From the NCBI GenBank assembly GCA_021463145.1, contig JAJTWZ010000026.1, positions 1 to 54,924 on the forward strand: a DNA stretch of 54,924 nt, read 5' to 3'. Position 1 is the stretch's first letter. Every line of letters starts with the position of its first letter. Positions 1 to 54,924 of this stretch are shown here, one piece after another. The notes under the pieces are model-generated. The model did no database searches. It saw only the letters and a program-made list of their open reading frames with translations, and was not told the origin of the DNA. This stretch comes from Blastocatellia bacterium (GTDB lineage Bacteria > Acidobacteriota > Blastocatellia > UBA7656 > JADIYM01). The position numbers and the translations under genes were made by a program.

Positions 1-246
1 TCGCAGGCCTCGCGCCGCCCATCGCCCGCGCATCAGTACCGCGAGCGGCAGCGAGCGGGTCCGTCCCGGGCATCATCTGCGTGACGATCGCAACCGTCGC
101 GCCGCCCATCGCCCGCGCATCAGTACCGCGAGCGGCAGCGAGCGGCTCCGTCCCGGGCATCATCTGCGTGACGATCGCAAGCGTCGCGCCGCCCATCGCC
201 CGGGCATCAGTACCGCGAGCGGCAGCGAGCGGGTCCGTCCCGGGCT
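1..246. repeat. 87-bp tandem repeat, about 2.8 copies, running off the left edge
   Basis: The same segment recurs with phase points at 11, 98 and 185, an exact 87-bp period, with only scattered substitutions between copies. Because 87 is a multiple of three, every frame keeps its phase. On the minus strand one frame is open throughout and reads as a 29-residue repeat containing PGTDPLAAARGTDARAMGG, followed by a hydrophobic AT(L/V)AIVTQMM stretch. That frame differs from the frame of the adjacent M61 peptidase, whose stop lies at 265-267. The array lies just past the end of that gene and continues beyond the window, so the true copy number is unknown. It could be an intergenic minisatellite or part of a repeat protein; I cannot tell which. 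Confidence 0.85.
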
Positions 247-264
247 TCAGCTTGAGTCCGGGAT

Positions 265-2040
265 CTAGCCCGCTTCCGTCCCGAGCGCCGAGCCAAGCCA
301 CGCGTCGCGCATACGGCGCGCACGCTCTCCCGCATCCGGGACCGGCTCGATCGCGACGTCGGTCTCGAACGTCCGGTCGATCTTCATCGTCGCCTGCTGC
401 AACCGGTCGCGCCGGAAATACGCCAGGTCGACCGTCCGTCCCGGGTCGAGCGCCCGGAGCCGCGACTTGAATGAGTCCGGCGTGACCCGATACCCGTCCA
501 TCGCCACGACCACGTCGCCGGCGCTCAGTCCCGCGCGTTCAGCCGGTGAGTCCTCGTAAACGATGCGCAGCGCCACGGCGTTGTCGCGCGCGTCCGTCTC
601 GACGCCGATCCACGGCGTCGGTCCGTCGCCATTCTCGCTCGATTCGCCCTTCCGTTTCGTCGTAAGGCGCAATCCGAACGGTCGAAGGGCCGCATTGAAG
701 TCGAGTTCGTCCGCCGAATGCACCGCTCGCTTGAAGAATCGGCGAAGGTCCAGCCCCGACACGTCGGCAGCGATCGATTCGAACTCGGGCTCTTCGATGC
801 CCGCGCCGTCCTTCCGAAACCGTCCCCAGAGCTCGCGCATGATGTCGTCGAGCGAGACTCTCCCATCCGTCTTTTCACGCACGTGCAGGTCGAGCAACAG
901 TCCGACGAGCATGCCCTTCAAGTAATAACTGACGATCGCGTTCGGACTGTTCTCGTTCTGGCGATAGAACTTGATCCACGTGTCGAAACTCGACTCCGCG
1001 AGACTCTGCCGCAGCCGTCCCGGCGTCTGGTGGAGCTTTCCGATGAAGTCCGCGAGGTTCCCGAAGTAGCGCTTCACCGGCATGAGCCCGGCGCGCACGA
1101 CCAGCAGGTGATCGTAGTACGACGTTATGCCTTCGAACACCCAGAGCAGGCGCGTGTAGTTCTCCTGCCCGTAGTCGAACGGCCCGAGTGACGTTGGACG
1201 GATGCGCTTCACGCTCCACGTGTGGAAGAACTCGTGCGCGACGAGCGTGAGCACCTGGTCCTCGTACTTCTTCCGCGGATGGAAGGCGTGCGTGTCGATG
1301 CCGAGCACGGTCGAGTTGCGATGTTCGAGGCCGCCGCGCGAGCCGGGAAAGACGTGAAAGATGAACGTGTAGTGCTTGTACGGCGGCGCGCCGCCCCAGA
1401 AGTCTATCGTCGTTTCGACGATCTTTCGCGTTTCACGCTTGAGCGACTTCATGTCGACGACGCCTCCGCCCGAGATGACGATCCGGTGCGGCCGGCGCCG
1501 CACAGTGAACGACACGTCGACGAAGTCGCCGCATTCGATCGGACAGTCGAGCAATTCGTCGTAGTCGGCCGCAAAGTATGCGTTCGGCCGGCCGGGCACC
1601 GGCTCGAGCCCCGTCGCGCTTCGCCAGCCTTCCGGCAGCTCGAGACGGACCTCGCACGGCGCGCTGGTGTAACCGACGATCCACGGACACACCGCGGGCG
1701 GGTGGATGAATCCGTGCGAATCGTCGAGGTGCGGCGATTGGACATTCGGCTCGTTTGCGTAGATCCGGTAGCGGAACACGAACCCGTTGGCGGCGCCATC
1801 CACTCGCCACGCATTCTTGGAGACCTTCTCGACGTTTAGTGGACGGCCTTTCGGATCTGTGACCTCGACGTCCTGGACGTTCCGAGCGTACTCGCGGATG
1901 AGGTACGAGCCCGGCGACCAGACTGGCATCCGGAGCTCCGCAGTGTCGTCGTAGTTTCCCGACGCCACGAGCGCGACGTCGAAGAAGTGACGGTGCGGAT
2001 CGCGAACGGCGATCTCGTAACGAATGGTTGGCGACGTCAA
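265..2040 (-). CDS. M61-family PDZ-domain metallopeptidase (glycyl aminopeptidase-like)
   Basis: Predicted zinc metallopeptidase of family M61. The zinc site is visible as HEFFH at residues 269-273, followed by TWSVKRIRP, with the downstream ligand glutamate at about 303 in LLWVFEGITSYY. The N-terminal third is the beta-rich M61 domain and a PDZ domain occupies roughly residues 470-560. I chose the TTG at 2040 because AAGGAG lies 8 nt upstream. A longer frame to a GTG at 2115 lacks a ribosome site and adds residues foreign to the family. The resulting 591 aa is a normal family length. No signal peptide is evident. Family members cleave N-terminal Gly or Ala in vitro; the physiological substrate is unknown. 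Confidence 0.9.
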   Translation of the reverse strand: MTSPTIRYEIAVRDPHRHFFDVALVASGNYDDTAELRMPVWSPGSYLIREYARNVQDVEVTDPKGRPLNVEKVSKNAWRVDGAANGFVFRYRIYANEPNVQSPHLDDSHGFIHPPAVCPWIVGYTSAPCEVRLELPEGWRSATGLEPVPGRPNAYFAADYDELLDCPIECGDFVDVSFTVRRRPHRIVISGGGVVDMKSLKRETRKIVETTIDFWGGAPPYKHYTFIFHVFPGSRGGLEHRNSTVLGIDTHAFHPRKKYEDQVLTLVAHEFFHTWSVKRIRPTSLGPFDYGQENYTRLLWVFEGITSYYDHLLVVRAGLMPVKRYFGNLADFIGKLHQTPGRLRQSLAESSFDTWIKFYRQNENSPNAIVSYYLKGMLVGLLLDLHVREKTDGRVSLDDIMRELWGRFRKDGAGIEEPEFESIAADVSGLDLRRFFKRAVHSADELDFNAALRPFGLRLTTKRKGESSENGDGPTPWIGVETDARDNAVALRIVYEDSPAERAGLSAGDVVVAMDGYRVTPDSFKSRLRALDPGRTVDLAYFRRDRLQQATMKIDRTFETDVAIEPVPDAGERARRMRDAWLGSALGTEAG

Positions 2041-2239
2041 ACGGTTGACTCCTTGGGTGAGACTAATATGCCAGCTCGAAGCGACGCGGGCGCGATGGGT
2101 TCCGGAGACGTCCACGACATTCAGGAAGCGCCTCCGGCGGCCTGGGGACAGACCGAAGTGCGAACGTAGCCCTGGCGAACGTCACTCCAACTGACGACAC
2201 TTCACGAGCCTCGAAGCCTGCGCAAATCGACGACACGCC

Positions 2240-3205
2240 CTACCGATCCGGATCGACGCCGACTTCCACCGTGGCGAGCGCCTGCCCGAACTCGGTTGCC
2301 GAGGAATACCGGTCGTGCTTGTGCTTCGCGAGCGCCTTGAGCAGAACGGCATCCACCGCGGATGGAACATCCGGGTTGTACTCGCTCGGGGGCGCCGGCA
2401 TCTCGTTCATGTGCTTGACCAGCGTGTCTATCGGAGAACTGCCGACGAATGGCGTCCTTCCGGCGATCATCTCGTAGAAGACGCAGCCGAGCGAGTAGAT
2501 GTCGGACTGCGCGTCGAGGGGCAGATCTTCGCACTGCTCGGGCGACATGTAGGGCGGAGAGCCAACGAGAGTGCCGCTCTTCGTGAGCGATCCAATGCCC
2601 TCCTCGCTTCCCCGCTGAAGCTTCGCGAGCCCGAAATCGAGCACCTTCACGAACGGGCCGTCCTGCGTCGTCTCCAGAAAAATATTGTGGGGCTTAAGAT
2701 CCCGATGGATCACACCCGCGGAGTGCGCGACACCGACAGCCGAACAGACCTGACGCATCCACCGGATGGCCTGGTCGAGAGGCAGCCTGCCGGTCGCCTT
2801 CACTTCGGCGTTGAGCGGACGGCCTTCGAGATATTCCATCACGATGTACGCGCCAACTTCAGGCGCAACACCGTAGTCATATATCGACACGATACGCGGA
2901 TGCTTCAAGCGCGCAATCGCGAGCGCCTCCCGCTTGAACCTCTCGATGGCGACGGGATTAAGTAGAATGTCGCTCCGCATGACCTTCATGGCCACGGGCC
3001 GCTCGAGATTGAGCTGAGTGGCGCGATACACCGTCCCCATCGCGCCGCGGCCGAGTTGAATGTCGATCCGGAACTTCCCTTCAATCGTTGCGCCAAGCAA
3101 CGGATTGAACGAGATCAGTCGCGTCCCGCACTCCGGACAATGGTCTACGGTGCTATCGAAACGCTTCAGGCAGGCAGTACATTGACGCATTCCGGAACTC
3201 GCCAC
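2240..3205 (-). CDS. Ser/Thr protein kinase with N-terminal zinc ribbon
   Basis: A soluble Hanks-type kinase of 321 aa. An N-terminal zinc ribbon has paired cysteines C9/C12 and C23/C26. The kinase domain follows: glycine loop GRGAMGTVY (52-60), ATP-binding Lys74, catalytic Asp169 in HRDLKPHN, metal-binding Asp190 in DFGLAKL, and GSPPYMSPEQ in the activation segment. No transmembrane helix or sensor domain follows; the protein ends just after the kinase fold. The start is a GTG with GGGAG 8 nt upstream. It lies downstream of the TPR/GGDEF gene on the same strand, separated by about 100 bp. The zinc ribbon may serve in substrate or scaffold binding (inference). Confidence 0.92.
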   Translation of the reverse strand: MASSGMRQCTACLKRFDSTVDHCPECGTRLISFNPLLGATIEGKFRIDIQLGRGAMGTVYRATQLNLERPVAMKVMRSDILLNPVAIERFKREALAIARLKHPRIVSIYDYGVAPEVGAYIVMEYLEGRPLNAEVKATGRLPLDQAIRWMRQVCSAVGVAHSAGVIHRDLKPHNIFLETTQDGPFVKVLDFGLAKLQRGSEEGIGSLTKSGTLVGSPPYMSPEQCEDLPLDAQSDIYSLGCVFYEMIAGRTPFVGSSPIDTLVKHMNEMPAPPSEYNPDVPSAVDAVLLKALAKHKHDRYSSATEFGQALATVEVGVDPDR

Positions 3206-3305
3206 CGAGCCGCTCCCGACACACGGCTTCCTTTCGATTTTCAGTAAGAGTGAAGCGGCAAAGTGTACCGAATGTGGTGCGCAGTGCGCGACCCCGAGCG
3301 CGACT

Positions 3306-5468
3306 TCAGTCCATGATCAGCGGCGCCGTCACGACTCGATTGCCGCCGTCCACCTTGGCCTGCAGGAGCGCATCGTCGGCCGCAACGATCAGAGTATCCG
3401 ACGAAAACTTCGGATCGGGCACGGCCGCCGCAGCTCCCAGGCTGACGGTCACGACGTCGCTTACCGGCGAAGCCTCGTGGCGGATCCGCATTTCCTCGAT
3501 ACGGCCGCGCAGGCGATCGGCAACGACGCTTACCGCGTTCTCGGGCGTATCCGGCAGGAGGACGAGGAACACGCCGCCACCGGCGCTCGAAATGAGATCC
3601 CCTGGACGAAGCAGCTCGCTCTCGAGCGCTCCAGCTACACGTTCTAGGCAGTAGTCGCCACTGAGAAGTCCGTACGTATCGAGGTAATCGTTGAACGCGT
3701 CGATCTCGAGCTTGACGAGGCCGAGCGCCTTCTCGTCGCGAATCGCGCGTCGCCATTCACGATCGAAGTACTTGTTGAACTCGATGAGCGTGAACATCTC
3801 GTCAAGGTCCACCCGCTCCTCCGAGACCGCCGGCGTTCCGGTGGCCTGCGCCGAGAGATCGTCCACGGACGGGTGAAGGTCGTAAGCCTCGGCGATGAAC
3901 TCCCTGGCCTTCTCGGTCTCGCCCTGCTCTTCGTGGAGCCGGGCAAGCTCGACGCACTGCGCGGCGGCCTTGTCCTTCATACCGGCCTCGACGTAGAGCT
4001 TCTTGAGCTTCGTCCGGCCGACGATGTACTTCGGCTGCCCGGCCACGAGCTCCTCCAGCAGCTTGATGCGCGCCGCGCGAAACTCGGGATGCTCGGCGAC
4101 GAGGTCGTCGGCGAGTTCCATGCTGTACTCCGACATCGCGCCAGCGGATTCGGCCTGATGAGTTGCCTTCTCCGGCGTGTCGTACTCCTGAACCGACGGC
4201 ACTTTGCGGGCCCATTCCATGAGCATTGGTCCCGACTCGAAGCCTTCTGGGAAGTTCGTCTCGGGAGCCGGCGCCGCAGGAGCGGTCGAAGCTGCGGCTG
4301 GCTTTGCGATCTCGCCCAGGGCGGCGTCCGGTTCGACGTCCATGAGGCGCTTGAGCGACTCGGTCGCGACATCCTTCCGTCCCTGACGGTTCGCCACCTC
4401 GATGAGCGAGTTCAGCGTCGCGACGAGGTTCCGCCGCTCGTCGACGCGGGTGTAGATGTCGGCGAGCCGGCGGAGCGCACCGATGTTGTTGCGATCGCGG
4501 CGAAGAATCTCCTTGAGCACGGCCGTGAGCTTCTTTTTCGCCCCGGTCGCGAGAAGCGCATCGACGGAGCGGTCGACGATGGCCATCGATCGATCGAACT
4601 GCTTCGCCTCGATGCAGGCACGGCTAACCTCGAGCATTGCGTCGACACGCGTCGCATCGATTCGCAACAGCTTGCCGAACGTCTCCTCTGCCTCGTCCAG
4701 CATTCCGGCGTTGAGATACGTACGGCCAAGAATAGCGAGAAGGTCGGGGTCCTCGGCGTTCTTCGTAAGCAGGCCGTCGATCATTCGAAGCGCCTCGACG
4801 AGTCTGCCCTGCTGAGCGTAACCATCGGCAAGAGCGTTGATTGCGATCTTCGAGTCCGGCCGCATCTCGAGCGCTTTACTGAATGCCTCGAAACTCTCGT
4901 CGGCGCGTCCTCTGCGCTGCAGTTCCTGGCCAGCCTGGACGAATGCGTTGTATGCCTCCTTCTGCAGGCCGCCAGCGCGGTACGCCTCGGCGAGTTCGAG
5001 CCGAAGCGAGACGTTCTCAGGATCGAGATCCGCAATTCTTTGTTGAATCGTGAGTGCCCTGGACTCGTCGCCGGAGTTCTTGAACGCTTCCACGGCGGCC
5101 ATGTACTGAACACGCGCATCGCTGATGTGGCCGACCTTACGAAGCATGTCCGCGAGCTTGATGGTGAGGTCAGGGCCTGTGCCGTCGAGCTTGACGATCT
5201 TCTTGTAGACGGCGATCGCGCTTTGAATGGCGCCTTCGGATTCGTAGCGCTCGGCAACCCGCACGAAGTACCGGCCGGCCTCGTCGTTGCGTCCCGCTCT
5301 CACGCACAGATCGCCAACGGTGTTGAGCACGTTCCGGTCGTGCGGATTGGCATCGAGAACCTTCCCGTACTCGTCGATCGCGTTGTCGAGTTTGCCCTGC
5401 TGGGCGTACTTCTCGGCCTGTTTCAAGGCCTTTTCGACGCTGTTGTCGCTGCCGAATGAAAAGCGCAT
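3306..5468 (-). CDS. TPR protein with degenerate C-terminal GGDEF domain
   Basis: A 720-aa cytosolic protein. Residues from about 10 to 380 form consecutive tetratricopeptide repeats. An Ala/Pro-rich linker follows, then a second TPR-like block, then a GGDEF-type nucleotidyl-cyclase fold from about residue 560. The signature loop reads AGGGVF (629-634) instead of GGDEF and the nearby ND pair is altered, so diguanylate cyclase activity is unlikely. RPGD at 621-624 keeps the spacing of the RxxD inhibitory c-di-GMP site. I chose the ATG at 5468 because GGAG lies 7 nt upstream; the frame extends further to 5537 without such support. The protein probably acts as a scaffold or c-di-GMP-responsive adaptor for the neighbouring kinases (inference). 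Confidence 0.88.
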   Translation of the reverse strand: MRFSFGSDNSVEKALKQAEKYAQQGKLDNAIDEYGKVLDANPHDRNVLNTVGDLCVRAGRNDEAGRYFVRVAERYESEGAIQSAIAVYKKIVKLDGTGPDLTIKLADMLRKVGHISDARVQYMAAVEAFKNSGDESRALTIQQRIADLDPENVSLRLELAEAYRAGGLQKEAYNAFVQAGQELQRRGRADESFEAFSKALEMRPDSKIAINALADGYAQQGRLVEALRMIDGLLTKNAEDPDLLAILGRTYLNAGMLDEAEETFGKLLRIDATRVDAMLEVSRACIEAKQFDRSMAIVDRSVDALLATGAKKKLTAVLKEILRRDRNNIGALRRLADIYTRVDERRNLVATLNSLIEVANRQGRKDVATESLKRLMDVEPDAALGEIAKPAAASTAPAAPAPETNFPEGFESGPMLMEWARKVPSVQEYDTPEKATHQAESAGAMSEYSMELADDLVAEHPEFRAARIKLLEELVAGQPKYIVGRTKLKKLYVEAGMKDKAAAQCVELARLHEEQGETEKAREFIAEAYDLHPSVDDLSAQATGTPAVSEERVDLDEMFTLIEFNKYFDREWRRAIRDEKALGLVKLEIDAFNDYLDTYGLLSGDYCLERVAGALESELLRPGDLISSAGGGVFLVLLPDTPENAVSVVADRLRGRIEEMRIRHEASPVSDVVTVSLGAAAAVPDPKFSSDTLIVAADDALLQAKVDGGNRVVTAPLIMD

Positions 5469-5890
5469 GGTCGATCTCCGTGGGTGCAGCCGGTACAGGG
5501 AACCGAATGGTGTGAGTTTATCGAGACGGCGGAGCATTCTAACCCCGAGTCTGGCTCGAGAAAAGGATCGGCACTCGATGACTGCGAAGCGGTCACTGAA
5601 GTTAACCAGCGATCAAGGCGATGTGCGACTCGGTCGAGACCGCGCACCGGACGGACCCGCGCGGCGGCCGCGCAGACCACCGAACCCGCACCGCGTTGTG
5701 GTTCGATCGAAATCGTCGGGATTGTCTCCCACGAAAAGGCAGCGACCCGTCCTCCTGATCTCGACCACGAATACTGCCATCCGGTGGCACCCGGTTGCGC
5801 CATCGGAGTACACTGGCGGGGTTCCACCGGATACCCGTTGATTCGAATGCTTTGCCTGCTTCCAGAGCCGCTTGCTCCAAGGGTCCGGTC
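5469..5890. other. Divergent intergenic region without a recognised gene
   Basis: This 422-bp stretch separates the minus-strand TPR/GGDEF gene from the plus-strand receiver-kinase gene and must hold promoters for both. I see no convincing -35/-10 pair close to either start, no RNA gene and no clear inverted repeat. Open frames through it on both strands look like ordinary high-GC artefacts, because none shows a recognisable domain or a good ribosome site. Confidence 0.6.
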
Positions 5891-7303
5891 ATGACCGCAT
5901 CCCTCCAGGACGAGTCCATCGAGCTCAAGGGTGACATCCTCGTCGTTGACGACAACCCGGTCAATCTCGACTTGCTGTCGAACATGCTGCAGGACCGTTC
6001 GTACCGCGTGCGCGTGGCCACGAACGGCAAACGGGCTCTGGCCGCGGCCCGCTCGCGCCCGCCCGACCTCATCATGCTGGACATCAACATGCCGGAGATG
6101 GATGGCTACGAGGTCTGCAGGCAACTGAAGTCCGAAGGTGTCACGGCAGACGTTCCGGTCATCTTCATCAGCGCGCTCGACGAGGCGATGGACAAGGTTC
6201 GAGCCTTCGAAGTCGGCGGCGCCGACTACGTCACCAAGCCGTTCCAGTTCGAAGAGGTCCTCGCACGCATCGAGAATCAGCTCAAGCTCTCGCGGCTACA
6301 GAGAGTCCTCGAGCGCAAGAACGCCGAGCTAACTGCAAAGAACGAAGAGCTCGTCCGGTCGCGGGACGAGTTGCTCAAATCGCAACGGCAGGCGGCGAAC
6401 TTCTTTTCCGCCCTCGCAGAGGTCCTGCCCGGCACCGTGCTCGACGAGAAGTACAGGCTCGAGGACAAGATCGGCGCCGGCGGCTTCGGCGCCGTCTATC
6501 GCGCCGTGCACCTCGGCCTGGATCGGCACGTTGCCGTAAAGATCTTCAGGCCAGCCAGCGGCACGGTGACACAGGAAGGCCTCGACAGGTTCCGCCTCGA
6601 AGGCGTCCGGGCGTGCCAGATCCGGCACCCGAACGCCGTCGCGGTCTCGGACTTCGGGGTGTCGTCGGCTGGAATCGCCTATCTGGTCATGGAACTGCTC
6701 GAGGGCCGAACCCTCACGGAGGAACTGCTCCTGGCGGGCACGCTGTCACCCGAGCGGTGCGTCGAGATCCTGACACCGATATGCGGAGTACTCGAAGAGG
6801 CGCACGCGGCGGGAATGGTTCATCGCGACATCAAGCCCGACAACATCTTCCTGCACCGGTCGAAAGACGGTGAAATCGTGAAGGTTCTGGACTTCGGCCT
6901 GGCGAAGCTGCTGGACGATGCGCCGGCGCCCTCGGCACAGAACCTCACCGTTGGCACGGTGCTCGGCACGCCGACATACATGTCTCCGGAACGGCTCAAC
7001 GATTCGCCATACGACGGACAGTCGGACGTCTACAGCACGGGAATTCTCCTGTACCAGATGCTCACCGGGACCGTGCCTTTTCAGACCCGGGAGGGCGACT
7101 ATTGGGCAGTGGCGATCATGCACCTTACGAAGGCGCCACCACCGCTGCGAATCACAAATCCGGCTCTGTCGCCGGAAATCGAAGAGGTAGTCCTGCAGTC
7201 GCTGGCGAAGGATCCCGCAGCCCGGCCGACCGCGGCGAAACTCGCTGCGGACTTCGCAGCGGCGGTAGCCACTCAGTCGGCCGGCGGAGCGCAAACCGGC
7301 TGA
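5891..7303 (+). CDS. Response-regulator receiver fused to Ser/Thr protein kinase
   Basis: A 470-aa two-domain signalling protein. The receiver domain (about 15-130) has the acidic pair D20/D21, phosphoacceptor Asp64 in LIMLDINMPEMDG and Lys116 in YVTKPF, so it should accept a phosphoryl group. A charged helical linker (about 135-170, probable coiled coil) joins a complete Hanks kinase with GAGGFGAVY, Lys217, Asp313 in HRDIKPDN and DFG at 334-336. No membrane segment is present. The start at 5891 begins just before the receiver fold; upstream in-frame sequence looks non-coding. This architecture would let an unidentified histidine kinase gate Ser/Thr phosphorylation (inference). A DUF1232 gene follows 26 bp downstream. 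Confidence 0.93.
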   Translation: MTASLQDESIELKGDILVVDDNPVNLDLLSNMLQDRSYRVRVATNGKRALAAARSRPPDLIMLDINMPEMDGYEVCRQLKSEGVTADVPVIFISALDEAMDKVRAFEVGGADYVTKPFQFEEVLARIENQLKLSRLQRVLERKNAELTAKNEELVRSRDELLKSQRQAANFFSALAEVLPGTVLDEKYRLEDKIGAGGFGAVYRAVHLGLDRHVAVKIFRPASGTVTQEGLDRFRLEGVRACQIRHPNAVAVSDFGVSSAGIAYLVMELLEGRTLTEELLLAGTLSPERCVEILTPICGVLEEAHAAGMVHRDIKPDNIFLHRSKDGEIVKVLDFGLAKLLDDAPAPSAQNLTVGTVLGTPTYMSPERLNDSPYDGQSDVYSTGILLYQMLTGTVPFQTREGDYWAVAIMHLTKAPPPLRITNPALSPEIEEVVLQSLAKDPAARPTAAKLAADFAAAVATQSAGGAQTG

Positions 7304-7329
7304 AACGCGAATCTCGAGGAACAACGACA

Positions 7330-7836
7330 ATGCAGAACACGAGTATCTCCACGCACGAATCGAGCCCCACCGAACGGAAGAAAAGACGCGGGCGGCTGCG
7401 CCGTGCGATGAAAGACCTGCTGTTGCTGTTGCCGAACCTTGTGAAACTGCTGGTCAGGCTCGTCCGCGACCCGCGTGTGTCGCGCGCCGACAAGTTCATA
7501 CTTGGCGGCACGATTCTCTACGTCATCACCCCAGTAGACTTCATCCCCGACCTGATTCCGTTCGTTGGCCAGGTCGACGACATGTACCTCGTGGCGCTCG
7601 CCCTCGTGCGGATCGTCCATCGTGCGGAGCCGGGGATCGTCGACAGGCATTGGGACGGCAGCGTCGACCTGAAGGGACTTATCTCGAATGTGATCGACGT
7701 TGCGGTGCATTTTCTGCCAAAGCCGATCCGAACGGCTCTTGCCGAGCGCATCGACATACGCGAGCCACGCAGCCTGAGGATGATTCCAGGCGGAAGGACC
7801 GGAGCAGCGGCCGGAAGTCAGGGCCGGGAGCAATAG
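7330..7836 (+). CDS. DUF1232 (YkvA-like) protein
   Basis: A 168-aa protein with a basic N-terminus, then the DUF1232 core from about residue 60. The core reads ADKFILGGTILYVITPVDF, then IPDLIPFVGQVDDM, which matches the characteristic P-x-D-x-I-P-D pattern with a following aspartate pair. The core is hydrophobic and may associate with the membrane. GAGGA lies 9 nt before the ATG. It is 26 bp downstream of the receiver-kinase gene and probably co-transcribed. The biochemical role of the family is unknown. Confidence 0.85.
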   Translation: MQNTSISTHESSPTERKKRRGRLRRAMKDLLLLLPNLVKLLVRLVRDPRVSRADKFILGGTILYVITPVDFIPDLIPFVGQVDDMYLVALALVRIVHRAEPGIVDRHWDGSVDLKGLISNVIDVAVHFLPKPIRTALAERIDIREPRSLRMIPGGRTGAAAGSQGREQ

Positions 7837-7916
7837 CGTCCAGGCACGGTTCAATGACGTGGAGTCAACCGCGCAACCACGTTCGATTCATCGTCGATTC
7901 GAGCCCCAGGCGCATT

Positions 7917-7946
7917 TTCGACCGGTGGCGCTGTACCGCGGTCGAA
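7917..7946. terminator. Inverted repeat between convergent genes, possible bidirectional terminator
   Basis: Perfect 8-bp arms TTCGACCG (7917-7924) and CGGTCGAA (7939-7946) flank a 14-nt loop. The structure sits in the 129-bp gap between the convergent DUF1232 and dapF genes, where a terminator is expected. There is no good U-tract on either strand, so classic intrinsic termination is uncertain. Confidence 0.45.
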
Positions 7947-7965
7947 CCTGAGCTGGTTACCGGCG

Positions 7966-8820
7966 CTACTGGCCCATGCCTGCCATCCAGGTTCCGCGAT
8001 AGACCACGCGCGCCGGACCCGTCAGCGCAGCAGACGAGTCGTCGTCCGGCCACTCGACGGTAACAGAGCCTCCCGCCATCGCCACGACAAGGCGCCGGTC
8101 GCACCGCCCAGTCACGATCGCCGCCGCTGCCGCCGCCACCGCTCCCGTGCCCGACGACTGCGTCTCGCCAACACCGCGTTCCCAAAATAGCGGCTCGATG
8201 CGGTTCTGGCTCGCCACTCGAACGAATTCCACGTTCGTCCGATTCGGAAACGACGGATGGCGCTCGATGGAGGCGCCAAACGTCCGCCAGTCGATCGCGC
8301 TCGGATCGTCGACGAACAGCGTACAGTGCGGATTGCCGATCGACGACACAGTCACTGTCCAAATGGCGCCGCCGGCCTCCAGTGCGGCGTCGATCGCTAC
8401 GGCGTCCGCCAGCACGCCGGTGAACGGAACGTCGGCAGCGCGAAACGACGGCCGTCCCATGTCCATCCGGAAACTCCCTCCATCGGCGCGCGTCAGCGTC
8501 TTGACGCCGGCCGCCGTCGCCACTCGCACGCTCGGTGCCTCGGCGTGCCATCTGCCCTCGGTGTCGAGAGCCGCCGCAACACAGCGCGTGCCGTTCCCTG
8601 AAACCTCCGCCTCGCTGCCGTCCGCGTTGAAAATGCGCATTGCTACGTCGGCGTGGGCGCTGTCGCAATCGGCAAGCAGCAGCAGCCCGTCCGCGCCGGC
8701 GCCTCGAGTCCGGTTGCACATTGCGACCGCGAGGGCGGACGGATCGGCGATACCTGCTGCGTTGCGTTCGTCGATCAGAAGGAAGTCATTGCCCAGGGCC
8801 TCTAGCTTCGTGAATTGCAC
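7966..8820 (-). CDS. dapF: Diaminopimelate epimerase, second catalytic Cys replaced by Ser
   Basis: Interconverts LL- and meso-diaminopimelate in lysine and peptidoglycan synthesis in the cytosol. The 284-aa length is normal. The first half carries the catalytic motif SGNGTRC with Cys80. The second-half motif, normally ACGTGA, reads SSGTGA, so Ser223 sits where the second catalytic Cys is expected. Other features of the fold, including the N-terminal GNDF and the ERGVGET segment before the second motif, are intact. The start is GTG at 8820 with AAAGG upstream. No other lysine gene lies nearby. The family assignment is firm; the effect of the Cys-to-Ser change is open. Confidence 0.93.
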   Translation of the reverse strand: MQFTKLEALGNDFLLIDERNAAGIADPSALAVAMCNRTRGAGADGLLLLADCDSAHADVAMRIFNADGSEAEVSGNGTRCVAAALDTEGRWHAEAPSVRVATAAGVKTLTRADGGSFRMDMGRPSFRAADVPFTGVLADAVAIDAALEAGGAIWTVTVSSIGNPHCTLFVDDPSAIDWRTFGASIERHPSFPNRTNVEFVRVASQNRIEPLFWERGVGETQSSGTGAVAAAAAAIVTGRCDRRLVVAMAGGSVTVEWPDDDSSAALTGPARVVYRGTWMAGMGQ

Positions 8821-8843
8821 GTGAAGTCAGCCTTTCGAAATTG

Positions 8844-8872
8844 TTGACCCGGCCTGGCCGCTGTGCTAGGTT
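8844..8872 (+). promoter_or_regulatory. Predicted sigma-70 promoter placed for a near-leaderless mRNA
   Basis: TTGACC (8844-8849), a 17-bp spacer, then TAGGTT (8867-8872). Transcription would start near 8879, only about 6 nt before the ATG at 8885, leaving no room for a ribosome site. Confidence 0.5.
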
Positions 8873-8884
8873 CGCGCTTCCGCC

Positions 8885-9358
8885 ATGAGTCATCTCAATC
8901 AGTACCGCCGATCAGCGCTCAAGCTGATAGCACGGGCACGGATGCGCGGCAAGGATGCCGAACCGCTCCTTCGCACCGTCGCTTCGATTACGGCGGTCGC
9001 GGCAGCCGGAGCCGTGGTTTGGGCATGTCTCGGTTTTGTACGCGTTGGATTGGCTGAAGGGGAAGCCCCGGCGTTACGTCCTGCGCAACTTGCTGCCGAG
9101 AGTGTGGACTCGAATGGCGCGGCGACGAATGCACGGGGCGGAACGCTCGCCCGGCGTGAAAGCCTCGTCTACGTCACTGACGGCGACTCGACGCACTACC
9201 ACGCTTCTGTCCATACCGCTGCCGAATCCGAACGAATGGCCATGAGCATCGACCTCGCCCGTTCGAAAGGCCTTCATCCCTGTCATACGTGCTTTCGCAG
9301 CAGGACCGACGCAACGCGCGCAATCGTCTCGACCGATTCGTCCAGATCTGGTCGCTGA
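8885..9358 (+). CDS. Small membrane-anchored protein with a degenerate C-terminal Cys motif
   Basis: A 157-aa protein with a basic N-terminus, one hydrophobic segment at about residues 31-53 and a soluble C-terminal tail. The tail contains VYVTDGDSTHYHAS, then LARSKGLHPCHTCFRS. This resembles the short Cys-containing module often written V-x-T-x-YH-x-C-x-L-x-GY-x-PC-x-x-C. Here the first cysteine of that pattern is missing while the PCxxC pair is kept. The promoter described just upstream supports expression. The gene is divergent from dapF. Function is unknown; surface attachment or metal binding by the Cys pair is only a guess. Confidence 0.6.
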   Translation: MSHLNQYRRSALKLIARARMRGKDAEPLLRTVASITAVAAAGAVVWACLGFVRVGLAEGEAPALRPAQLAAESVDSNGAATNARGGTLARRESLVYVTDGDSTHYHASVHTAAESERMAMSIDLARSKGLHPCHTCFRSRTDATRAIVSTDSSRSGR

Positions 9359-9521
9359 CATCCCCGTCCGGCCTGGCGCGGCTCGAGCTGTCCTGGGATT
9401 TCGCGATCGAGCGCAACCCAGGAGTAACCGCGTAGCGGTATGAGGGCCTGTGGCGCGATCCGGCGCCCGGGAATTCACCTGAGCGCCAGCACCGTAACCG
9501 CCGAAAATCCAGCCCGCTCAG

Positions 9522-10460
9522 CTATCGGACTGCGACACTGCGGCCGTTGAACTCGGCCTCCTCGAAGAACGTGAGCGCCTTGAACTGCCGGAAGCGGCCG
9601 GCGATCTCGTCGTGTGTAAGTTCGAGCAGCCGTTCGCAGCCGAAAGCCTCAACGTTGAACGAGGCCATCACCGACCCGTAAATGATTGCCCGCCTGAGCC
9701 CTGCATCCGACGTGTCGTTCGACGCGGCGAGGTAGCCCATCATTCCGCCGGCGAAGCTGTCGCCCGCACCGGTCGGATCGACGACCTCCTCGAGCGGAAA
9801 TGCCGGCGTCGCGAAGTATCCATGATCCGAAAACAGCGCCGCGCCGTACTCGCCACGCTTCACGACGAGGATCTTCGGCCCGAGTTCGCGGATGACGCGC
9901 GCCGCACGGATGAGATTCGACTCGCCGGCAAGCTCCCGCGCTTCCGCGTCGTTGACCACCAGAAGGTCGATGTCAGCCAGCGCCTTCACCAGTCCGTCGC
10001 GGTTGCCTTCGATCCAGAAGTTCATAGTGTCGAGCGCGACGAATCGCGCCCGCGACTGCTGGCGAGCCTGCCGCTGCAGCACGGGATCCGTATTCGCCAG
10101 GAACATGTACGGCACTTCCCGCGCCGACTCGTCGAGTTGGGGATCGAACTCGGCAAGCACGTTTATCTGTGTGTCCAGCGTGTGGGCCGTGTTGAGGTCG
10201 AAGCCGTACTCGCCCTTCCAGAAAAAGGTCTTCCGGCCCGGAAGCCGCTTCAGATCCGTTACGTCGACGCCGCGGTCGACCAGCACCTGCTCAGACTCCG
10301 GCTTGAAATCGTCGCCGACGACGGCCACGAGGCGAACGTCCGTGAAGAACGAGGCCGATACCGAGAAGTGAGTGGCCGATCCGCCAAGTATGTGGGGCCG
10401 CTCACCGAACGGCGTCTTGATGGCGTCGTATGCCACGGTTCCGACTACGAGAATAGACAT
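9522..10460 (-). CDS. PfkB-family sugar or nucleoside kinase
   Basis: A 312-aa ribokinase-superfamily enzyme that phosphorylates a sugar or nucleoside hydroxyl with ATP. Visible features are the N-terminal GG of substrate binding (HILGGSATHFS, about 23-33) and the C-terminal signature DPTGAGDSFAGG with catalytic Asp234. A GGAAGG-type ribosome site lies 5-6 nt before the ATG. It lies just downstream of the small TPR gene and mtnP on the same strand. That context suggests a substrate derived from adenosine or methylthioribose metabolism, though the exact substrate cannot be read from the sequence. Confidence 0.88.
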   Translation of the reverse strand: MSILVVGTVAYDAIKTPFGERPHILGGSATHFSVSASFFTDVRLVAVVGDDFKPESEQVLVDRGVDVTDLKRLPGRKTFFWKGEYGFDLNTAHTLDTQINVLAEFDPQLDESAREVPYMFLANTDPVLQRQARQQSRARFVALDTMNFWIEGNRDGLVKALADIDLLVVNDAEARELAGESNLIRAARVIRELGPKILVVKRGEYGAALFSDHGYFATPAFPLEEVVDPTGAGDSFAGGMMGYLAASNDTSDAGLRRAIIYGSVMASFNVEAFGCERLLELTHDEIAGRFRQFKALTFFEEAEFNGRSVAVR

Positions 10461-10538
10461 TCGTACCTTCCAGTGATTCTTTATTGTCGGCGACGACTCG
10501 CCGTGGAGTGAACAACGGATTCCAACCGCACCCTGCGG

Positions 10539-10934
10539 CTACGGAAGCCTGGCGAGTTCCTCGCGCGCACGCTTCACGAACTCGCTCTCGGTATGCTCGT
10601 CGACGACCTTCTGCAGCATCTCTCGCGCGAGTTTCGGCTCGTTCGTCCGGGCATAGCACACGCCGGCGAGAAAATAGACCTCGTCGATCTTCGTGAACTC
10701 GGGATTCGTGGCGACGATCTCCTCCAGCCGTCCGAGCGCACCGGCCCACGCCTTCTTCTTGAAGTACTGCCTGCCGACGTTCAGGTTGTGGCGGCTGGCA
10801 GCCTCGAGTTCGAGGTCGACCGGCGCGGTAATGGAACCACGCTGCGCAAACACATGCAGGCCGAGCACCGCAACAATGGCAGCGATCGCCGCGAGCCGTG
10901 ATGCCGGTCCTGCCAGTTTCCAAAAAGTGGTCAT
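10539..10934 (-). CDS. Small exported or anchored TPR-like protein
   Basis: A 131-aa protein. A hydrophobic segment near residues 10-30, ending around HVFAQ, could be a signal peptide or membrane anchor. The remainder is two to three TPR-like helical hairpins (for example RHNLNVGRQYFKKKAWAGAL, then VYFLAGVCYARTNEPKLA), reminiscent of BamD/YbgF-type periplasmic repeat proteins. I chose the ATG at 10934 because GGGGTGA lies 6 nt upstream. It sits 29 bp after mtnP and is followed by the PfkB gene, probably in one transcript. No specific function can be assigned. Confidence 0.7.
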   Translation of the reverse strand: MTTFWKLAGPASRLAAIAAIVAVLGLHVFAQRGSITAPVDLELEAASRHNLNVGRQYFKKKAWAGALGRLEEIVATNPEFTKIDEVYFLAGVCYARTNEPKLAREMLQKVVDEHTESEFVKRAREELARLP

Positions 10935-10963
10935 GGATTTCACCCCGCTCGGCCTCGAGTCCA

Positions 10964-11833
10964 CTAGCCGATGTACTTCCCTACTATCTCAGACAGCCGC
11001 TGCTTCGCAGCATCCGAGATCTCTTCGCTTTGCGTGATGATCGCGTGCCTGAGCGAACTACCGCATCCGCACGTTCGCGGCTCGCGCGCCAGTACGGAGA
11101 CTGCCTCGCGGATCAGCGCCCGCGCAGCGTCGGCGTTCTTCCCGAGGTTCTCGACAACCATGTCGACCGTCACGGCGTCGTGCGCTTCGTGCCAGCAGTC
11201 GTAATCGGTGACGAGGGCAATCGTCGCGTAGCACATCTCGGCTTCGCGGGAGAGTTTCGCCTCCTGCAGGTTCGTCATGCCGATGACATCGGCGCCCCAG
11301 GATCGATAGAGATTAGACTCGGCCCTGGTCGAAAATGCCGGCCCCTCCATGCAGACGTACGTGCCGCCGCGATGCACTTCGATTCCGCCCAGCGTCTCCT
11401 TTCCCCGTTCGATAACGTCGCAGAGTTCCCTGCAGACGGGATCTCCGAACGCCACGTGCGCGACGATTCCGTCGCCGAAGAAAGTCGAGACGCGGTTTCG
11501 CGTCCGGTCGATGAACTGGTCCGGAATGACGATGTCAAGCGGCTTGTGTTCCTCTCGCAACGAGCCGACGGCCGAAGCGGACAGGATCCGCTCCACTCCC
11601 AGCATCTTCATTCCGTAGATGTTCGCGCGAAATGGAATCTCGCTGGGCATGATGCGATGTCCGCGGCCGTGACGCGGAAGGAAGGCGACGCGCTGGCCGT
11701 CGAGGTGTCCGATGACGAACGAATCGGACGGCTTACCGAACGGCGTATTGACGGCTACTTCCTTTACGTCCTCGAGGCCGGCCATCTTGTAGAGACCGCT
11801 TCCTCCGATGATTCCAATCGTTGCTTCTGCCAT
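10964..11833 (-). CDS. mtnP: S-methyl-5'-thioadenosine phosphorylase
   Basis: Cleaves methylthioadenosine with phosphate to adenine and methylthioribose-1-phosphate in methionine salvage. The 289-aa sequence begins with the phosphate-binding loop [11 protein letters not shown]. It contains [20 protein letters not shown], then [18 protein letters not shown] (the nucleoside-binding region) and [18 protein letters not shown]. This is the PNP/MTAP type, and the motifs favour MTAP over purine nucleoside phosphorylase. AAGGA lies 5 nt before the ATG at 11833; additional upstream in-frame sequence is unlike the family. It is followed by the small TPR gene and the PfkB kinase. Confidence 0.93.
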
Positions 11834-11903
11834 TGTGGTCCTTGGGGCTTTCAGTTTCGTCCGGTCACGACACACGCGCGCCGGACGTTCCATCTTTCTT
11901 CAT

Positions 11904-12761
11904 TCAATCCGCCGGGACGTCCCGAACTGCCTCGGCCGAAAGTTTTCCGTCAGTCTCGCGAATGTGCGCCATCGGCGTTTCGTGGTCGTGCTCGAAAACG
12001 CACACCCAATTCTCGGCAACGGCACGCGAAAGCAGTTCTTTCTTTCTCTCGAGCAGTTCGACCGGATAGAGGTCGTAGCCCATCACCCACGCCGGCCGCA
12101 GGTGCCTGGAGGTCGGAATGATATCGGCGAAAAATACCGCACGATCTCCCCTGCTTTCGGCGAGGACGAGTTGTGTCCAGTCGTTGTGCCCGCGAACCGG
12201 AAAGACACGAATTCCCGGCACCACTTCGGTCTCGTTCACGACCGTCTCGAGTTGGCCCGACGCCACCAGCGGTTCCCAGTTGTCGGGCATGTAACTTGCG
12301 CGCTCGCGCTCGTGCGGATTGCGCGCAGTCTCGAGCTCTCCGCGCTGGACGACGTACCGGGCCCGCGGGAAAGTCGCGACGACCTCACCGTCTTCAGCGC
12401 GCACGGTGTTCCCACCGGCGTGATCGAAGTGAAGGTGGGTGCATATGACGACGTCGATGTCATCGACATCGAGACCGAGCGCCCTAAGCGAAGCGGGAGC
12501 CGTCGTCTCGTGGGCGATGCCGTACATGTCGAGTTCGCGATCGGTCCATTTCGTCCCGATCCCGGTGTCGACGAGGACGTTCGCTTCCGGCGTGCGAATC
12601 AGCAGGGTATTGAGTCCTAGCCGGATGCGATTTCGCTCGTCAGGTGGATAAACCCGCTCCCAGAGCACCCTGGGAACGACGCCGAACATCGCTCCGCCAT
12701 CGAGCCGAAAGGTGCCGTCGGAAACTATGTCCAGCCTGAAATCGCCGAGCGGATAGCTCAT
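11904..12761 (-). CDS. Metallo-beta-lactamase-fold hydrolase (YtnP-like)
   Basis: A 285-aa MBL-fold protein. The zinc motif THLHFDHAGG gives H109, H111, D113 and H114. Later ligands appear in PVRGHNDWTQ, in FADIIPT and near the C-terminus in FEHDHETPMAH. The pattern resembles quorum-quenching lactonase-like YtnP proteins, but the substrate is not established. The ATG at 12761 begins at the natural domain edge; longer in-frame sequence overlaps the Pro/Ala-rich end of the upstream prolyl isomerase and is not family-like. It follows that gene by 10 bp and probably shares its mRNA. Confidence 0.88.
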   Translation of the reverse strand: MSYPLGDFRLDIVSDGTFRLDGGAMFGVVPRVLWERVYPPDERNRIRLGLNTLLIRTPEANVLVDTGIGTKWTDRELDMYGIAHETTAPASLRALGLDVDDIDVVICTHLHFDHAGGNTVRAEDGEVVATFPRARYVVQRGELETARNPHERERASYMPDNWEPLVASGQLETVVNETEVVPGIRVFPVRGHNDWTQLVLAESRGDRAVFFADIIPTSRHLRPAWVMGYDLYPVELLERKKELLSRAVAENWVCVFEHDHETPMAHIRETDGKLSAEAVRDVPAD

Positions 12762-12771
12762 ACCTGGTAGG

Positions 12772-14091
12772 TCAATTCCCTCCCTTTGCCGGCTTCGCCG
12801 CGGGCTTCGGGGCCGCCTTGGGCGCGGGCTTCGGGGCCGGTGGGGGCTCCATCTCATCGTCGCCTGGCGGGGGAGCGCCGGGCTGACCACCGTGCGGATC
12901 CATCATCGGCATCTGTGGCATTTCCGGCATCTCGGGTTTCTGGACCGTGAAGTCCACTGGGAGGACGACCGGATTGTTCTTCGCTATCTCGTCGACCGCC
13001 TCTTCGAAGCGCTTCTGCGAGAGAGTGTCCTTGAGCTTCGCGGCAATCTCCGGGGTGAGGTCAGGCGCCGGCTTCCGCTCGATCATCTTGATGATGTGGA
13101 AGCCGAAGTCGGTCTTGACGACGTCCGACACCTCTCCAGGTTGAAGCTTCCACGCAGCCTCCTCGAACTCGGGCACAAACGTGTAGCGCGGCTTCATGTC
13201 GAGGTCACCGCCCTTTTCCTTGCTGCTCGGGTCCTCGCTGAACTGCTTGGCAAGGGCGCCGAAATCCTCGCCGTTCCTGATTCGCTGAAGGATGTCTTCA
13301 GCCAGCTTCTTCTTCTCGTCGGCGTTAGGCGCCGTGCCCGGGTTCATCGGGTTCGACGGATCCGGAATCGCGATTGTCGCCACCAGAATGTGCTGGACGT
13401 GGACGTCGTCCATCTCGCCTGACGCGCGCTTCTCTTCGTAAACTTTCTTCACGTCTTCGTCCGAGTACTTGGTCTCCTCTTCCAGCTTGGGAACGAGCGC
13501 CTGGATGAGAGCGCCGTAGTGATTCAGCTTGAGTTGCAGCGCCGTATCGGCTTCCTTGTCGAGATTCTCGGCCTTTGCCTTCTCCGCCATCACAAAGACC
13601 CCGGCGATCTCCTCGGGCTTCGGCGCCGGCTGACCCTTCGACTGGCTGGCGATGGCTGCCGTCACGCGTGTCAATACGTCTCCGTGAGCGGCGATCCAAG
13701 CCTTCACTTCTTCAGGCGACGCCTGCGGGCCGTTCGGTCCCTGAGATGCCTCGGGGTGCGCCTTGGCGTATGCGTCCTGCAGAACCTGCGCCGAGCCGAG
13801 CTCTTCCATCGCCTTTGCCTCGTCGGTCGCCCCAAGTCCGCGACGCTCCGCCTCCATCACGAGCGAAAGCTGCTTGCCGAGCCGTTCGAGGAACTTCTTG
13901 CGGGCCTCCGGATCCGTTGCAAACTGTGACTTCTCGCGGAATCCAAGTTGCTTGTCCACGAATAGATCGAGCTCGGCCTGGGTGAGTCCGACGGGCTCGG
14001 ACGTCTTCAGCCGGTATTGCGACATGATGCCGACGCCGGCTACCACCGCGACGAGTGCGATGACGATCAAAGCTTTGAAGAATGAGCTCAC
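12772..14091 (-). CDS. Membrane-anchored parvulin-type peptidyl-prolyl isomerase
   Basis: A 439-aa PpiC/SurA-like foldase. An N-terminal helix (about 5-23) anchors it in the inner membrane. A helical chaperone-like region is followed by a parvulin domain (about 230-340) with VQHILVATI, EDFGALAKQFSEDPSS and VVKTDFGFHIIKM. The C-terminal tail is rich in Pro, Ala, Lys and Met. The start is GTG at 14091 with AAGGAG 7 nt upstream, and its GTGA overlaps the mce stop by 4 nt. It probably helps fold exported proteins in the periplasm. The association with methylmalonyl-CoA epimerase is unexplained. Confidence 0.92.
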   Translation of the reverse strand: MSSFFKALIVIALVAVVAGVGIMSQYRLKTSEPVGLTQAELDLFVDKQLGFREKSQFATDPEARKKFLERLGKQLSLVMEAERRGLGATDEAKAMEELGSAQVLQDAYAKAHPEASQGPNGPQASPEEVKAWIAAHGDVLTRVTAAIASQSKGQPAPKPEEIAGVFVMAEKAKAENLDKEADTALQLKLNHYGALIQALVPKLEEETKYSDEDVKKVYEEKRASGEMDDVHVQHILVATIAIPDPSNPMNPGTAPNADEKKKLAEDILQRIRNGEDFGALAKQFSEDPSSKEKGGDLDMKPRYTFVPEFEEAAWKLQPGEVSDVVKTDFGFHIIKMIERKPAPDLTPEIAAKLKDTLSQKRFEEAVDEIAKNNPVVLPVDFTVQKPEMPEMPQMPMMDPHGGQPGAPPPGDDEMEPPPAPKPAPKAAPKPAAKPAKGGN

Positions 14092-14525
14092 GAATTGTCT
14101 CCTTGCGACGGATGGGCGGAATGCTCCGGCCCGGGTTCCTGCGAAATCTCGACGAGTACCCCGCCTGACGAATTCGGATGAACGAACGCCACGAGATGTC
14201 CTCCAGCGCCAACTCTCGGCGATTCGTCGATCAACCTGGCGCCTGCGGCCTTGAGCCGGACGAGCGCTTCATGAATGTCGTCGACGCGATAGCAGATGTG
14301 ATGAATTCCCGGTCCCCGCTTTGACAGAAACTTGCCGACCGGAGTGTCGGGTCCAAGGGGTTCGAGGAGTTCGACGCGTGATGGGCCGACCGGGAGCATG
14401 CAGACGTTGACGCCCTGCTCGGCGACGGTTTCACGGCCTTCGACCTCGAGACCGAGCGCGTCGCGATAGAACGCCAGCGACTCGTCAATCGAGGCCACCG
14501 CGATGCCCAGGTGGTCGATTCTCAT
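14088..14525 (-). CDS. mce: Methylmalonyl-CoA epimerase
   Basis: A 145-aa vicinal-oxygen-chelate protein that interconverts (R)- and (S)-methylmalonyl-CoA in propionate metabolism. It has the paired beta-alpha-beta-beta-beta modules with metal ligands H5 in MRIDHLGIAV, His in GPGIHHICYRVDD and Glu in VLVEISQE. The ATG at 14525 starts exactly at the first strand; sequence further upstream is non-homologous. The stop overlaps the next gene's start as GTGA, giving translational coupling. Glyoxalase-like relatives share the fold, but the IHHICYRVDD motif favours the epimerase. Confidence 0.9.
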   Translation of the reverse strand: MRIDHLGIAVASIDESLAFYRDALGLEVEGRETVAEQGVNVCMLPVGPSRVELLEPLGPDTPVGKFLSKRGPGIHHICYRVDDIHEALVRLKAAGARLIDESPRVGAGGHLVAFVHPNSSGGVLVEISQEPGPEHSAHPSQGDNS

Positions 14526-14907
14526 AAACGCGGGAGTATAGCGGAATGACGATTGGCGCTGCCAGCACGGGACGGCAACTCTTCCACGACCGTTTGTAGA
14601 GTGATTGCGTGGTGCGCGACCGAGACACGGCCGTTCGAGAGGCATCGACTGCGACCACGGAGCGGGTGCGATTGTGGAACAGTCGATGAGAAGCCCGTGG
14701 GTCACGCGAAAGTAAGAGCAACGGGACTCCGTGCGACCCGCGTAACCGCTTCGATGTCAGCGCGCGCGGCTCTCCAGAGAATCAGGTTTGGGATGTCCGT
14801 TGGCGCAAAGGCACCAGAGCCCGTGGCCTAGGCCGAGTGCTACCGGCCGGAGATGATTCGAGCCCCGCAAGTGGCGAAAGTGATTTCCGCGCAGGCAACT
14901 CCTGACG
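14526..14907. other. Intergenic region without a recognised gene
   Basis: A 382-bp gap between the mce start and the HEAT-repeat gene stop, both on the minus strand. I see a short palindrome GGCCTAGGCC near 14825 but no RNA gene, no strong terminator and no convincing promoter next to the mce start. Short open frames here lack domains and ribosome sites. Confidence 0.55.
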
Positions 14908-16842
14908 TCAAGCCTTCTCGCCGCGGCGCATCAACTCCTCGAGCGCGAGCTTCCGCACTTCGGTGCAATCGATCGGAACCTCGCTTCGCTGCGGAGCCTC
15001 GTCGCCATCCACGAACGCGAACTGCTGCGTAACGTTGTCGAGGTGTGCAACGGCCTGAAGCGTCTCTGAGTCGATCGAGACCGTCGCAACCTCCAGCACG
15101 CGAAGCAATGCCGGCACGGACTCCTGAGCGTTCTTCTTCGCGAGTGCACCCGCAATCAACCACTTCACTCCCCGGCTGTCCCCGAGCTTTCCGAGTGCCT
15201 CGGCGGCCTGTGCCCGAACCGACTCGGACGGATCCTCCAGGGCGGCAGCAAGCGCGGCAATCGCCTTTGGATCGGAGAGAGCCCCGAGCGCTTCGACCGT
15301 GGCCAGCCTGGTCCCCTCGGCATTCGACTTCATCAGCGTGACGAGCTGGCCGATCGAAACCGGACTGCTGTGATTGCGAAGCGCTTCCGCGGCCGCATGA
15401 CGCACTCTCGATTCCGGATCCTGAAGACTCGAGACGAGCGGTTCCACCGCTCGCGCATCCGCGTGCACCCCGAGCGCTGCCGCCGCCGCGCGCCGGACTT
15501 CCGAGTCCGAGTCCCCAAGCGCACCAACGAGCGGAACAACCGACCGGGCATCCACCATTCGCGTGAGCGCCTCGACACACGCTAGCCTCACCGCATCCGC
15601 ATCATCCGTCAGCGACGCAATGAGCGGTTCGACGGCCGCAAGTTCGCCGATCATCCCGAGCGCCTCGGCAGCGTGGTATCGCACCCCTCCGTCGGAATCC
15701 TTCAGCAGCAGGATAAGCGGCGCGACGGCCCGGGTGTCGCCGATGATCCCCAGGCTCTCGACGCTGGCCTCGCGAACCGCCGGATTCGCATCGTCAATCC
15801 GCTTGAGCAGATAGTCGACAGCCGGAGCTCCAATCTGCATCGATGCAGTGAAGTCCTTCCGGGCAATGGCCAACAGCGCCTGCTGCGCGGGATTCGCCGG
15901 CGTCCAGCCAACCAACTCGAGTGTCTCGGCCGCGACCTCGCGAACGCCATCGTCCTCGTCCGCAAGCGCCCCAACGAGCGCCGGAATGGACGGACGGCCG
16001 ATTCGCACGAGCGTCTCCGCAGCGGCCTTTCGCATCGTCCGCTCTCGAAGCGTCGCAACCAGCGTCGGCACGGCCGAGGCGCCCGCATTCGTAAGTGCTT
16101 CCTTTGCGACTTCGAATGCGTCGCTGAACGGATTCCGCAGCTCCTGCACGAGAGGCTCGACAGCACGGGGGTCGCCGATCCGGCCGAGCGCCTGCACGGC
16201 GGCGTCGCGCACTTCCGCATCCCGATCCTCGAGCGCGCGGACGAGAGCTTCGACCGCGGACGCGTCACGAACGTGCCCGAGTGCATCGGCCGCAACCCGA
16301 CGAAGGACGGCATTCTTGTCCTTGAGCGCAACCGACAACGGCTCGACGGCGAGGACGTCACCGATCTGGCCGAGCGTCTCCGCAGCCGTCTGCTGCATTT
16401 CGGGATCGCCGTTACGCAGCGCGAGCACGAAGGCCGGAACAGCCCCACGCGCGGCCGCTGACTTCGACCAGTTCGGATCAATCTTCTCGAGAGAGTCGGC
16501 TGCCGCCTTGCGGACATTGAACTTGTCGTCCTTGAGCAGAAGCACGAGACCTTCGACTCCGCGGGAATTGCGGATGCGGCCAAGCGCCTCGGCGGCCGAA
16601 CGCCGAACGTCGGAATCCCTGTCGCGAAGCGCTTCGAGAAGCGGCTCGACTGCGCGCACGTCCTTGATCTTTCCGAGCGCCTCGGCGACTGCCTGCCGCA
16701 CGAGGTAGGAGTCGTCTTTGAGCGCTTTGGCCAGCGCGTCGACGGCAGCAGCATCGCCCGTCTCCCCGAGCTTCTCCGCCGCCTCCTTCCTCTTGTACTC
16801 GTCCTTCGCGCCGAGCTGGCGGACAGTGAACCACGAGAGCAT
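14908..16842 (-). CDS. HEAT-repeat / PBS-lyase-like repeat protein
   Basis: A 644-aa protein built almost wholly of about 31-residue HEAT (E-Z/PBS-lyase type) repeats. Typical units read AVEPLLEALRDRDSDVRRSA and AAEALGRI, recurring through most of the chain, with less regular stretches near residues 250-340 and at the C-terminus. No signal peptide or membrane helix is visible, so it is probably a cytosolic protein-protein scaffold. AAGGAG lies 7 nt before the ATG. The gene is divergent from the PAS-DHp gene. Function is unknown; such proteins often serve as interaction platforms in signalling. Confidence 0.9.
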   Translation of the reverse strand: MLSWFTVRQLGAKDEYKRKEAAEKLGETGDAAAVDALAKALKDDSYLVRQAVAEALGKIKDVRAVEPLLEALRDRDSDVRRSAAEALGRIRNSRGVEGLVLLLKDDKFNVRKAAADSLEKIDPNWSKSAAARGAVPAFVLALRNGDPEMQQTAAETLGQIGDVLAVEPLSVALKDKNAVLRRVAADALGHVRDASAVEALVRALEDRDAEVRDAAVQALGRIGDPRAVEPLVQELRNPFSDAFEVAKEALTNAGASAVPTLVATLRERTMRKAAAETLVRIGRPSIPALVGALADEDDGVREVAAETLELVGWTPANPAQQALLAIARKDFTASMQIGAPAVDYLLKRIDDANPAVREASVESLGIIGDTRAVAPLILLLKDSDGGVRYHAAEALGMIGELAAVEPLIASLTDDADAVRLACVEALTRMVDARSVVPLVGALGDSDSEVRRAAAAALGVHADARAVEPLVSSLQDPESRVRHAAAEALRNHSSPVSIGQLVTLMKSNAEGTRLATVEALGALSDPKAIAALAAALEDPSESVRAQAAEALGKLGDSRGVKWLIAGALAKKNAQESVPALLRVLEVATVSIDSETLQAVAHLDNVTQQFAFVDGDEAPQRSEVPIDCTEVRKLALEELMRRGEKA

Positions 16843-16957
16843 CGAATGACTCCTTGTGCCGTCCGGTGAAACTACCGGCCTCTGTGGGGCGTGTCAAGGA
16901 ATCGGCCGATCGGTAAAAAGGCGGCAAAGTGACTCATCCTGTTCTGTTTTTGCGGGT

Positions 16958-16987
16958 TTGACCTTATTATCGGTCGTCGCAGACAAT
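16958..16987 (+). promoter_or_regulatory. Predicted sigma-70 promoter for a leaderless mRNA
   Basis: TTGACC (16958-16963), an 18-bp spacer, then GACAAT (16982-16987). The expected start of transcription is about 16994 and the ATG begins at 16996, so the message would have essentially no leader. No Shine-Dalgarno sequence precedes the ATG. Confidence 0.55.
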
Positions 16988-16995
16988 CGCCCCCG

Positions 16996-17562
16996 ATGTA
17001 CGACCTGGAGTTCTATCAGGCGCTGTTCAGACGCCTCCCACTCGCCGCCGCCGTGGTCGACGAAGACCTCACCGTTCGCGATGCGAACGAGGCCTACGCC
17101 GCGATGGCCGGAGGGTTGGTAGCGGGAGCGAGCCTGGCAGTCGCGTTCGAGGCTGCGACCTCGGACGGCGACACGCGCCATGCGGCTCGAAAGGCGATCA
17201 AGTGTGGTGAACTGTTCTCCTGCGATGGCCATTCCGGAGAGCGCCACGTTCGAGTCGAGATTGCGCCGCTTGCGTCCGGCGAGGGTTCGCTGGCAGTTGT
17301 CCTTCTCGCGGATCTCGGCGATGGCGGCGAGGGACAGCTCGAGCAGATCCAGTCGGCGATCCGAACCATCAAGCACGAGATCAACAACCCACTTACGGGA
17401 GCGCTGGGAAACATCAACCTGTTGCTACGACGGTCGGACCTGGACGACAAGACGCGAAAGCGCCTTTCCACCGCCGAGCAGGAGATAAAAAAGGTCGCCC
17501 AGATTGTCCAGCGCCTGGCCGAACTTGCTCCGAAACCCCGAAGCGGGGGCCTGAACTCATAG
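16996..17562 (+). CDS. PAS-DHp protein: histidine-kinase core lacking the ATPase domain
   Basis: A 188-aa cytosolic protein. Residues about 8-108 resemble a PAS domain. Residues about 115-180 form the dimerisation and phosphoacceptor helices, with H-box IKHEINNPLTGALGNI and His127. The reading frame stops about where a HATPase_c domain would begin, and the following 100 bp do not encode one in any frame I checked. It therefore cannot phosphorylate itself. It may act as a phosphotransfer protein, a phosphatase, or a partner that heterodimerises with a full kinase (inference). The flanking genes encode a HEAT protein and a GNAT protein. Confidence 0.8.
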   Translation: MYDLEFYQALFRRLPLAAAVVDEDLTVRDANEAYAAMAGGLVAGASLAVAFEAATSDGDTRHAARKAIKCGELFSCDGHSGERHVRVEIAPLASGEGSLAVVLLADLGDGGEGQLEQIQSAIRTIKHEINNPLTGALGNINLLLRRSDLDDKTRKRLSTAEQEIKKVAQIVQRLAELAPKPRSGGLNS

Positions 17563-17674
17563 TCTCGCCCGAAGCGCCGTTCTGGCCGTTGACGAATCGA
17601 ACGAGCAGCGTGAACTCGAACCTCTTCCTCGCCCCGCTCCTCGAAAGCGGCACTTCACGCCGCACTCCAGGGCG

Positions 17675-18619
17675 CTACGCGCTGTCGCGCGTGTAGACGC
17701 GGAAGGCGCGCCCCATTTCGAACCCGAGCGTCCTGTAGAGTCCGCTGGCAACCCGATTCGCCTTCGATACTGCAAGCGAGCACCGTCTGAGGCCATTGCG
17801 CGCCGCCCTGTCGACAGTCGCCCGAACCAGTGCGCGGCCGATCCCCTGCCCCTGGTATACCGGCAGCACCGACACCTGCCCCAGATGCACCGTTCCTTCC
17901 GAGATCCGCGTAGCTATCGAAACTCCGCACAGCCGCCCCGTCTCCACATCGACGGCCACTCGCGTCGTCTCGGGATCGAAACGGCCGCACCAGACCGTAT
18001 TCGTCAACGCGTCAAGCAGGTCCGAGCATCCGTCACGTGTCCTGTACTGACAGTTCATTCGCGAATCTGCTGTGCCACGGTAAGCCAGATAGATGACTTC
18101 GGATGCTCGCGCGAAGTCAGCCTCGTCCCACGACCGAATCAAGGCGCGCATATGCCCCGAAGGAGCGCCTTCCTCCTTCACGGCATCGCGAACGAGGTAC
18201 TCGCGATCGTGAGTCACGAATCCACGCGCCAGCAACACGGAGTCCGCGGCGTCGCCGTCGATCGCAATAGTGTGATTCTCGACACGCCGAAGCGGACGGG
18301 ACTGGCCCGCGCACCTGAGCAAGTCGTCGATGAGCGCGGCATATAGCCCATCGGAGCGATGACCGTGCGTCACGTATGCATCGCCCAGCAGACACCTGTC
18401 GGGCTCGTTCGTGTAAAAGCCAAAGCCGACCACGCGGCCGCCATCGACGGCAGCGGAACCGGAGATCGTTCCATCGCGGACCGCATCCAGCAGGGCCGCG
18501 TTGATCTCGCCGAGATCCCAGTCGAGTTCTGCGATCCATTCGTCGCGCTGTTCGGCCATCAGACCGGCGAGCGAGTCCCGGCACGCCTCTCCCAGGGAAA
18601 TGATCGACACGCCAGGCAT
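17675..18619 (-). CDS. Tandem GNAT-family N-acetyltransferase
   Basis: A 314-aa protein with two GNAT folds. The C-terminal one is complete, with the acetyl-CoA loop QGQGIGRALV after the strand LGQVSVLPVY and the late ANRVASGLYRTLGFE motif. The N-terminal one is degenerate, with GDAYVTHGHRSDGLYAAL in the corresponding place. I prefer the ATG at 18619 because GAGG lies 7 nt upstream. The substrate is unknown. It lies 39 bp downstream of the FlgM-like gene on the same strand. Confidence 0.85.
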   Translation of the reverse strand: MPGVSIISLGEACRDSLAGLMAEQRDEWIAELDWDLGEINAALLDAVRDGTISGSAAVDGGRVVGFGFYTNEPDRCLLGDAYVTHGHRSDGLYAALIDDLLRCAGQSRPLRRVENHTIAIDGDAADSVLLARGFVTHDREYLVRDAVKEEGAPSGHMRALIRSWDEADFARASEVIYLAYRGTADSRMNCQYRTRDGCSDLLDALTNTVWCGRFDPETTRVAVDVETGRLCGVSIATRISEGTVHLGQVSVLPVYQGQGIGRALVRATVDRAARNGLRRCSLAVSKANRVASGLYRTLGFEMGRAFRVYTRDSA

Positions 18620-18658
18620 TGCAGTCCTCGACGAATCCCGGGCCGCCACGAGCCGAAT

Positions 18659-18919
18659 TCAGAACTCGGCAGCGCCGATGCCCGGAAGCCGGTCGAGCAG
18701 CCGATCTGCGATTGTCATCGCGTCGTGATGATACGTGCCGTTCAGGATCGCATTCCGGAGGTCCGCTATCAGACACGCACGGTCCGTCGCCTCGCCGCTG
18801 ACCCAGCGATTCTGGACAGCCGGCGCAGACCCGGACCTGCCTCCGGCCCGCCGGACGGACACGGACGAAGCCTCGATCACTCTGCCCTTCCCGGGCGTGG
18901 TGGCACCTTCAACGGACAT
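18659..18919 (-). CDS. FlgM-like anti-sigma factor (small)
   Basis: An 86-aa protein with an unstructured, Ser/Gly-rich N-terminal half. Its C-terminal helix pair, DRACLIADLRNAILNGTYHH followed by DAMTIADRLLDRL, matches the FlgM pattern of an LR-x-AI-x-(N/S)-GTY-x-x-D-x-x-x-IA-x-x-LL block. FlgM binds and inhibits the flagellar sigma factor FliA. The start is the ATG at 18919, two codons inside a GTG alternative, with AAGG about 9 nt upstream. No flagellar gene is in the window, so assignment rests on the motif alone. Confidence 0.6.
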   Translation of the reverse strand: MSVEGATTPGKGRVIEASSVSVRRAGGRSGSAPAVQNRWVSGEATDRACLIADLRNAILNGTYHHDAMTIADRLLDRLPGIGAAEF

Positions 18920-18952
18920 ACACACGCCTTATCGGCTTTCTGAACGGAAACT

Positions 18953-20836
18953 TTACGGCTTTGAAGTCGATCTGGCTGCGGCCTCGCCGAAACGCTCCGG
19001 CTCCGGGCTAAAATCCTCGCCCGGATTCACAAATCTATTCGTTTCAATACGATACTGACGGTCGTGAAGCTGGCGGTACTTCCCGTCCAACTCGAAGAGT
19101 TCGGCGTGGGTCCCCCTTTCGACGATCTTTCCACCGTCCAGAACCAGAATCTGGTCTGCGCTGCGGATCGTCGACAGCCGATGTGCGATCACGAAAGTGG
19201 TCCGGCCGCTGCGCAACCGCTGCAATCCGTCCTGGATCAAGGACTCGCTTTCGCTGTCCAGGCTCGAGGTCGCTTCGTCGAGAATGAGGATATCCGGGTT
19301 GGCCAGGATGGCGCGCGCAATCGCGACTCGCTGACGTTGCCCGCCAGAGAGCTTCACGCCCCGCTCGCCAACGATCGTGTCGTAACCGTTCGGGAACCCG
19401 CTGACGAACTCGTCGCAGTGCGCTACACCGCCGGCCTCTCGGACCTCTTCAGGCGAAGCATCGGGCCTGGCAAACCGGATGTTGTCGGCGACCGACCCGT
19501 CGAAAAGAAAGTTGTCCTGGAGCACGACACCGATGTGGGCCCGGTAATCTCTAAGAGGAATCGACGCCAGATCGCGCCCGTCCACTCTGATCGCGCCGCT
19601 GTCGGGTCGAGTGAATGCCATCACCAGCCCGATGAGCGTGCTCTTGCCAGACCCGCTGGGTCCGACCAGGGCCGTAGTCGAGCCCGCTGCCGCCACGAAA
19701 CTCACGTCGCGAAGAACCGGCTGGCCGGCCTCGTACTCGAAACAGACCTGCTCGAACTCGATATGTCCTTCGACCGCGTCCAGCGGCTCGAGCCCGGCGT
19801 CTTCGTCGTCCTCCGTGGCAACCTCGCGAATCTCGCGGATTCGGTCGAGACCCGCAAACGCCTCGGTGATCTGCGTGCCAATGGAAGCAATCTCGACGAC
19901 CGGCGCGGCCACAAGAGCCGTGAAGAAGACGTACATCACGAAATCGCCAAGTGTCATCTCGCCGGCGAGGATCGAGCGCCCCCCGACCACGATCATCACG
20001 ACGCCGATCAATCCGACCACGACCGTCGAGAAGGCCGTCACGCCAGAAACCCCAGTCATCGTCGAGACGACGTTTCGCAGCAGCCTGTGCGCGCCGCGCG
20101 CGAAAACCAGCGTTTCCCGCCGTTCGGCGGAATAGGCTTTCACGATCCGTATACCGCCGATCGATTCGCCCAGCCGGCCGGTCACTTCCGCGCTGATCTT
20201 GCTCCTCTCGCGGAACAGCGGCCGCAGGCGCTTGAAAGCGAATGCGAGAGCACCACCGAACACTCCGAGCACGAGGAGGGTGACGGTCGTCAGCTTCCAG
20301 CTGAGATAGAAGAGAACGGCGAGCGCGGCCGACGCCGTGACGAGGCCGCCAGCGAGTTGCACGAGACCTGTCCCTACCAGATTCCGGATTCCCTCCGCAT
20401 CGCTCATGATTCGTGAAATGAGCGCACCCGTCTGGGTCGAATCGAAATACCGGACCGGCAATCGGGCGACGTGAGATTGGAGGCTCTTACGCATCTCGGT
20501 GATCACGCGCTGGGCTGCGACGCCGAGCACCTGCGTGAGTACGAACGAGGTGATGGCTTGAAGCAGAGTTGCCGCACCGGCGGCGAACGCAATCACCCAG
20601 AGCAGGTCCGTGCGCTGCTTGCCGATAACCTCGTCTATCAGCACCTTCGAGCTCGCGGGCAGGATGAGGCCGAGCATCCTGTTGAAGAACATGAGACCGA
20701 AGCCGGCGGCGAGACGATACCGATGCGACCAGATCAGCTCGCGCGCTTCTCGCCACACAATTCGAGCGCCGGCCCTGCTTGAAATTCTGTCCCTGGATGT
20801 GCGATCGGGACCTGGCATTCGGAAGCCTCGCGCCAT
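18953..20836 (-). CDS. ABC exporter, fused membrane and ATPase domains (MsbA-like)
   Basis: A 627-aa half-transporter in the inner membrane. A six-helix type-I exporter domain covers about residues 35-330. The nucleotide-binding domain has Walker A GPSGSGKST, a Q-loop VVLQDNFLF, signature LSGGQRQR, Walker B ILILDEATSSLD and the switch histidine in IAHRLSTIR. It should work as a homodimer exporting a lipid, peptide or drug; the substrate cannot be inferred. It follows glycogen phosphorylase by only 2 bp on the same strand, so the two are probably co-transcribed. Confidence 0.93.
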   Translation of the reverse strand: MARGFRMPGPDRTSRDRISSRAGARIVWREARELIWSHRYRLAAGFGLMFFNRMLGLILPASSKVLIDEVIGKQRTDLLWVIAFAAGAATLLQAITSFVLTQVLGVAAQRVITEMRKSLQSHVARLPVRYFDSTQTGALISRIMSDAEGIRNLVGTGLVQLAGGLVTASAALAVLFYLSWKLTTVTLLVLGVFGGALAFAFKRLRPLFRERSKISAEVTGRLGESIGGIRIVKAYSAERRETLVFARGAHRLLRNVVSTMTGVSGVTAFSTVVVGLIGVVMIVVGGRSILAGEMTLGDFVMYVFFTALVAAPVVEIASIGTQITEAFAGLDRIREIREVATEDDEDAGLEPLDAVEGHIEFEQVCFEYEAGQPVLRDVSFVAAAGSTTALVGPSGSGKSTLIGLVMAFTRPDSGAIRVDGRDLASIPLRDYRAHIGVVLQDNFLFDGSVADNIRFARPDASPEEVREAGGVAHCDEFVSGFPNGYDTIVGERGVKLSGGQRQRVAIARAILANPDILILDEATSSLDSESESLIQDGLQRLRSGRTTFVIAHRLSTIRSADQILVLDGGKIVERGTHAELFELDGKYRQLHDRQYRIETNRFVNPGEDFSPEPERFGEAAARSTSKP

Positions 20837-20838
20837 TG

Positions 20839-23325
20839 CTATCGTCTTTTCGTCAGCTCCACTTCCACTTTGCGGGTGCCCCAGACCTCATCCGAGTACT
20901 CGCGGATCGTCCTGTCGCTGGAGAACTTGCCCATTGCTGCCACGTTCCGGATGGCCCGCCGCGCCCACTCGTCACGGTCAGTGAAGACCCGGTCGACCTC
21001 GTGCTGGCAATCCACGTACGCCGCAAAGTCCGCGAGCACCATGAATGTGTCTTCGTTGAGAAGAAAGTCGGTAATCGGGTGGAAAACCTCGCGGTCGAGC
21101 GGGCTGAAATAACCGGCGTGGATCATGTCGATTACCTGCCGCAGCCTTTCGTCGCCCTCGTAGAAAGCGCGCGGCACGTAGCGCGGCTGCAACTCGTCGA
21201 CCTGCTCGGCCGTCAGCCCAAAGATGAAGATATTCTCGTCACCCACCTCTTCTCGAATCTCGACGTTTGCCCCGTCGAGCGTTCCGATGGTAAGAGCCCC
21301 GTTGAGCGCGAACTTCATGTTCCCGGTTCCGGACGCTTCCTTGCCGGCCTGCGAGATTTGCTCCGAAAGGTCGGACCCGGGAATGATCTCCTCGGCGAGC
21401 GACACGTTGTAGTTCGGCAGGAAGACACACTTCAGACGGTCGCGAGTGATCGGATCGCGGTTGACGACGTCGGCAATGGCGTTGATCAACCGTATCGTCA
21501 GCTTCGCGCGCGCGTAGCCGGGCGCGGCCTTTCCGCCGAAAATCACCGTTCTCGGCACGAACGTGCCCGATGGGTTCTCGCGGATTTCGTTGTATAGCGC
21601 CACGACGTGCAGCGCGTTCATAAGCTGCCGCTTGTAGTCGTGAAGCCGCTTGATCTGAACGTCGAACATGGACTCCGGATCCGCGGTTACTTTGCGGTCG
21701 CGCTCGATGATGCCGGCAAGAGCACGCTTGTTCTCGAGCTTGACCCGCTGCCACTCTTCACGGAATCCGGCGTCCTCGACGTGCCCGCCCAGTGCGCGCA
21801 ACTCGTCGAGATTCGTGGTCCAACCTTCCCCGATCCGCGACGTGATCAGATTCGAGAGCCCTGGATTGCAGAGCTTCAGCCATCGCCGCTGCGTGATGCC
21901 GTTCGTCTTGTTGTTGAACCGGTTCGGGTACATGTCGACGAAGTCGCTGAAGACCTCGCGCTTGAGTATTTCGGAATGAAGCGCCGACACCCCGTTCACA
22001 CTGTGGCTTCCGACGATCGCGAGGTGCGCCATCCGAACGAATTTCTGGCCGTCCGCCGTGTCCGGTTCCTCGATGATCGACATCCGCGCGCACCGCGACG
22101 GATCGTTCGGATGGGAGGCGCGAACCTGTCCAAGGAATCGATGGTTGATCTCGTAGATGACGAGAAGATGGCGCGGCAGGACCTTTCCGATCAGGTCAAC
22201 CGACCACTTCTCGAGCGCCTCCGGCAACACCGTGTGATTCGTATAGCCGAAGCACGCCACTGTCAGCTCCCACGCGTGCTCCCACGAGAGGCGTTCGCGA
22301 TCGACCAGCAGACGCATCAGCTCGGCGATAGCAATCGCCGGATGCGTATCGTTGAGCTGAATCGCGACCTTGTCGGCGAAATCGTCGAAGGTGTCGTGGT
22401 GCTTCTTGTACCTGACGATGATGTCCTGCAGCGATGCCGAGACGAAGAAGTACTCCTGCTTCAGGCGCAGTTCCTTGCCCGATACACGATTGTCGTTCGG
22501 GTAGAGAACTTTCGAAATGGTCTCAGACTCGGTTTTCGATCGCACGGCGGCGATGTAGTCGCCGGCGTTGAACTGGCTGAAGTCGAACTCGCGCGTGGCC
22601 TTTGCCGACCAGAGGCGCAGCGTGTTCACGGTATTCGTCTTGTATCCGGGAATCGGCGTGTCGTGCGCCATCGCCATTACGTCGTCGGTCTCGAGCCACT
22701 CGTTGACGATCTTGCCGCGACGGTCGGTGTACTGCAGAACCCGTCCGTAGTACCGGACCGGATAGAGCCGCTGTGGCCGGGAAATCTCCCACGGATTTCC
22801 GTTACGCAGCCAGTTGTCCGGTTGCTCGACCTGGACGCCTCCCTTGATCCGCTGATGAAAAATCCCGTACTCGTAGCGGATTCCGTAGCCGTGTCCCGGA
22901 ATCTGAAGCGTGGCCATCGAATCCAGGAAGCAGGCCGCGAGGCGGCCAAGGCCTCCGTTTCCGAGGCCGGCGTCCCATTCGACGGCGCGGATGTGCTCGA
23001 GCTCGAGCCCAAGAGAACGCAGCGCCTCGGAGAGTTCCCTCTCGAGATCCAGATTCACCAGGCTGTTGCCGAGCGTCCGGCCCATCAGGAATTCCATCGA
23101 GAGGTAGTACACGCGCTTCGCATCCACCTTGTTGTAGGTGTCCTGCGTGCAGAGCCATCGCTCGATGATTCGGTCGCGCACCGTAAGGGCCGTTGCGGTG
23201 AAACGATCCAGATCCGAGACCGTCAATCCGTCGACGGCCAGCGCGAACTCGAGGTTGTCCTGGAACGACCACTTCAGCGACTGCGCGTCCATCCCGTGGT
23301 AGTAGTCGGGTTTGCCGTTGCTCAC
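20839..23325 (-). CDS. glgP: Glycogen/starch/alpha-glucan phosphorylase
   Basis: Releases glucose-1-phosphate from alpha-1,4-glucans using pyridoxal phosphate. The 828-aa length is typical of the GT35 family. The PLP lysine lies in EASGTGNMKFALNGALTIG. Other family blocks are present, including GLGNGGLGRLAACFLDSMA and IQLNDTHPAIAIAELMR. GTG start at 23325 with AAGGAG 6 nt upstream. The gene lies 90 bp downstream of the arginine operon and directly upstream of the ABC exporter. It implies that this organism stores glycogen or imports maltodextrins. Confidence 0.95.
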   Translation of the reverse strand: MSNGKPDYYHGMDAQSLKWSFQDNLEFALAVDGLTVSDLDRFTATALTVRDRIIERWLCTQDTYNKVDAKRVYYLSMEFLMGRTLGNSLVNLDLERELSEALRSLGLELEHIRAVEWDAGLGNGGLGRLAACFLDSMATLQIPGHGYGIRYEYGIFHQRIKGGVQVEQPDNWLRNGNPWEISRPQRLYPVRYYGRVLQYTDRRGKIVNEWLETDDVMAMAHDTPIPGYKTNTVNTLRLWSAKATREFDFSQFNAGDYIAAVRSKTESETISKVLYPNDNRVSGKELRLKQEYFFVSASLQDIIVRYKKHHDTFDDFADKVAIQLNDTHPAIAIAELMRLLVDRERLSWEHAWELTVACFGYTNHTVLPEALEKWSVDLIGKVLPRHLLVIYEINHRFLGQVRASHPNDPSRCARMSIIEEPDTADGQKFVRMAHLAIVGSHSVNGVSALHSEILKREVFSDFVDMYPNRFNNKTNGITQRRWLKLCNPGLSNLITSRIGEGWTTNLDELRALGGHVEDAGFREEWQRVKLENKRALAGIIERDRKVTADPESMFDVQIKRLHDYKRQLMNALHVVALYNEIRENPSGTFVPRTVIFGGKAAPGYARAKLTIRLINAIADVVNRDPITRDRLKCVFLPNYNVSLAEEIIPGSDLSEQISQAGKEASGTGNMKFALNGALTIGTLDGANVEIREEVGDENIFIFGLTAEQVDELQPRYVPRAFYEGDERLRQVIDMIHAGYFSPLDREVFHPITDFLLNEDTFMVLADFAAYVDCQHEVDRVFTDRDEWARRAIRNVAAMGKFSSDRTIREYSDEVWGTRKVEVELTKRR

Positions 23326-23415
23326 GATCTTCTCCTTGATTTCGAAGTGGTCACAGGCCGCTCGCGGCCGCCGAGAAGATATCGGACACTGCTTCGCATG
23401 GAAACCCGATAGAGA

Positions 23416-24246
23416 TCACGAAACCGCCGTCACGAGGGTGCCGGACTCGGCACCGGCAAGCGCGCGCGCAAGCGCTCCCGGAGCCGTGCCATCGACGAGG
23501 CGAACCCCCGCCACGCCCTTGCGCACGGCGATGATCGCCGCTTCCAGTTTTGGGATCATCCCGCCAGTGACGACGCCGTCCCTGATCAACGCTTCGGCCG
23601 CGCCTGCGTCCAGCCTCGGGATCACCACGCCGTCCGCGTCGCGTACGCCAGGCACGTTCGACGCCACGATCCACGAGTCGCTGCAGAGCGCTACGGCCAC
23701 GGCCACGGCAACCGTGTCGGCGTTGATGTTGTAGACGACGCCGTCGTCATCGGCCGAGAGCGACGACAACAACGGAAGGAACCCCGCGTCCACTAGCGCC
23801 TCGATTGCGCCTGCGTCCACCTCCACCACGTCACCGACGAGCCCGAGGTCGACGCGGTTCACGGCGCCGGTTGCCGGATCGGCAGCGGCGATCGGGGGCC
23901 TTCGGCGTGCACGCACCAGTGCCGCATCGACGCCGCCGATTCCCAGGGCGCGAACACCGTTCCGGCGGCACGAAGCGAGCAGAGCCATGCGCGCCGTTCC
24001 GCAGATGGCCATCGCGAGCACATCGATCATAGCCGCATCGGTAACCCGGCGGCCGTTGACGAACCTCGACCTCAGCCCAAGTCGCTCGCCCAGCTCCGTC
24101 GTCTGCTTTCCACCCCCGTGGACGACTACTATCCGCTGCCCGGCCTCGATAGCGCACCCGATGGCGGACGTGATCGCGTCGAGCACTTCGGGCTGCTCGG
24201 CGAGCTCGCCACCGAGCTTGACTACCCGCGTCGAAGGCCGGGTCAT
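23416..24246 (-). CDS. argB: Acetylglutamate kinase
   Basis: Phosphorylates N-acetylglutamate, the second step of arginine synthesis. The 276-aa sequence has VVKLGGEL at the N-terminus, the VVVHGGGKQTTEL substrate loop, GLRSRFVNGRRVT, and the late YNINADTVAVAVAVAL block. Its ATG overlaps the argF' stop as ATGA. It is the last gene of the argR-G-H-NTPase-C-D-F'-B operon. No argA or argJ is in the window, so N-acetylglutamate must be made by an enzyme encoded elsewhere. Confidence 0.93.
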   Translation of the reverse strand: MTRPSTRVVKLGGELAEQPEVLDAITSAIGCAIEAGQRIVVVHGGGKQTTELGERLGLRSRFVNGRRVTDAAMIDVLAMAICGTARMALLASCRRNGVRALGIGGVDAALVRARRRPPIAAADPATGAVNRVDLGLVGDVVEVDAGAIEALVDAGFLPLLSSLSADDDGVVYNINADTVAVAVAVALCSDSWIVASNVPGVRDADGVVIPRLDAGAAEALIRDGVVTGGMIPKLEAAIIAVRKGVAGVRLVDGTAPGALARALAGAESGTLVTAVS

Positions 24247-25235
24247 CGGACCAGCAACTCCTTCAGGATCTCCTTCTGCACGTGGAGGCGGTTCTCGGCC
24301 TCGTCGTACGCCGCGTTGTTGGGCGACTCCAGCACGGCGTCGGTCACCTCCACGTTCCGCCGAAGCGGCATGCAGTGCATGAACATGGCGTCCCCAAGTT
24401 TCTCGGGAGTGAGAATCCAGTCGCGAAGCTCGGCAGCCGGGGCTTCACCGTAGCGGTCCAGCCGGCCCCACGACTTCGCATAGACGGCGTCCTGATCCCG
24501 AAGCAGCGACTGGTCGTGCGAAACCCTAACGCCTCCGAGCCGCGCCGTCACCGGGTCCGGAAGGTCGTAACCTTCGGGAGCGACGATCGTCAGTTCACAT
24601 CCGAACTGCGCGGCCGCAACGGCGAAAGAGTTGGGAACCGCGGCCGGCAGCGCCTTCACGTGCGGCGTCCACGCAAGCGCGACCTTCACGCCGTCGGTTC
24701 TCCCGAATCGCTGGCGGATCGTCATCACGTCGGCCATCGCCTGGCAGGGATGCCAGAGACAGGACTCGAGATTGATTACCGGCACCGACGAGTTCTGCGC
24801 GAGCGCGCTGACGACCGGATCGGTGAGGTCGTCCTCCAGACTTTTCAAGCCCGGAAAGCTGCGCACGCAGATTGCGTCGAAATACCTGGACAGCACGCGA
24901 GCCGCATCGACTATGTGCTCGGGTTTGTCGGCATCCATGACGACCCCATCGCCGGACTCGAGGTTCCAGACGCCGCCGCCGACCTCGAGAGTCGACGTGC
25001 TGCCCCCGAGTTGAGCGACCCCGACCTCGAAGCTGGACCGCGTACGCAGCGAGCTGTTGAAGAAGAGCAATGCCACGCTTCGGCCCGCGAGCGCCTGCGA
25101 CCTCTCGCCGGCGTTCGCGATCGCGCGCTCGACGATCCCCTCGAGCCTCGCTCGCGAGTGATCCGAAGTGGACAGAAAGTGACCGGAGGAGTGATTCGTC
25201 GTCGCGTCCGTCGCCCGGCATGTTGTGTTGCTCAT
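24243..25235 (-). CDS. argF': N-acetylornithine carbamoyltransferase
   Basis: Probably transfers a carbamoyl group to N-acetylornithine, giving N-acetylcitrulline. The 330-aa sequence has a carbamoyl-phosphate loop NSSLRTRSSFE instead of the OTCase STRTR form, plus NLESCLWHPCQAMAD and MHCMPLRRNVEVTDAV followed by DEAENRLHVQKEIL. These match Xanthomonas-type acetylornithine transcarbamylase much better than ordinary ArgF. Glu93 in VWNLESGDGVVMDA aligns with the Glu92 reported to select acetyl over succinyl substrates. GGAGGA lies 5-6 nt before the ATG, and both ends overlap neighbours by ATGA. The substrate call is from motif comparison, not an assay. Confidence 0.85.
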   Translation of the reverse strand: MSNTTCRATDATTNHSSGHFLSTSDHSRARLEGIVERAIANAGERSQALAGRSVALLFFNSSLRTRSSFEVGVAQLGGSTSTLEVGGGVWNLESGDGVVMDADKPEHIVDAARVLSRYFDAICVRSFPGLKSLEDDLTDPVVSALAQNSSVPVINLESCLWHPCQAMADVMTIRQRFGRTDGVKVALAWTPHVKALPAAVPNSFAVAAAQFGCELTIVAPEGYDLPDPVTARLGGVRVSHDQSLLRDQDAVYAKSWGRLDRYGEAPAAELRDWILTPEKLGDAMFMHCMPLRRNVEVTDAVLESPNNAAYDEAENRLHVQKEILKELLVR

Positions 25236-26476
25236 TGTCGTCCTCCAAGCGATTCTTCGAGCGAATGCAGGAATGTGCCGGCCTCCGCGCGAGACAGAAC
25301 GAGCGGCGGCAGCAGCCGGATCACGTGCGGATCGTCGGATGTGCCGACGATGACGCCTCGCTCGAGAAGTGCGGCCTGGAGCGCCGGGGCCGCGACAGCA
25401 GTCCGGACGCCCAGCATGAAGCCGATTCCCTGCACGGCTTCGACTCCCGGAATGGCGGACAGCCCTCGCTCGAGATACGTGCCGACGTCGGCAACGTTTG
25501 CGAGGAGGCTCTCCTGCTCGATGACCTCGAGGGTGGCGAGCATTGCGGCCATCGCCATCGGACCTGCACCGTAAGTTGCGCCGTATTCTCCGTAAGCGAT
25601 GCCGTCGGCGACCGTCTCGGAGACGAGCACGGCCGAGAGCGGAAAACCCGATCCGATACCCTTCGCCAGACAGACGAGATCCGGCACGACGCCGTCACGG
25701 CCGGAGAAGAACATCCGGCCCGTGCGTCCGATGCCAGTCTGGATCTCGTCGTAGACAAGAAGCGCGCCGTTCCCGGTCGCCGTATCGCGCAGTGCCCGAT
25801 AGAAGGACGGCGCGGCCATCCTGCATCCCGCCATCGACTGAACGGGCTCGACGAGGATCGCGGCGGTGCGATCGTCGACCGCGCGGCGTAACGCTTCCTC
25901 GTCCCCGAACGGCAGTATCTCGATCCCGTCCACGTTGAACGGCGCCTGGGCACGGTACTTTTCGGTTCCGGTCACGTTCGATGCGAGCAGGGTACGTCCG
26001 TGGAATCCACCCTCGAACGCCACGATTCGATTCCGGCCCGTGTGCCGTACCGCCATCTTCAATGCGTTCTCGATGGCTTCCGCGCCCGAGTTCGCAAAGA
26101 GTGCGCGGGTGATTCCGCCGGGGGCCGCGATGTAGGACAACAGCTTCCCGGCAGCGCGATCGCGCACTTCGAGCCCGACCACGTTCGAGTAGAACACCAG
26201 CTGCCGAGCCTGCGCCGCGATCGCCCCCGCCACGTGCGGGTGCGAGTGCCCGGTGGATGCGACGGCGTGACCGGCGTACATGTCGAGGTATTGACGGCCT
26301 TCGGTGTCCCAGACCCACGATCCGTCACCGCGGTCCAGCGTCACCGGCAACGCCTTGAACGTGTTGACGAGACCCGTCGTGGCTACCGGGCGGCGCGATA
26401 CGGGCTCCGGCTCGAAATCGGGCAACGTCTCGTCAAAGGCTACGACGACGGATGGTGCTGTGGTCGTGTTCGGCAC
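25232..26476 (-). CDS. argD: Acetylornithine aminotransferase
   Basis: A PLP-dependent class-III aminotransferase that converts N-acetylglutamate semialdehyde to N-acetylornithine. The 414 aa include LFANSGAEAIENALKMAVRH, FEGGFHGRTLLASNVTGTEK, LLVYDEIQTGIGRTG and the PLP-lysine motif LAKGIGSGFPLSAV. I chose the GTG at 26476 because AGGAG lies 8 nt upstream. A longer in-frame extension would overlap argC and is not family-like. The stop overlaps the argF' start by 4 nt. Related enzymes also accept ornithine or succinylornithine. Confidence 0.93.
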   Translation of the reverse strand: MPNTTTAPSVVVAFDETLPDFEPEPVSRRPVATTGLVNTFKALPVTLDRGDGSWVWDTEGRQYLDMYAGHAVASTGHSHPHVAGAIAAQARQLVFYSNVVGLEVRDRAAGKLLSYIAAPGGITRALFANSGAEAIENALKMAVRHTGRNRIVAFEGGFHGRTLLASNVTGTEKYRAQAPFNVDGIEILPFGDEEALRRAVDDRTAAILVEPVQSMAGCRMAAPSFYRALRDTATGNGALLVYDEIQTGIGRTGRMFFSGRDGVVPDLVCLAKGIGSGFPLSAVLVSETVADGIAYGEYGATYGAGPMAMAAMLATLEVIEQESLLANVADVGTYLERGLSAIPGVEAVQGIGFMLGVRTAVAAPALQAALLERGVIVGTSDDPHVIRLLPPLVLSRAEAGTFLHSLEESLGGRQ

Positions 26477-26537
26477 AAGAGTTCTCCTGTTGGTCTGTCG
26501 ATACCGTGACTGCCGAAGAGCTTTCGGCTCCGGGTCC

Positions 26538-27563
26538 TCACACTGCTGCCGCGAACAGGTCGAGACCCGTTCGCTCGTCGAATCCAAAGCGCGAGTTGAA
26601 GGCCTGAATCGCCTGTGAGGCCGCGCCCTTCATGAGGTTGTCGATAGCGGCCGTGACGATCGCCGTCCGCCCGTCGCAGGCGACACCGATGTCGCACCTG
26701 TTCGTACCCCGCACCCATTTCACGTTCGGAGATCCATCGCAGAGCCGGACGAAAGGTTCGTCCGCGTAAAATGACTCGTAGATCTCCCTCACCTCCTCGC
26801 GGGTGCGCGCGCTCGAGAGCCGGATTGCAGCAGTCACGAAAATGCCGCGGCTGAAAGGCCCCGAATGGGGCTGAAACACGAGATCGACATCGCGTCCCGT
26901 GGCGTCGGCGAGCGCCTGCCGGATTTCGGGAACGTGCCGGTGCCTGAACGGCTCGTAAGCAAGATAAGCATCAGCGCGGAATGGATGGTGCGCGACGCCC
27001 TTCGGCTTCGCCCCGCTGCCGGAAGATCCCGTCACCGCGTTGACGACAATCGAGTCGTCCAGACCCGCAGCAACTATCGGCACGAGCGCGAGGATCGTGG
27101 CTGTCGCGAAGCATCCCGGCGCCGCGATGTGACGCACCGCCGACAACCGATCCCGGAACAGCTCCGGCAGTCCGTAACCGAAATCGGCGACGCGGTGAAA
27201 GCAGGCGTGTTCGGTGCCGTAGTACGAGGAGTATGCGGCGCGGTCGCGAAGGCGGAAGTCGGCCGACACGTCCACGATCGGCCGGTCCGGAAGCGACTCG
27301 ATCGCGTGCATGGTCTCGCCGTTGGGAAGCGCGGTGAAGAGCACCTCGGCCTCGCGTGTCTCGGTCAGCGCGCCGAGCGGCAGATCCACCCCCGCGAGGT
27401 TCGGATGCACCTCGCCAATCGCCTTTCCGGCCGCCTCTCGCGCCGTGGCGGCCACGACGCGAACGCCGGGATGGCCGAGCAACAGCCTGACGAGCTCGCC
27501 GCCCACGTAGCCGGAGGCGCCTACGACGGCCACCGATATTGGAGCGCCATTCAACCCGCTCAT
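26538..27563 (-). CDS. argC: N-acetyl-gamma-glutamyl-phosphate reductase
   Basis: NADPH-dependent reductase of arginine synthesis. The 341-aa sequence has a Rossmann start ISVAVVGASGYVGGELVRLL, the active-site cysteine in HIAAPGCFATATILAL, and the late HSGPFSRGIFVTA block. The ATG at 27563 overlaps the stop of the upstream P-loop gene as ATGA, with GGGAG about 9 nt upstream. A much longer open frame extends through the neighbouring gene in another phase but is not coding upstream of this ATG. A 61-bp gap separates it from argD. Confidence 0.94.
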   Translation of the reverse strand: MSGLNGAPISVAVVGASGYVGGELVRLLLGHPGVRVVAATAREAAGKAIGEVHPNLAGVDLPLGALTETREAEVLFTALPNGETMHAIESLPDRPIVDVSADFRLRDRAAYSSYYGTEHACFHRVADFGYGLPELFRDRLSAVRHIAAPGCFATATILALVPIVAAGLDDSIVVNAVTGSSGSGAKPKGVAHHPFRADAYLAYEPFRHRHVPEIRQALADATGRDVDLVFQPHSGPFSRGIFVTAAIRLSSARTREEVREIYESFYADEPFVRLCDGSPNVKWVRGTNRCDIGVACDGRTAIVTAAIDNLMKGAASQAIQAFNSRFGFDERTGLDLFAAAV

Positions 27564-28600
27564 CGAGACTCGCTCCCAGCCCCGCAGGCTGCCCGATCCG
27601 CCGTCCAGGCGTCGATCGCGTCGCGAACAGTCGCGAACAGTCGCTCGGGGTGCTTCACCCCGTTGATCGCCGGCACTCCGAGCCACGACTCGATCACCCC
27701 CGTGCCCGCGACGTTCTCGGTAGCCAGGCCGCTGATAGCCGTAATGCCGACACCCATCGCCTCGAGGCAGTGCTTTGCTCCGTAGGCGCCGACGATGTCG
27801 CCCGCGCACAGCACGACAGCCGCGACGTTCTCCATTGCCTTTGCGTTCGCTAGCACCGTCTCGACGTGGTAGTGGCCGACGATGCCATCGCCGAGCTCCA
27901 CGATGACGAGGTCTCCGTCCAGAGCATCCACGACAGTCGTGAACACAGGCGCCAGGTCCACGGTGTCGACCGTCGACGGAATGCCGCAGTCGAGAAAGCT
28001 CTTCACATCGACGGCGCCGGCATTCGTGAACTCGGTCAGGTCCTTGATCGCGGCCACGCCGGCGAGCTTCGCGGCTCCGACGCGGTGGCCGCTTTTCGTC
28101 GCTTCCGCGATCAGCCTGGCCATCGTCGTCGTCTTGCCGACGTGCATGCACGTGCCGATGGCGACGACGATCGGCCGCGACCCTGCCGCCGCGTGGCGAA
28201 CCGGCAACGCAGCGCGGCCGAGACTGACCACACCGGCATCGTCGACAAGCGTCCCGACGTAACGCACAGTCGCCGGCGCGCCCAGTGCCGAAGTCGAGTC
28301 GATGAAGTGACCGATGACGCCTCCCATGTTCAGAAGCGAGAGCGTGTCTCCCTCGGCAAGCTCCGTCGGCGCGGCGCCGACGAATCCGCGCAATGCCTGG
28401 CGCGAGCCGAGAGTGCCGACGAATCTGTCGCCCACGTGCAGCTCGGCAAGCGAGCCGTCCACGCATTCCAGATGACGGTAGGTCGCGTGCTCCGTGAGCA
28501 CTTCCGCAACGACGACATCGCCTGCGTGGGCGTCGGAGCGCGCTTCGATTCGAGCCGACTCGTGAAGCGCGAGACAGGAAGTCGAGGAACTGAAGATCAT
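27560..28600 (-). CDS. Uncharacterised P-loop NTPase inside the arginine operon
   Basis: A 346-aa cytosolic protein of no family I recognise with certainty. The N-terminal part (about 25-135) looks like small beta-barrels, with GDVVVAEVL, VGDRFVGTLGSRQAL and LLNMGGVIG. The C-terminal part is a P-loop fold with Walker A GTCMHVGKTTT (149-159), a Walker-B-like DLVIVELGDG and VVLCAGDIVGAYGAK. It loosely resembles DUF1611/MobB-like NTPases. I prefer the ATG at 28600, with AGGTGG 10 nt upstream, over an in-frame TTG at 28642 that abuts a hairpin. It overlaps argC by 4 nt, so a role in arginine synthesis or its control is likely (inference). Confidence 0.75.
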   Translation of the reverse strand: MIFSSSTSCLALHESARIEARSDAHAGDVVVAEVLTEHATYRHLECVDGSLAELHVGDRFVGTLGSRQALRGFVGAAPTELAEGDTLSLLNMGGVIGHFIDSTSALGAPATVRYVGTLVDDAGVVSLGRAALPVRHAAAGSRPIVVAIGTCMHVGKTTTMARLIAEATKSGHRVGAAKLAGVAAIKDLTEFTNAGAVDVKSFLDCGIPSTVDTVDLAPVFTTVVDALDGDLVIVELGDGIVGHYHVETVLANAKAMENVAAVVLCAGDIVGAYGAKHCLEAMGVGITAISGLATENVAGTGVIESWLGVPAINGVKHPERLFATVRDAIDAWTADRAACGAGSESR

Positions 28601-28643
28601 CGCGTTGTGTCCACCTGTTCGAAGTTGACTGCAGAAACGCAAT

Positions 28644-28715
28644 CGGCCCCGTCACCGGGGCCGCGTTAGAGCTCGGAGCACAACGGACCGGCCTGGCCGG
28701 TCGTGCTCCGAGCTC
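28644..28715 (-). promoter_or_regulatory. Twin hairpins in the gap after argH
   Basis: The outer structure pairs GAGCTCGGAGCAC (28669-28681) with GTGCTCCGAGCTC (28703-28715), 13 perfect bp. It encloses GACCGGCC-T-GGCCGGTC (28686-28702) with a small AACG bulge. It begins at the argH stop codon. A second hairpin, CGGCCCC / GGGGCCG (28644-28663) with a 6-nt loop, follows. There is no U-tract. This is the largest gap in an otherwise tightly packed operon and lies just before the P-loop gene. It could be an attenuator, a processing site or an mRNA stabiliser. Confidence 0.75.
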
Positions 28716-30039
28716 ATGTACGGCGCGGTCGAGCGAGCTGGGTTCGCACCGACTGCGGCGACGTGCCTCCCGGCGAAGTCCGCGAGGCGACCGATGCTTC
28801 CGGAGTGAAAATGCCGGCGCATTCGGGAGCGATGTCGAACGCGCGCCAGTCGTCGTCGGTAAGCGACGTGAATGCGCGTCCGGTTCTGACGACCGACGCA
28901 ACGCGCTCGTGCGCCTCGCGGAACGGAACGCCCGAGGCCACGAGCCGCTCGACGATGTCGGTGGCAAACAGGCCGTCATCGGACGCCGCGACGTGCATCG
29001 CCGCCGCGTCGATCTCGAGCTCCCGGATCGCGAGGGCGCACACGAGCGCCGAAGTCCTGACGGTATCCGCGACGCGAATGACCGGCGGCTTCGTTTCCTG
29101 CAGATCCCGGTTGTACCCGACGGGCAGGCCCTTGAGGGTAGTCAGCAGCGCGACGAGATCGCCGAGGCTCTGACCGGCCCGGCCGCGCACCAGCTCGAGG
29201 CAATCCGGATTCTTCTTCTGCGGCATTAGGCTGGAGCCCGTCGTCAGCGCGTCCGGAAGTCTAACGAACCCGAATTCCGACGTGCACCAGAGAACGAGAG
29301 TTTCGGCGAGTTGAGAGAGATGGACCGACGCAAGCGTGGCAGCGAAGACGAACTCCGCCGCGAAGTCGCGGTCGCTCACTGCATCGATCGAGTTCGCGAA
29401 AGCCCCGGCCGCGCCGAGCGTCCTGGCGGTGAAGGCCGGATCGATCCCGACGGCGGAGCCTGCAAGCGCACCGGCCCCGAGCGGCGAAACGAACTTGATT
29501 GCAAGTCTTTCGACGTCGCGCTCGAACTGGTCCCTGAAGGCCAGAAGAGCGTGAGCGAAGAGAATCGGCTGCGCGCGTTGCACGTGCGTGTAGCCCGGCA
29601 TGACGACCGTCCGGTGCTCGGACGCTTTCGCCTCGAGCGCCTCGATCAACTCGCCGAGAGCATCGCGGAGATCGGATTGCCGCGCGTCCACGAAGAGTCG
29701 CAAGTCGAGCGCAACCTGGTCGTTGCGGCTGCGCGCCGTATGAAGCAGTCTGGCGTCGTCTCCGATGAGGTCTTCGAGCCTCCGCTCGACCGCCATGTGG
29801 ACATCTTCGTCCTCGAGCGCCAGTTCGAGTCCCTCGGCGAGAATCCGCTCGAGACCGGCGGTCAGGTTTGCGGCCTGACCGGACGACACGACACCGGCTG
29901 CGGCGAGCGTCGCGACGTGCGCGATCGACCCGCGGACGTCGTCGGCCAGCAGGTGCCGGTCGTCGTCGACCGAGGCGACGGCCTTCAGGACGAGGTCGTC
30001 CATAGGCGCCGCGAATGCGTGTCTCAGAGTCTGGGCCAT
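28714..30039 (-). CDS. argH: Argininosuccinate lyase
   Basis: Splits argininosuccinate into arginine and fumarate. The 441-aa sequence has TARSRNDQVALDLRLF, VMPGYTHVQRAQPI and the fumarase-superfamily signature GSSLMPQKKNPD. The ATG at 30039 overlaps the argG end by 16 nt and no Shine-Dalgarno is obvious. The usual N-terminal W-GGRF element is absent, so the protein begins near the second conserved helix. Either the family-typical end has been lost or the true start differs. The C-terminal tail is Arg- and Ser-rich. Confidence 0.93.
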   Translation of the reverse strand: MAQTLRHAFAAPMDDLVLKAVASVDDDRHLLADDVRGSIAHVATLAAAGVVSSGQAANLTAGLERILAEGLELALEDEDVHMAVERRLEDLIGDDARLLHTARSRNDQVALDLRLFVDARQSDLRDALGELIEALEAKASEHRTVVMPGYTHVQRAQPILFAHALLAFRDQFERDVERLAIKFVSPLGAGALAGSAVGIDPAFTARTLGAAGAFANSIDAVSDRDFAAEFVFAATLASVHLSQLAETLVLWCTSEFGFVRLPDALTTGSSLMPQKKNPDCLELVRGRAGQSLGDLVALLTTLKGLPVGYNRDLQETKPPVIRVADTVRTSALVCALAIRELEIDAAAMHVAASDDGLFATDIVERLVASGVPFREAHERVASVVRTGRAFTSLTDDDWRAFDIAPECAGIFTPEASVASRTSPGGTSPQSVRTQLARPRRT

Positions 30040-31220
30040 ACCGCCGACCAGGTGCTGAGCCTGAGCCCGTTCACGTTGATGAATCCGCCGGAGTCCGAGG
30101 GATCGATGCTCATCCGCGTCTCGAAGCTCGATTGCTCGGCGTTGTAGAGGGAGTTGGGCGACTTGCGCCCCGTGACCGTGATTCCGCCCTTGAAGAGCCG
30201 AAGCCGGACCGTCCCGGTGACGCACGTCTGCGTCGTCTCAACCATCGAGCGCAGGACGTCCATTTCGGGCGCGAACCAGAATCCGTTGTAGACGAGCTCG
30301 GCAAACCGCGGCACGAGAGAGTCCTTGAAATGCGCGACTTCGCGGTCGAGCGTGATCGATTCGATCGCCCGATGCGCGGCGAGCAGGATCGTTGCGCCGG
30401 GAGTCTCGTACACGCCTCGCGACTTGATTCCGATGAAACGGTTCTCGACGATGTCTACCCGGCCGACGCCGTGGCGGGATCCGGCCTCGTTGAGGGCGGC
30501 GAGCAGTTCGGCGGGCTTCATCGCGACACCGTCGAGGGCGACCGGGGCGCCCTGTTCGAACGTGATCTCGACGCTCTCCGATTCGTCCGGCGCATCGTGG
30601 ACGGACGAAGTCCAGAGGAACATGTCCTCCGGAGGTTCGGCCCACGGGTCCTCGAGTATTCCGCCCTCATAGCTGATGTGCATGAGGTTGGCATCCATCG
30701 AGTAGGGCTTCTCGGCCGTTACCGGGACTTCGATTCCGTGCTTCGCAGCGTACTCGAGAAGGTCGGAACGTCCGACGAACGACCAGGTGCGCCAGGGAGC
30801 GATGACGGCGAGGTCGGGCGCGAGCGCCTTGACCGTGAGCTCGAACCGGACCTGGTCGTTGCCTTTGCCTGTGGCTCCATGGGCGATCGCGCCAGCGCCA
30901 ACGGACCGGGCTGCCTTCACGAGGCCCTCGGCAATGACGGGACGGGCGAGCGAGGTGCCCAGCAGATAGCTGCCTTCGTACACTGCGTTCGCCTTGATCG
31001 CCGCAACGACATAGGTCTCGACGAAGGCATCCCGGAGGTCGTCGACTATTACGTCCGCGGCGCCCGTGCGGTAGGCCTTCTCACGGATGGCCTCGAAGTC
31101 CTCGTCCTGACCGACGTTGCCGACGTAGGCGATGACGGGAACCTGATACGTTTCCTCGAGCCAGGTCAGGATGACGCTGGTATCGAGGCCTCCGCTGTAG
31201 GCGAGCACGATGCTGTTCAC
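30024..31220 (-). CDS. argG: Argininosuccinate synthase
   Basis: Joins citrulline and aspartate using ATP. A 398-aa type-1 enzyme with the PP-loop LAYSGGLDTSVILTWLEE, GATGKGNDQVRFE and a substrate region at SYEGGILEDPW. Its GTG start overlaps the argR stop as GTGA. It requires free citrulline, whereas the operon's transcarbamylase appears to make acetylcitrulline. A deacetylase encoded elsewhere is therefore needed. Confidence 0.95.
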   Translation of the reverse strand: MNSIVLAYSGGLDTSVILTWLEETYQVPVIAYVGNVGQDEDFEAIREKAYRTGAADVIVDDLRDAFVETYVVAAIKANAVYEGSYLLGTSLARPVIAEGLVKAARSVGAGAIAHGATGKGNDQVRFELTVKALAPDLAVIAPWRTWSFVGRSDLLEYAAKHGIEVPVTAEKPYSMDANLMHISYEGGILEDPWAEPPEDMFLWTSSVHDAPDESESVEITFEQGAPVALDGVAMKPAELLAALNEAGSRHGVGRVDIVENRFIGIKSRGVYETPGATILLAAHRAIESITLDREVAHFKDSLVPRFAELVYNGFWFAPEMDVLRSMVETTQTCVTGTVRLRLFKGGITVTGRKSPNSLYNAEQSSFETRMSIDPSDSGGFINVNGLRLSTWSAVWPRL

Positions 31221-31687
31221 GAAATTCCGATCTCCTTCTTGAGTTGTGAGACTGTGTCAGAGGTGGCAGCGCCTTCGGCAACTACGACAAGGAGGGTGTC
31301 GTCACCGGCAACGGTGCCGATGATGCCAGTCAGACCAAGATGGTCGAGGGCGTCGCCGACTGCCGGCGCGTTGCCTGGCCCGCACTTGATCACGACGATG
31401 TTCCCGGAAGCGACCACGGACCGAACCATCTGCTTCAACACGGCCAGACGAGTCGTCCGCACGAACGGAGAGACCTGCTCCAGGACGGAGTAGACATAGG
31501 ATCCATCCTCCGTAGCCGTCTTGACGATGCCAAGTTCGCGAATGTCCCGCGAGACGGTTCCCTGGTCGCACTCGATACCACGGTCGACGAGCGCCGCCCG
31601 TAACTCACTCTGTGTGGAGAGCTTGTTGCGGCGAATCACCTCCAGGAGGGCGCTCTGCCGGGATTGCTTTTTGCCACTGGCCTGCAT
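31217..31687 (-). CDS. argR: Arginine repressor
   Basis: A 156-aa regulator. The N-terminal winged helix contains TQSELRAALVDRGIE and QGTVSRDIRELGIVK. The C-terminal hexamerisation and arginine-binding domain contains GTVAGDDTLLVVV. It is the first gene of the operon and lies directly under two ARG-box-like palindromes, one of which covers its start codon, so it should repress its own operon when arginine is abundant. No Shine-Dalgarno precedes the ATG at 31687, and the predicted transcription start leaves only about 5 nt of leader. Confidence 0.94.
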   Translation of the reverse strand: MQASGKKQSRQSALLEVIRRNKLSTQSELRAALVDRGIECDQGTVSRDIRELGIVKTATEDGSYVYSVLEQVSPFVRTTRLAVLKQMVRSVVASGNIVVIKCGPGNAPAVGDALDHLGLTGIIGTVAGDDTLLVVVAEGAATSDTVSQLKKEIGIS

Positions 31688-31727
31688 AATCGTGCATCAC
31701 AGTCGCATAATCATGCACGTCTGTCAA
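31683..31727 (-). promoter_or_regulatory. arg operon promoter with two ARG-box-like palindromes
   Basis: Read on the plus strand, TGCATAATCGTGCA (31683-31696) and CGCATAATCATGCA (31704-31717) are near-palindromes whose centres are 21 bp apart. That is the spacing of paired ARG boxes bound by an ArgR hexamer. On the minus strand a consensus -35 TTGACA lies at 31727-31722. With a 17-bp spacer, a weak -10 GACTGT falls at 31704-31699. One box lies between the -35 and -10 and the other covers the transcription and translation start, so ArgR binding should block RNA polymerase. Confidence 0.75.
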
Positions 31728-31793
31728 CGAGAATGTTCCAGAGGCGGGGTAACGCCATGCCAGCGCTCGGTGGCTCTCGGACGGCGTCGGCAA

Positions 31794-31835
31794 GGCCGGC
31801 CGTGACTGGAACGGCGAAGTTGCTGGAGGCCGGCC
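31794..31835 (-). terminator. GGCCGGCC pair downstream of leuD, possible terminator
   Basis: Two identical palindromes GGCCGGCC (31794-31801 and 31828-31835) lie 26 bp apart and can pair into one hairpin. They follow the leuD stop and precede the arg promoter, where the leu transcript should end. There is no U-tract. Confidence 0.35.
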
Positions 31836-31875
31836 CCGGGGCGCCGGCGACTGGCTTACGTCGCCACGCGCGTCC

Positions 31876-32460
31876 TCAGCCCCGGGCTTCGTACTCGGCT
31901 ATAGCTCTCTCGTGACGGAGCGTTCGCGCGATGTCGTCGAGTCCCTCCAGCAAGCGTTGCCGCGCGTGACCGTCGATTTCGAACGGTGCGTCGAGCACGC
32001 CGTCGATGGACACACGACATCTTTCGAGGTCCACATCGACCGTCACCCCCGGCCGTCGTGTCGCTTCACCGATCGCGAGATCGACGACTTCCCGGCCGAC
32101 GACGGCCGGCAACAATCCGATCTTCGCGCAATTCGACGCGAAGATGTCCGCAAACGACGGAGCCAGAATCGCCCGGAATCCGAAATCCTCCAGCGCCCAG
32201 GGAGCGTGCTCCCGTGAAGAGCCGCAGCCGAAGTTCCGTCCCGCCAGCAATACCGACGCTCGACGGTACGGCTCGCGATTCAACACGAAGTCTTCGCGCT
32301 CGGTTCCATCCGGATGAAATCGCCAGTCGTTGAACAGCACTGCGCCGAATCCCGATCTCTCGATCCGCTTCAGAAACTGCTTCGGCACGATCTGGTCCGT
32401 GTCGACGTCGTCACGATCCAGCGGCGCTGCGATACCTCGGTGCGTTCGAAATTCTCTCAT
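31876..32460 (-). CDS. leuD: 3-isopropylmalate dehydratase, small subunit
   Basis: Small subunit of isopropylmalate isomerase, forming a heterodimer with LeuC. The 194-aa sequence has [13 protein letters not shown] at the N-terminus, [17 protein letters not shown] in the substrate loop and [16 protein letters not shown]. The ATG at 32460 has GGGAG 5 nt upstream and overlaps the leuC stop as ATGA. It is the last gene of leuABCD. Confidence 0.94.
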
Positions 32461-33860
32461 CGGTACTCCCACGATCGGACGTCGACGAACCTGCCCGCTA
32501 CGGCCGCGGCGGCCGCCATCGCAGGGCTCACCAGGTGGGTCCGGCCTCCACGCCCCTGTCTTCCCTCGAAGTTCCTGTTCGATGTTGACGCGCACCGCTC
32601 GCCCGGCTCGATCGTGTCGGGATTCATGCCCAGACACATGGAGCAACCCGGCTCCCGCCACTCGAGCCCGGCCTCGCGGAAGATCCGGTCCAGCCCCTCG
32701 CCTTCCGCCTCGCGCTTTACGGATTGCGACCCCGGGACGACGATCGCCCGCACGCGCGGATGGCACGCGTGTCCGCGAACGACCTCAGCCGCCGAACGAA
32801 GGTCCTCGATCCGGGCATTCGTGCACGACCCTATGAACACACGGTCGACCGCAATCGATTCGATCGGCGTTCCGGGAACGAGATCCATGTAGGCAAGAGC
32901 CCGCTCCATCGACGGCCGCTCGGCCCCCGACGGCTCCGGCACGCGCCCCTTTACCCCCACGACCATGCCGGGATTCGTGCCCCAGGTTACCAGCGGTTCG
33001 ATTCGCGCTCCGTCGATTGCAACCGATCGGCCGTACTCGGCTCCCTCGTCGGTGACCAACTCGCTCCACGAAACGACCGCGGCGCCGAACTCGTCATTCG
33101 CAGGTGCGAATCTACGGCCGGCCAGATATTCGAACGTGGTGACGTCGGGCGCTACCATCGCGGCACGGCCCCCCGCCTCGATCGACATGTTGCAAAGCGT
33201 CAGGCGGGCTTCCATCGACATTGCGCGCACGACGGATCCCGTAAACTCGATGGCGTGGCCGGCGGCGCCGTCGGTCCCGATCGTCCTGACAACTTCGAGA
33301 GCGACATCTTTCGCCGTCACTCCCGCAGCCAGCCTTCCGTCAATGCGGATCTCGAGCGTCCTGGGCTTCGACTGCGGCAGACACTGCGTCGCGAGAACGT
33401 GCTCGACTTCGGACGTGCCGATGCCGAACGCGAGCGCGCCAAACGCGCCGTGAGTACTCGTGTGGCTGTCGCCGCATACGATGGTCATCCCGGGCTGCGT
33501 CAGCCCGAGTTCCGGACCGATCACGTGGACGATGCCCTGCTCCGGTTCGTCGATGTCGAAGAGGCGAACCCCAAAATCGGCGGCATTGCGGCGCAGCGTC
33601 GCCACCTGCAGGCTGGCCAGAGCATCCGCGAACGGAAATGACCTCGCCGTCGTCGGCACGTTGTGATCCACCGTGGCGACGGTCCGCTCGGGACGGCGCA
33701 CACCGCGGCCCTCGCGCCTCAGGCCTTCGAATGCCTGCGGCGAGGTGACTTCGTGAACGAGGTGCAGATCGATGTAGATCAGGTCGGGTCCGCCCGCCTC
33801 GCCCGGTACGACGACGTGGCGATCCCAAAGCTTGTCCAGCAGCGTGCGAGGTCTGCTCAT
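32457..33860 (-). CDS. leuC: 3-isopropylmalate dehydratase, large subunit
   Basis: Aconitase-family [4Fe-4S] subunit that isomerises 2- to 3-isopropylmalate. The 467-aa sequence has [34 protein letters not shown] and [13 protein letters not shown], which supply the cluster cysteines. The ATG at 33860 overlaps the leuB stop as ATGA; longer upstream frame is out-of-family. The length is typical of the bacterial LeuC type. Confidence 0.95.
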
Positions 33861-34957
33861 ACGGCGTGATACGGATGGCGCATGTCCGCCACTTCGGCAA
33901 CCGCCTCCGCGATTCTGCGGCCCATCGTAGAAGTCGTAACCGGAAGCGCGCCGTTTGCGATGTCGGCGGTACGGTCGCCACGCTCCAGCACGTACGCGAT
34001 CGCGGCCTCGATGTCGTCTGCCTCTGTCACGAGGCCGACGTGCCTCAAGAGCATCGCCGCGGACACTATCGCGCCAATCGGATTCGCCACTCCCTGTCCT
34101 GCGATCGCCGGAGCCGATCCGTGGATTGGCTCGAAAAGGCCCACGTGTCCGCCAATGCTCGCCGAACCAAGCATTCCGAGCGAGCCCGAGATTGCTGCGG
34201 ACTGATCCGAAAGGATGTCGCCAAAGAGGTTCTCCGTCAGGATCACATCGAACCGCCGCGGCTGAGTCACGAGCAGCATTGCGCACGCGTCCACGTACTG
34301 GTGCTCGAGTTCCACATCCGGATACTCGAGAGCAACGCGGCTTACGACCGCGCGCCAAAGCCGCGAAGTTGCCAGAACGTTGGCCTTGTCCACGGACGTG
34401 ACTAGCCGGCGGCGGCTCCGCGCGGCCCGGAATGCGACGTGCGCGATTCGCTCGATCGATGCCGCGCTGTATCGGCACGTGTCGAGCGCTTCGGCCTTTG
34501 CACCCGCTCCAACCTGTCCCCTCGGCTCTCCGAAATACAGACCGCCGAGCAGCTCACGCACTACCAGAACGTCCGCGCCCGAGACTACTTCGGGCCGGAG
34601 CGGCGACGAACCGAGCAGCGGCCCGCGCGCGACAGCGGGGCGCAGGTTTGCAAACGCGCCAAGGGCTCCCCGCAGCGCAAGGAGGCCGGCCTCGGGGCGT
34701 TGACCGGACGGCAGTCCGTCGTATCGCGGCGCGCCAACGGCGCCGAGCAGGACGGCGCTCGAGGCCAGGCACGCCTCGAGGGTCGAAGGCGGCAGCGGCA
34801 CACCCGCCGCGTCGATGGCGGCGCCGCCGATCGGGTGGGCCTCGAAGCTGAAATCGTGACCGTGGAGCTCCGCGGTCGCCTCGAGAACCCGTACGGCCTC
34901 GCCGGTTACCTCGGGGCCGATGCCGTCGCCGGCGCATACACATATCGTGAGGTTCAT
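33857..34957 (-). CDS. leuB: 3-isopropylmalate dehydrogenase
   Basis: NAD-dependent oxidative decarboxylase of leucine synthesis, 366 aa. It shows [18 protein letters not shown] at the N-terminus, [29 protein letters not shown], and [16 protein letters not shown] with the metal-binding aspartates. A late [19 protein letters not shown] block is also present. The ATG at 34957 has AGAGG just upstream. A 20-bp gap separates it from leuA. Confidence 0.95.
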
Positions 34958-34977
34958 GTTCCTCTCTTCGCGCGCCG

Positions 34978-36171
34978 TCAGGCGCTTACGCCCACGGGGG
35001 CGCGGGACGAGCCGTCTCTGTCGGCGGCGAGAATCGAAATGAGGTCCTGGTCGAACACCCGCTTCTTTCGATCGGCGAGCGCCGTGAACCTGCGGTAGAC
35101 CCTGTCGAGCTCCGCCGTTGCAATCGTGAACCCGAGCTCCGAGTACCGAAGCGCGAGGGCGTGACGGCCGGAGTGCTTGCCAAGCACGATCGCGTTCGAC
35201 GGAACGCCGACGGACTCTGGAGTGAGGATTTCGTAGCAGAGCGGATTCTTGATTACTCCGTGCTGGTGAATGCCGGCTTCGTGCGCGAAGGCATTCCGGC
35301 CGACGATTGCCTTGTTCGGCTGCACGCCGAATCCCACTGCCTCTGCCACCAGGCAGCTGGCGGCGTAAATCTGCGTCGCATCGACCGAAGACTCGAACGG
35401 CAACCGGTCCCGCCTTACGTTCAGCGCCGCAACGATCTCCTCCAGTGCGGCGTTGCCTGCGCGCTCGCCGATGCCGTTTATCGTGCACTCCACCTGGCGG
35501 GCCCCGGCCAGAAGCGCGGCAAGGCTGTTTGCCACGGCCAACCCGAGATCGTTGTGGCAGTGCGTGCTTACGGTAATCGCCCGGCCCCTCACGACGCGAT
35601 CGATGACCGTGCGGATCAACTCGCCGTATTCGGCCGGAGTCGAATAGCCGACGGTATCCGGCACGTTCAGCACGGTCGCTCCGGCGTCGGCCGCCGCCGA
35701 CAGGACGTCGCATAGATAGTCGACGTCGCTGCGGGTCGCGTCCTCCGCCGAAAACTCGACGTCGTCCACATAGGTCCGCGCGAGCTCGACAGCCGCGGCC
35801 GCCGCCTCGAGGACCTGCGCCCGAGACTTTCCGAGTTTCGCTTCCAGGTGCAGGTCCGAGGTAGCGATGAACGTGTGGATCCGCGGCCTCGCTGCGCTTT
35901 CGAGCGCCTCGGCGGCCCGTACCACGTCTCCAGCTGCCGTCCGGCAAAGCGCGGCAACCGAGACCGAGCGGCATTCTCGCGCGATAGCCGAGACTGCCCG
36001 GTAGTCGCCGTCCGAGGCAATGGGAAAGCCAGCCTCTACCACGTCCACGCCGAGCCGCTCCAGCATTCGCGCGATCCTCAGCTTCTCGTCGAGGTGCATC
36101 GAGCACCCCGGCGCCTGCTCCCCGTCGCGCAGCGTCGTATCGAATATCCGTACCCGTTCCCGCGTCTCCAT
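34978..36171 (-). CDS. leuA: 2-isopropylmalate synthase, short form without regulatory domain
   Basis: Condenses 2-oxoisovalerate with acetyl-CoA, the committed step of leucine synthesis. The 397 aa contain [14 protein letters not shown], the metal-binding motif [27 protein letters not shown] and [10 protein letters not shown], as in LeuA and homocitrate synthases. The chain ends about where the LeuA C-terminal leucine-binding domain would begin, so feedback by leucine through that domain cannot occur. The ATG at 36171 fits the start of the TIM-barrel. The leu operon context argues for LeuA over homocitrate synthase. Confidence 0.9.
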
Positions 36172-36309
36172 TCGCCGTCGATGCCTCCTGTTCCCTCGGT
36201 CGGACGCACCGTACGAATCCAGGCTTGAATAAGTCAAACGAATAATTTCTATGAAAACATAAGCTCCGATGATACTATGCGCCCACATCGCCGAAAGGAT
36301 AACTGCCGC
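36172..36309. promoter_or_regulatory. Divergent leuA / LysR promoter region
   Basis: An AT-richer 138-bp interval between leuA and the LysR gene. On the minus strand TTGACT (36237-36232), an 18-bp spacer and TACGGT (36213-36208) form a plausible leu promoter about 30 nt upstream of leuA. Nearer the LysR gene, TTTC-TAT-GAAA (36246-36256) and overlapping TATG-AAAA-CATA give inverted repeats suitable for a LysR-type operator. GAATAA occurs twice close by. Confidence 0.55.
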
Positions 36310-37188
36310 ATGCCGATCGACATTTCCCAACTCGAGGTACTGGTGGCCGTCGCCCAGGAGCGTGGATTCTCCCGGGCCGCCGAGCGCCTGCATCGCACAC
36401 AACCGGCTATCAGCCAGTCGATCCGGCGACTGGAGCAGGAAGTAGGCGAAGCGGTGATAGACCGGTCGTCAAAAGACGGAACGCTCACGGCGGCCGGCGC
36501 CGTACTCGTCGAATACGCGGTCCAGATGCTGAACCTGAGGCGCGAGGCGGCGGATGCGATTCGCGAACTTGCCGACTTCCAGCGCGGAAAGGTGACGATA
36601 AGTGCAAACGAGTACACGGTCATGCATCTGCTGCCGATAATCGACCGGTATCGGGCGCGCCATCCCCACATCAAGATCGAGGTGAAGCGGAGCCTCGGAA
36701 GCCGGATTCCGTCCGAGGTACTCGGGCGCGACGTCGATCTGGGAATGGTCACGTACCCGCCCAACCATCCAGCCCTCAAGTCGCAGCCGGTCGGATCGGA
36801 CGAACTGGCGCTATTCGTTGCGCCATCGCATCCGCTTGCGGGCCGGGCGGACGTTTCGGTCCGCGAACTGGGTGTCGAGTCCTTCATCGCACACAACGTT
36901 CGCTCTCCTTACCGCGAACGGGTCATCGAGACGTTTCGCAAACACAAGACGCCGCTGAACATCGCCATGGAGCTCCCGACGCTTGAATCGATCAAGCGAA
37001 CCGTGGCCACGGGCGCGGGCGTTGCACTGATGCCGAAGCTGGCCGCCCGGCTGGAGCTCGAGCGCGGAGACGTCGTCGCGGTCGCGGTCCGCGAGATGAA
37101 GTTCGAGCGAAAACTGCTGCTGATCTCGCGCAAGGGCGCCAAGCTCTCGCACGCGGCGAAGGCGTTCCTGACCTGTGCCCGGGGCTGA
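36310..37188 (+). CDS. LysR-family transcriptional regulator
   Basis: A 292-aa regulator. The N-terminal winged helix-turn-helix reads [20 protein letters not shown] then [18 protein letters not shown]. The C-terminal co-inducer domain follows from about residue 90. The ATG at 36310 has AAAGGA about 11 nt upstream; an ATG 33 nt earlier is possible but not domain-supported. Divergence from leuABCD suggests it regulates that operon, perhaps sensing 2-isopropylmalate as LeuO/LeuR-like proteins do (inference). Confidence 0.92.
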
Positions 37189-37283
37189 CGTTTGCGGCGC
37201 GCCAGACGAATCGTCCGCAGACCGGCTCCGATCCCGCGGACTCGGCAGATCCTTGACCGGCAGCATCGATCCGCTGACTCAAC

Positions 37284-37313
37284 TTGCCGCTCCAGCGTGC
37301 GGACCACTATACT
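37284..37313 (+). promoter_or_regulatory. Predicted promoter for the GT2/phosphodiesterase locus, leaderless
   Basis: TTGCCG (37284-37289), an 18-bp spacer and TATACT (37308-37313). The expected start near 37320 falls 2 nt before the GTG at 37322, and no ribosome site precedes that codon. Confidence 0.6.
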
Positions 37314-37321
37314 GGCCGGTT

Positions 37322-38323
37322 GTGAAAAGCGCTGAAACTCCATTGGAACGAGAGATTTCCGTCGTCATACCGCTCCTTAACGAGGAGCCGAATCTCGTCG
37401 AGCTGAAGCAACGGCTAGACGACGTTCTTCCCACGGTCGCCGACCGCTACGAGGTCGTTTTCATCGACGACGGCAGCCGCGACGGATCTTACGGAACCCT
37501 GCGCGAACTCCACAAAGCCGACCCGCTACACACGAGGATCGTCCGCTTCCGGCGCAACTTCGGAAAATCGGCCGCGCTTGCCGCCGGCTTCGACCACTCG
37601 CGCTTCGACATCGTGCTCACGATGGACGCGGACCTGCAGGACGTGCCCGAGGAGATCCCCAAACTCATCGAGAAGCTCGAGAACGGATCGGATCTCGTCT
37701 CGGCCTGGCGGGTCAATCGCAACGATCCGATCTCCAAGACACTGCCATCCAAGGTCTACAACTTCGTGACGCGGTTTCTCACTGGCGTTCGGCTCCACGA
37801 CTTCAACTGCGGCTTCAAGGCGTACCGGCGCTCGGTGCTCGACGAGCTCGAAGTGTACGGCGAGCGTCATCGCTACATTCCGGTGCTCGCGAGCTATCGC
37901 GGATTCCGGATCAACGAGGTACAGGTCGACCACAAGCCCCGGCTGCGCGGGAAGTCGAAGTTCGGGTGGGAGCGGTATTTCGGCGGATTCTTCAGCCTTC
38001 TCACCGTGATCATGCTTGTCCGCTACACGAACAAGCCGCTTCACTTCTTCGGATTCGTGGGCGTCGTCACGCTTACGATCGGAACCGTGATCGACGTCTA
38101 CCTTTCGATCCTCTGGCTCGTGTTCCGCCGTCCGCTGAGCGACCGGCCGATTCTGATGCTCGGGACGCTGCTGATAATCATCGGGATCCAGTTCCTCTTC
38201 TTCGGTTTGCTGGCGGAGATGATCGCGTTCTCGGCTCGTCGCGACAACGACTACTCGATCGTCGAGCGCATCGACGCCGTCGATGCGCAGGCGCCGGTTC
38301 GAGTTACGGCATCCGTCGAGTAG
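37322..38323 (+). CDS. GT2 glycosyltransferase, dolichyl-phosphate-mannose-synthase-like
   Basis: A 333-aa membrane glycosyltransferase. The GT-A domain has ISVVIPLLNEEPNL, FIDDGSRDGSY and the DXD-type TMDADLQDVPEEI, then FNCGFKAYRRSVL, a pattern typical of enzymes that load a sugar onto polyprenyl phosphate. Two C-terminal transmembrane helices follow (about 245-305), as in GtrB-like proteins. The start is the GTG at 37322, where family homology begins and a promoter abuts the codon. It heads the plus-strand envelope locus and would supply a lipid-linked sugar. Confidence 0.9.
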   Translation: MKSAETPLEREISVVIPLLNEEPNLVELKQRLDDVLPTVADRYEVVFIDDGSRDGSYGTLRELHKADPLHTRIVRFRRNFGKSAALAAGFDHSRFDIVLTMDADLQDVPEEIPKLIEKLENGSDLVSAWRVNRNDPISKTLPSKVYNFVTRFLTGVRLHDFNCGFKAYRRSVLDELEVYGERHRYIPVLASYRGFRINEVQVDHKPRLRGKSKFGWERYFGGFFSLLTVIMLVRYTNKPLHFFGFVGVVTLTIGTVIDVYLSILWLVFRRPLSDRPILMLGTLLIIIGIQFLFFGLLAEMIAFSARRDNDYSIVERIDAVDAQAPVRVTASVE

Positions 38324-38334
38324 TCCATCCCGTC

Positions 38335-39225
38335 GTGTTGAAGAAACAACTCACAAGAGCCGCGACGGCGGCCCTCGTCATCACGGGCCGGCTCGTGAGT
38401 CCGAAAGCGGCGATGCGGCTCGCGGGCGGACTTGCCCGCCGTTTCAAACTCGATCCCAGGATCAACAAGCGGAGACTTCGCGAGAACCTTCGAACCTGTT
38501 TTCCCGGGAGAGAGGCAGAGTGGATCGAACGGATCGCGCGTGAACTGCAGGCAAACGCCGCTCGCGCCAGGATATTCGACAAGCACTTCGTCCCCAGGCT
38601 GTCAGTGGCGGAACTCGACGCCCTCGTCGAGGTAGTCGGCGGTGAACACCTCGAACGCGCGCGCGAAGAGAAGCGTGGCGTCGTCGCGCTTGGACTGCAC
38701 TTCGGCCGCTACTGGTGTTTTCCTGCTTGGGCGACCCAGCACGGCTACGTGACTACGGCGTTCCAGTCATCGGATGGCAGGCTGCCCGGCGCCGATCGCA
38801 TGCTCTCCGGCGGGTCGTTCAGTGCGAACGATCCCCGCGCTACCGTTCGCGCCGTAAAGGCCCTCAAGAAGGGGGCGATCTGCTTTCTGATCGCGGACGC
38901 CGGCAAAGTAGCTAACCCAGTGACGATAGATTTCGCCGGTCAGGCGACGCGGTTGTCCACTGCGGCGATCAGGCTGGCGAAGGCGGCCGACGCTTACGTC
39001 TTGCCACTGATCACCCCGATCCATCCTAACGATCCGGACAGGGTTCGTGTCGTATTGTTCGATCCGATCGATTCGCGCGAAGTGCCGGCCGGCGAGTCCG
39101 TCGAGGCGACGATGGCGCGCATCGTCGCGCCGTTCGAGGACTTCGTCAGGTCGCGTCCCGAGCAGTGGTACGGACTTCTGAACGTGCACAGGCGGATCGC
39201 CGAGAACGGAGGTGACGCAGCTTGA
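38335..39225 (+). CDS. LpxL/PatA-like lysophospholipid acyltransferase family protein
   Basis: A 296-aa protein of the HtrB/LpxL/PatA acyltransferase family. The short N-terminal hydrophobic stretch fits membrane association. The catalytic-histidine region reads GLHFGRYW (His122). The usual acidic residue five positions on is Trp127, so the HxxxxD/E motif is incomplete. The later block FLIADAGKVANP followed by FAGQATRLSTAAIRLAKA is family-typical. A GTG at 38335 or TTG at 38338 is the likely start, with no clear ribosome site. Its stop overlaps the next gene's TTG. It may acylate a glycolipid, or have lost activity. Confidence 0.8.
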   Translation: MLKKQLTRAATAALVITGRLVSPKAAMRLAGGLARRFKLDPRINKRRLRENLRTCFPGREAEWIERIARELQANAARARIFDKHFVPRLSVAELDALVEVVGGEHLERAREEKRGVVALGLHFGRYWCFPAWATQHGYVTTAFQSSDGRLPGADRMLSGGSFSANDPRATVRAVKALKKGAICFLIADAGKVANPVTIDFAGQATRLSTAAIRLAKAADAYVLPLITPIHPNDPDRVRVVLFDPIDSREVPAGESVEATMARIVAPFEDFVRSRPEQWYGLLNVHRRIAENGGDAA

Positions 39226-40925
39226 ACGTCGAGTCGTCCGCTGGCGCCGCGCCCAGGCGCGTCGTCGCAATCGGAATAGACGGTGGGAGCTTCCGGGTGC
39301 TGCGCCCCTGGATGGCGGAGGGCCACCTCCCGAATTTCGCGAGGATTGCCCGCGAAGGAGCGGTCGGCACCCTGATGTCGACGATCCCCCCGCTCACACC
39401 TCCCGCCTTCGTTTCCTCGATGACCGGGAAGAACCCTGGCAAGCACAACATCTTCGATTTCGTCCGCGTTCCACGCGACGGTTATCGGCGTTCCGTCATC
39501 AATTCGACACACGTTCGGGGCAACAAGCTCTGGACGATTCTCAACCACTACGGCCGCAAGGCCGGTATCGTCCACTTTCCGGCCTCCTATCCGCCGGAAC
39601 AGATCGACGGATTCATCGTTGGCGGCATCCTCACGCCCAAGGGTGTCGACTCGCACACCTGGCCGGTCGAACTTGCCGAAGAACTGCGCCGCGAAATTCC
39701 CGGCTACCGGATCTATCGGGGCCGCCAGCACCTGCAGGGCGACCTGGATGGCTATCTCGCGTCTCTTGTCGAGACGACGCAGGTGCACGCGGCCGAGGCG
39801 CTTTACCTGATGGAGAAGAAGCCGTGGGACTTCTTCTTCCTGATGTTCAAGTACACCGACGGCGCGAAGCACATCTACTGGAAGTTCTGGGACCGCGAAC
39901 ATCCTGCGTACCCCGGACCGAACCCGTACGAAAACGCAATCCTGGACGTCTATCGCCAGGTCGATGCCTTTCTCGGCAAGCTGCTCGACCGGCTCGACGG
40001 CGACACGACGCTGCTCGTTTACTCGGATCACGGGTTCATGTCGGTGCACACGTTCATCCACCTGCAGAACTGGCTGGCAAACGAAGGCTTCCTGACGGTC
40101 AAGACAGACGAGCAGCGCAAGATGCGCACGCTGATGGCGATGCACCATTACGGATTCCGGCGTGACAACCTCGTCGGCTGGCTCAAGCGCCACCACCTGG
40201 GATGGTTCCCGAAGCTCTTCCCGAACGCGGTCAAGGACAAGGTTCCACGAACGCGCCTTGGCATGAACGAATTCGCGCGTTTCATCGACTGGAAACGCAC
40301 GCGCGCCTATCAGCTGGCGGAATCGGGACGGGGCGTGAACCTGCACATCAAGGGGCGCGAACCTCTCGGCTGCGTGCCGGCGGAGGGGCCCGAATACGAG
40401 ACGCTGCGAAGCGAGATCATGGGTCGACTGCGTGAGCTACGCGATCCGAAAACCGGCGAGTCCGTCGTCGCCGGGATGTGGACAAAAGAAGAGGTCTACA
40501 GCGGGCCTTACCTGCGAAACGCACCTGACATCCTGATCGAGTTGAAGAAGGGCTACTGCTTCGCCGAGGGCTTTGGAAAGGACGTCTTCGTGAAGGCCGC
40601 GCGCGAGCCGTTCGACAAGTCGGCGAACCACGAGCTCGAAGGCGTTCTTTTCGCACGCGGGCCGAACATCCGGACTGGCGTCGAACTCGAGCCCACCGAC
40701 GTTCTGGACATCGCACCGACCGTTCTCTATGCGATGGGTCTGCCCGTTCAGGAAGCGATGGACGGCCGGGCGCTGATGGAGCTCTACGACGACGCTTACG
40801 TCGCGGCAAATCCGGTGACATTCGACCGGATTCCGGAACCTGACGACCCGGCTGAAGGCTACGACTACTCCGACGACGAGATTGGCAGCGTTCAGGACGA
40901 GCTGAAGAGTCTCGGATATCTGTGA
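39222..40925 (+). CDS. Alkaline-phosphatase-superfamily phosphodiesterase, paralogue 1
   Basis: A 567-aa soluble protein of the nucleotide pyrophosphatase/phosphodiesterase branch. Metal and catalytic residues are in place: Asp20 in AIGIDGGS, nucleophile Thr59 in IPPLTPPAF, Asp213/His217 in TDGAKH, Asp269/His270 in YSDHGF, and the late His in NHELEGVLFARGP. No signal peptide or membrane helix is seen, so it should be cytosolic. The start is TTG at 39222 with a near-perfect GGAGGTGA 6 nt upstream. The C-terminus YDYSDDEIGS...LKSLGYL recurs in the next two paralogues. The substrate is unknown, perhaps a phospho-sugar or lipid-phosphate diester. Confidence 0.9.
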   Translation: MNVESSAGAAPRRVVAIGIDGGSFRVLRPWMAEGHLPNFARIAREGAVGTLMSTIPPLTPPAFVSSMTGKNPGKHNIFDFVRVPRDGYRRSVINSTHVRGNKLWTILNHYGRKAGIVHFPASYPPEQIDGFIVGGILTPKGVDSHTWPVELAEELRREIPGYRIYRGRQHLQGDLDGYLASLVETTQVHAAEALYLMEKKPWDFFFLMFKYTDGAKHIYWKFWDREHPAYPGPNPYENAILDVYRQVDAFLGKLLDRLDGDTTLLVYSDHGFMSVHTFIHLQNWLANEGFLTVKTDEQRKMRTLMAMHHYGFRRDNLVGWLKRHHLGWFPKLFPNAVKDKVPRTRLGMNEFARFIDWKRTRAYQLAESGRGVNLHIKGREPLGCVPAEGPEYETLRSEIMGRLRELRDPKTGESVVAGMWTKEEVYSGPYLRNAPDILIELKKGYCFAEGFGKDVFVKAAREPFDKSANHELEGVLFARGPNIRTGVELEPTDVLDIAPTVLYAMGLPVQEAMDGRALMELYDDAYVAANPVTFDRIPEPDDPAEGYDYSDDEIGSVQDELKSLGYL

Positions 40926-42154
40926 GCGCAACTGGCGTGATGGCGGCCGTTCGAGCGATGGCAGAAACCACTCAACAGGAAGCGGATTCCCGCAGGCTGG
41001 CGCTGCGAACGCTCGACGCCTCGGTCGGGCTCGCGCTGGACCGGCTCGACCGTCGCCGGCACCACATATTCGCGATCTGGCTCGAAGGACTTGCCGCGCA
41101 CCTGTCTCCTTGCGTCCGAGAACTTGGAGTGACCCGAGCGCACGTTCGAAACCGGCCGATGCACTTTGGCGGGGCGAACGAGCACGTGATCCCGCGCATG
41201 CTCGAGAGCCATTACGCCTACGCGGCGTTCGGTCCACGCTGGTTCGACAAGCTGGGCTTCGACCTCGTTCACTTCCCCTTCCTCTTCGCGCCGTACTCGT
41301 GGGCCGGATCGCGCGTGGCTCGCGTGGTCACGATTCACGGTTCGGCGCGCAACGAAATGCCTTACGAAATGCGGAAGCGCTTCGGGATGGGAAAGCTCGC
41401 GCGCATGACCGAGGCGCTCGCCGGTTACGACGCAATTCTCGCCGTTTCGGAGAGCGCCAGACGCGAGGCGTCGGAGTTCTACGGCATTCCTGACGATCGC
41501 ATTCGCGTCGTGCACGATGCGATAGGCGATCAGTTCCGTCCGGGACCTCCGTCGATGCAGGTCCTCGAGCGGTACGGCATCCGTCGTCCGTTCATCCTCT
41601 CGCTCTGCACGCTCCGCCCCAAGAAGAACGTCGGGACGACCGTCGCCGCTTTTGCCGGGCTGAGGCGTCGCGGCGCGCCACATCAGCTCGTGCTCGTTGG
41701 CGACAAAGCTCCCGGCTATACGGAGGTGGATGAGAGAATCGCCGAGCTCGGGCTCGAGGCCGACGTCGTACAGACCGGCTTCGTACCCGCCGCCGAGGTG
41801 CCGGAGTTCTACCGCGGAGCATCTCTGCTGCTCTTTCCGTCGTTTCACGAAGGCTTCGGCCTTCCCGTCGCCGAAGCTCAGGCGTCGGGCTGCCCCGTCG
41901 TGGCGACGAACGCCTTTTCGATCCCGGAGGTGAGCGGCGGCGCGGCCGAACTTGTGGACGATCCCCGCAGCGTCGACGAGGTCGCCGATCGAGCCTGGGC
42001 CATCCTCGAGGACGAGGCGCGCCGGAACGATCTGGTCGCACGCGGACTGGAGAACGTCAGGCGGTTTCGATGGGACAGAATCCTCGATACGACGATCGAC
42101 GCTTACGAGTATGCGTTGGACCGCTCAGTGTCGCGGCGGGGAGGCCCCAGGTGA
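40922..42154 (+). CDS. GT4 glycosyltransferase, paralogue A
   Basis: A 410-aa GT-B glycosyltransferase. The C-terminal half has the donor-binding motif FPSFHEGFGLPVAEAQASG, with the E-x7-E pair in EGFGLPVAE, and VVATNAFSIPEVSG. The N-terminal half starts ALDRLDRRRHH, matching paralogue B. GTG start at 40922 overlaps the previous stop as GTGA. No transmembrane helix. It is flanked on both sides by phosphodiesterase paralogues, so it probably glycosylates an intermediate they also process. Confidence 0.92.
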   Translation: MSATGVMAAVRAMAETTQQEADSRRLALRTLDASVGLALDRLDRRRHHIFAIWLEGLAAHLSPCVRELGVTRAHVRNRPMHFGGANEHVIPRMLESHYAYAAFGPRWFDKLGFDLVHFPFLFAPYSWAGSRVARVVTIHGSARNEMPYEMRKRFGMGKLARMTEALAGYDAILAVSESARREASEFYGIPDDRIRVVHDAIGDQFRPGPPSMQVLERYGIRRPFILSLCTLRPKKNVGTTVAAFAGLRRRGAPHQLVLVGDKAPGYTEVDERIAELGLEADVVQTGFVPAAEVPEFYRGASLLLFPSFHEGFGLPVAEAQASGCPVVATNAFSIPEVSGGAAELVDDPRSVDEVADRAWAILEDEARRNDLVARGLENVRRFRWDRILDTTIDAYEYALDRSVSRRGGPR

Positions 42155-43815
42155 GTTCGCCACGAGCCATCATGATCGGCCTTGACGGAGCCACGTGGAA
42201 CGTCCTGCGCCCCTGGGCGCTATCCGGCGAGTTGCCGAACCTGAAGCGGATCGTCGAAGGTGGCGCCACGGGCCCGCTACGCTCGACGCTTCCTCCCCTG
42301 ACGCCGACGGGTTGGACATCGGCCGCGACCGGAAAGGCTCCGGGCAGGCACGGCGTCTACTCTTTCTTCCGGCCGATGCGCGCGAGCTATCGCCGCAATG
42401 TGCTCAACTCCCGCGACTGCCGGGCCGCGAAGATCTGGCAGATCGTGAACGCGTACGGAAGACGAGCCGGCATCGTCCATCTGCCCCTCACCTATCCCGT
42501 CGATCGCGTCGATGGGTTCATGGTGGGCGGAATGATGACGCCCACGACCGCGCGCGACGTGACTCATCCGCCGGAGCTCATCGATGAGCTCGAACGCGAG
42601 ATCGACGGTTTCACTCTGAACGTCGACACGACCACCATAAAGACCGGCCGGCTCGACGAGTTTCTGGCCGACTCGATGGAGCACGTCCGCCGTCATCGCC
42701 GTGAAATGGTCCACCTGATGGACGCGAAAGAGTGGGACCTGTTCTGGATCATGTTCTACAACGTGGATCCGATCGCGCATTTCTTCTGGAAGTTCATGGA
42801 TCCGCGGCACGTGGGCTATCCGGGGCCGAATCCGTTTTCGAATGCCGTCCTCGACATTTATCGCGAGGCCGACGCCGCAATCGGCGATGCACTCGACCGG
42901 CTCGGTCCCGGCGACCATCTGGTTCTGCTCTCGGACCACGGCATGGAAGCGACGCACACGAACGTCCACCTCACGTCGTGGCTGATCGACGAGGGATACC
43001 TCGTCCTCCGAAGCGAGCGGCGTCAGGCTACGAGCGAAGCGCTCTACCGCGCGGGGTTCCAGCGAGAGCGCCTCGTCTATGCGCTGAAGAAGGCGAAACT
43101 CGGATGGCTGCCGAAGCTCTTTCCCGAACGGATGAAGGACAAGGTTCCGCGCGCCCGGAAGACCTTCAAGGAGATCGAGAACAACGTCGACTGGTCGCAG
43201 TCCAGGGCGTACTTTCCGTCGGCCGGGGGCCGGGCTATATGGATCAACCTGAAGGGCCGGGAACCTGGCGGTATCGTCGAGCCAGGTGACTTCGAGGCGC
43301 TGCGCGCCGAGATCGTCGAAAAGCTGAAGGCGCTGCGCACGGAGGACGGAAAGCCCGTCGTGAGGCTCGCGCTCACGCGCGAGGAAGCGTACGAGGGCGC
43401 GTTTGTCGACGATGCTCCTGACATCGCCCTGCTCGCCGAGGACGGATTCTACTTTGCCGAGGGCATCGAGCGGCCGGTACTGAGATCGAACGGAACGAAG
43501 AACACTGAAAAGTCGGGCAACCATCACGTCGACGGCATCGTCGCGCTTTTCGGCGAAGGGGTGCGCCCCGGGTTGACGCTCGATGGAGCGCGAATCGTGG
43601 ACGTTGCTCCGACGGTCCTGCATCTGATGGGGTTGCCGGCGCAGAAGGATATGGACGGACGTGTGCTCGACGAGGCGTTGACGGCGTCCTTCCTGAGGGA
43701 TCGCCCGCTTGCGTACGACCAGGCACGCGTGGAAATCGACACTGCGGGATTCGATTATTCGGACGACGATCGTGGACAGATCGAGGCGCGACTCAAGGAA
43801 ATGGGATATATGTGA
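42151..43815 (+). CDS. Alkaline-phosphatase-superfamily phosphodiesterase, paralogue 2
   Basis: A 554-aa homologue of paralogue 1 with the same catalytic set: Asp12 in MIGLDGATW, Thr51 in LPPLTPTGW, the D/H pair in NVDPIAH, SDHG in LLSDHGMEATH, and the late His in GNHHVDGIVALFGEG. The C-terminus FDYSDDDRGQ...LKEMGYM repeats the shared tail. GTG start at 42151 has GGGGAGG 6 nt upstream and overlaps the GT4 stop as GTGA. No export signal. It is closer to paralogue 1 than to paralogue 3 in the middle region (KLFP..MKDKVPR block shared). Confidence 0.9.
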   Translation: MSSPRAIMIGLDGATWNVLRPWALSGELPNLKRIVEGGATGPLRSTLPPLTPTGWTSAATGKAPGRHGVYSFFRPMRASYRRNVLNSRDCRAAKIWQIVNAYGRRAGIVHLPLTYPVDRVDGFMVGGMMTPTTARDVTHPPELIDELEREIDGFTLNVDTTTIKTGRLDEFLADSMEHVRRHRREMVHLMDAKEWDLFWIMFYNVDPIAHFFWKFMDPRHVGYPGPNPFSNAVLDIYREADAAIGDALDRLGPGDHLVLLSDHGMEATHTNVHLTSWLIDEGYLVLRSERRQATSEALYRAGFQRERLVYALKKAKLGWLPKLFPERMKDKVPRARKTFKEIENNVDWSQSRAYFPSAGGRAIWINLKGREPGGIVEPGDFEALRAEIVEKLKALRTEDGKPVVRLALTREEAYEGAFVDDAPDIALLAEDGFYFAEGIERPVLRSNGTKNTEKSGNHHVDGIVALFGEGVRPGLTLDGARIVDVAPTVLHLMGLPAQKDMDGRVLDEALTASFLRDRPLAYDQARVEIDTAGFDYSDDDRGQIEARLKEMGYM

Positions 43816-43860
43816 GGTTCGACCGGCCCTCGGGCCGGCCGTAACGGGAGGCACACGAAC

Positions 43861-44385
43861 ATGCAGACGAAGAACGAACCGATCCTCATCGTGATTATGG
43901 CCTGCGCCCTTGCGTTGGGCGCGTGCTCGGGAGTCGGTCCAAAGAAGAAGGAAGCCACGGGCGAGCAGGCGAAGTCCGACTCGAAGGCTCTTTACGAACC
44001 CGATCTCTCCAAGCCGGACGGGCCACTGCTGCAGATGTTGCGCGCGGCGCAGGACCGGGATGAAGCGCTCTTCAGGGCTAGTTTTGCTCCGAACGTAGAC
44101 ACGGCCTGGATGTCCGAGGAAGGCTTCAAGAAGTTCCGGAAGAAGGTGCTCAGCAGCAACGTGACCCCGGTGCCCGAGAGTGCGCAGATGAACGGTGACA
44201 ACGACGCCGTGGTTCGGTTGCGCAATGCGCGCGGCAAGGAAATTCCGGTGAAGGTCACGAAGATCGACGGCAAGTGGTTCATCGCGGAGATCGGCCTCGG
44301 CCAGAGGCTCATGAACCGGATGAACGAGAAGAATCCCCAGGCCGCGCCCGCTGCTCCTGCCGCGCCGCAGGGGAAGTCGTCCTGA
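43861..44385 (+). CDS. Lipoprotein of unknown function
   Basis: A 174-aa precursor. The signal sequence ends in the lipobox LGAC, giving lipidated Cys22. The mature part is a small alpha/beta domain (PDGPLLQMLRAAQDRDEALF through KIDGKWFIAEIGLGQRLM) resembling NTF2/DUF4878-like folds. An Ala/Pro-rich tail closes the chain. GGGAGG lies 9 nt before the ATG. It sits between phosphodiesterases 2 and 3, the only exported soluble component of the locus, and may bind or guide the finished product at the envelope (inference). Confidence 0.8.
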   Translation: MQTKNEPILIVIMACALALGACSGVGPKKKEATGEQAKSDSKALYEPDLSKPDGPLLQMLRAAQDRDEALFRASFAPNVDTAWMSEEGFKKFRKKVLSSNVTPVPESAQMNGDNDAVVRLRNARGKEIPVKVTKIDGKWFIAEIGLGQRLMNRMNEKNPQAAPAAPAAPQGKSS

Positions 44386-44401
44386 TGGGTATCCGTTTCT
44401 C

Positions 44402-46045
44402 GTGAGCGAACGGGTACTCGTCATCGGTCTGGACGGAGCGACGTGGACGGCACTGGATCCACTGATCGCGGAAGGCCGCATGCCCGCATTGGAGTCGCTC
44501 GTCGACCGCGGTTTCCGTGCGCCACTAACCAGCACGGTACCGCCGGTGACGGCGCCAGCGTGGTCCTCGTTCATTACCGGCCAGAACCCTGGACGCCACG
44601 GCATTTACCAGTTCTACGAGATCGATCCGTGGAGCGAGCGCGCACTCGGGCGTGGCGCCGAGACGTTCCTCGCCGAGCCAGGCGTGGTCGTGAACGGCAA
44701 GGCGCTCGGCGGCCCCAAACTCTGGGAGGTCGCAAGTGCGGCGGGCAAGCGTTGCGTCTCGATCAACCTGCCGATGACGTATCCCCCATCGCCGATCAAC
44801 GGGCTGATGGTCACCGACATGCTCACGCCACCTGGAAGCAGGCGGTTCACGACTCCGCCTGAGCTCGCCGCCGAGCTCGACGATTACGAGATCGATCTGA
44901 CGCCGCGCGAGAAGGACTTCACGTCGACCGACGACGCATTTCTGAATCGGGCGGAGATCGTGCTCGACAAGCGGGGACGCGCGGTTCAGCGTCTGTTCGA
45001 ACGCGAAGAGTGGGATCTTTTCGTAGCTGTGTTCACGGAAACCGACCGAATCCAGCACAGGTACTGGCAGTACCTCGATCCTGCGCTGGCCTGGAGCCAC
45101 GGCCACGAGCACGAGGACGTCAGGCAACGAGTCCTGTCGCTCTACGAGCGGCTCGACGGACACATCGGACGGCTGCTGGACGCCGCGGGCGATCGTTATC
45201 GCGTCGTGCTCGTGTCCGACCACGGCTTCGGCTCCGCGGCGTTTCGGCGGATCAACATGCCGGTGCTTGCCGGCGCGATCGGGCTCGGCAGCAAGCCTCC
45301 CGCATCGTCCCGGCTCGCGAAACTCGGCCTAACGAAGAAGCGGTTTTACAAGTACGCGGGTTTCCTGGTTCCGGACGGGCGGCTGCGCAACGCCGAGCGC
45401 ATGGCGCGAGACCGCGCGCTCCGCGACGTAAAGGGCAAGCTCGTAAAGCTGCATGACTACATCGGGGGCGTCTGGATTCACGCGGCATCGCGCGGAGGCC
45501 CGGTGCCGGACGAGGATGTGCCGAAGTTCCGGGACAGCATCATCGACCGGCTGCGATCGCTCATCAATCAGGGCACCGGCACCCCGATCGTCGCGGGTGC
45601 GATGCCGCGCGAGTTGGTGTTTTCCGGCGAGCGCGTTGCCAGCGCTCCGGACGTTATTTTCTTCCTCGACGATCGGTACGGCCTCGATCCGACACCACGC
45701 GAGGAGGCGCTCATCTACAAGTGGGATCCGCCAAACACCGGAACGCACCGGTCCGACGGCATCTTCCTCGTTGCCGGCGACGGAATCGCAAAGAGCGATC
45801 CGGCGACGCCGCTTCGAATCGAGGATTGCGCTCCGACGATCCTGCATCTACTCGGGTTGCCGGTCCCCGCCGCGATGGACGGACGGGTAATGGCAGAAGC
45901 GTTCGAGCCGGACTTCCTGTCGGCGCATCCGGTGCAGATGTCTGGCGAGAGCTACTCGACGCCCGCTCAGGGCGGAGAGTGGGATTCGGACGACGAGCAG
46001 GCCGAGATAATGGAACGGCTGCGCGGCATCGGGTACGTGGAGTGA
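44402..46045 (+). CDS. Alkaline-phosphatase-superfamily phosphodiesterase, paralogue 3
   Basis: A 547-aa homologue with Asp11 in VIGLDGATW, Thr50 in VPPVTAPAW, the D/H pair in TETDRIQH, VSDHGFGSAAF, and the late His in GTHRSDGIFLVAGDG. The tail WDSDDEQAEI...LRGIGYVE keeps the shared C-terminal element. GTG start at 44402 just after the lipoprotein; the ribosome site is weak. No signal peptide. It is more diverged than paralogues 1 and 2, so it may use a different substrate. Confidence 0.9.
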   Translation: MSERVLVIGLDGATWTALDPLIAEGRMPALESLVDRGFRAPLTSTVPPVTAPAWSSFITGQNPGRHGIYQFYEIDPWSERALGRGAETFLAEPGVVVNGKALGGPKLWEVASAAGKRCVSINLPMTYPPSPINGLMVTDMLTPPGSRRFTTPPELAAELDDYEIDLTPREKDFTSTDDAFLNRAEIVLDKRGRAVQRLFEREEWDLFVAVFTETDRIQHRYWQYLDPALAWSHGHEHEDVRQRVLSLYERLDGHIGRLLDAAGDRYRVVLVSDHGFGSAAFRRINMPVLAGAIGLGSKPPASSRLAKLGLTKKRFYKYAGFLVPDGRLRNAERMARDRALRDVKGKLVKLHDYIGGVWIHAASRGGPVPDEDVPKFRDSIIDRLRSLINQGTGTPIVAGAMPRELVFSGERVASAPDVIFFLDDRYGLDPTPREEALIYKWDPPNTGTHRSDGIFLVAGDGIAKSDPATPLRIEDCAPTILHLLGLPVPAAMDGRVMAEAFEPDFLSAHPVQMSGESYSTPAQGGEWDSDDEQAEIMERLRGIGYVE

Positions 46046-47223
46046 GCCCGGGCGACCCTCGCGGCGCTCGCGATCGCGCGCGCCCGAAGCGTCGGCCCCT
46101 GGTCGCTATCGCCGTCGACCGGCTCGACCGGCGGCGCCATACTTTCGGGTTGCTGCTCGAGCACCTCGTGGCGGCACTTCGCGACGAAGCGCCGGACCTC
46201 GACATTGTTTTGGTGCGCGATCGCGGCCGGACGGACATCCGCGTCGCCGGCGTCCGCGAGCTGTTCGTCCCGGCGGCGCTCGCGCGCACGGCGGCATACT
46301 CGCGGCTCGCGCCGCTGTGGTTCCAGCGCCACGGCGTCGCGCTCGTTCACTTCCCGTTTCTCTTCGCCCCGGCGTCGTGGGCGGGCACGTCGCTTCGAAG
46401 GGTCGTGACGATCCACGGCGCGTCGCGCGCGGCGCTCGACGAGGATCTCGTCGCGAAGTTCTCGGACGCGGAGTTGTCGAAAACGCGGCGGCGGCTCGCG
46501 GCCTTCGATCGCGTGCTCACCGTCTCGAACTCGGCGAAGCTCGAGGTCGTCGAGCACTACCGGGTGCCGGCGGATCGCGTGACGGTCGTCTACAACGGAG
46601 TCGGCGCCGCGTTTCGTCCCGATGCACGCAACGCCGACGCCCTCGAGAAGTACGGCGTGAAGCCGCCGTACCTGCTCACGATCTCGACGATCAAGCTGAA
46701 GAAGAACGTCGTCGCGTCCGTGCGCGCGTTCGCCCGCCTTCGTGAGCGCCACCCGGACATGCCGCATGCGCTCGTGCTGGTCGGGTACACGATGGCGGGC
46801 TACACGGAGGTCGACGACGAGATCCGCCGGCTCGGGCTCGAGGAGCACGTCGTGAAGACCGGTTGGACGGAGAGTGCGGACATTCCGGCGCTCTATGCGG
46901 GCGCGGATCTCGTCGTGTTTCCGAGCCTCCACGAAGGCTTCGGCCTGCCGGTCGTCGAAGGAATGGCGAGCGGCGTCCCGGTCGTCGCATCGAACGTGTG
47001 TTCGATTCCCGAGGTCGGCGGCGACGCGATCCTGCTATTCGATCCAACGGACGTAGACGCGATCGTCGACGCCGCCGAGCGGGCGCTCTTCGATCCTCGA
47101 GTGCGCCGCAGCCTCGTCGATCGCGGCCTCCGGCGCGCAGGGTCTTTTACCTGGGCTGAAGCGGCCCGCCGCACGGCGGCCGTCTATCGCGGGTTGCTGG
47201 GTTCTGTCTCGAGCGAACTCTGA
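46042..47223 (+). CDS. GT4 glycosyltransferase, paralogue B
   Basis: A 393-aa GT-B glycosyltransferase homologous to paralogue A. It has VAVDRLDRRRHTFG, LVHFPFLFAPASWAG (nearly identical to A) and the donor motif FPSLHEGFGLPVVEGMASG followed by VVASNVCSIPEVGGDA. GTG start at 46042 overlaps the phosphodiesterase-3 stop as GTGA. Its codons look even more G/C-biased than its neighbours by eye, which is not computed. It ends the locus; strong inverted repeats follow. Confidence 0.92.
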   Translation: MSPGDPRGARDRARPKRRPLVAIAVDRLDRRRHTFGLLLEHLVAALRDEAPDLDIVLVRDRGRTDIRVAGVRELFVPAALARTAAYSRLAPLWFQRHGVALVHFPFLFAPASWAGTSLRRVVTIHGASRAALDEDLVAKFSDAELSKTRRRLAAFDRVLTVSNSAKLEVVEHYRVPADRVTVVYNGVGAAFRPDARNADALEKYGVKPPYLLTISTIKLKKNVVASVRAFARLRERHPDMPHALVLVGYTMAGYTEVDDEIRRLGLEEHVVKTGWTESADIPALYAGADLVVFPSLHEGFGLPVVEGMASGVPVVASNVCSIPEVGGDAILLFDPTDVDAIVDAAERALFDPRVRRSLVDRGLRRAGSFTWAEAARRTAAVYRGLLGSVSSEL

Positions 47224-47264
47224 CAGCGCAGAAGGCGCGATAGTACCGTAGCCCACGGCGCAAG

Positions 47265-47309
47265 CCGGGGGGTACGGCGGTGAGCGAAGCGATCCGCCGT
47301 AACCCCCGG
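47265..47309 (+). terminator. Strong hairpin after the glycosyltransferase locus
   Basis: A 16-bp arm (47265-47280) pairs with 47294-47309 at 15 of 16 positions around a 13-nt loop. The left arm reads CCGGGGGGTACGGCGG. It begins 41 bp past the GT4 stop and is the obvious place for transcript ending, though without a U-tract. Confidence 0.65.
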
Positions 47310-47330
47310 TACGCACCCCAAGAAGGGTTT

Positions 47331-47418
47331 CGACCGCGGAGCGGTCGCATTGAGTCTTGAAGGATGCGACTTACGTCGTGCCAGTAGCGATGGCGACTGT
47401 GCGACCGCTCCGCGGTCG
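47331..47418. repeat. 19-bp perfect inverted repeat, REP-like
   Basis: CGACCGCGGAGCGGTCGCA (47331-47349) is repeated exactly in inverted orientation at 47400-47418, with 50 bp between. Each arm is itself a small palindrome (GACCGC...GCGGTC), the architecture of REP/BIME elements. It lies in the non-coding gap between the glycosyltransferase and DUF4384 loci. No transposase is nearby. Confidence 0.8.
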
Positions 47419-47520
47419 GCGCGACTGGCGCGGCGGTTCCGCGGGTCGCGCGGCGAAGTTCGCGTGCCCGCTCGACGATCGCGGTGACGACGGCACTGAG
47501 TTGGCTTCGAGGACGACCCG

Positions 47521-47811
47521 TTGATCGGACGTTTGTTTGGATCTATTCGGCGGGGTGGCGTCGCTCCCTGGCTACCGCCTATTCCCCTCCGAATCCGAGA
47601 CCGCTTCGATCCGATCGCGGGCCGGATTGCCGCCGCTCTGGCCGTCCTCGCGCTCGCAGCAGGTGCGTGGGCATTCTGGCTCTTCCAGAACCACGAGCGG
47701 AGTCCCACTGTTACAACCGGTCGATCCGCTCTGACAGATTCGCTCGCGCCTGCGCGCAGGCCGCCTTGTTCGGCATTGCGCTACCTCGCACGGCTCCGCG
47801 ACGCCCGGTGA
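47521..47811 (+). CDS. Possible small membrane protein
   Basis: A 96-aa frame with one hydrophobic segment at about residues 35-53 and a TTG start preceded by GAGGA 8 nt upstream. It overlaps the end of the convergent DUF4384 gene by about 30 bp. No homology is recognised and the composition is typical of chance frames in high-GC DNA, so this is a weak call. Confidence 0.25.
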   Translation: MIGRLFGSIRRGGVAPWLPPIPLRIRDRFDPIAGRIAAALAVLALAAGAWAFWLFQNHERSPTVTTGRSALTDSLAPARRPPCSALRYLARLRDAR

Positions 47812-48698
47812 CCGTAGTTCAGCTTCACCTGGTAGAGCACTCCGTGGTCGCTCGCGACGCCGGGCCGGTAGAGCACGGTCTGCGGCACCGGATCCGCTTT
47901 CGCGAGCGATCGCGTTCCGTCCGAGCCCGCGTCCTTCTCGGCGCTCGTCCACGGCCTACCAGCGCCGCCCTCCATCTCCAGCCGGCCGGCCTGGCCGCCC
48001 CATAACCGCTCCCACGTCGCGACCTGTTCCTCCGTCAACCGCTGCTCGCTGTCCGTCACCGTCACGCCCTCGATCGGCTTCGGCGACACTATGATCGTGA
48101 CGCTCTCCGCCACGTGTTCCGGCCGGCTTTTTCGCAACGTGAAGAACGGAGGCGCATCTCCCTGCGCGGGAAGCTCGATGACGCGGCCCACGCTTACCTG
48201 GTTGTCGCCGCCCCGCGCCCTCGTCGTCGGAAAGATGAGGATCGGTTCGCCCCGCGTGCCATTGGCGTATTCTTCGCGATTGATCACATACAGGTAACCC
48301 GTCCGCGCCGCCTCGATGCTGATCCGCAGGCGATCTCCCTGCGCGAGCCGAGTCGACGACGACACACGCTGCGGCACCCACTCCGCGTCTTCCTGACCGT
48401 TGTGCGTGATGATCCGTTCACCAGCGTCCGACCGCCGCGCCGGTCGAAGCCGCCACATCGTCACACCCACGACCGTGTCCGCGGTGACACCGGCCACCGG
48501 CACCTTCGGCGTCGCAATCCGGTAGATCCGTTTCGAGCGGCTCCCTCTGGCCGCCGTCCCCGCCGCGGGGGCGATATACGCCGTATTCCACAGGTGTCGA
48601 GTTCCGTCGTCCGGTCCGGCGGAATCCTGGGCGCCCACCCCGGCGAGCGAAAGTTGAGTGAAGAGACCGACGGCGAACAGGCAGATCCATTTCCTCAT
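47781..48698 (-). CDS. Secreted DUF4384 protein
   Basis: A 305-aa exported protein. The signal peptide is MRKWICLFAVGLFTQLSL followed by a cut near GAQDS. The middle, about residues 100-200, is a DUF4384 domain with RLAQGDRLRISIEAARTGYL and ILIFPTTRARGGDN. This pattern recurs in the extracytoplasmic part of the kinase three genes upstream on the same strand. I chose the ATG at 48698 because AAGGGGGTG lies 7 nt upstream. It is probably the last gene of the ECF-kinase-CHAT cluster and may bind the same ligand or surface as the kinase (inference). Confidence 0.85.
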   Translation of the reverse strand: MRKWICLFAVGLFTQLSLAGVGAQDSAGPDDGTRHLWNTAYIAPAAGTAARGSRSKRIYRIATPKVPVAGVTADTVVGVTMWRLRPARRSDAGERIITHNGQEDAEWVPQRVSSSTRLAQGDRLRISIEAARTGYLYVINREEYANGTRGEPILIFPTTRARGGDNQVSVGRVIELPAQGDAPPFFTLRKSRPEHVAESVTIIVSPKPIEGVTVTDSEQRLTEEQVATWERLWGGQAGRLEMEGGAGRPWTSAEKDAGSDGTRSLAKADPVPQTVLYRPGVASDHGVLYQVKLNYGHRASRSRAR

Positions 48699-48753
48699 GG
48701 TTTGCACCCCCTTTCATCACGGAAACCGTAACCCGCCGGAAAATGCCCTCACG

Positions 48754-51700
48754 CTATCGCCACTCTCCCTGCAGGACGAAGGCGCTCCAGAAATACGGCG
48801 ATCGCCACTGCTTCTGCTTCCACATCTCGACCTGAGCCCCGCGCAGCGCCGCCGCGGGCCGCTCGCCACGCTTCAGCATCCGTTCGTAGAACCTGGCCAT
48901 CAACTCGGACGTCGCCCGGTCGTTCACGTTCCACAGGCTGACGACGACCCGTGCCGCACCCGCGTACATGAACCCGCGCGTCAATCCGACGAGCCCCTCG
49001 CCCTTCACGTCCTTTCCCAGCCCCGTCTGGCACGCACTCAGCACCACGAGGTCCGCGGGCAGCTTCAGATTGTAGACATCGTTCGCGCGCAGGAAACCGT
49101 CCGTCGGGTTCCCGTCCGCATCGACCATGGACAGCACGAGCGACGACAACCCCGGCCGCTCGGTGTCCAGCAGTCCGTGAGTCGCGAAATGGACGTACCG
49201 GTACTGGGAAAGCTCGCCGCCGAGTACCGCGTCGCGATTCGCCTTGAAGTCGACCGCGCCGAAGCCCGAGTCTGGCGGCACGAGCGAGATCAGTCGCGTC
49301 GCCTCCTGCCGGGTGAACGGAAGTCGAGGGATCACGAGCCGAGTCGTCGCCGCCGCGCCGTCCTTCGACTTATCGGCGAGGTGCTCGATGGTGCGCGCAT
49401 CGTTCACCGCAAGCGACTGCATCGGCCCCTTGTCGCTGGCCTTTCGGGCAACCGCCTTGAGCCGCACGTCCGACGGGTCGAACACCGGATCGGCGACGAC
49501 GGCCAGAAGTTTCGGGGCAGGCTGCCGGCCAGCAATCTCCAGACGCTGAATCGCCAGCGCCGAAGCGGACGGCAGGCTTACGACTTCGTGATCCACGACG
49601 AGCGGACGCCCGTCCGCTGAGGCCGGAGCGGGTAACACCGCAAACGGAACGTACTGAAGTGCGCCGTCCGCCACCACGACCAGACGCTTCGTCCCAAGCT
49701 CGCCCGCGACCGGCGCGAGCACCATCCTGGCGAGCTCGCCGGCAGCAGCCGAGGCATCGGTATTGCGCACTTTCAGAAGTCCGTAGACGTCGAGGGCGCG
49801 TTTCTCGATCTCGGTTCCCTTCGGCAGCTCGAAGCTCTTGAGCGAATCGCTGGTGATCGCCCACACGTAGCTGCGGTCCGCACCAAGCGCGTACTCGAGC
49901 ATCAGCGTGTCAGGGTCGAGCTGCGCCTGGATCTGTTTCAGATCGAGCGGCTCGGGCTGCGCAAGTGACGCGTAGTGAGGATTGTTCTTCCGAATCGCGA
50001 CCTGCGCCCGCTCGAGCTCGGTCTCGATCTGGCCGATCTCGAGTTTGAGCGCGGCGGCTTTCTCGGGAGTGTCGGTCCTGGTCCGCGCTTTCTCGTTGAG
50101 CCGTCGGGCAAGGACCTGCTCGCGTTCCAGAAGCGCCGGATCCACGCCCTTCCGGAAGTCCGTTCCTGCCTCCACGAGCAGATCGAGAAGGCTGCGGGCT
50201 CGCTGCCGCTCGCTGACGTTGACCGCCAGGGCATCGAATCCCCTGGAAGGGTCCGCCTTGTGCTGGCGCATAAGGATGTCGGTGTAGAGCTGATACGACG
50301 TCTGGACGGACGCGAGAAGCGACGTGCGCGATGCCGGGCTGACCTGATCGGCCCGAAGCGACTCGGCTACCTTCAGTGCCTCCTCGATACGCGTGCGCGC
50401 CGAGGCCAGGTTATCGCGGTCGTTCTCGGTCCAGGCCAGGTTCTGGAGTGCAGTCAGTTCGTACTCGGGATTCTTCACCTCTCGGGCAAGGGCAAGCGCC
50501 TGCTCCGAATTCGCTATCGCCTTGTCGTACTGACGTTGAGATCGATTCAACTGAGCCAGCGCGTTCAACGTGCCTGCCTCGTGCGGCCGCGACTTGATGT
50601 TGCGAAAGATGGCCAGAGCCTGTTCGTAGTATTCGGCTGCCTTCGCCGGCTGGCCCAGCTTGTAACTCACCGAGCCCAGCGACCGGAGCGTGAAGCCTTC
50701 CACTGTCACATCCTTCTGTTCGCGGTTGATGACCAGAGCCTGCTCGAGAAACTCGTTGGCTTTGTCGAGTTGACCAAGCGTGAGATAAACGCCGCCCATG
50801 TCACCAAGAGTCCGTCCCTCTGCGTAGCGGGTCCTGGTCTCGCGCGCGATCGCGAGCGACTGCTCGGCATACTCGAAGTACTTGTCGTAACGGCGAAGCG
50901 CGGAATATGCGTTCGCGATATAGGCGAGCGTGACGCCCTCATCGCGGCGCATCTTCAGTTCACGCTGGACCGCAAGGGCCATCTCGAAGTACTCGATGGC
51001 CTTCTCGTAGCGGCTCAGCGACTGGCTTGTAATACCCAGGCCGTTCAACGCGCTCTCCTCGCGGCTTCGGTCCTTCATTTCGCGGAATATCGCCAGCGCC
51101 TGCTCGAAACTGGAGATTGCTTCCTGCGACCGGCTCGCGCCGAGGTAAGCCCAACCGACATCGGCGAGCGTACCTCCCTCGCCGGACCGATCCTTCAACT
51201 CGCGCTTGATTGCCAGTGCCTGCTCGTAAAACGGAATGCCCCGGTCTGGGACGCGCATCGTGTTACCGACAATGCCAAGGTCGTTGAGCGTAGCGCCTTC
51301 GCCGCCGCGGTTTTTCAGTTCGCGCTGAATCGCCAGCGCCTGTTTACCGTAATCGACAGACTTCTCGTACTCCCGCGTGCTGTAACAGAACCCGCTGAGC
51401 GCTGTCAGCGCTGCGGCTTCACGGGCACGCAGGTTCGACTCGCGGGCGGATGCCAGCGCCTGCTCGTATGACGCAAGCGCCTTCTCCTGCGAACCGGTGC
51501 CAAAATGCGCGTCTCCGATGCCGCCCAGGGTGACGGCAATCCACGACGGTTCTTTCAACTCGCGCCAGATCGCGAGTGCCTGCTCGAGCTTCTCGATTGC
51601 CTTAGGCGCCGCTTCCGGACCGGACTTTCGAAGCGCAATGCTCTCGAGCATCAAGGTCTGCGCGGCGAGAAACTTGCGATCCGGCTCGGAGGCCTGCGAC

Positions 51701-52083
51701 TGGATCGTCGCCTCGAGCCGATAGGCGCCGCGCCACGTCGATACGCTGCGCACTTCAAGTCGATAGTCGCCGGCCGTGGCGACCTCGGCGGCGAGCACAT
51801 CCTGCTCTCCGATGCCGGTGAAATCCACTTCCCCGACCGGCGTGCCGTCTGGCGCCGAAAAAGCGAGGGCACCGTCGATGGACCTCTGATCAAGCCGGAC
51901 TCGAACGAACTGGCCCGCCGTCAGTGCGATCCTGTATGTCTGCGACTCCCCACCGGCTATCTCGCGCTCGATCGGTTTATCGACGCCGAACTGCTGTGCC
52001 TCCGGGCCTGACTGGCCGTTCACAGCCGGAGCGAAACACGGAACGAGCAGCAGAGCGAGCAGTATGCGAGTGTTCCTGGACAT
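48754..52083 (-). CDS. Secreted TPR-CHAT caspase-like protein
   Basis: An 1109-aa exported protein. A signal peptide (about 1-24, ending PAVNGQ) is followed by a small beta domain (about 30-125), some ten tetratricopeptide repeats (about 150-600) and a C-terminal CHAT domain (about 760-1109). The caspase-like dyad is present: His969 in YVHFATHGLLD and Cys1018 in VVLSACQTGLG. Family members such as separase relatives and TPR-CHAT effectors are proteases activated through their repeats. I chose the ATG at 52083 because GGAGG lies just upstream. It is between the membrane kinase and the secreted DUF4384 protein. Confidence 0.93.
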   Translation of the reverse strand: MSRNTRILLALLLVPCFAPAVNGQSGPEAQQFGVDKPIEREIAGGESQTYRIALTAGQFVRVRLDQRSIDGALAFSAPDGTPVGEVDFTGIGEQDVLAAEVATAGDYRLEVRSVSTWRGAYRLEATIQSQASEPDRKFLAAQTLMLESIALRKSGPEAAPKAIEKLEQALAIWRELKEPSWIAVTLGGIGDAHFGTGSQEKALASYEQALASARESNLRAREAAALTALSGFCYSTREYEKSVDYGKQALAIQRELKNRGGEGATLNDLGIVGNTMRVPDRGIPFYEQALAIKRELKDRSGEGGTLADVGWAYLGASRSQEAISSFEQALAIFREMKDRSREESALNGLGITSQSLSRYEKAIEYFEMALAVQRELKMRRDEGVTLAYIANAYSALRRYDKYFEYAEQSLAIARETRTRYAEGRTLGDMGGVYLTLGQLDKANEFLEQALVINREQKDVTVEGFTLRSLGSVSYKLGQPAKAAEYYEQALAIFRNIKSRPHEAGTLNALAQLNRSQRQYDKAIANSEQALALAREVKNPEYELTALQNLAWTENDRDNLASARTRIEEALKVAESLRADQVSPASRTSLLASVQTSYQLYTDILMRQHKADPSRGFDALAVNVSERQRARSLLDLLVEAGTDFRKGVDPALLEREQVLARRLNEKARTRTDTPEKAAALKLEIGQIETELERAQVAIRKNNPHYASLAQPEPLDLKQIQAQLDPDTLMLEYALGADRSYVWAITSDSLKSFELPKGTEIEKRALDVYGLLKVRNTDASAAAGELARMVLAPVAGELGTKRLVVVADGALQYVPFAVLPAPASADGRPLVVDHEVVSLPSASALAIQRLEIAGRQPAPKLLAVVADPVFDPSDVRLKAVARKASDKGPMQSLAVNDARTIEHLADKSKDGAAATTRLVIPRLPFTRQEATRLISLVPPDSGFGAVDFKANRDAVLGGELSQYRYVHFATHGLLDTERPGLSSLVLSMVDADGNPTDGFLRANDVYNLKLPADLVVLSACQTGLGKDVKGEGLVGLTRGFMYAGAARVVVSLWNVNDRATSELMARFYERMLKRGERPAAALRGAQVEMWKQKQWRSPYFWSAFVLQGEWR

Positions 52084-52151
52084 ACGACCTCCATCCAAGC
52101 GACCGTAGTTTAGTGGGGAGCCCCCTCACGGAGACACGAGTAGCGGACGGG

Positions 52152-53984
<1,833 letters not shown>

Positions 53985-53990
53985 GCGGCT

Positions 53991-54566
53991 TTATGCGTCG
54001 AGCTCGCGGCGAAGCCAGGCCCTGGCAAAATTCCAGTAGCGCTCTACTGTCGCGTGCGAGAGATGCATTGCCTCGGCTGTTTCTTCGATTGTGAGGCCAC
54101 CGAAATAGCGCAGCTCGACGACGCGGCTGTAGCCGGCCTCAGTCTCGGCAAGACGCTTCAACGCCATATCCAGCAGGAGCAGATCGATCTCGGGCTTTGT
54201 TCCGACGCGATCGGCCTCGCCAAGAGACAGCATGAGCTGGTTGCCGCCACGCTTCGCAGCGTGCCGCCGTCGCGCGTGATCGACAAGTATGTCGCGCATC
54301 AACTTTGCCGCCAAACCGAAGAACTGCGCGCGGTTCTCGAACGTGATCGACGACTGATCGGTGAGTTGAACATATGCCTCGTGAACCAGCGAAGTCGCCT
54401 CGAGCGGGCGAGGACCCGGCCGGCGCCGCAGGTAAGAGGCCGCCAGACGACGAAGCTCGACGTAGACCAGCGGCACGAGCTCGTCGAGCGCGGCCTTGTC
54501 ACCACCGCTCCAACGAGCAAGCAGTATGGTGACGTCGTGCTGTGTAGGCACACCTGATGTGGGCAT
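53991..54566 (-). CDS. ECF sigma factor of the acidobacterial type (TIGR02999-like)
   Basis: A 191-aa RNA polymerase sigma factor. Region 2 contains LLARWSGGDKAALDELVPLV and LRRLAASYLRRR. Region 4 contains RVVELRYFGGLTIEETAEAM followed by SHATVERYWNFARAWLRREL. These match the large ECF family associated with Ser/Thr kinases in acidobacteria and planctomycetes. No anti-sigma gene is adjacent; the kinase downstream may control it by phosphorylation (inference). The ATG at 54566 has AGGT 5-6 nt upstream; longer frame upstream is not family-like. Confidence 0.92.
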   Translation of the reverse strand: MPTSGVPTQHDVTILLARWSGGDKAALDELVPLVYVELRRLAASYLRRRPGPRPLEATSLVHEAYVQLTDQSSITFENRAQFFGLAAKLMRDILVDHARRRHAAKRGGNQLMLSLGEADRVGTKPEIDLLLLDMALKRLAETEAGYSRVVELRYFGGLTIEETAEAMHLSHATVERYWNFARAWLRRELDA

Positions 54567-54646
54567 GGTGACCTGAGTCTCTCTGGGAATCGCCAAACCT
54601 TGCGAGGCTACAGTTTGACCGGCCGGAGAGAAGACATCAAGCCTTG

Positions 54647-54676
54647 ATTTCAACGTGTGGTGGGCCAGGTTGAAAT
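54647..54676 (-). promoter_or_regulatory. Inverted repeat upstream of the sigma gene
   Basis: ATTTCAAC (54647-54654) and GTTGAAAT (54669-54676) are perfect 8-bp inverted arms with a 14-nt loop, about 80 bp upstream of the sigma start. It could be an operator or the leader hairpin of this cluster. Confidence 0.4.
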
Positions 54677-54862
54677 GCCGGCCCGGCGTCAATGCGAGGT
54701 ACGTGTCGCCACCGATTGCGGAATGTCAGGCCCGAGCCGATGCGCAGCGCTCCGGCTGCACACGTTACAAGGTCTTATCTACCCGATACTCGTCAATCTG
54801 GATGGCAGGCTGCAGCCGTGGCGGACCGGAACGCGGTCGGGGAGGGTGGCGAGGAGGGATGT

Positions 54863-54924
54863 ATGGAATCGTCCGATCGCGCGGACGGGGGAGCCGGCCC
54901 GGTGCTGGCGCTCCGGGCCCGGCT
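54863..54924 (+). CDS. Possible start of a gene truncated by the right edge
   Basis: An ATG at 54863 is preceded by AGGAGGG with 5-nt spacing and the frame is open to the window end. A second ATG in another frame lies 4 nt earlier. About 20 codons are visible, with no recognisable domain. Confidence 0.3.
   Translation, partial: MESSDRADGGAGPVLALRAR

Follow-up and report, generated by a model that had tools for sequence, protein, structure and literature searches.

What does an operon make in which three phosphodiesterase genes stand among glycosyltransferase genes, and what do the phosphodiesterases do there? We studied such an operon of a Blastocatellia bacterium in a window, i.e., the whole stretch of DNA analysed, of 54,924 nucleotides, and concluded that it probably helps to build a lipid-linked surface sugar (see below).

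Gene content of the operon

Eight ORFs, all in the positive strand, were read from the sequence in the order GT2-LPLAT-PDE1-GT4A-PDE2-lipoprotein-PDE3-GT4B (Table 1). Overlaps of 4 nt were found at LPLAT/PDE1, PDE1/GT4A, GT4A/PDE2 and PDE3/GT4B, and the other junctions presented gaps of 11 nt (GT2/LPLAT), 45 nt (PDE2/lipoprotein) and 16 nt (lipoprotein/PDE3). Genes, order and overlaps coincided with those claimed in an earlier reading of the sequence alone (the sequence-only reading) when ORFs and junctions were reread. Pfam searches matched GT2 to PF00535 (109 bits), LPLAT to PF03279 (Lip_A_acyltrans, 73.8 bits), the three PDEs to Phosphodiest PF01663 (140-149 bits; PDE1 140, PDE3 148), and both GT4A and GT4B to PF00534/PF13692/PF13439 (105 bits for GT4B with PF00534); the lipoprotein had no Pfam match. 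A defence system was rejected: none of the eight proteins was matched by PADLOC, and GT4-conflict Pfam scores were below those of general GT4 models.

Table 1 Predicted features of the operon, with positions in the window
Gene	Predicted product	Position	Strand	Basis
GT2	ArnC/GtrB-type polyprenyl-phosphate glycosyltransferase with C-terminal hydrophobic helices	37322..38323	+	PF00535; ArnC/GtrB structure matches
LPLAT	LpxL/PatA-fold acyltransferase homologue without the catalytic Glu	38335..39225	+	PF03279; motif alignment
PDE1	Cytosolic AP-superfamily (COG3379-type) phosphodiesterase	39222..40925	+	PF01663; complete catalytic residues; clade with PDE2
GT4A	GT-B glycosyltransferase	40922..42154	+	PF00534/PF13439; clade with GT4B and f5 GT4
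PDE2	Phosphodiesterase; AlphaFold2 model with NPP-like core	42151..43815	+	pLDDT 92; structural match to 7n1s
Lipoprotein	Lipobox LGAC; NTF2-like fold (weak)	43861..44385	+	AF2 and Foldseek; f5 orthologues in the same place
PDE3	Older, separate PDE lineage	44402..46045	+	PF01663; f5 orthologues 48-49% identical; own 100/100 clade
GT4B	GT-B glycosyltransferase	46042..47223	+	PF00534; f5 orthologues 48-49% identical, adjoining f5 PDE3

GT2 is, judging by sequence, ArnC/GtrB-like. Its residues 9-301, C-terminal helices included, aligned with the solved structures of ArnC (9hwj, 4e-51) and of GtrB sll0501 (5ekp, 4e-34), but it scored below the ArnC equivalog cut-off (187 vs 529 bits), so that the match is at class level only, and no GtrA/GtrC or ArnT partner was identified. 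The sequence-only reading had taken LPLAT as an LpxL/PatA-like acyltransferase. Family and fold, the latter shared with PatA, stood; the catalytic acid did not. In an alignment with 13 other LPLATs, all with HX4E, and with 5kn7, the motif was replaced by HFGRYW, with a Trp at the position of the acid of HX4(D/E), and the orthologues in another Blastocatellia family (f5, see below) likewise had Trp (HYGRFW, HYGRIW); therefore acylation should not be assumed. The AF2 model of the lipoprotein had a pLDDT of 71 overall and of about 90 in the core, and its top Foldseek matches were mostly NTF2-like.

Structure of the phosphodiesterase family

The three PDEs are members of an uncharacterised lineage of the alkaline-phosphatase (AP) superfamily, which we take to be COG3379. 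Among open-licence PMC papers we found no solved structure or described activity for any member, nor any paper on a glycan or other role of the family. The model of PDE2 superimposed on the Xanthomonas NPP 7n1s over 349 residues (Z 28.5, rmsd 3.4) and on 5ege (Z 28.1), and its closest folds were hydrolases: NPPs, phosphonoacetate hydrolase and NPP6/7. The six metal ligands (D, D, H, D, H, H) and the Thr/Ser nucleophile were present in all three PDEs, confirming the complete catalytic residues previously claimed; in PDE2 they correspond to D11, T/S50, D205, H209, D261, H262 and H457. They were kept across 36 aligned members, with gaps only at D11 (2 rows), and the nucleophile was T in 24 and S in 12.

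The PDEs thus share with the NPP family (PF01663; Xanthomonas NPP, NPP6/NPP7) the AP-superfamily core, the two-metal ligands and the nucleophile, but differ from it in five respects. First, they have no signal peptide: the first beta-strand of the PDE2 model begins at residue 5, leaving no room for one, and the IGLDG/IGIDG strand starts no later than about residue 20 in all three proteins. Second, the active-site Asn that follows the HGI motif of NPPs (HGIIDN) is not kept, the aligned column being Phe in 34/36 members. Third, a cationic insert of ~90 residues follows SDHG (265-352 in PDE2), with a net charge of +2 to +16 (mean +9.7, 36 members) that no other stretch of equal length matched in 28 of the 36; this insert could also bind a polyanion other than the membrane. 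Fourth, the family has a conserved C-terminal L..(L/M)GY tail and, fifth, it occurs in tandem runs in glycan loci. The PDEs are also unlike the extracytoplasmic phosphotransferases of the EptA/LtaS type, as they lack the N-terminal membrane domain and periplasmic catalytic domain.

Conservation and history of the locus

Orthologues at the level of the locus were found in just 4 of the 162 genomes of the class. In f5 the order LPLAT homologue ... PDE2-lipoprotein-PDE3-GT4 recurs, with a Wzx-type flippase encoded in the same cluster; GT2 was not found near the locus in these relatives and falls outside the conserved neighbourhood. Adjacency of PDE and GT4 genes, on which the sequence-only reading had relied, also recurs at other loci and in other phyla, with 4-nt overlaps at two such loci.

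Tandem relatives of the PDEs, with glycosyltransferases and Wzx-type flippases encoded next to them, occur in Chloroflexota, Planctomycetota, Nitrospirota, Thermodesulfobacteriota and other phyla, with up to six paralogues in a single locus (L100). When 95 genes neighbouring related PDEs, most of them in other phyla, were assigned to Pfam families, GT4 (10), GT2 (10) and Wzx (7) were the most frequent, followed by Wzz, acyltransferase and PMT_2 (3 each) and Wzy (2); these are raw counts with no random-gene control. The resemblance to Wzx/Wzy polysaccharide loci, evident in these relatives and in the flippases of f5, is incomplete in the operon itself: neither Wzx nor Wzy nor Wzz is encoded next to it in the window, Wzx being missing among the genes of 36.2-48.7 kb. 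Wzx is encoded in the f5 loci as well as in loci L090, L096, L100 and L101 of related PDEs, and the genome of the Blastocatellia bacterium carries Wzx-type genes elsewhere, at C58, C84 and C28, the C28 copy being clustered with a PDE.

The alternation of genes had been attributed to duplication of a PDE-GT4 module, and this was not borne out by the trees. PDE3 grouped with its f5 orthologues in a separate 100/100 clade, and PDE1 and PDE2 formed one clade; constraining PDE1 with PDE3 was rejected (AU p 9e-6), as was constraining all three PDEs together (p 5e-4). PDE3 therefore did not arise by recent duplication of either PDE1 or PDE2, and copying of whole PDE-GT4 pairs, in the form proposed earlier, is rejected. 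GT4A and GT4B were close to each other, but their trees disagreed: (GT4A,(GT4B,f5)) with 94/76 in the cleaner set, vs (GT4A,GT4B) with 86/69 in a set that included several antisense ORFs with long branches. Since a sister relation of PDE1 and PDE2 passed the same test (p 0.06) and the two GT4 trees conflict, a joint duplication may have yielded PDE1-GT4A from a PDE2...GT4B unit.

Proposed role of the operon and alternative explanations

Taken together, the glycan loci of the relatives, the missing signal peptide, the cationic insert and the Wzx of f5 lend fair support to a role at the cytosolic leaflet with a lipid-linked glycan, the setting also proposed in the sequence-only reading. We consider it moderately probable that the operon serves the assembly of a surface glycan at the cytosolic face of the inner membrane and that its PDEs act on a lipid-linked glycan or its donor. 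GT2 would load a sugar onto polyprenyl phosphate, and the sugars added by GT4A and GT4B would go to a lipid-linked acceptor. The PDEs would be soluble two-metal enzymes, presumably bound peripherally to the membrane, and each would have its own substrate, with the lipid-linked glycan or an activated donor providing the phosphodiester or pyrophosphate bond acted upon; phosphoryl transfer onto successive intermediates seems slightly likelier than plain hydrolysis. The product would then be flipped, possibly by a Wzx-type flippase such as that of the relatives' locus or those elsewhere in this genome, and the NTF2-fold lipoprotein would act on the far side of the membrane. LPLAT, lacking the catalytic acid, may bind lipid instead of acylating. 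This explanation is weakened by the absence of Wzx, Wzy and Wzz genes next to the operon, by the place of GT2 outside the conserved neighbourhood and by the small number of genomes with orthologous loci.

It is also possible, if less so, that the PDEs are quality-control or salvage hydrolases. Their targets would be nucleotide sugars or polyprenyl-(di)phosphate glycans that have stalled, and cleavage would regulate flux and recover carrier lipid or sugar phosphates. AP-superfamily enzymes are mostly hydrolases, as are the nearest folds of PDE2, but the replacement of the NPP Asn by Phe argues against this explanation, and the six paralogues of L100 and the old lineages side by side suggest distinct biosynthetic steps, not one salvage function.

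It seems unlikely that the PDE family uses phosphosulfate or another nucleotide-activated group (PAPS-linked chemistry) and that the operon makes a sulfated or similarly decorated glycan. AP-superfamily folds support catalysis at P as well as at S, and in 12/17 matched genomes PDE paralogues had an APS kinase gene in the same strand no more than about 2.5 kb away; in the Blastocatellia bacterium genome this is the sole APS kinase. These paralogues are, however, only about 30% identical, and neither the operon nor the f5 loci are linked to an APS kinase, that of f5 adjoining ATP sulfurylase. The tie of related PDEs elsewhere to APS kinase, not glycosyltransferases, also weighs against the role proposed above, since substrates may differ within the family.

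Least likely of all, a pathway like that of phosphatidylinositol-mannoside (PIM) synthesis, in which GT2 and the GT4s glycosylate a phospholipid that the LpxL/PatA homologue acylates, was rejected because of the altered motif of LPLAT and the ArnC-like class of GT2, and LPLAT reached only 48.1 bits with the PIM acyltransferase model NF005919 (cut-off 209); the resemblance noted earlier, to which the PatA fold and the likeness of the GT4s to the MshA/PimA class of GT-B enzymes contribute, is thus superficial.

Beyond this operon, it is possible, though less likely than not, that COG3379-type PDEs are a general, unrecognised class of cytosolic phosphotransferases in many bacterial phyla and some archaea. 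Each would add a phosphodiester-linked group to a lipid-linked glycan, or swap one there, ahead of the flipping step and often together with a neighbouring GT4. Such chemistry, if true, would differ from the EptA/LtaS-type decorations made outside. The family is widespread, has a complete catalytic site and recurs as tandem copies in the surface-glycan loci of phyla with few cultured members; assigning the reaction of one member would help to interpret many envelope-glycan gene clusters. Another PF01663 enzyme of a biosynthetic operon is EboF of the ebo operon, a predicted hydrolase of a phosphate-containing substrate whose function is unknown (PMC5133447); its gene company differs from that of the PDEs, and it is described as a separate lineage within PF01663 (PMC5133447).

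Organization and conservation of the operon

The window comprised the entire contig C93, one of 173 that make up a 5.28-Mb genome. Sequence reading and Pfam matches bore out the gene content and order of the sequence-only reading (GT2-LPLAT-PDE1-GT4A-PDE2-lipoprotein-PDE3-GT4B) as well as its four 4-nt overlaps, at LPLAT/PDE1, PDE1/GT4A, GT4A/PDE2 and PDE3/GT4B; the proteins corresponded to one GT2, one Lip_A_acyltrans, three Phosphodiest and two GT4 members. The nearest upstream gene, 133 nt from the operon, encoded a LysR regulator, and a strand switch occurred downstream. The GT2 aligned over its full length with the solved ArnC and GtrB, GT4A and GT4B both presented the EX7E motif on sequence reading, and the lipoprotein had the lipobox LGAC and, from weak, consistent matches, an NTF2-like fold. 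A separate cluster in the window encoded an ECF sigma factor, a protein kinase weakly matching DUF4384, a TPR-CHAT protein of 1109 aa and a DUF4384 protein, a content suggestive of a module for signalling or stress.

Coordinates of the operon, its neighbouring cluster and related features in other contigs
Feature	Location	Strand
Eight-gene operon	window 37322-47223	+
LPLAT homologue	window 38335-39225	+
Putative signalling or stress cluster	window 47781-54566	-
Divergent PDE-GT4 pair, own genome (contig C1)	L018:8703-11476	
APS kinase-PDE cassette, own genome (contig C128)	L017:641-7936	
LPLAT, own genome (contig C58)	L180:2550-3476	
LPLAT, planctomycete	L096:7595-8524	

Close GT4B matches (E <= 1e-70) were found in only 4 of the 162 genomes of the Acidobacteriota class Blastocatellia: the window's own and three from another family, f5. 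The order in f5 genome G022 (loci L069 and L087) was Wzx-type flippase-PDE-LPLAT-short PDE-PDE-PDE2-like-lipoprotein-PDE3-GT4-membrane protein. The G010 locus resembled it, with genes more dispersed, and was adjoined by a PMT_2 protein, from a family for which polyprenyl-phosphate sugars are common substrates; that of G038 was divided among contigs (including L088). The neighbourhood was thus conserved in part: LPLAT, then PDE2-lipoprotein-PDE3-GT4, formed a core common to the window operon and f5, but GT2 was not seen at the f5 loci examined.

The window LPLAT had HFGRYW, and its f5 orthologues HYGRFW or HYGRIW, at the position of the HX4E motif present in 13 other LPLATs of the phylum. The planctomycete and C58 LPLATs, each adjoining a Wzx-type gene, presented HMGIYY and HLGRPL, also without the acid of HX4(D/E). 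Judging from these motifs, either this branch may have lost acylation or another residue may serve instead.

Catalysis and history of the phosphodiesterases

The catalytic residues of the PDEs, previously read as complete, held up in an alignment of 36 members, with conserved metal ligands and Thr/Ser nucleophile; 34 of the 36 had Phe at the NPP Asn position. The predicted PDE2 model (pLDDT 92) matched NPPs best, with Z scores of 28.5 to 7n1s and 28.1 to the lipid-active NPP6 5ege, scores within 1 of one another being treated as ties. PDE2 had no space for a signal peptide. All members had a cationic segment following the SDHG motif (265-352 in PDE2; net charge +9.7 on average), other windows of the same proteins mostly averaging below zero; from its composition it may be a surface that binds the inner leaflet or a polyanion.

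In a 68-row tree, PDE1 and PDE2 clustered with f5 PDE2-like copies (support 100/100), and PDE3 and its f5 orthologues formed a distinct clade (100/100). Constraining PDE1 with PDE3 was rejected (p 9e-6), as was grouping all three (p 5e-4); PDE1 with PDE2 stayed above rejection (p 0.06). The two PDE-GT4 pairs are therefore not copies of one pair, and the module duplication is not supported in the form first proposed, although GT4A, GT4B and the f5 GT4 shared a single clade (100/99), within which the branching order differed between trees.

The best-supported scheme is that a lipid-linked glycan would be built stepwise on the cytosolic leaflet, the PDEs acting on phosphate links in intermediates or donors. 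We lean slightly towards transfer rather than hydrolysis, because the PDEs are multiple, distinct paralogues retained long-term.

Wider distribution of the PDE family

A PDE3 profile scan of genomes of 84,980 species revealed relatives, frequently in tandem, in Chloroflexota, Planctomycetota, Nitrospirota, Thermodesulfobacteriota, Poribacteria, an Aenigmatarchaeon and others. Six PDEs occurred at one Nitrospiraceae locus (L100), and the planctomycete locus L096 read Wzz-LPLAT-Wzx-PDE-GT4-PDE. Among 95 neighbours of the relatives, model matches gave 10 GT4, 10 GT2 and 7 Wzx, as raw counts without a random-gene control. GT4 directly followed PDE, with a 4-nt overlap, at a second f5 locus (L161) and in the C1 pair of the window's genome, both members of which were highly divergent from the window's pair.

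Twelve Blastocatellia genomes, out of 17 matched as PDE-bearing, had an APS kinase gene in the same orientation as PDE paralogues and no more than about 2.5 kb away from them (G000, the window's own, C128; G001 C7; G002 C33; G003 C50; G005 C167; G006 C3; G007 C480; G009 C20; G013 C185; G029 C14; G033 C120; G056 C441). The C128 gene was the only APS kinase of its genome, with ATP sulfurylase on a different contig; in G010 and G022, APS kinase adjoined ATP sulfurylase instead. This linkage hints that some family members meet PAPS, with no direct bearing on the window operon.

A tandem pair of long PDE-like proteins (about 650-710 aa) recurred at L108-L127, in Eisenbacteria, Deltaproteobacteria and others, and the next gene often encoded a protein of about 270 aa. 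At L116, where a 274-aa protein had no Pfam family, both long proteins matched PF01663.
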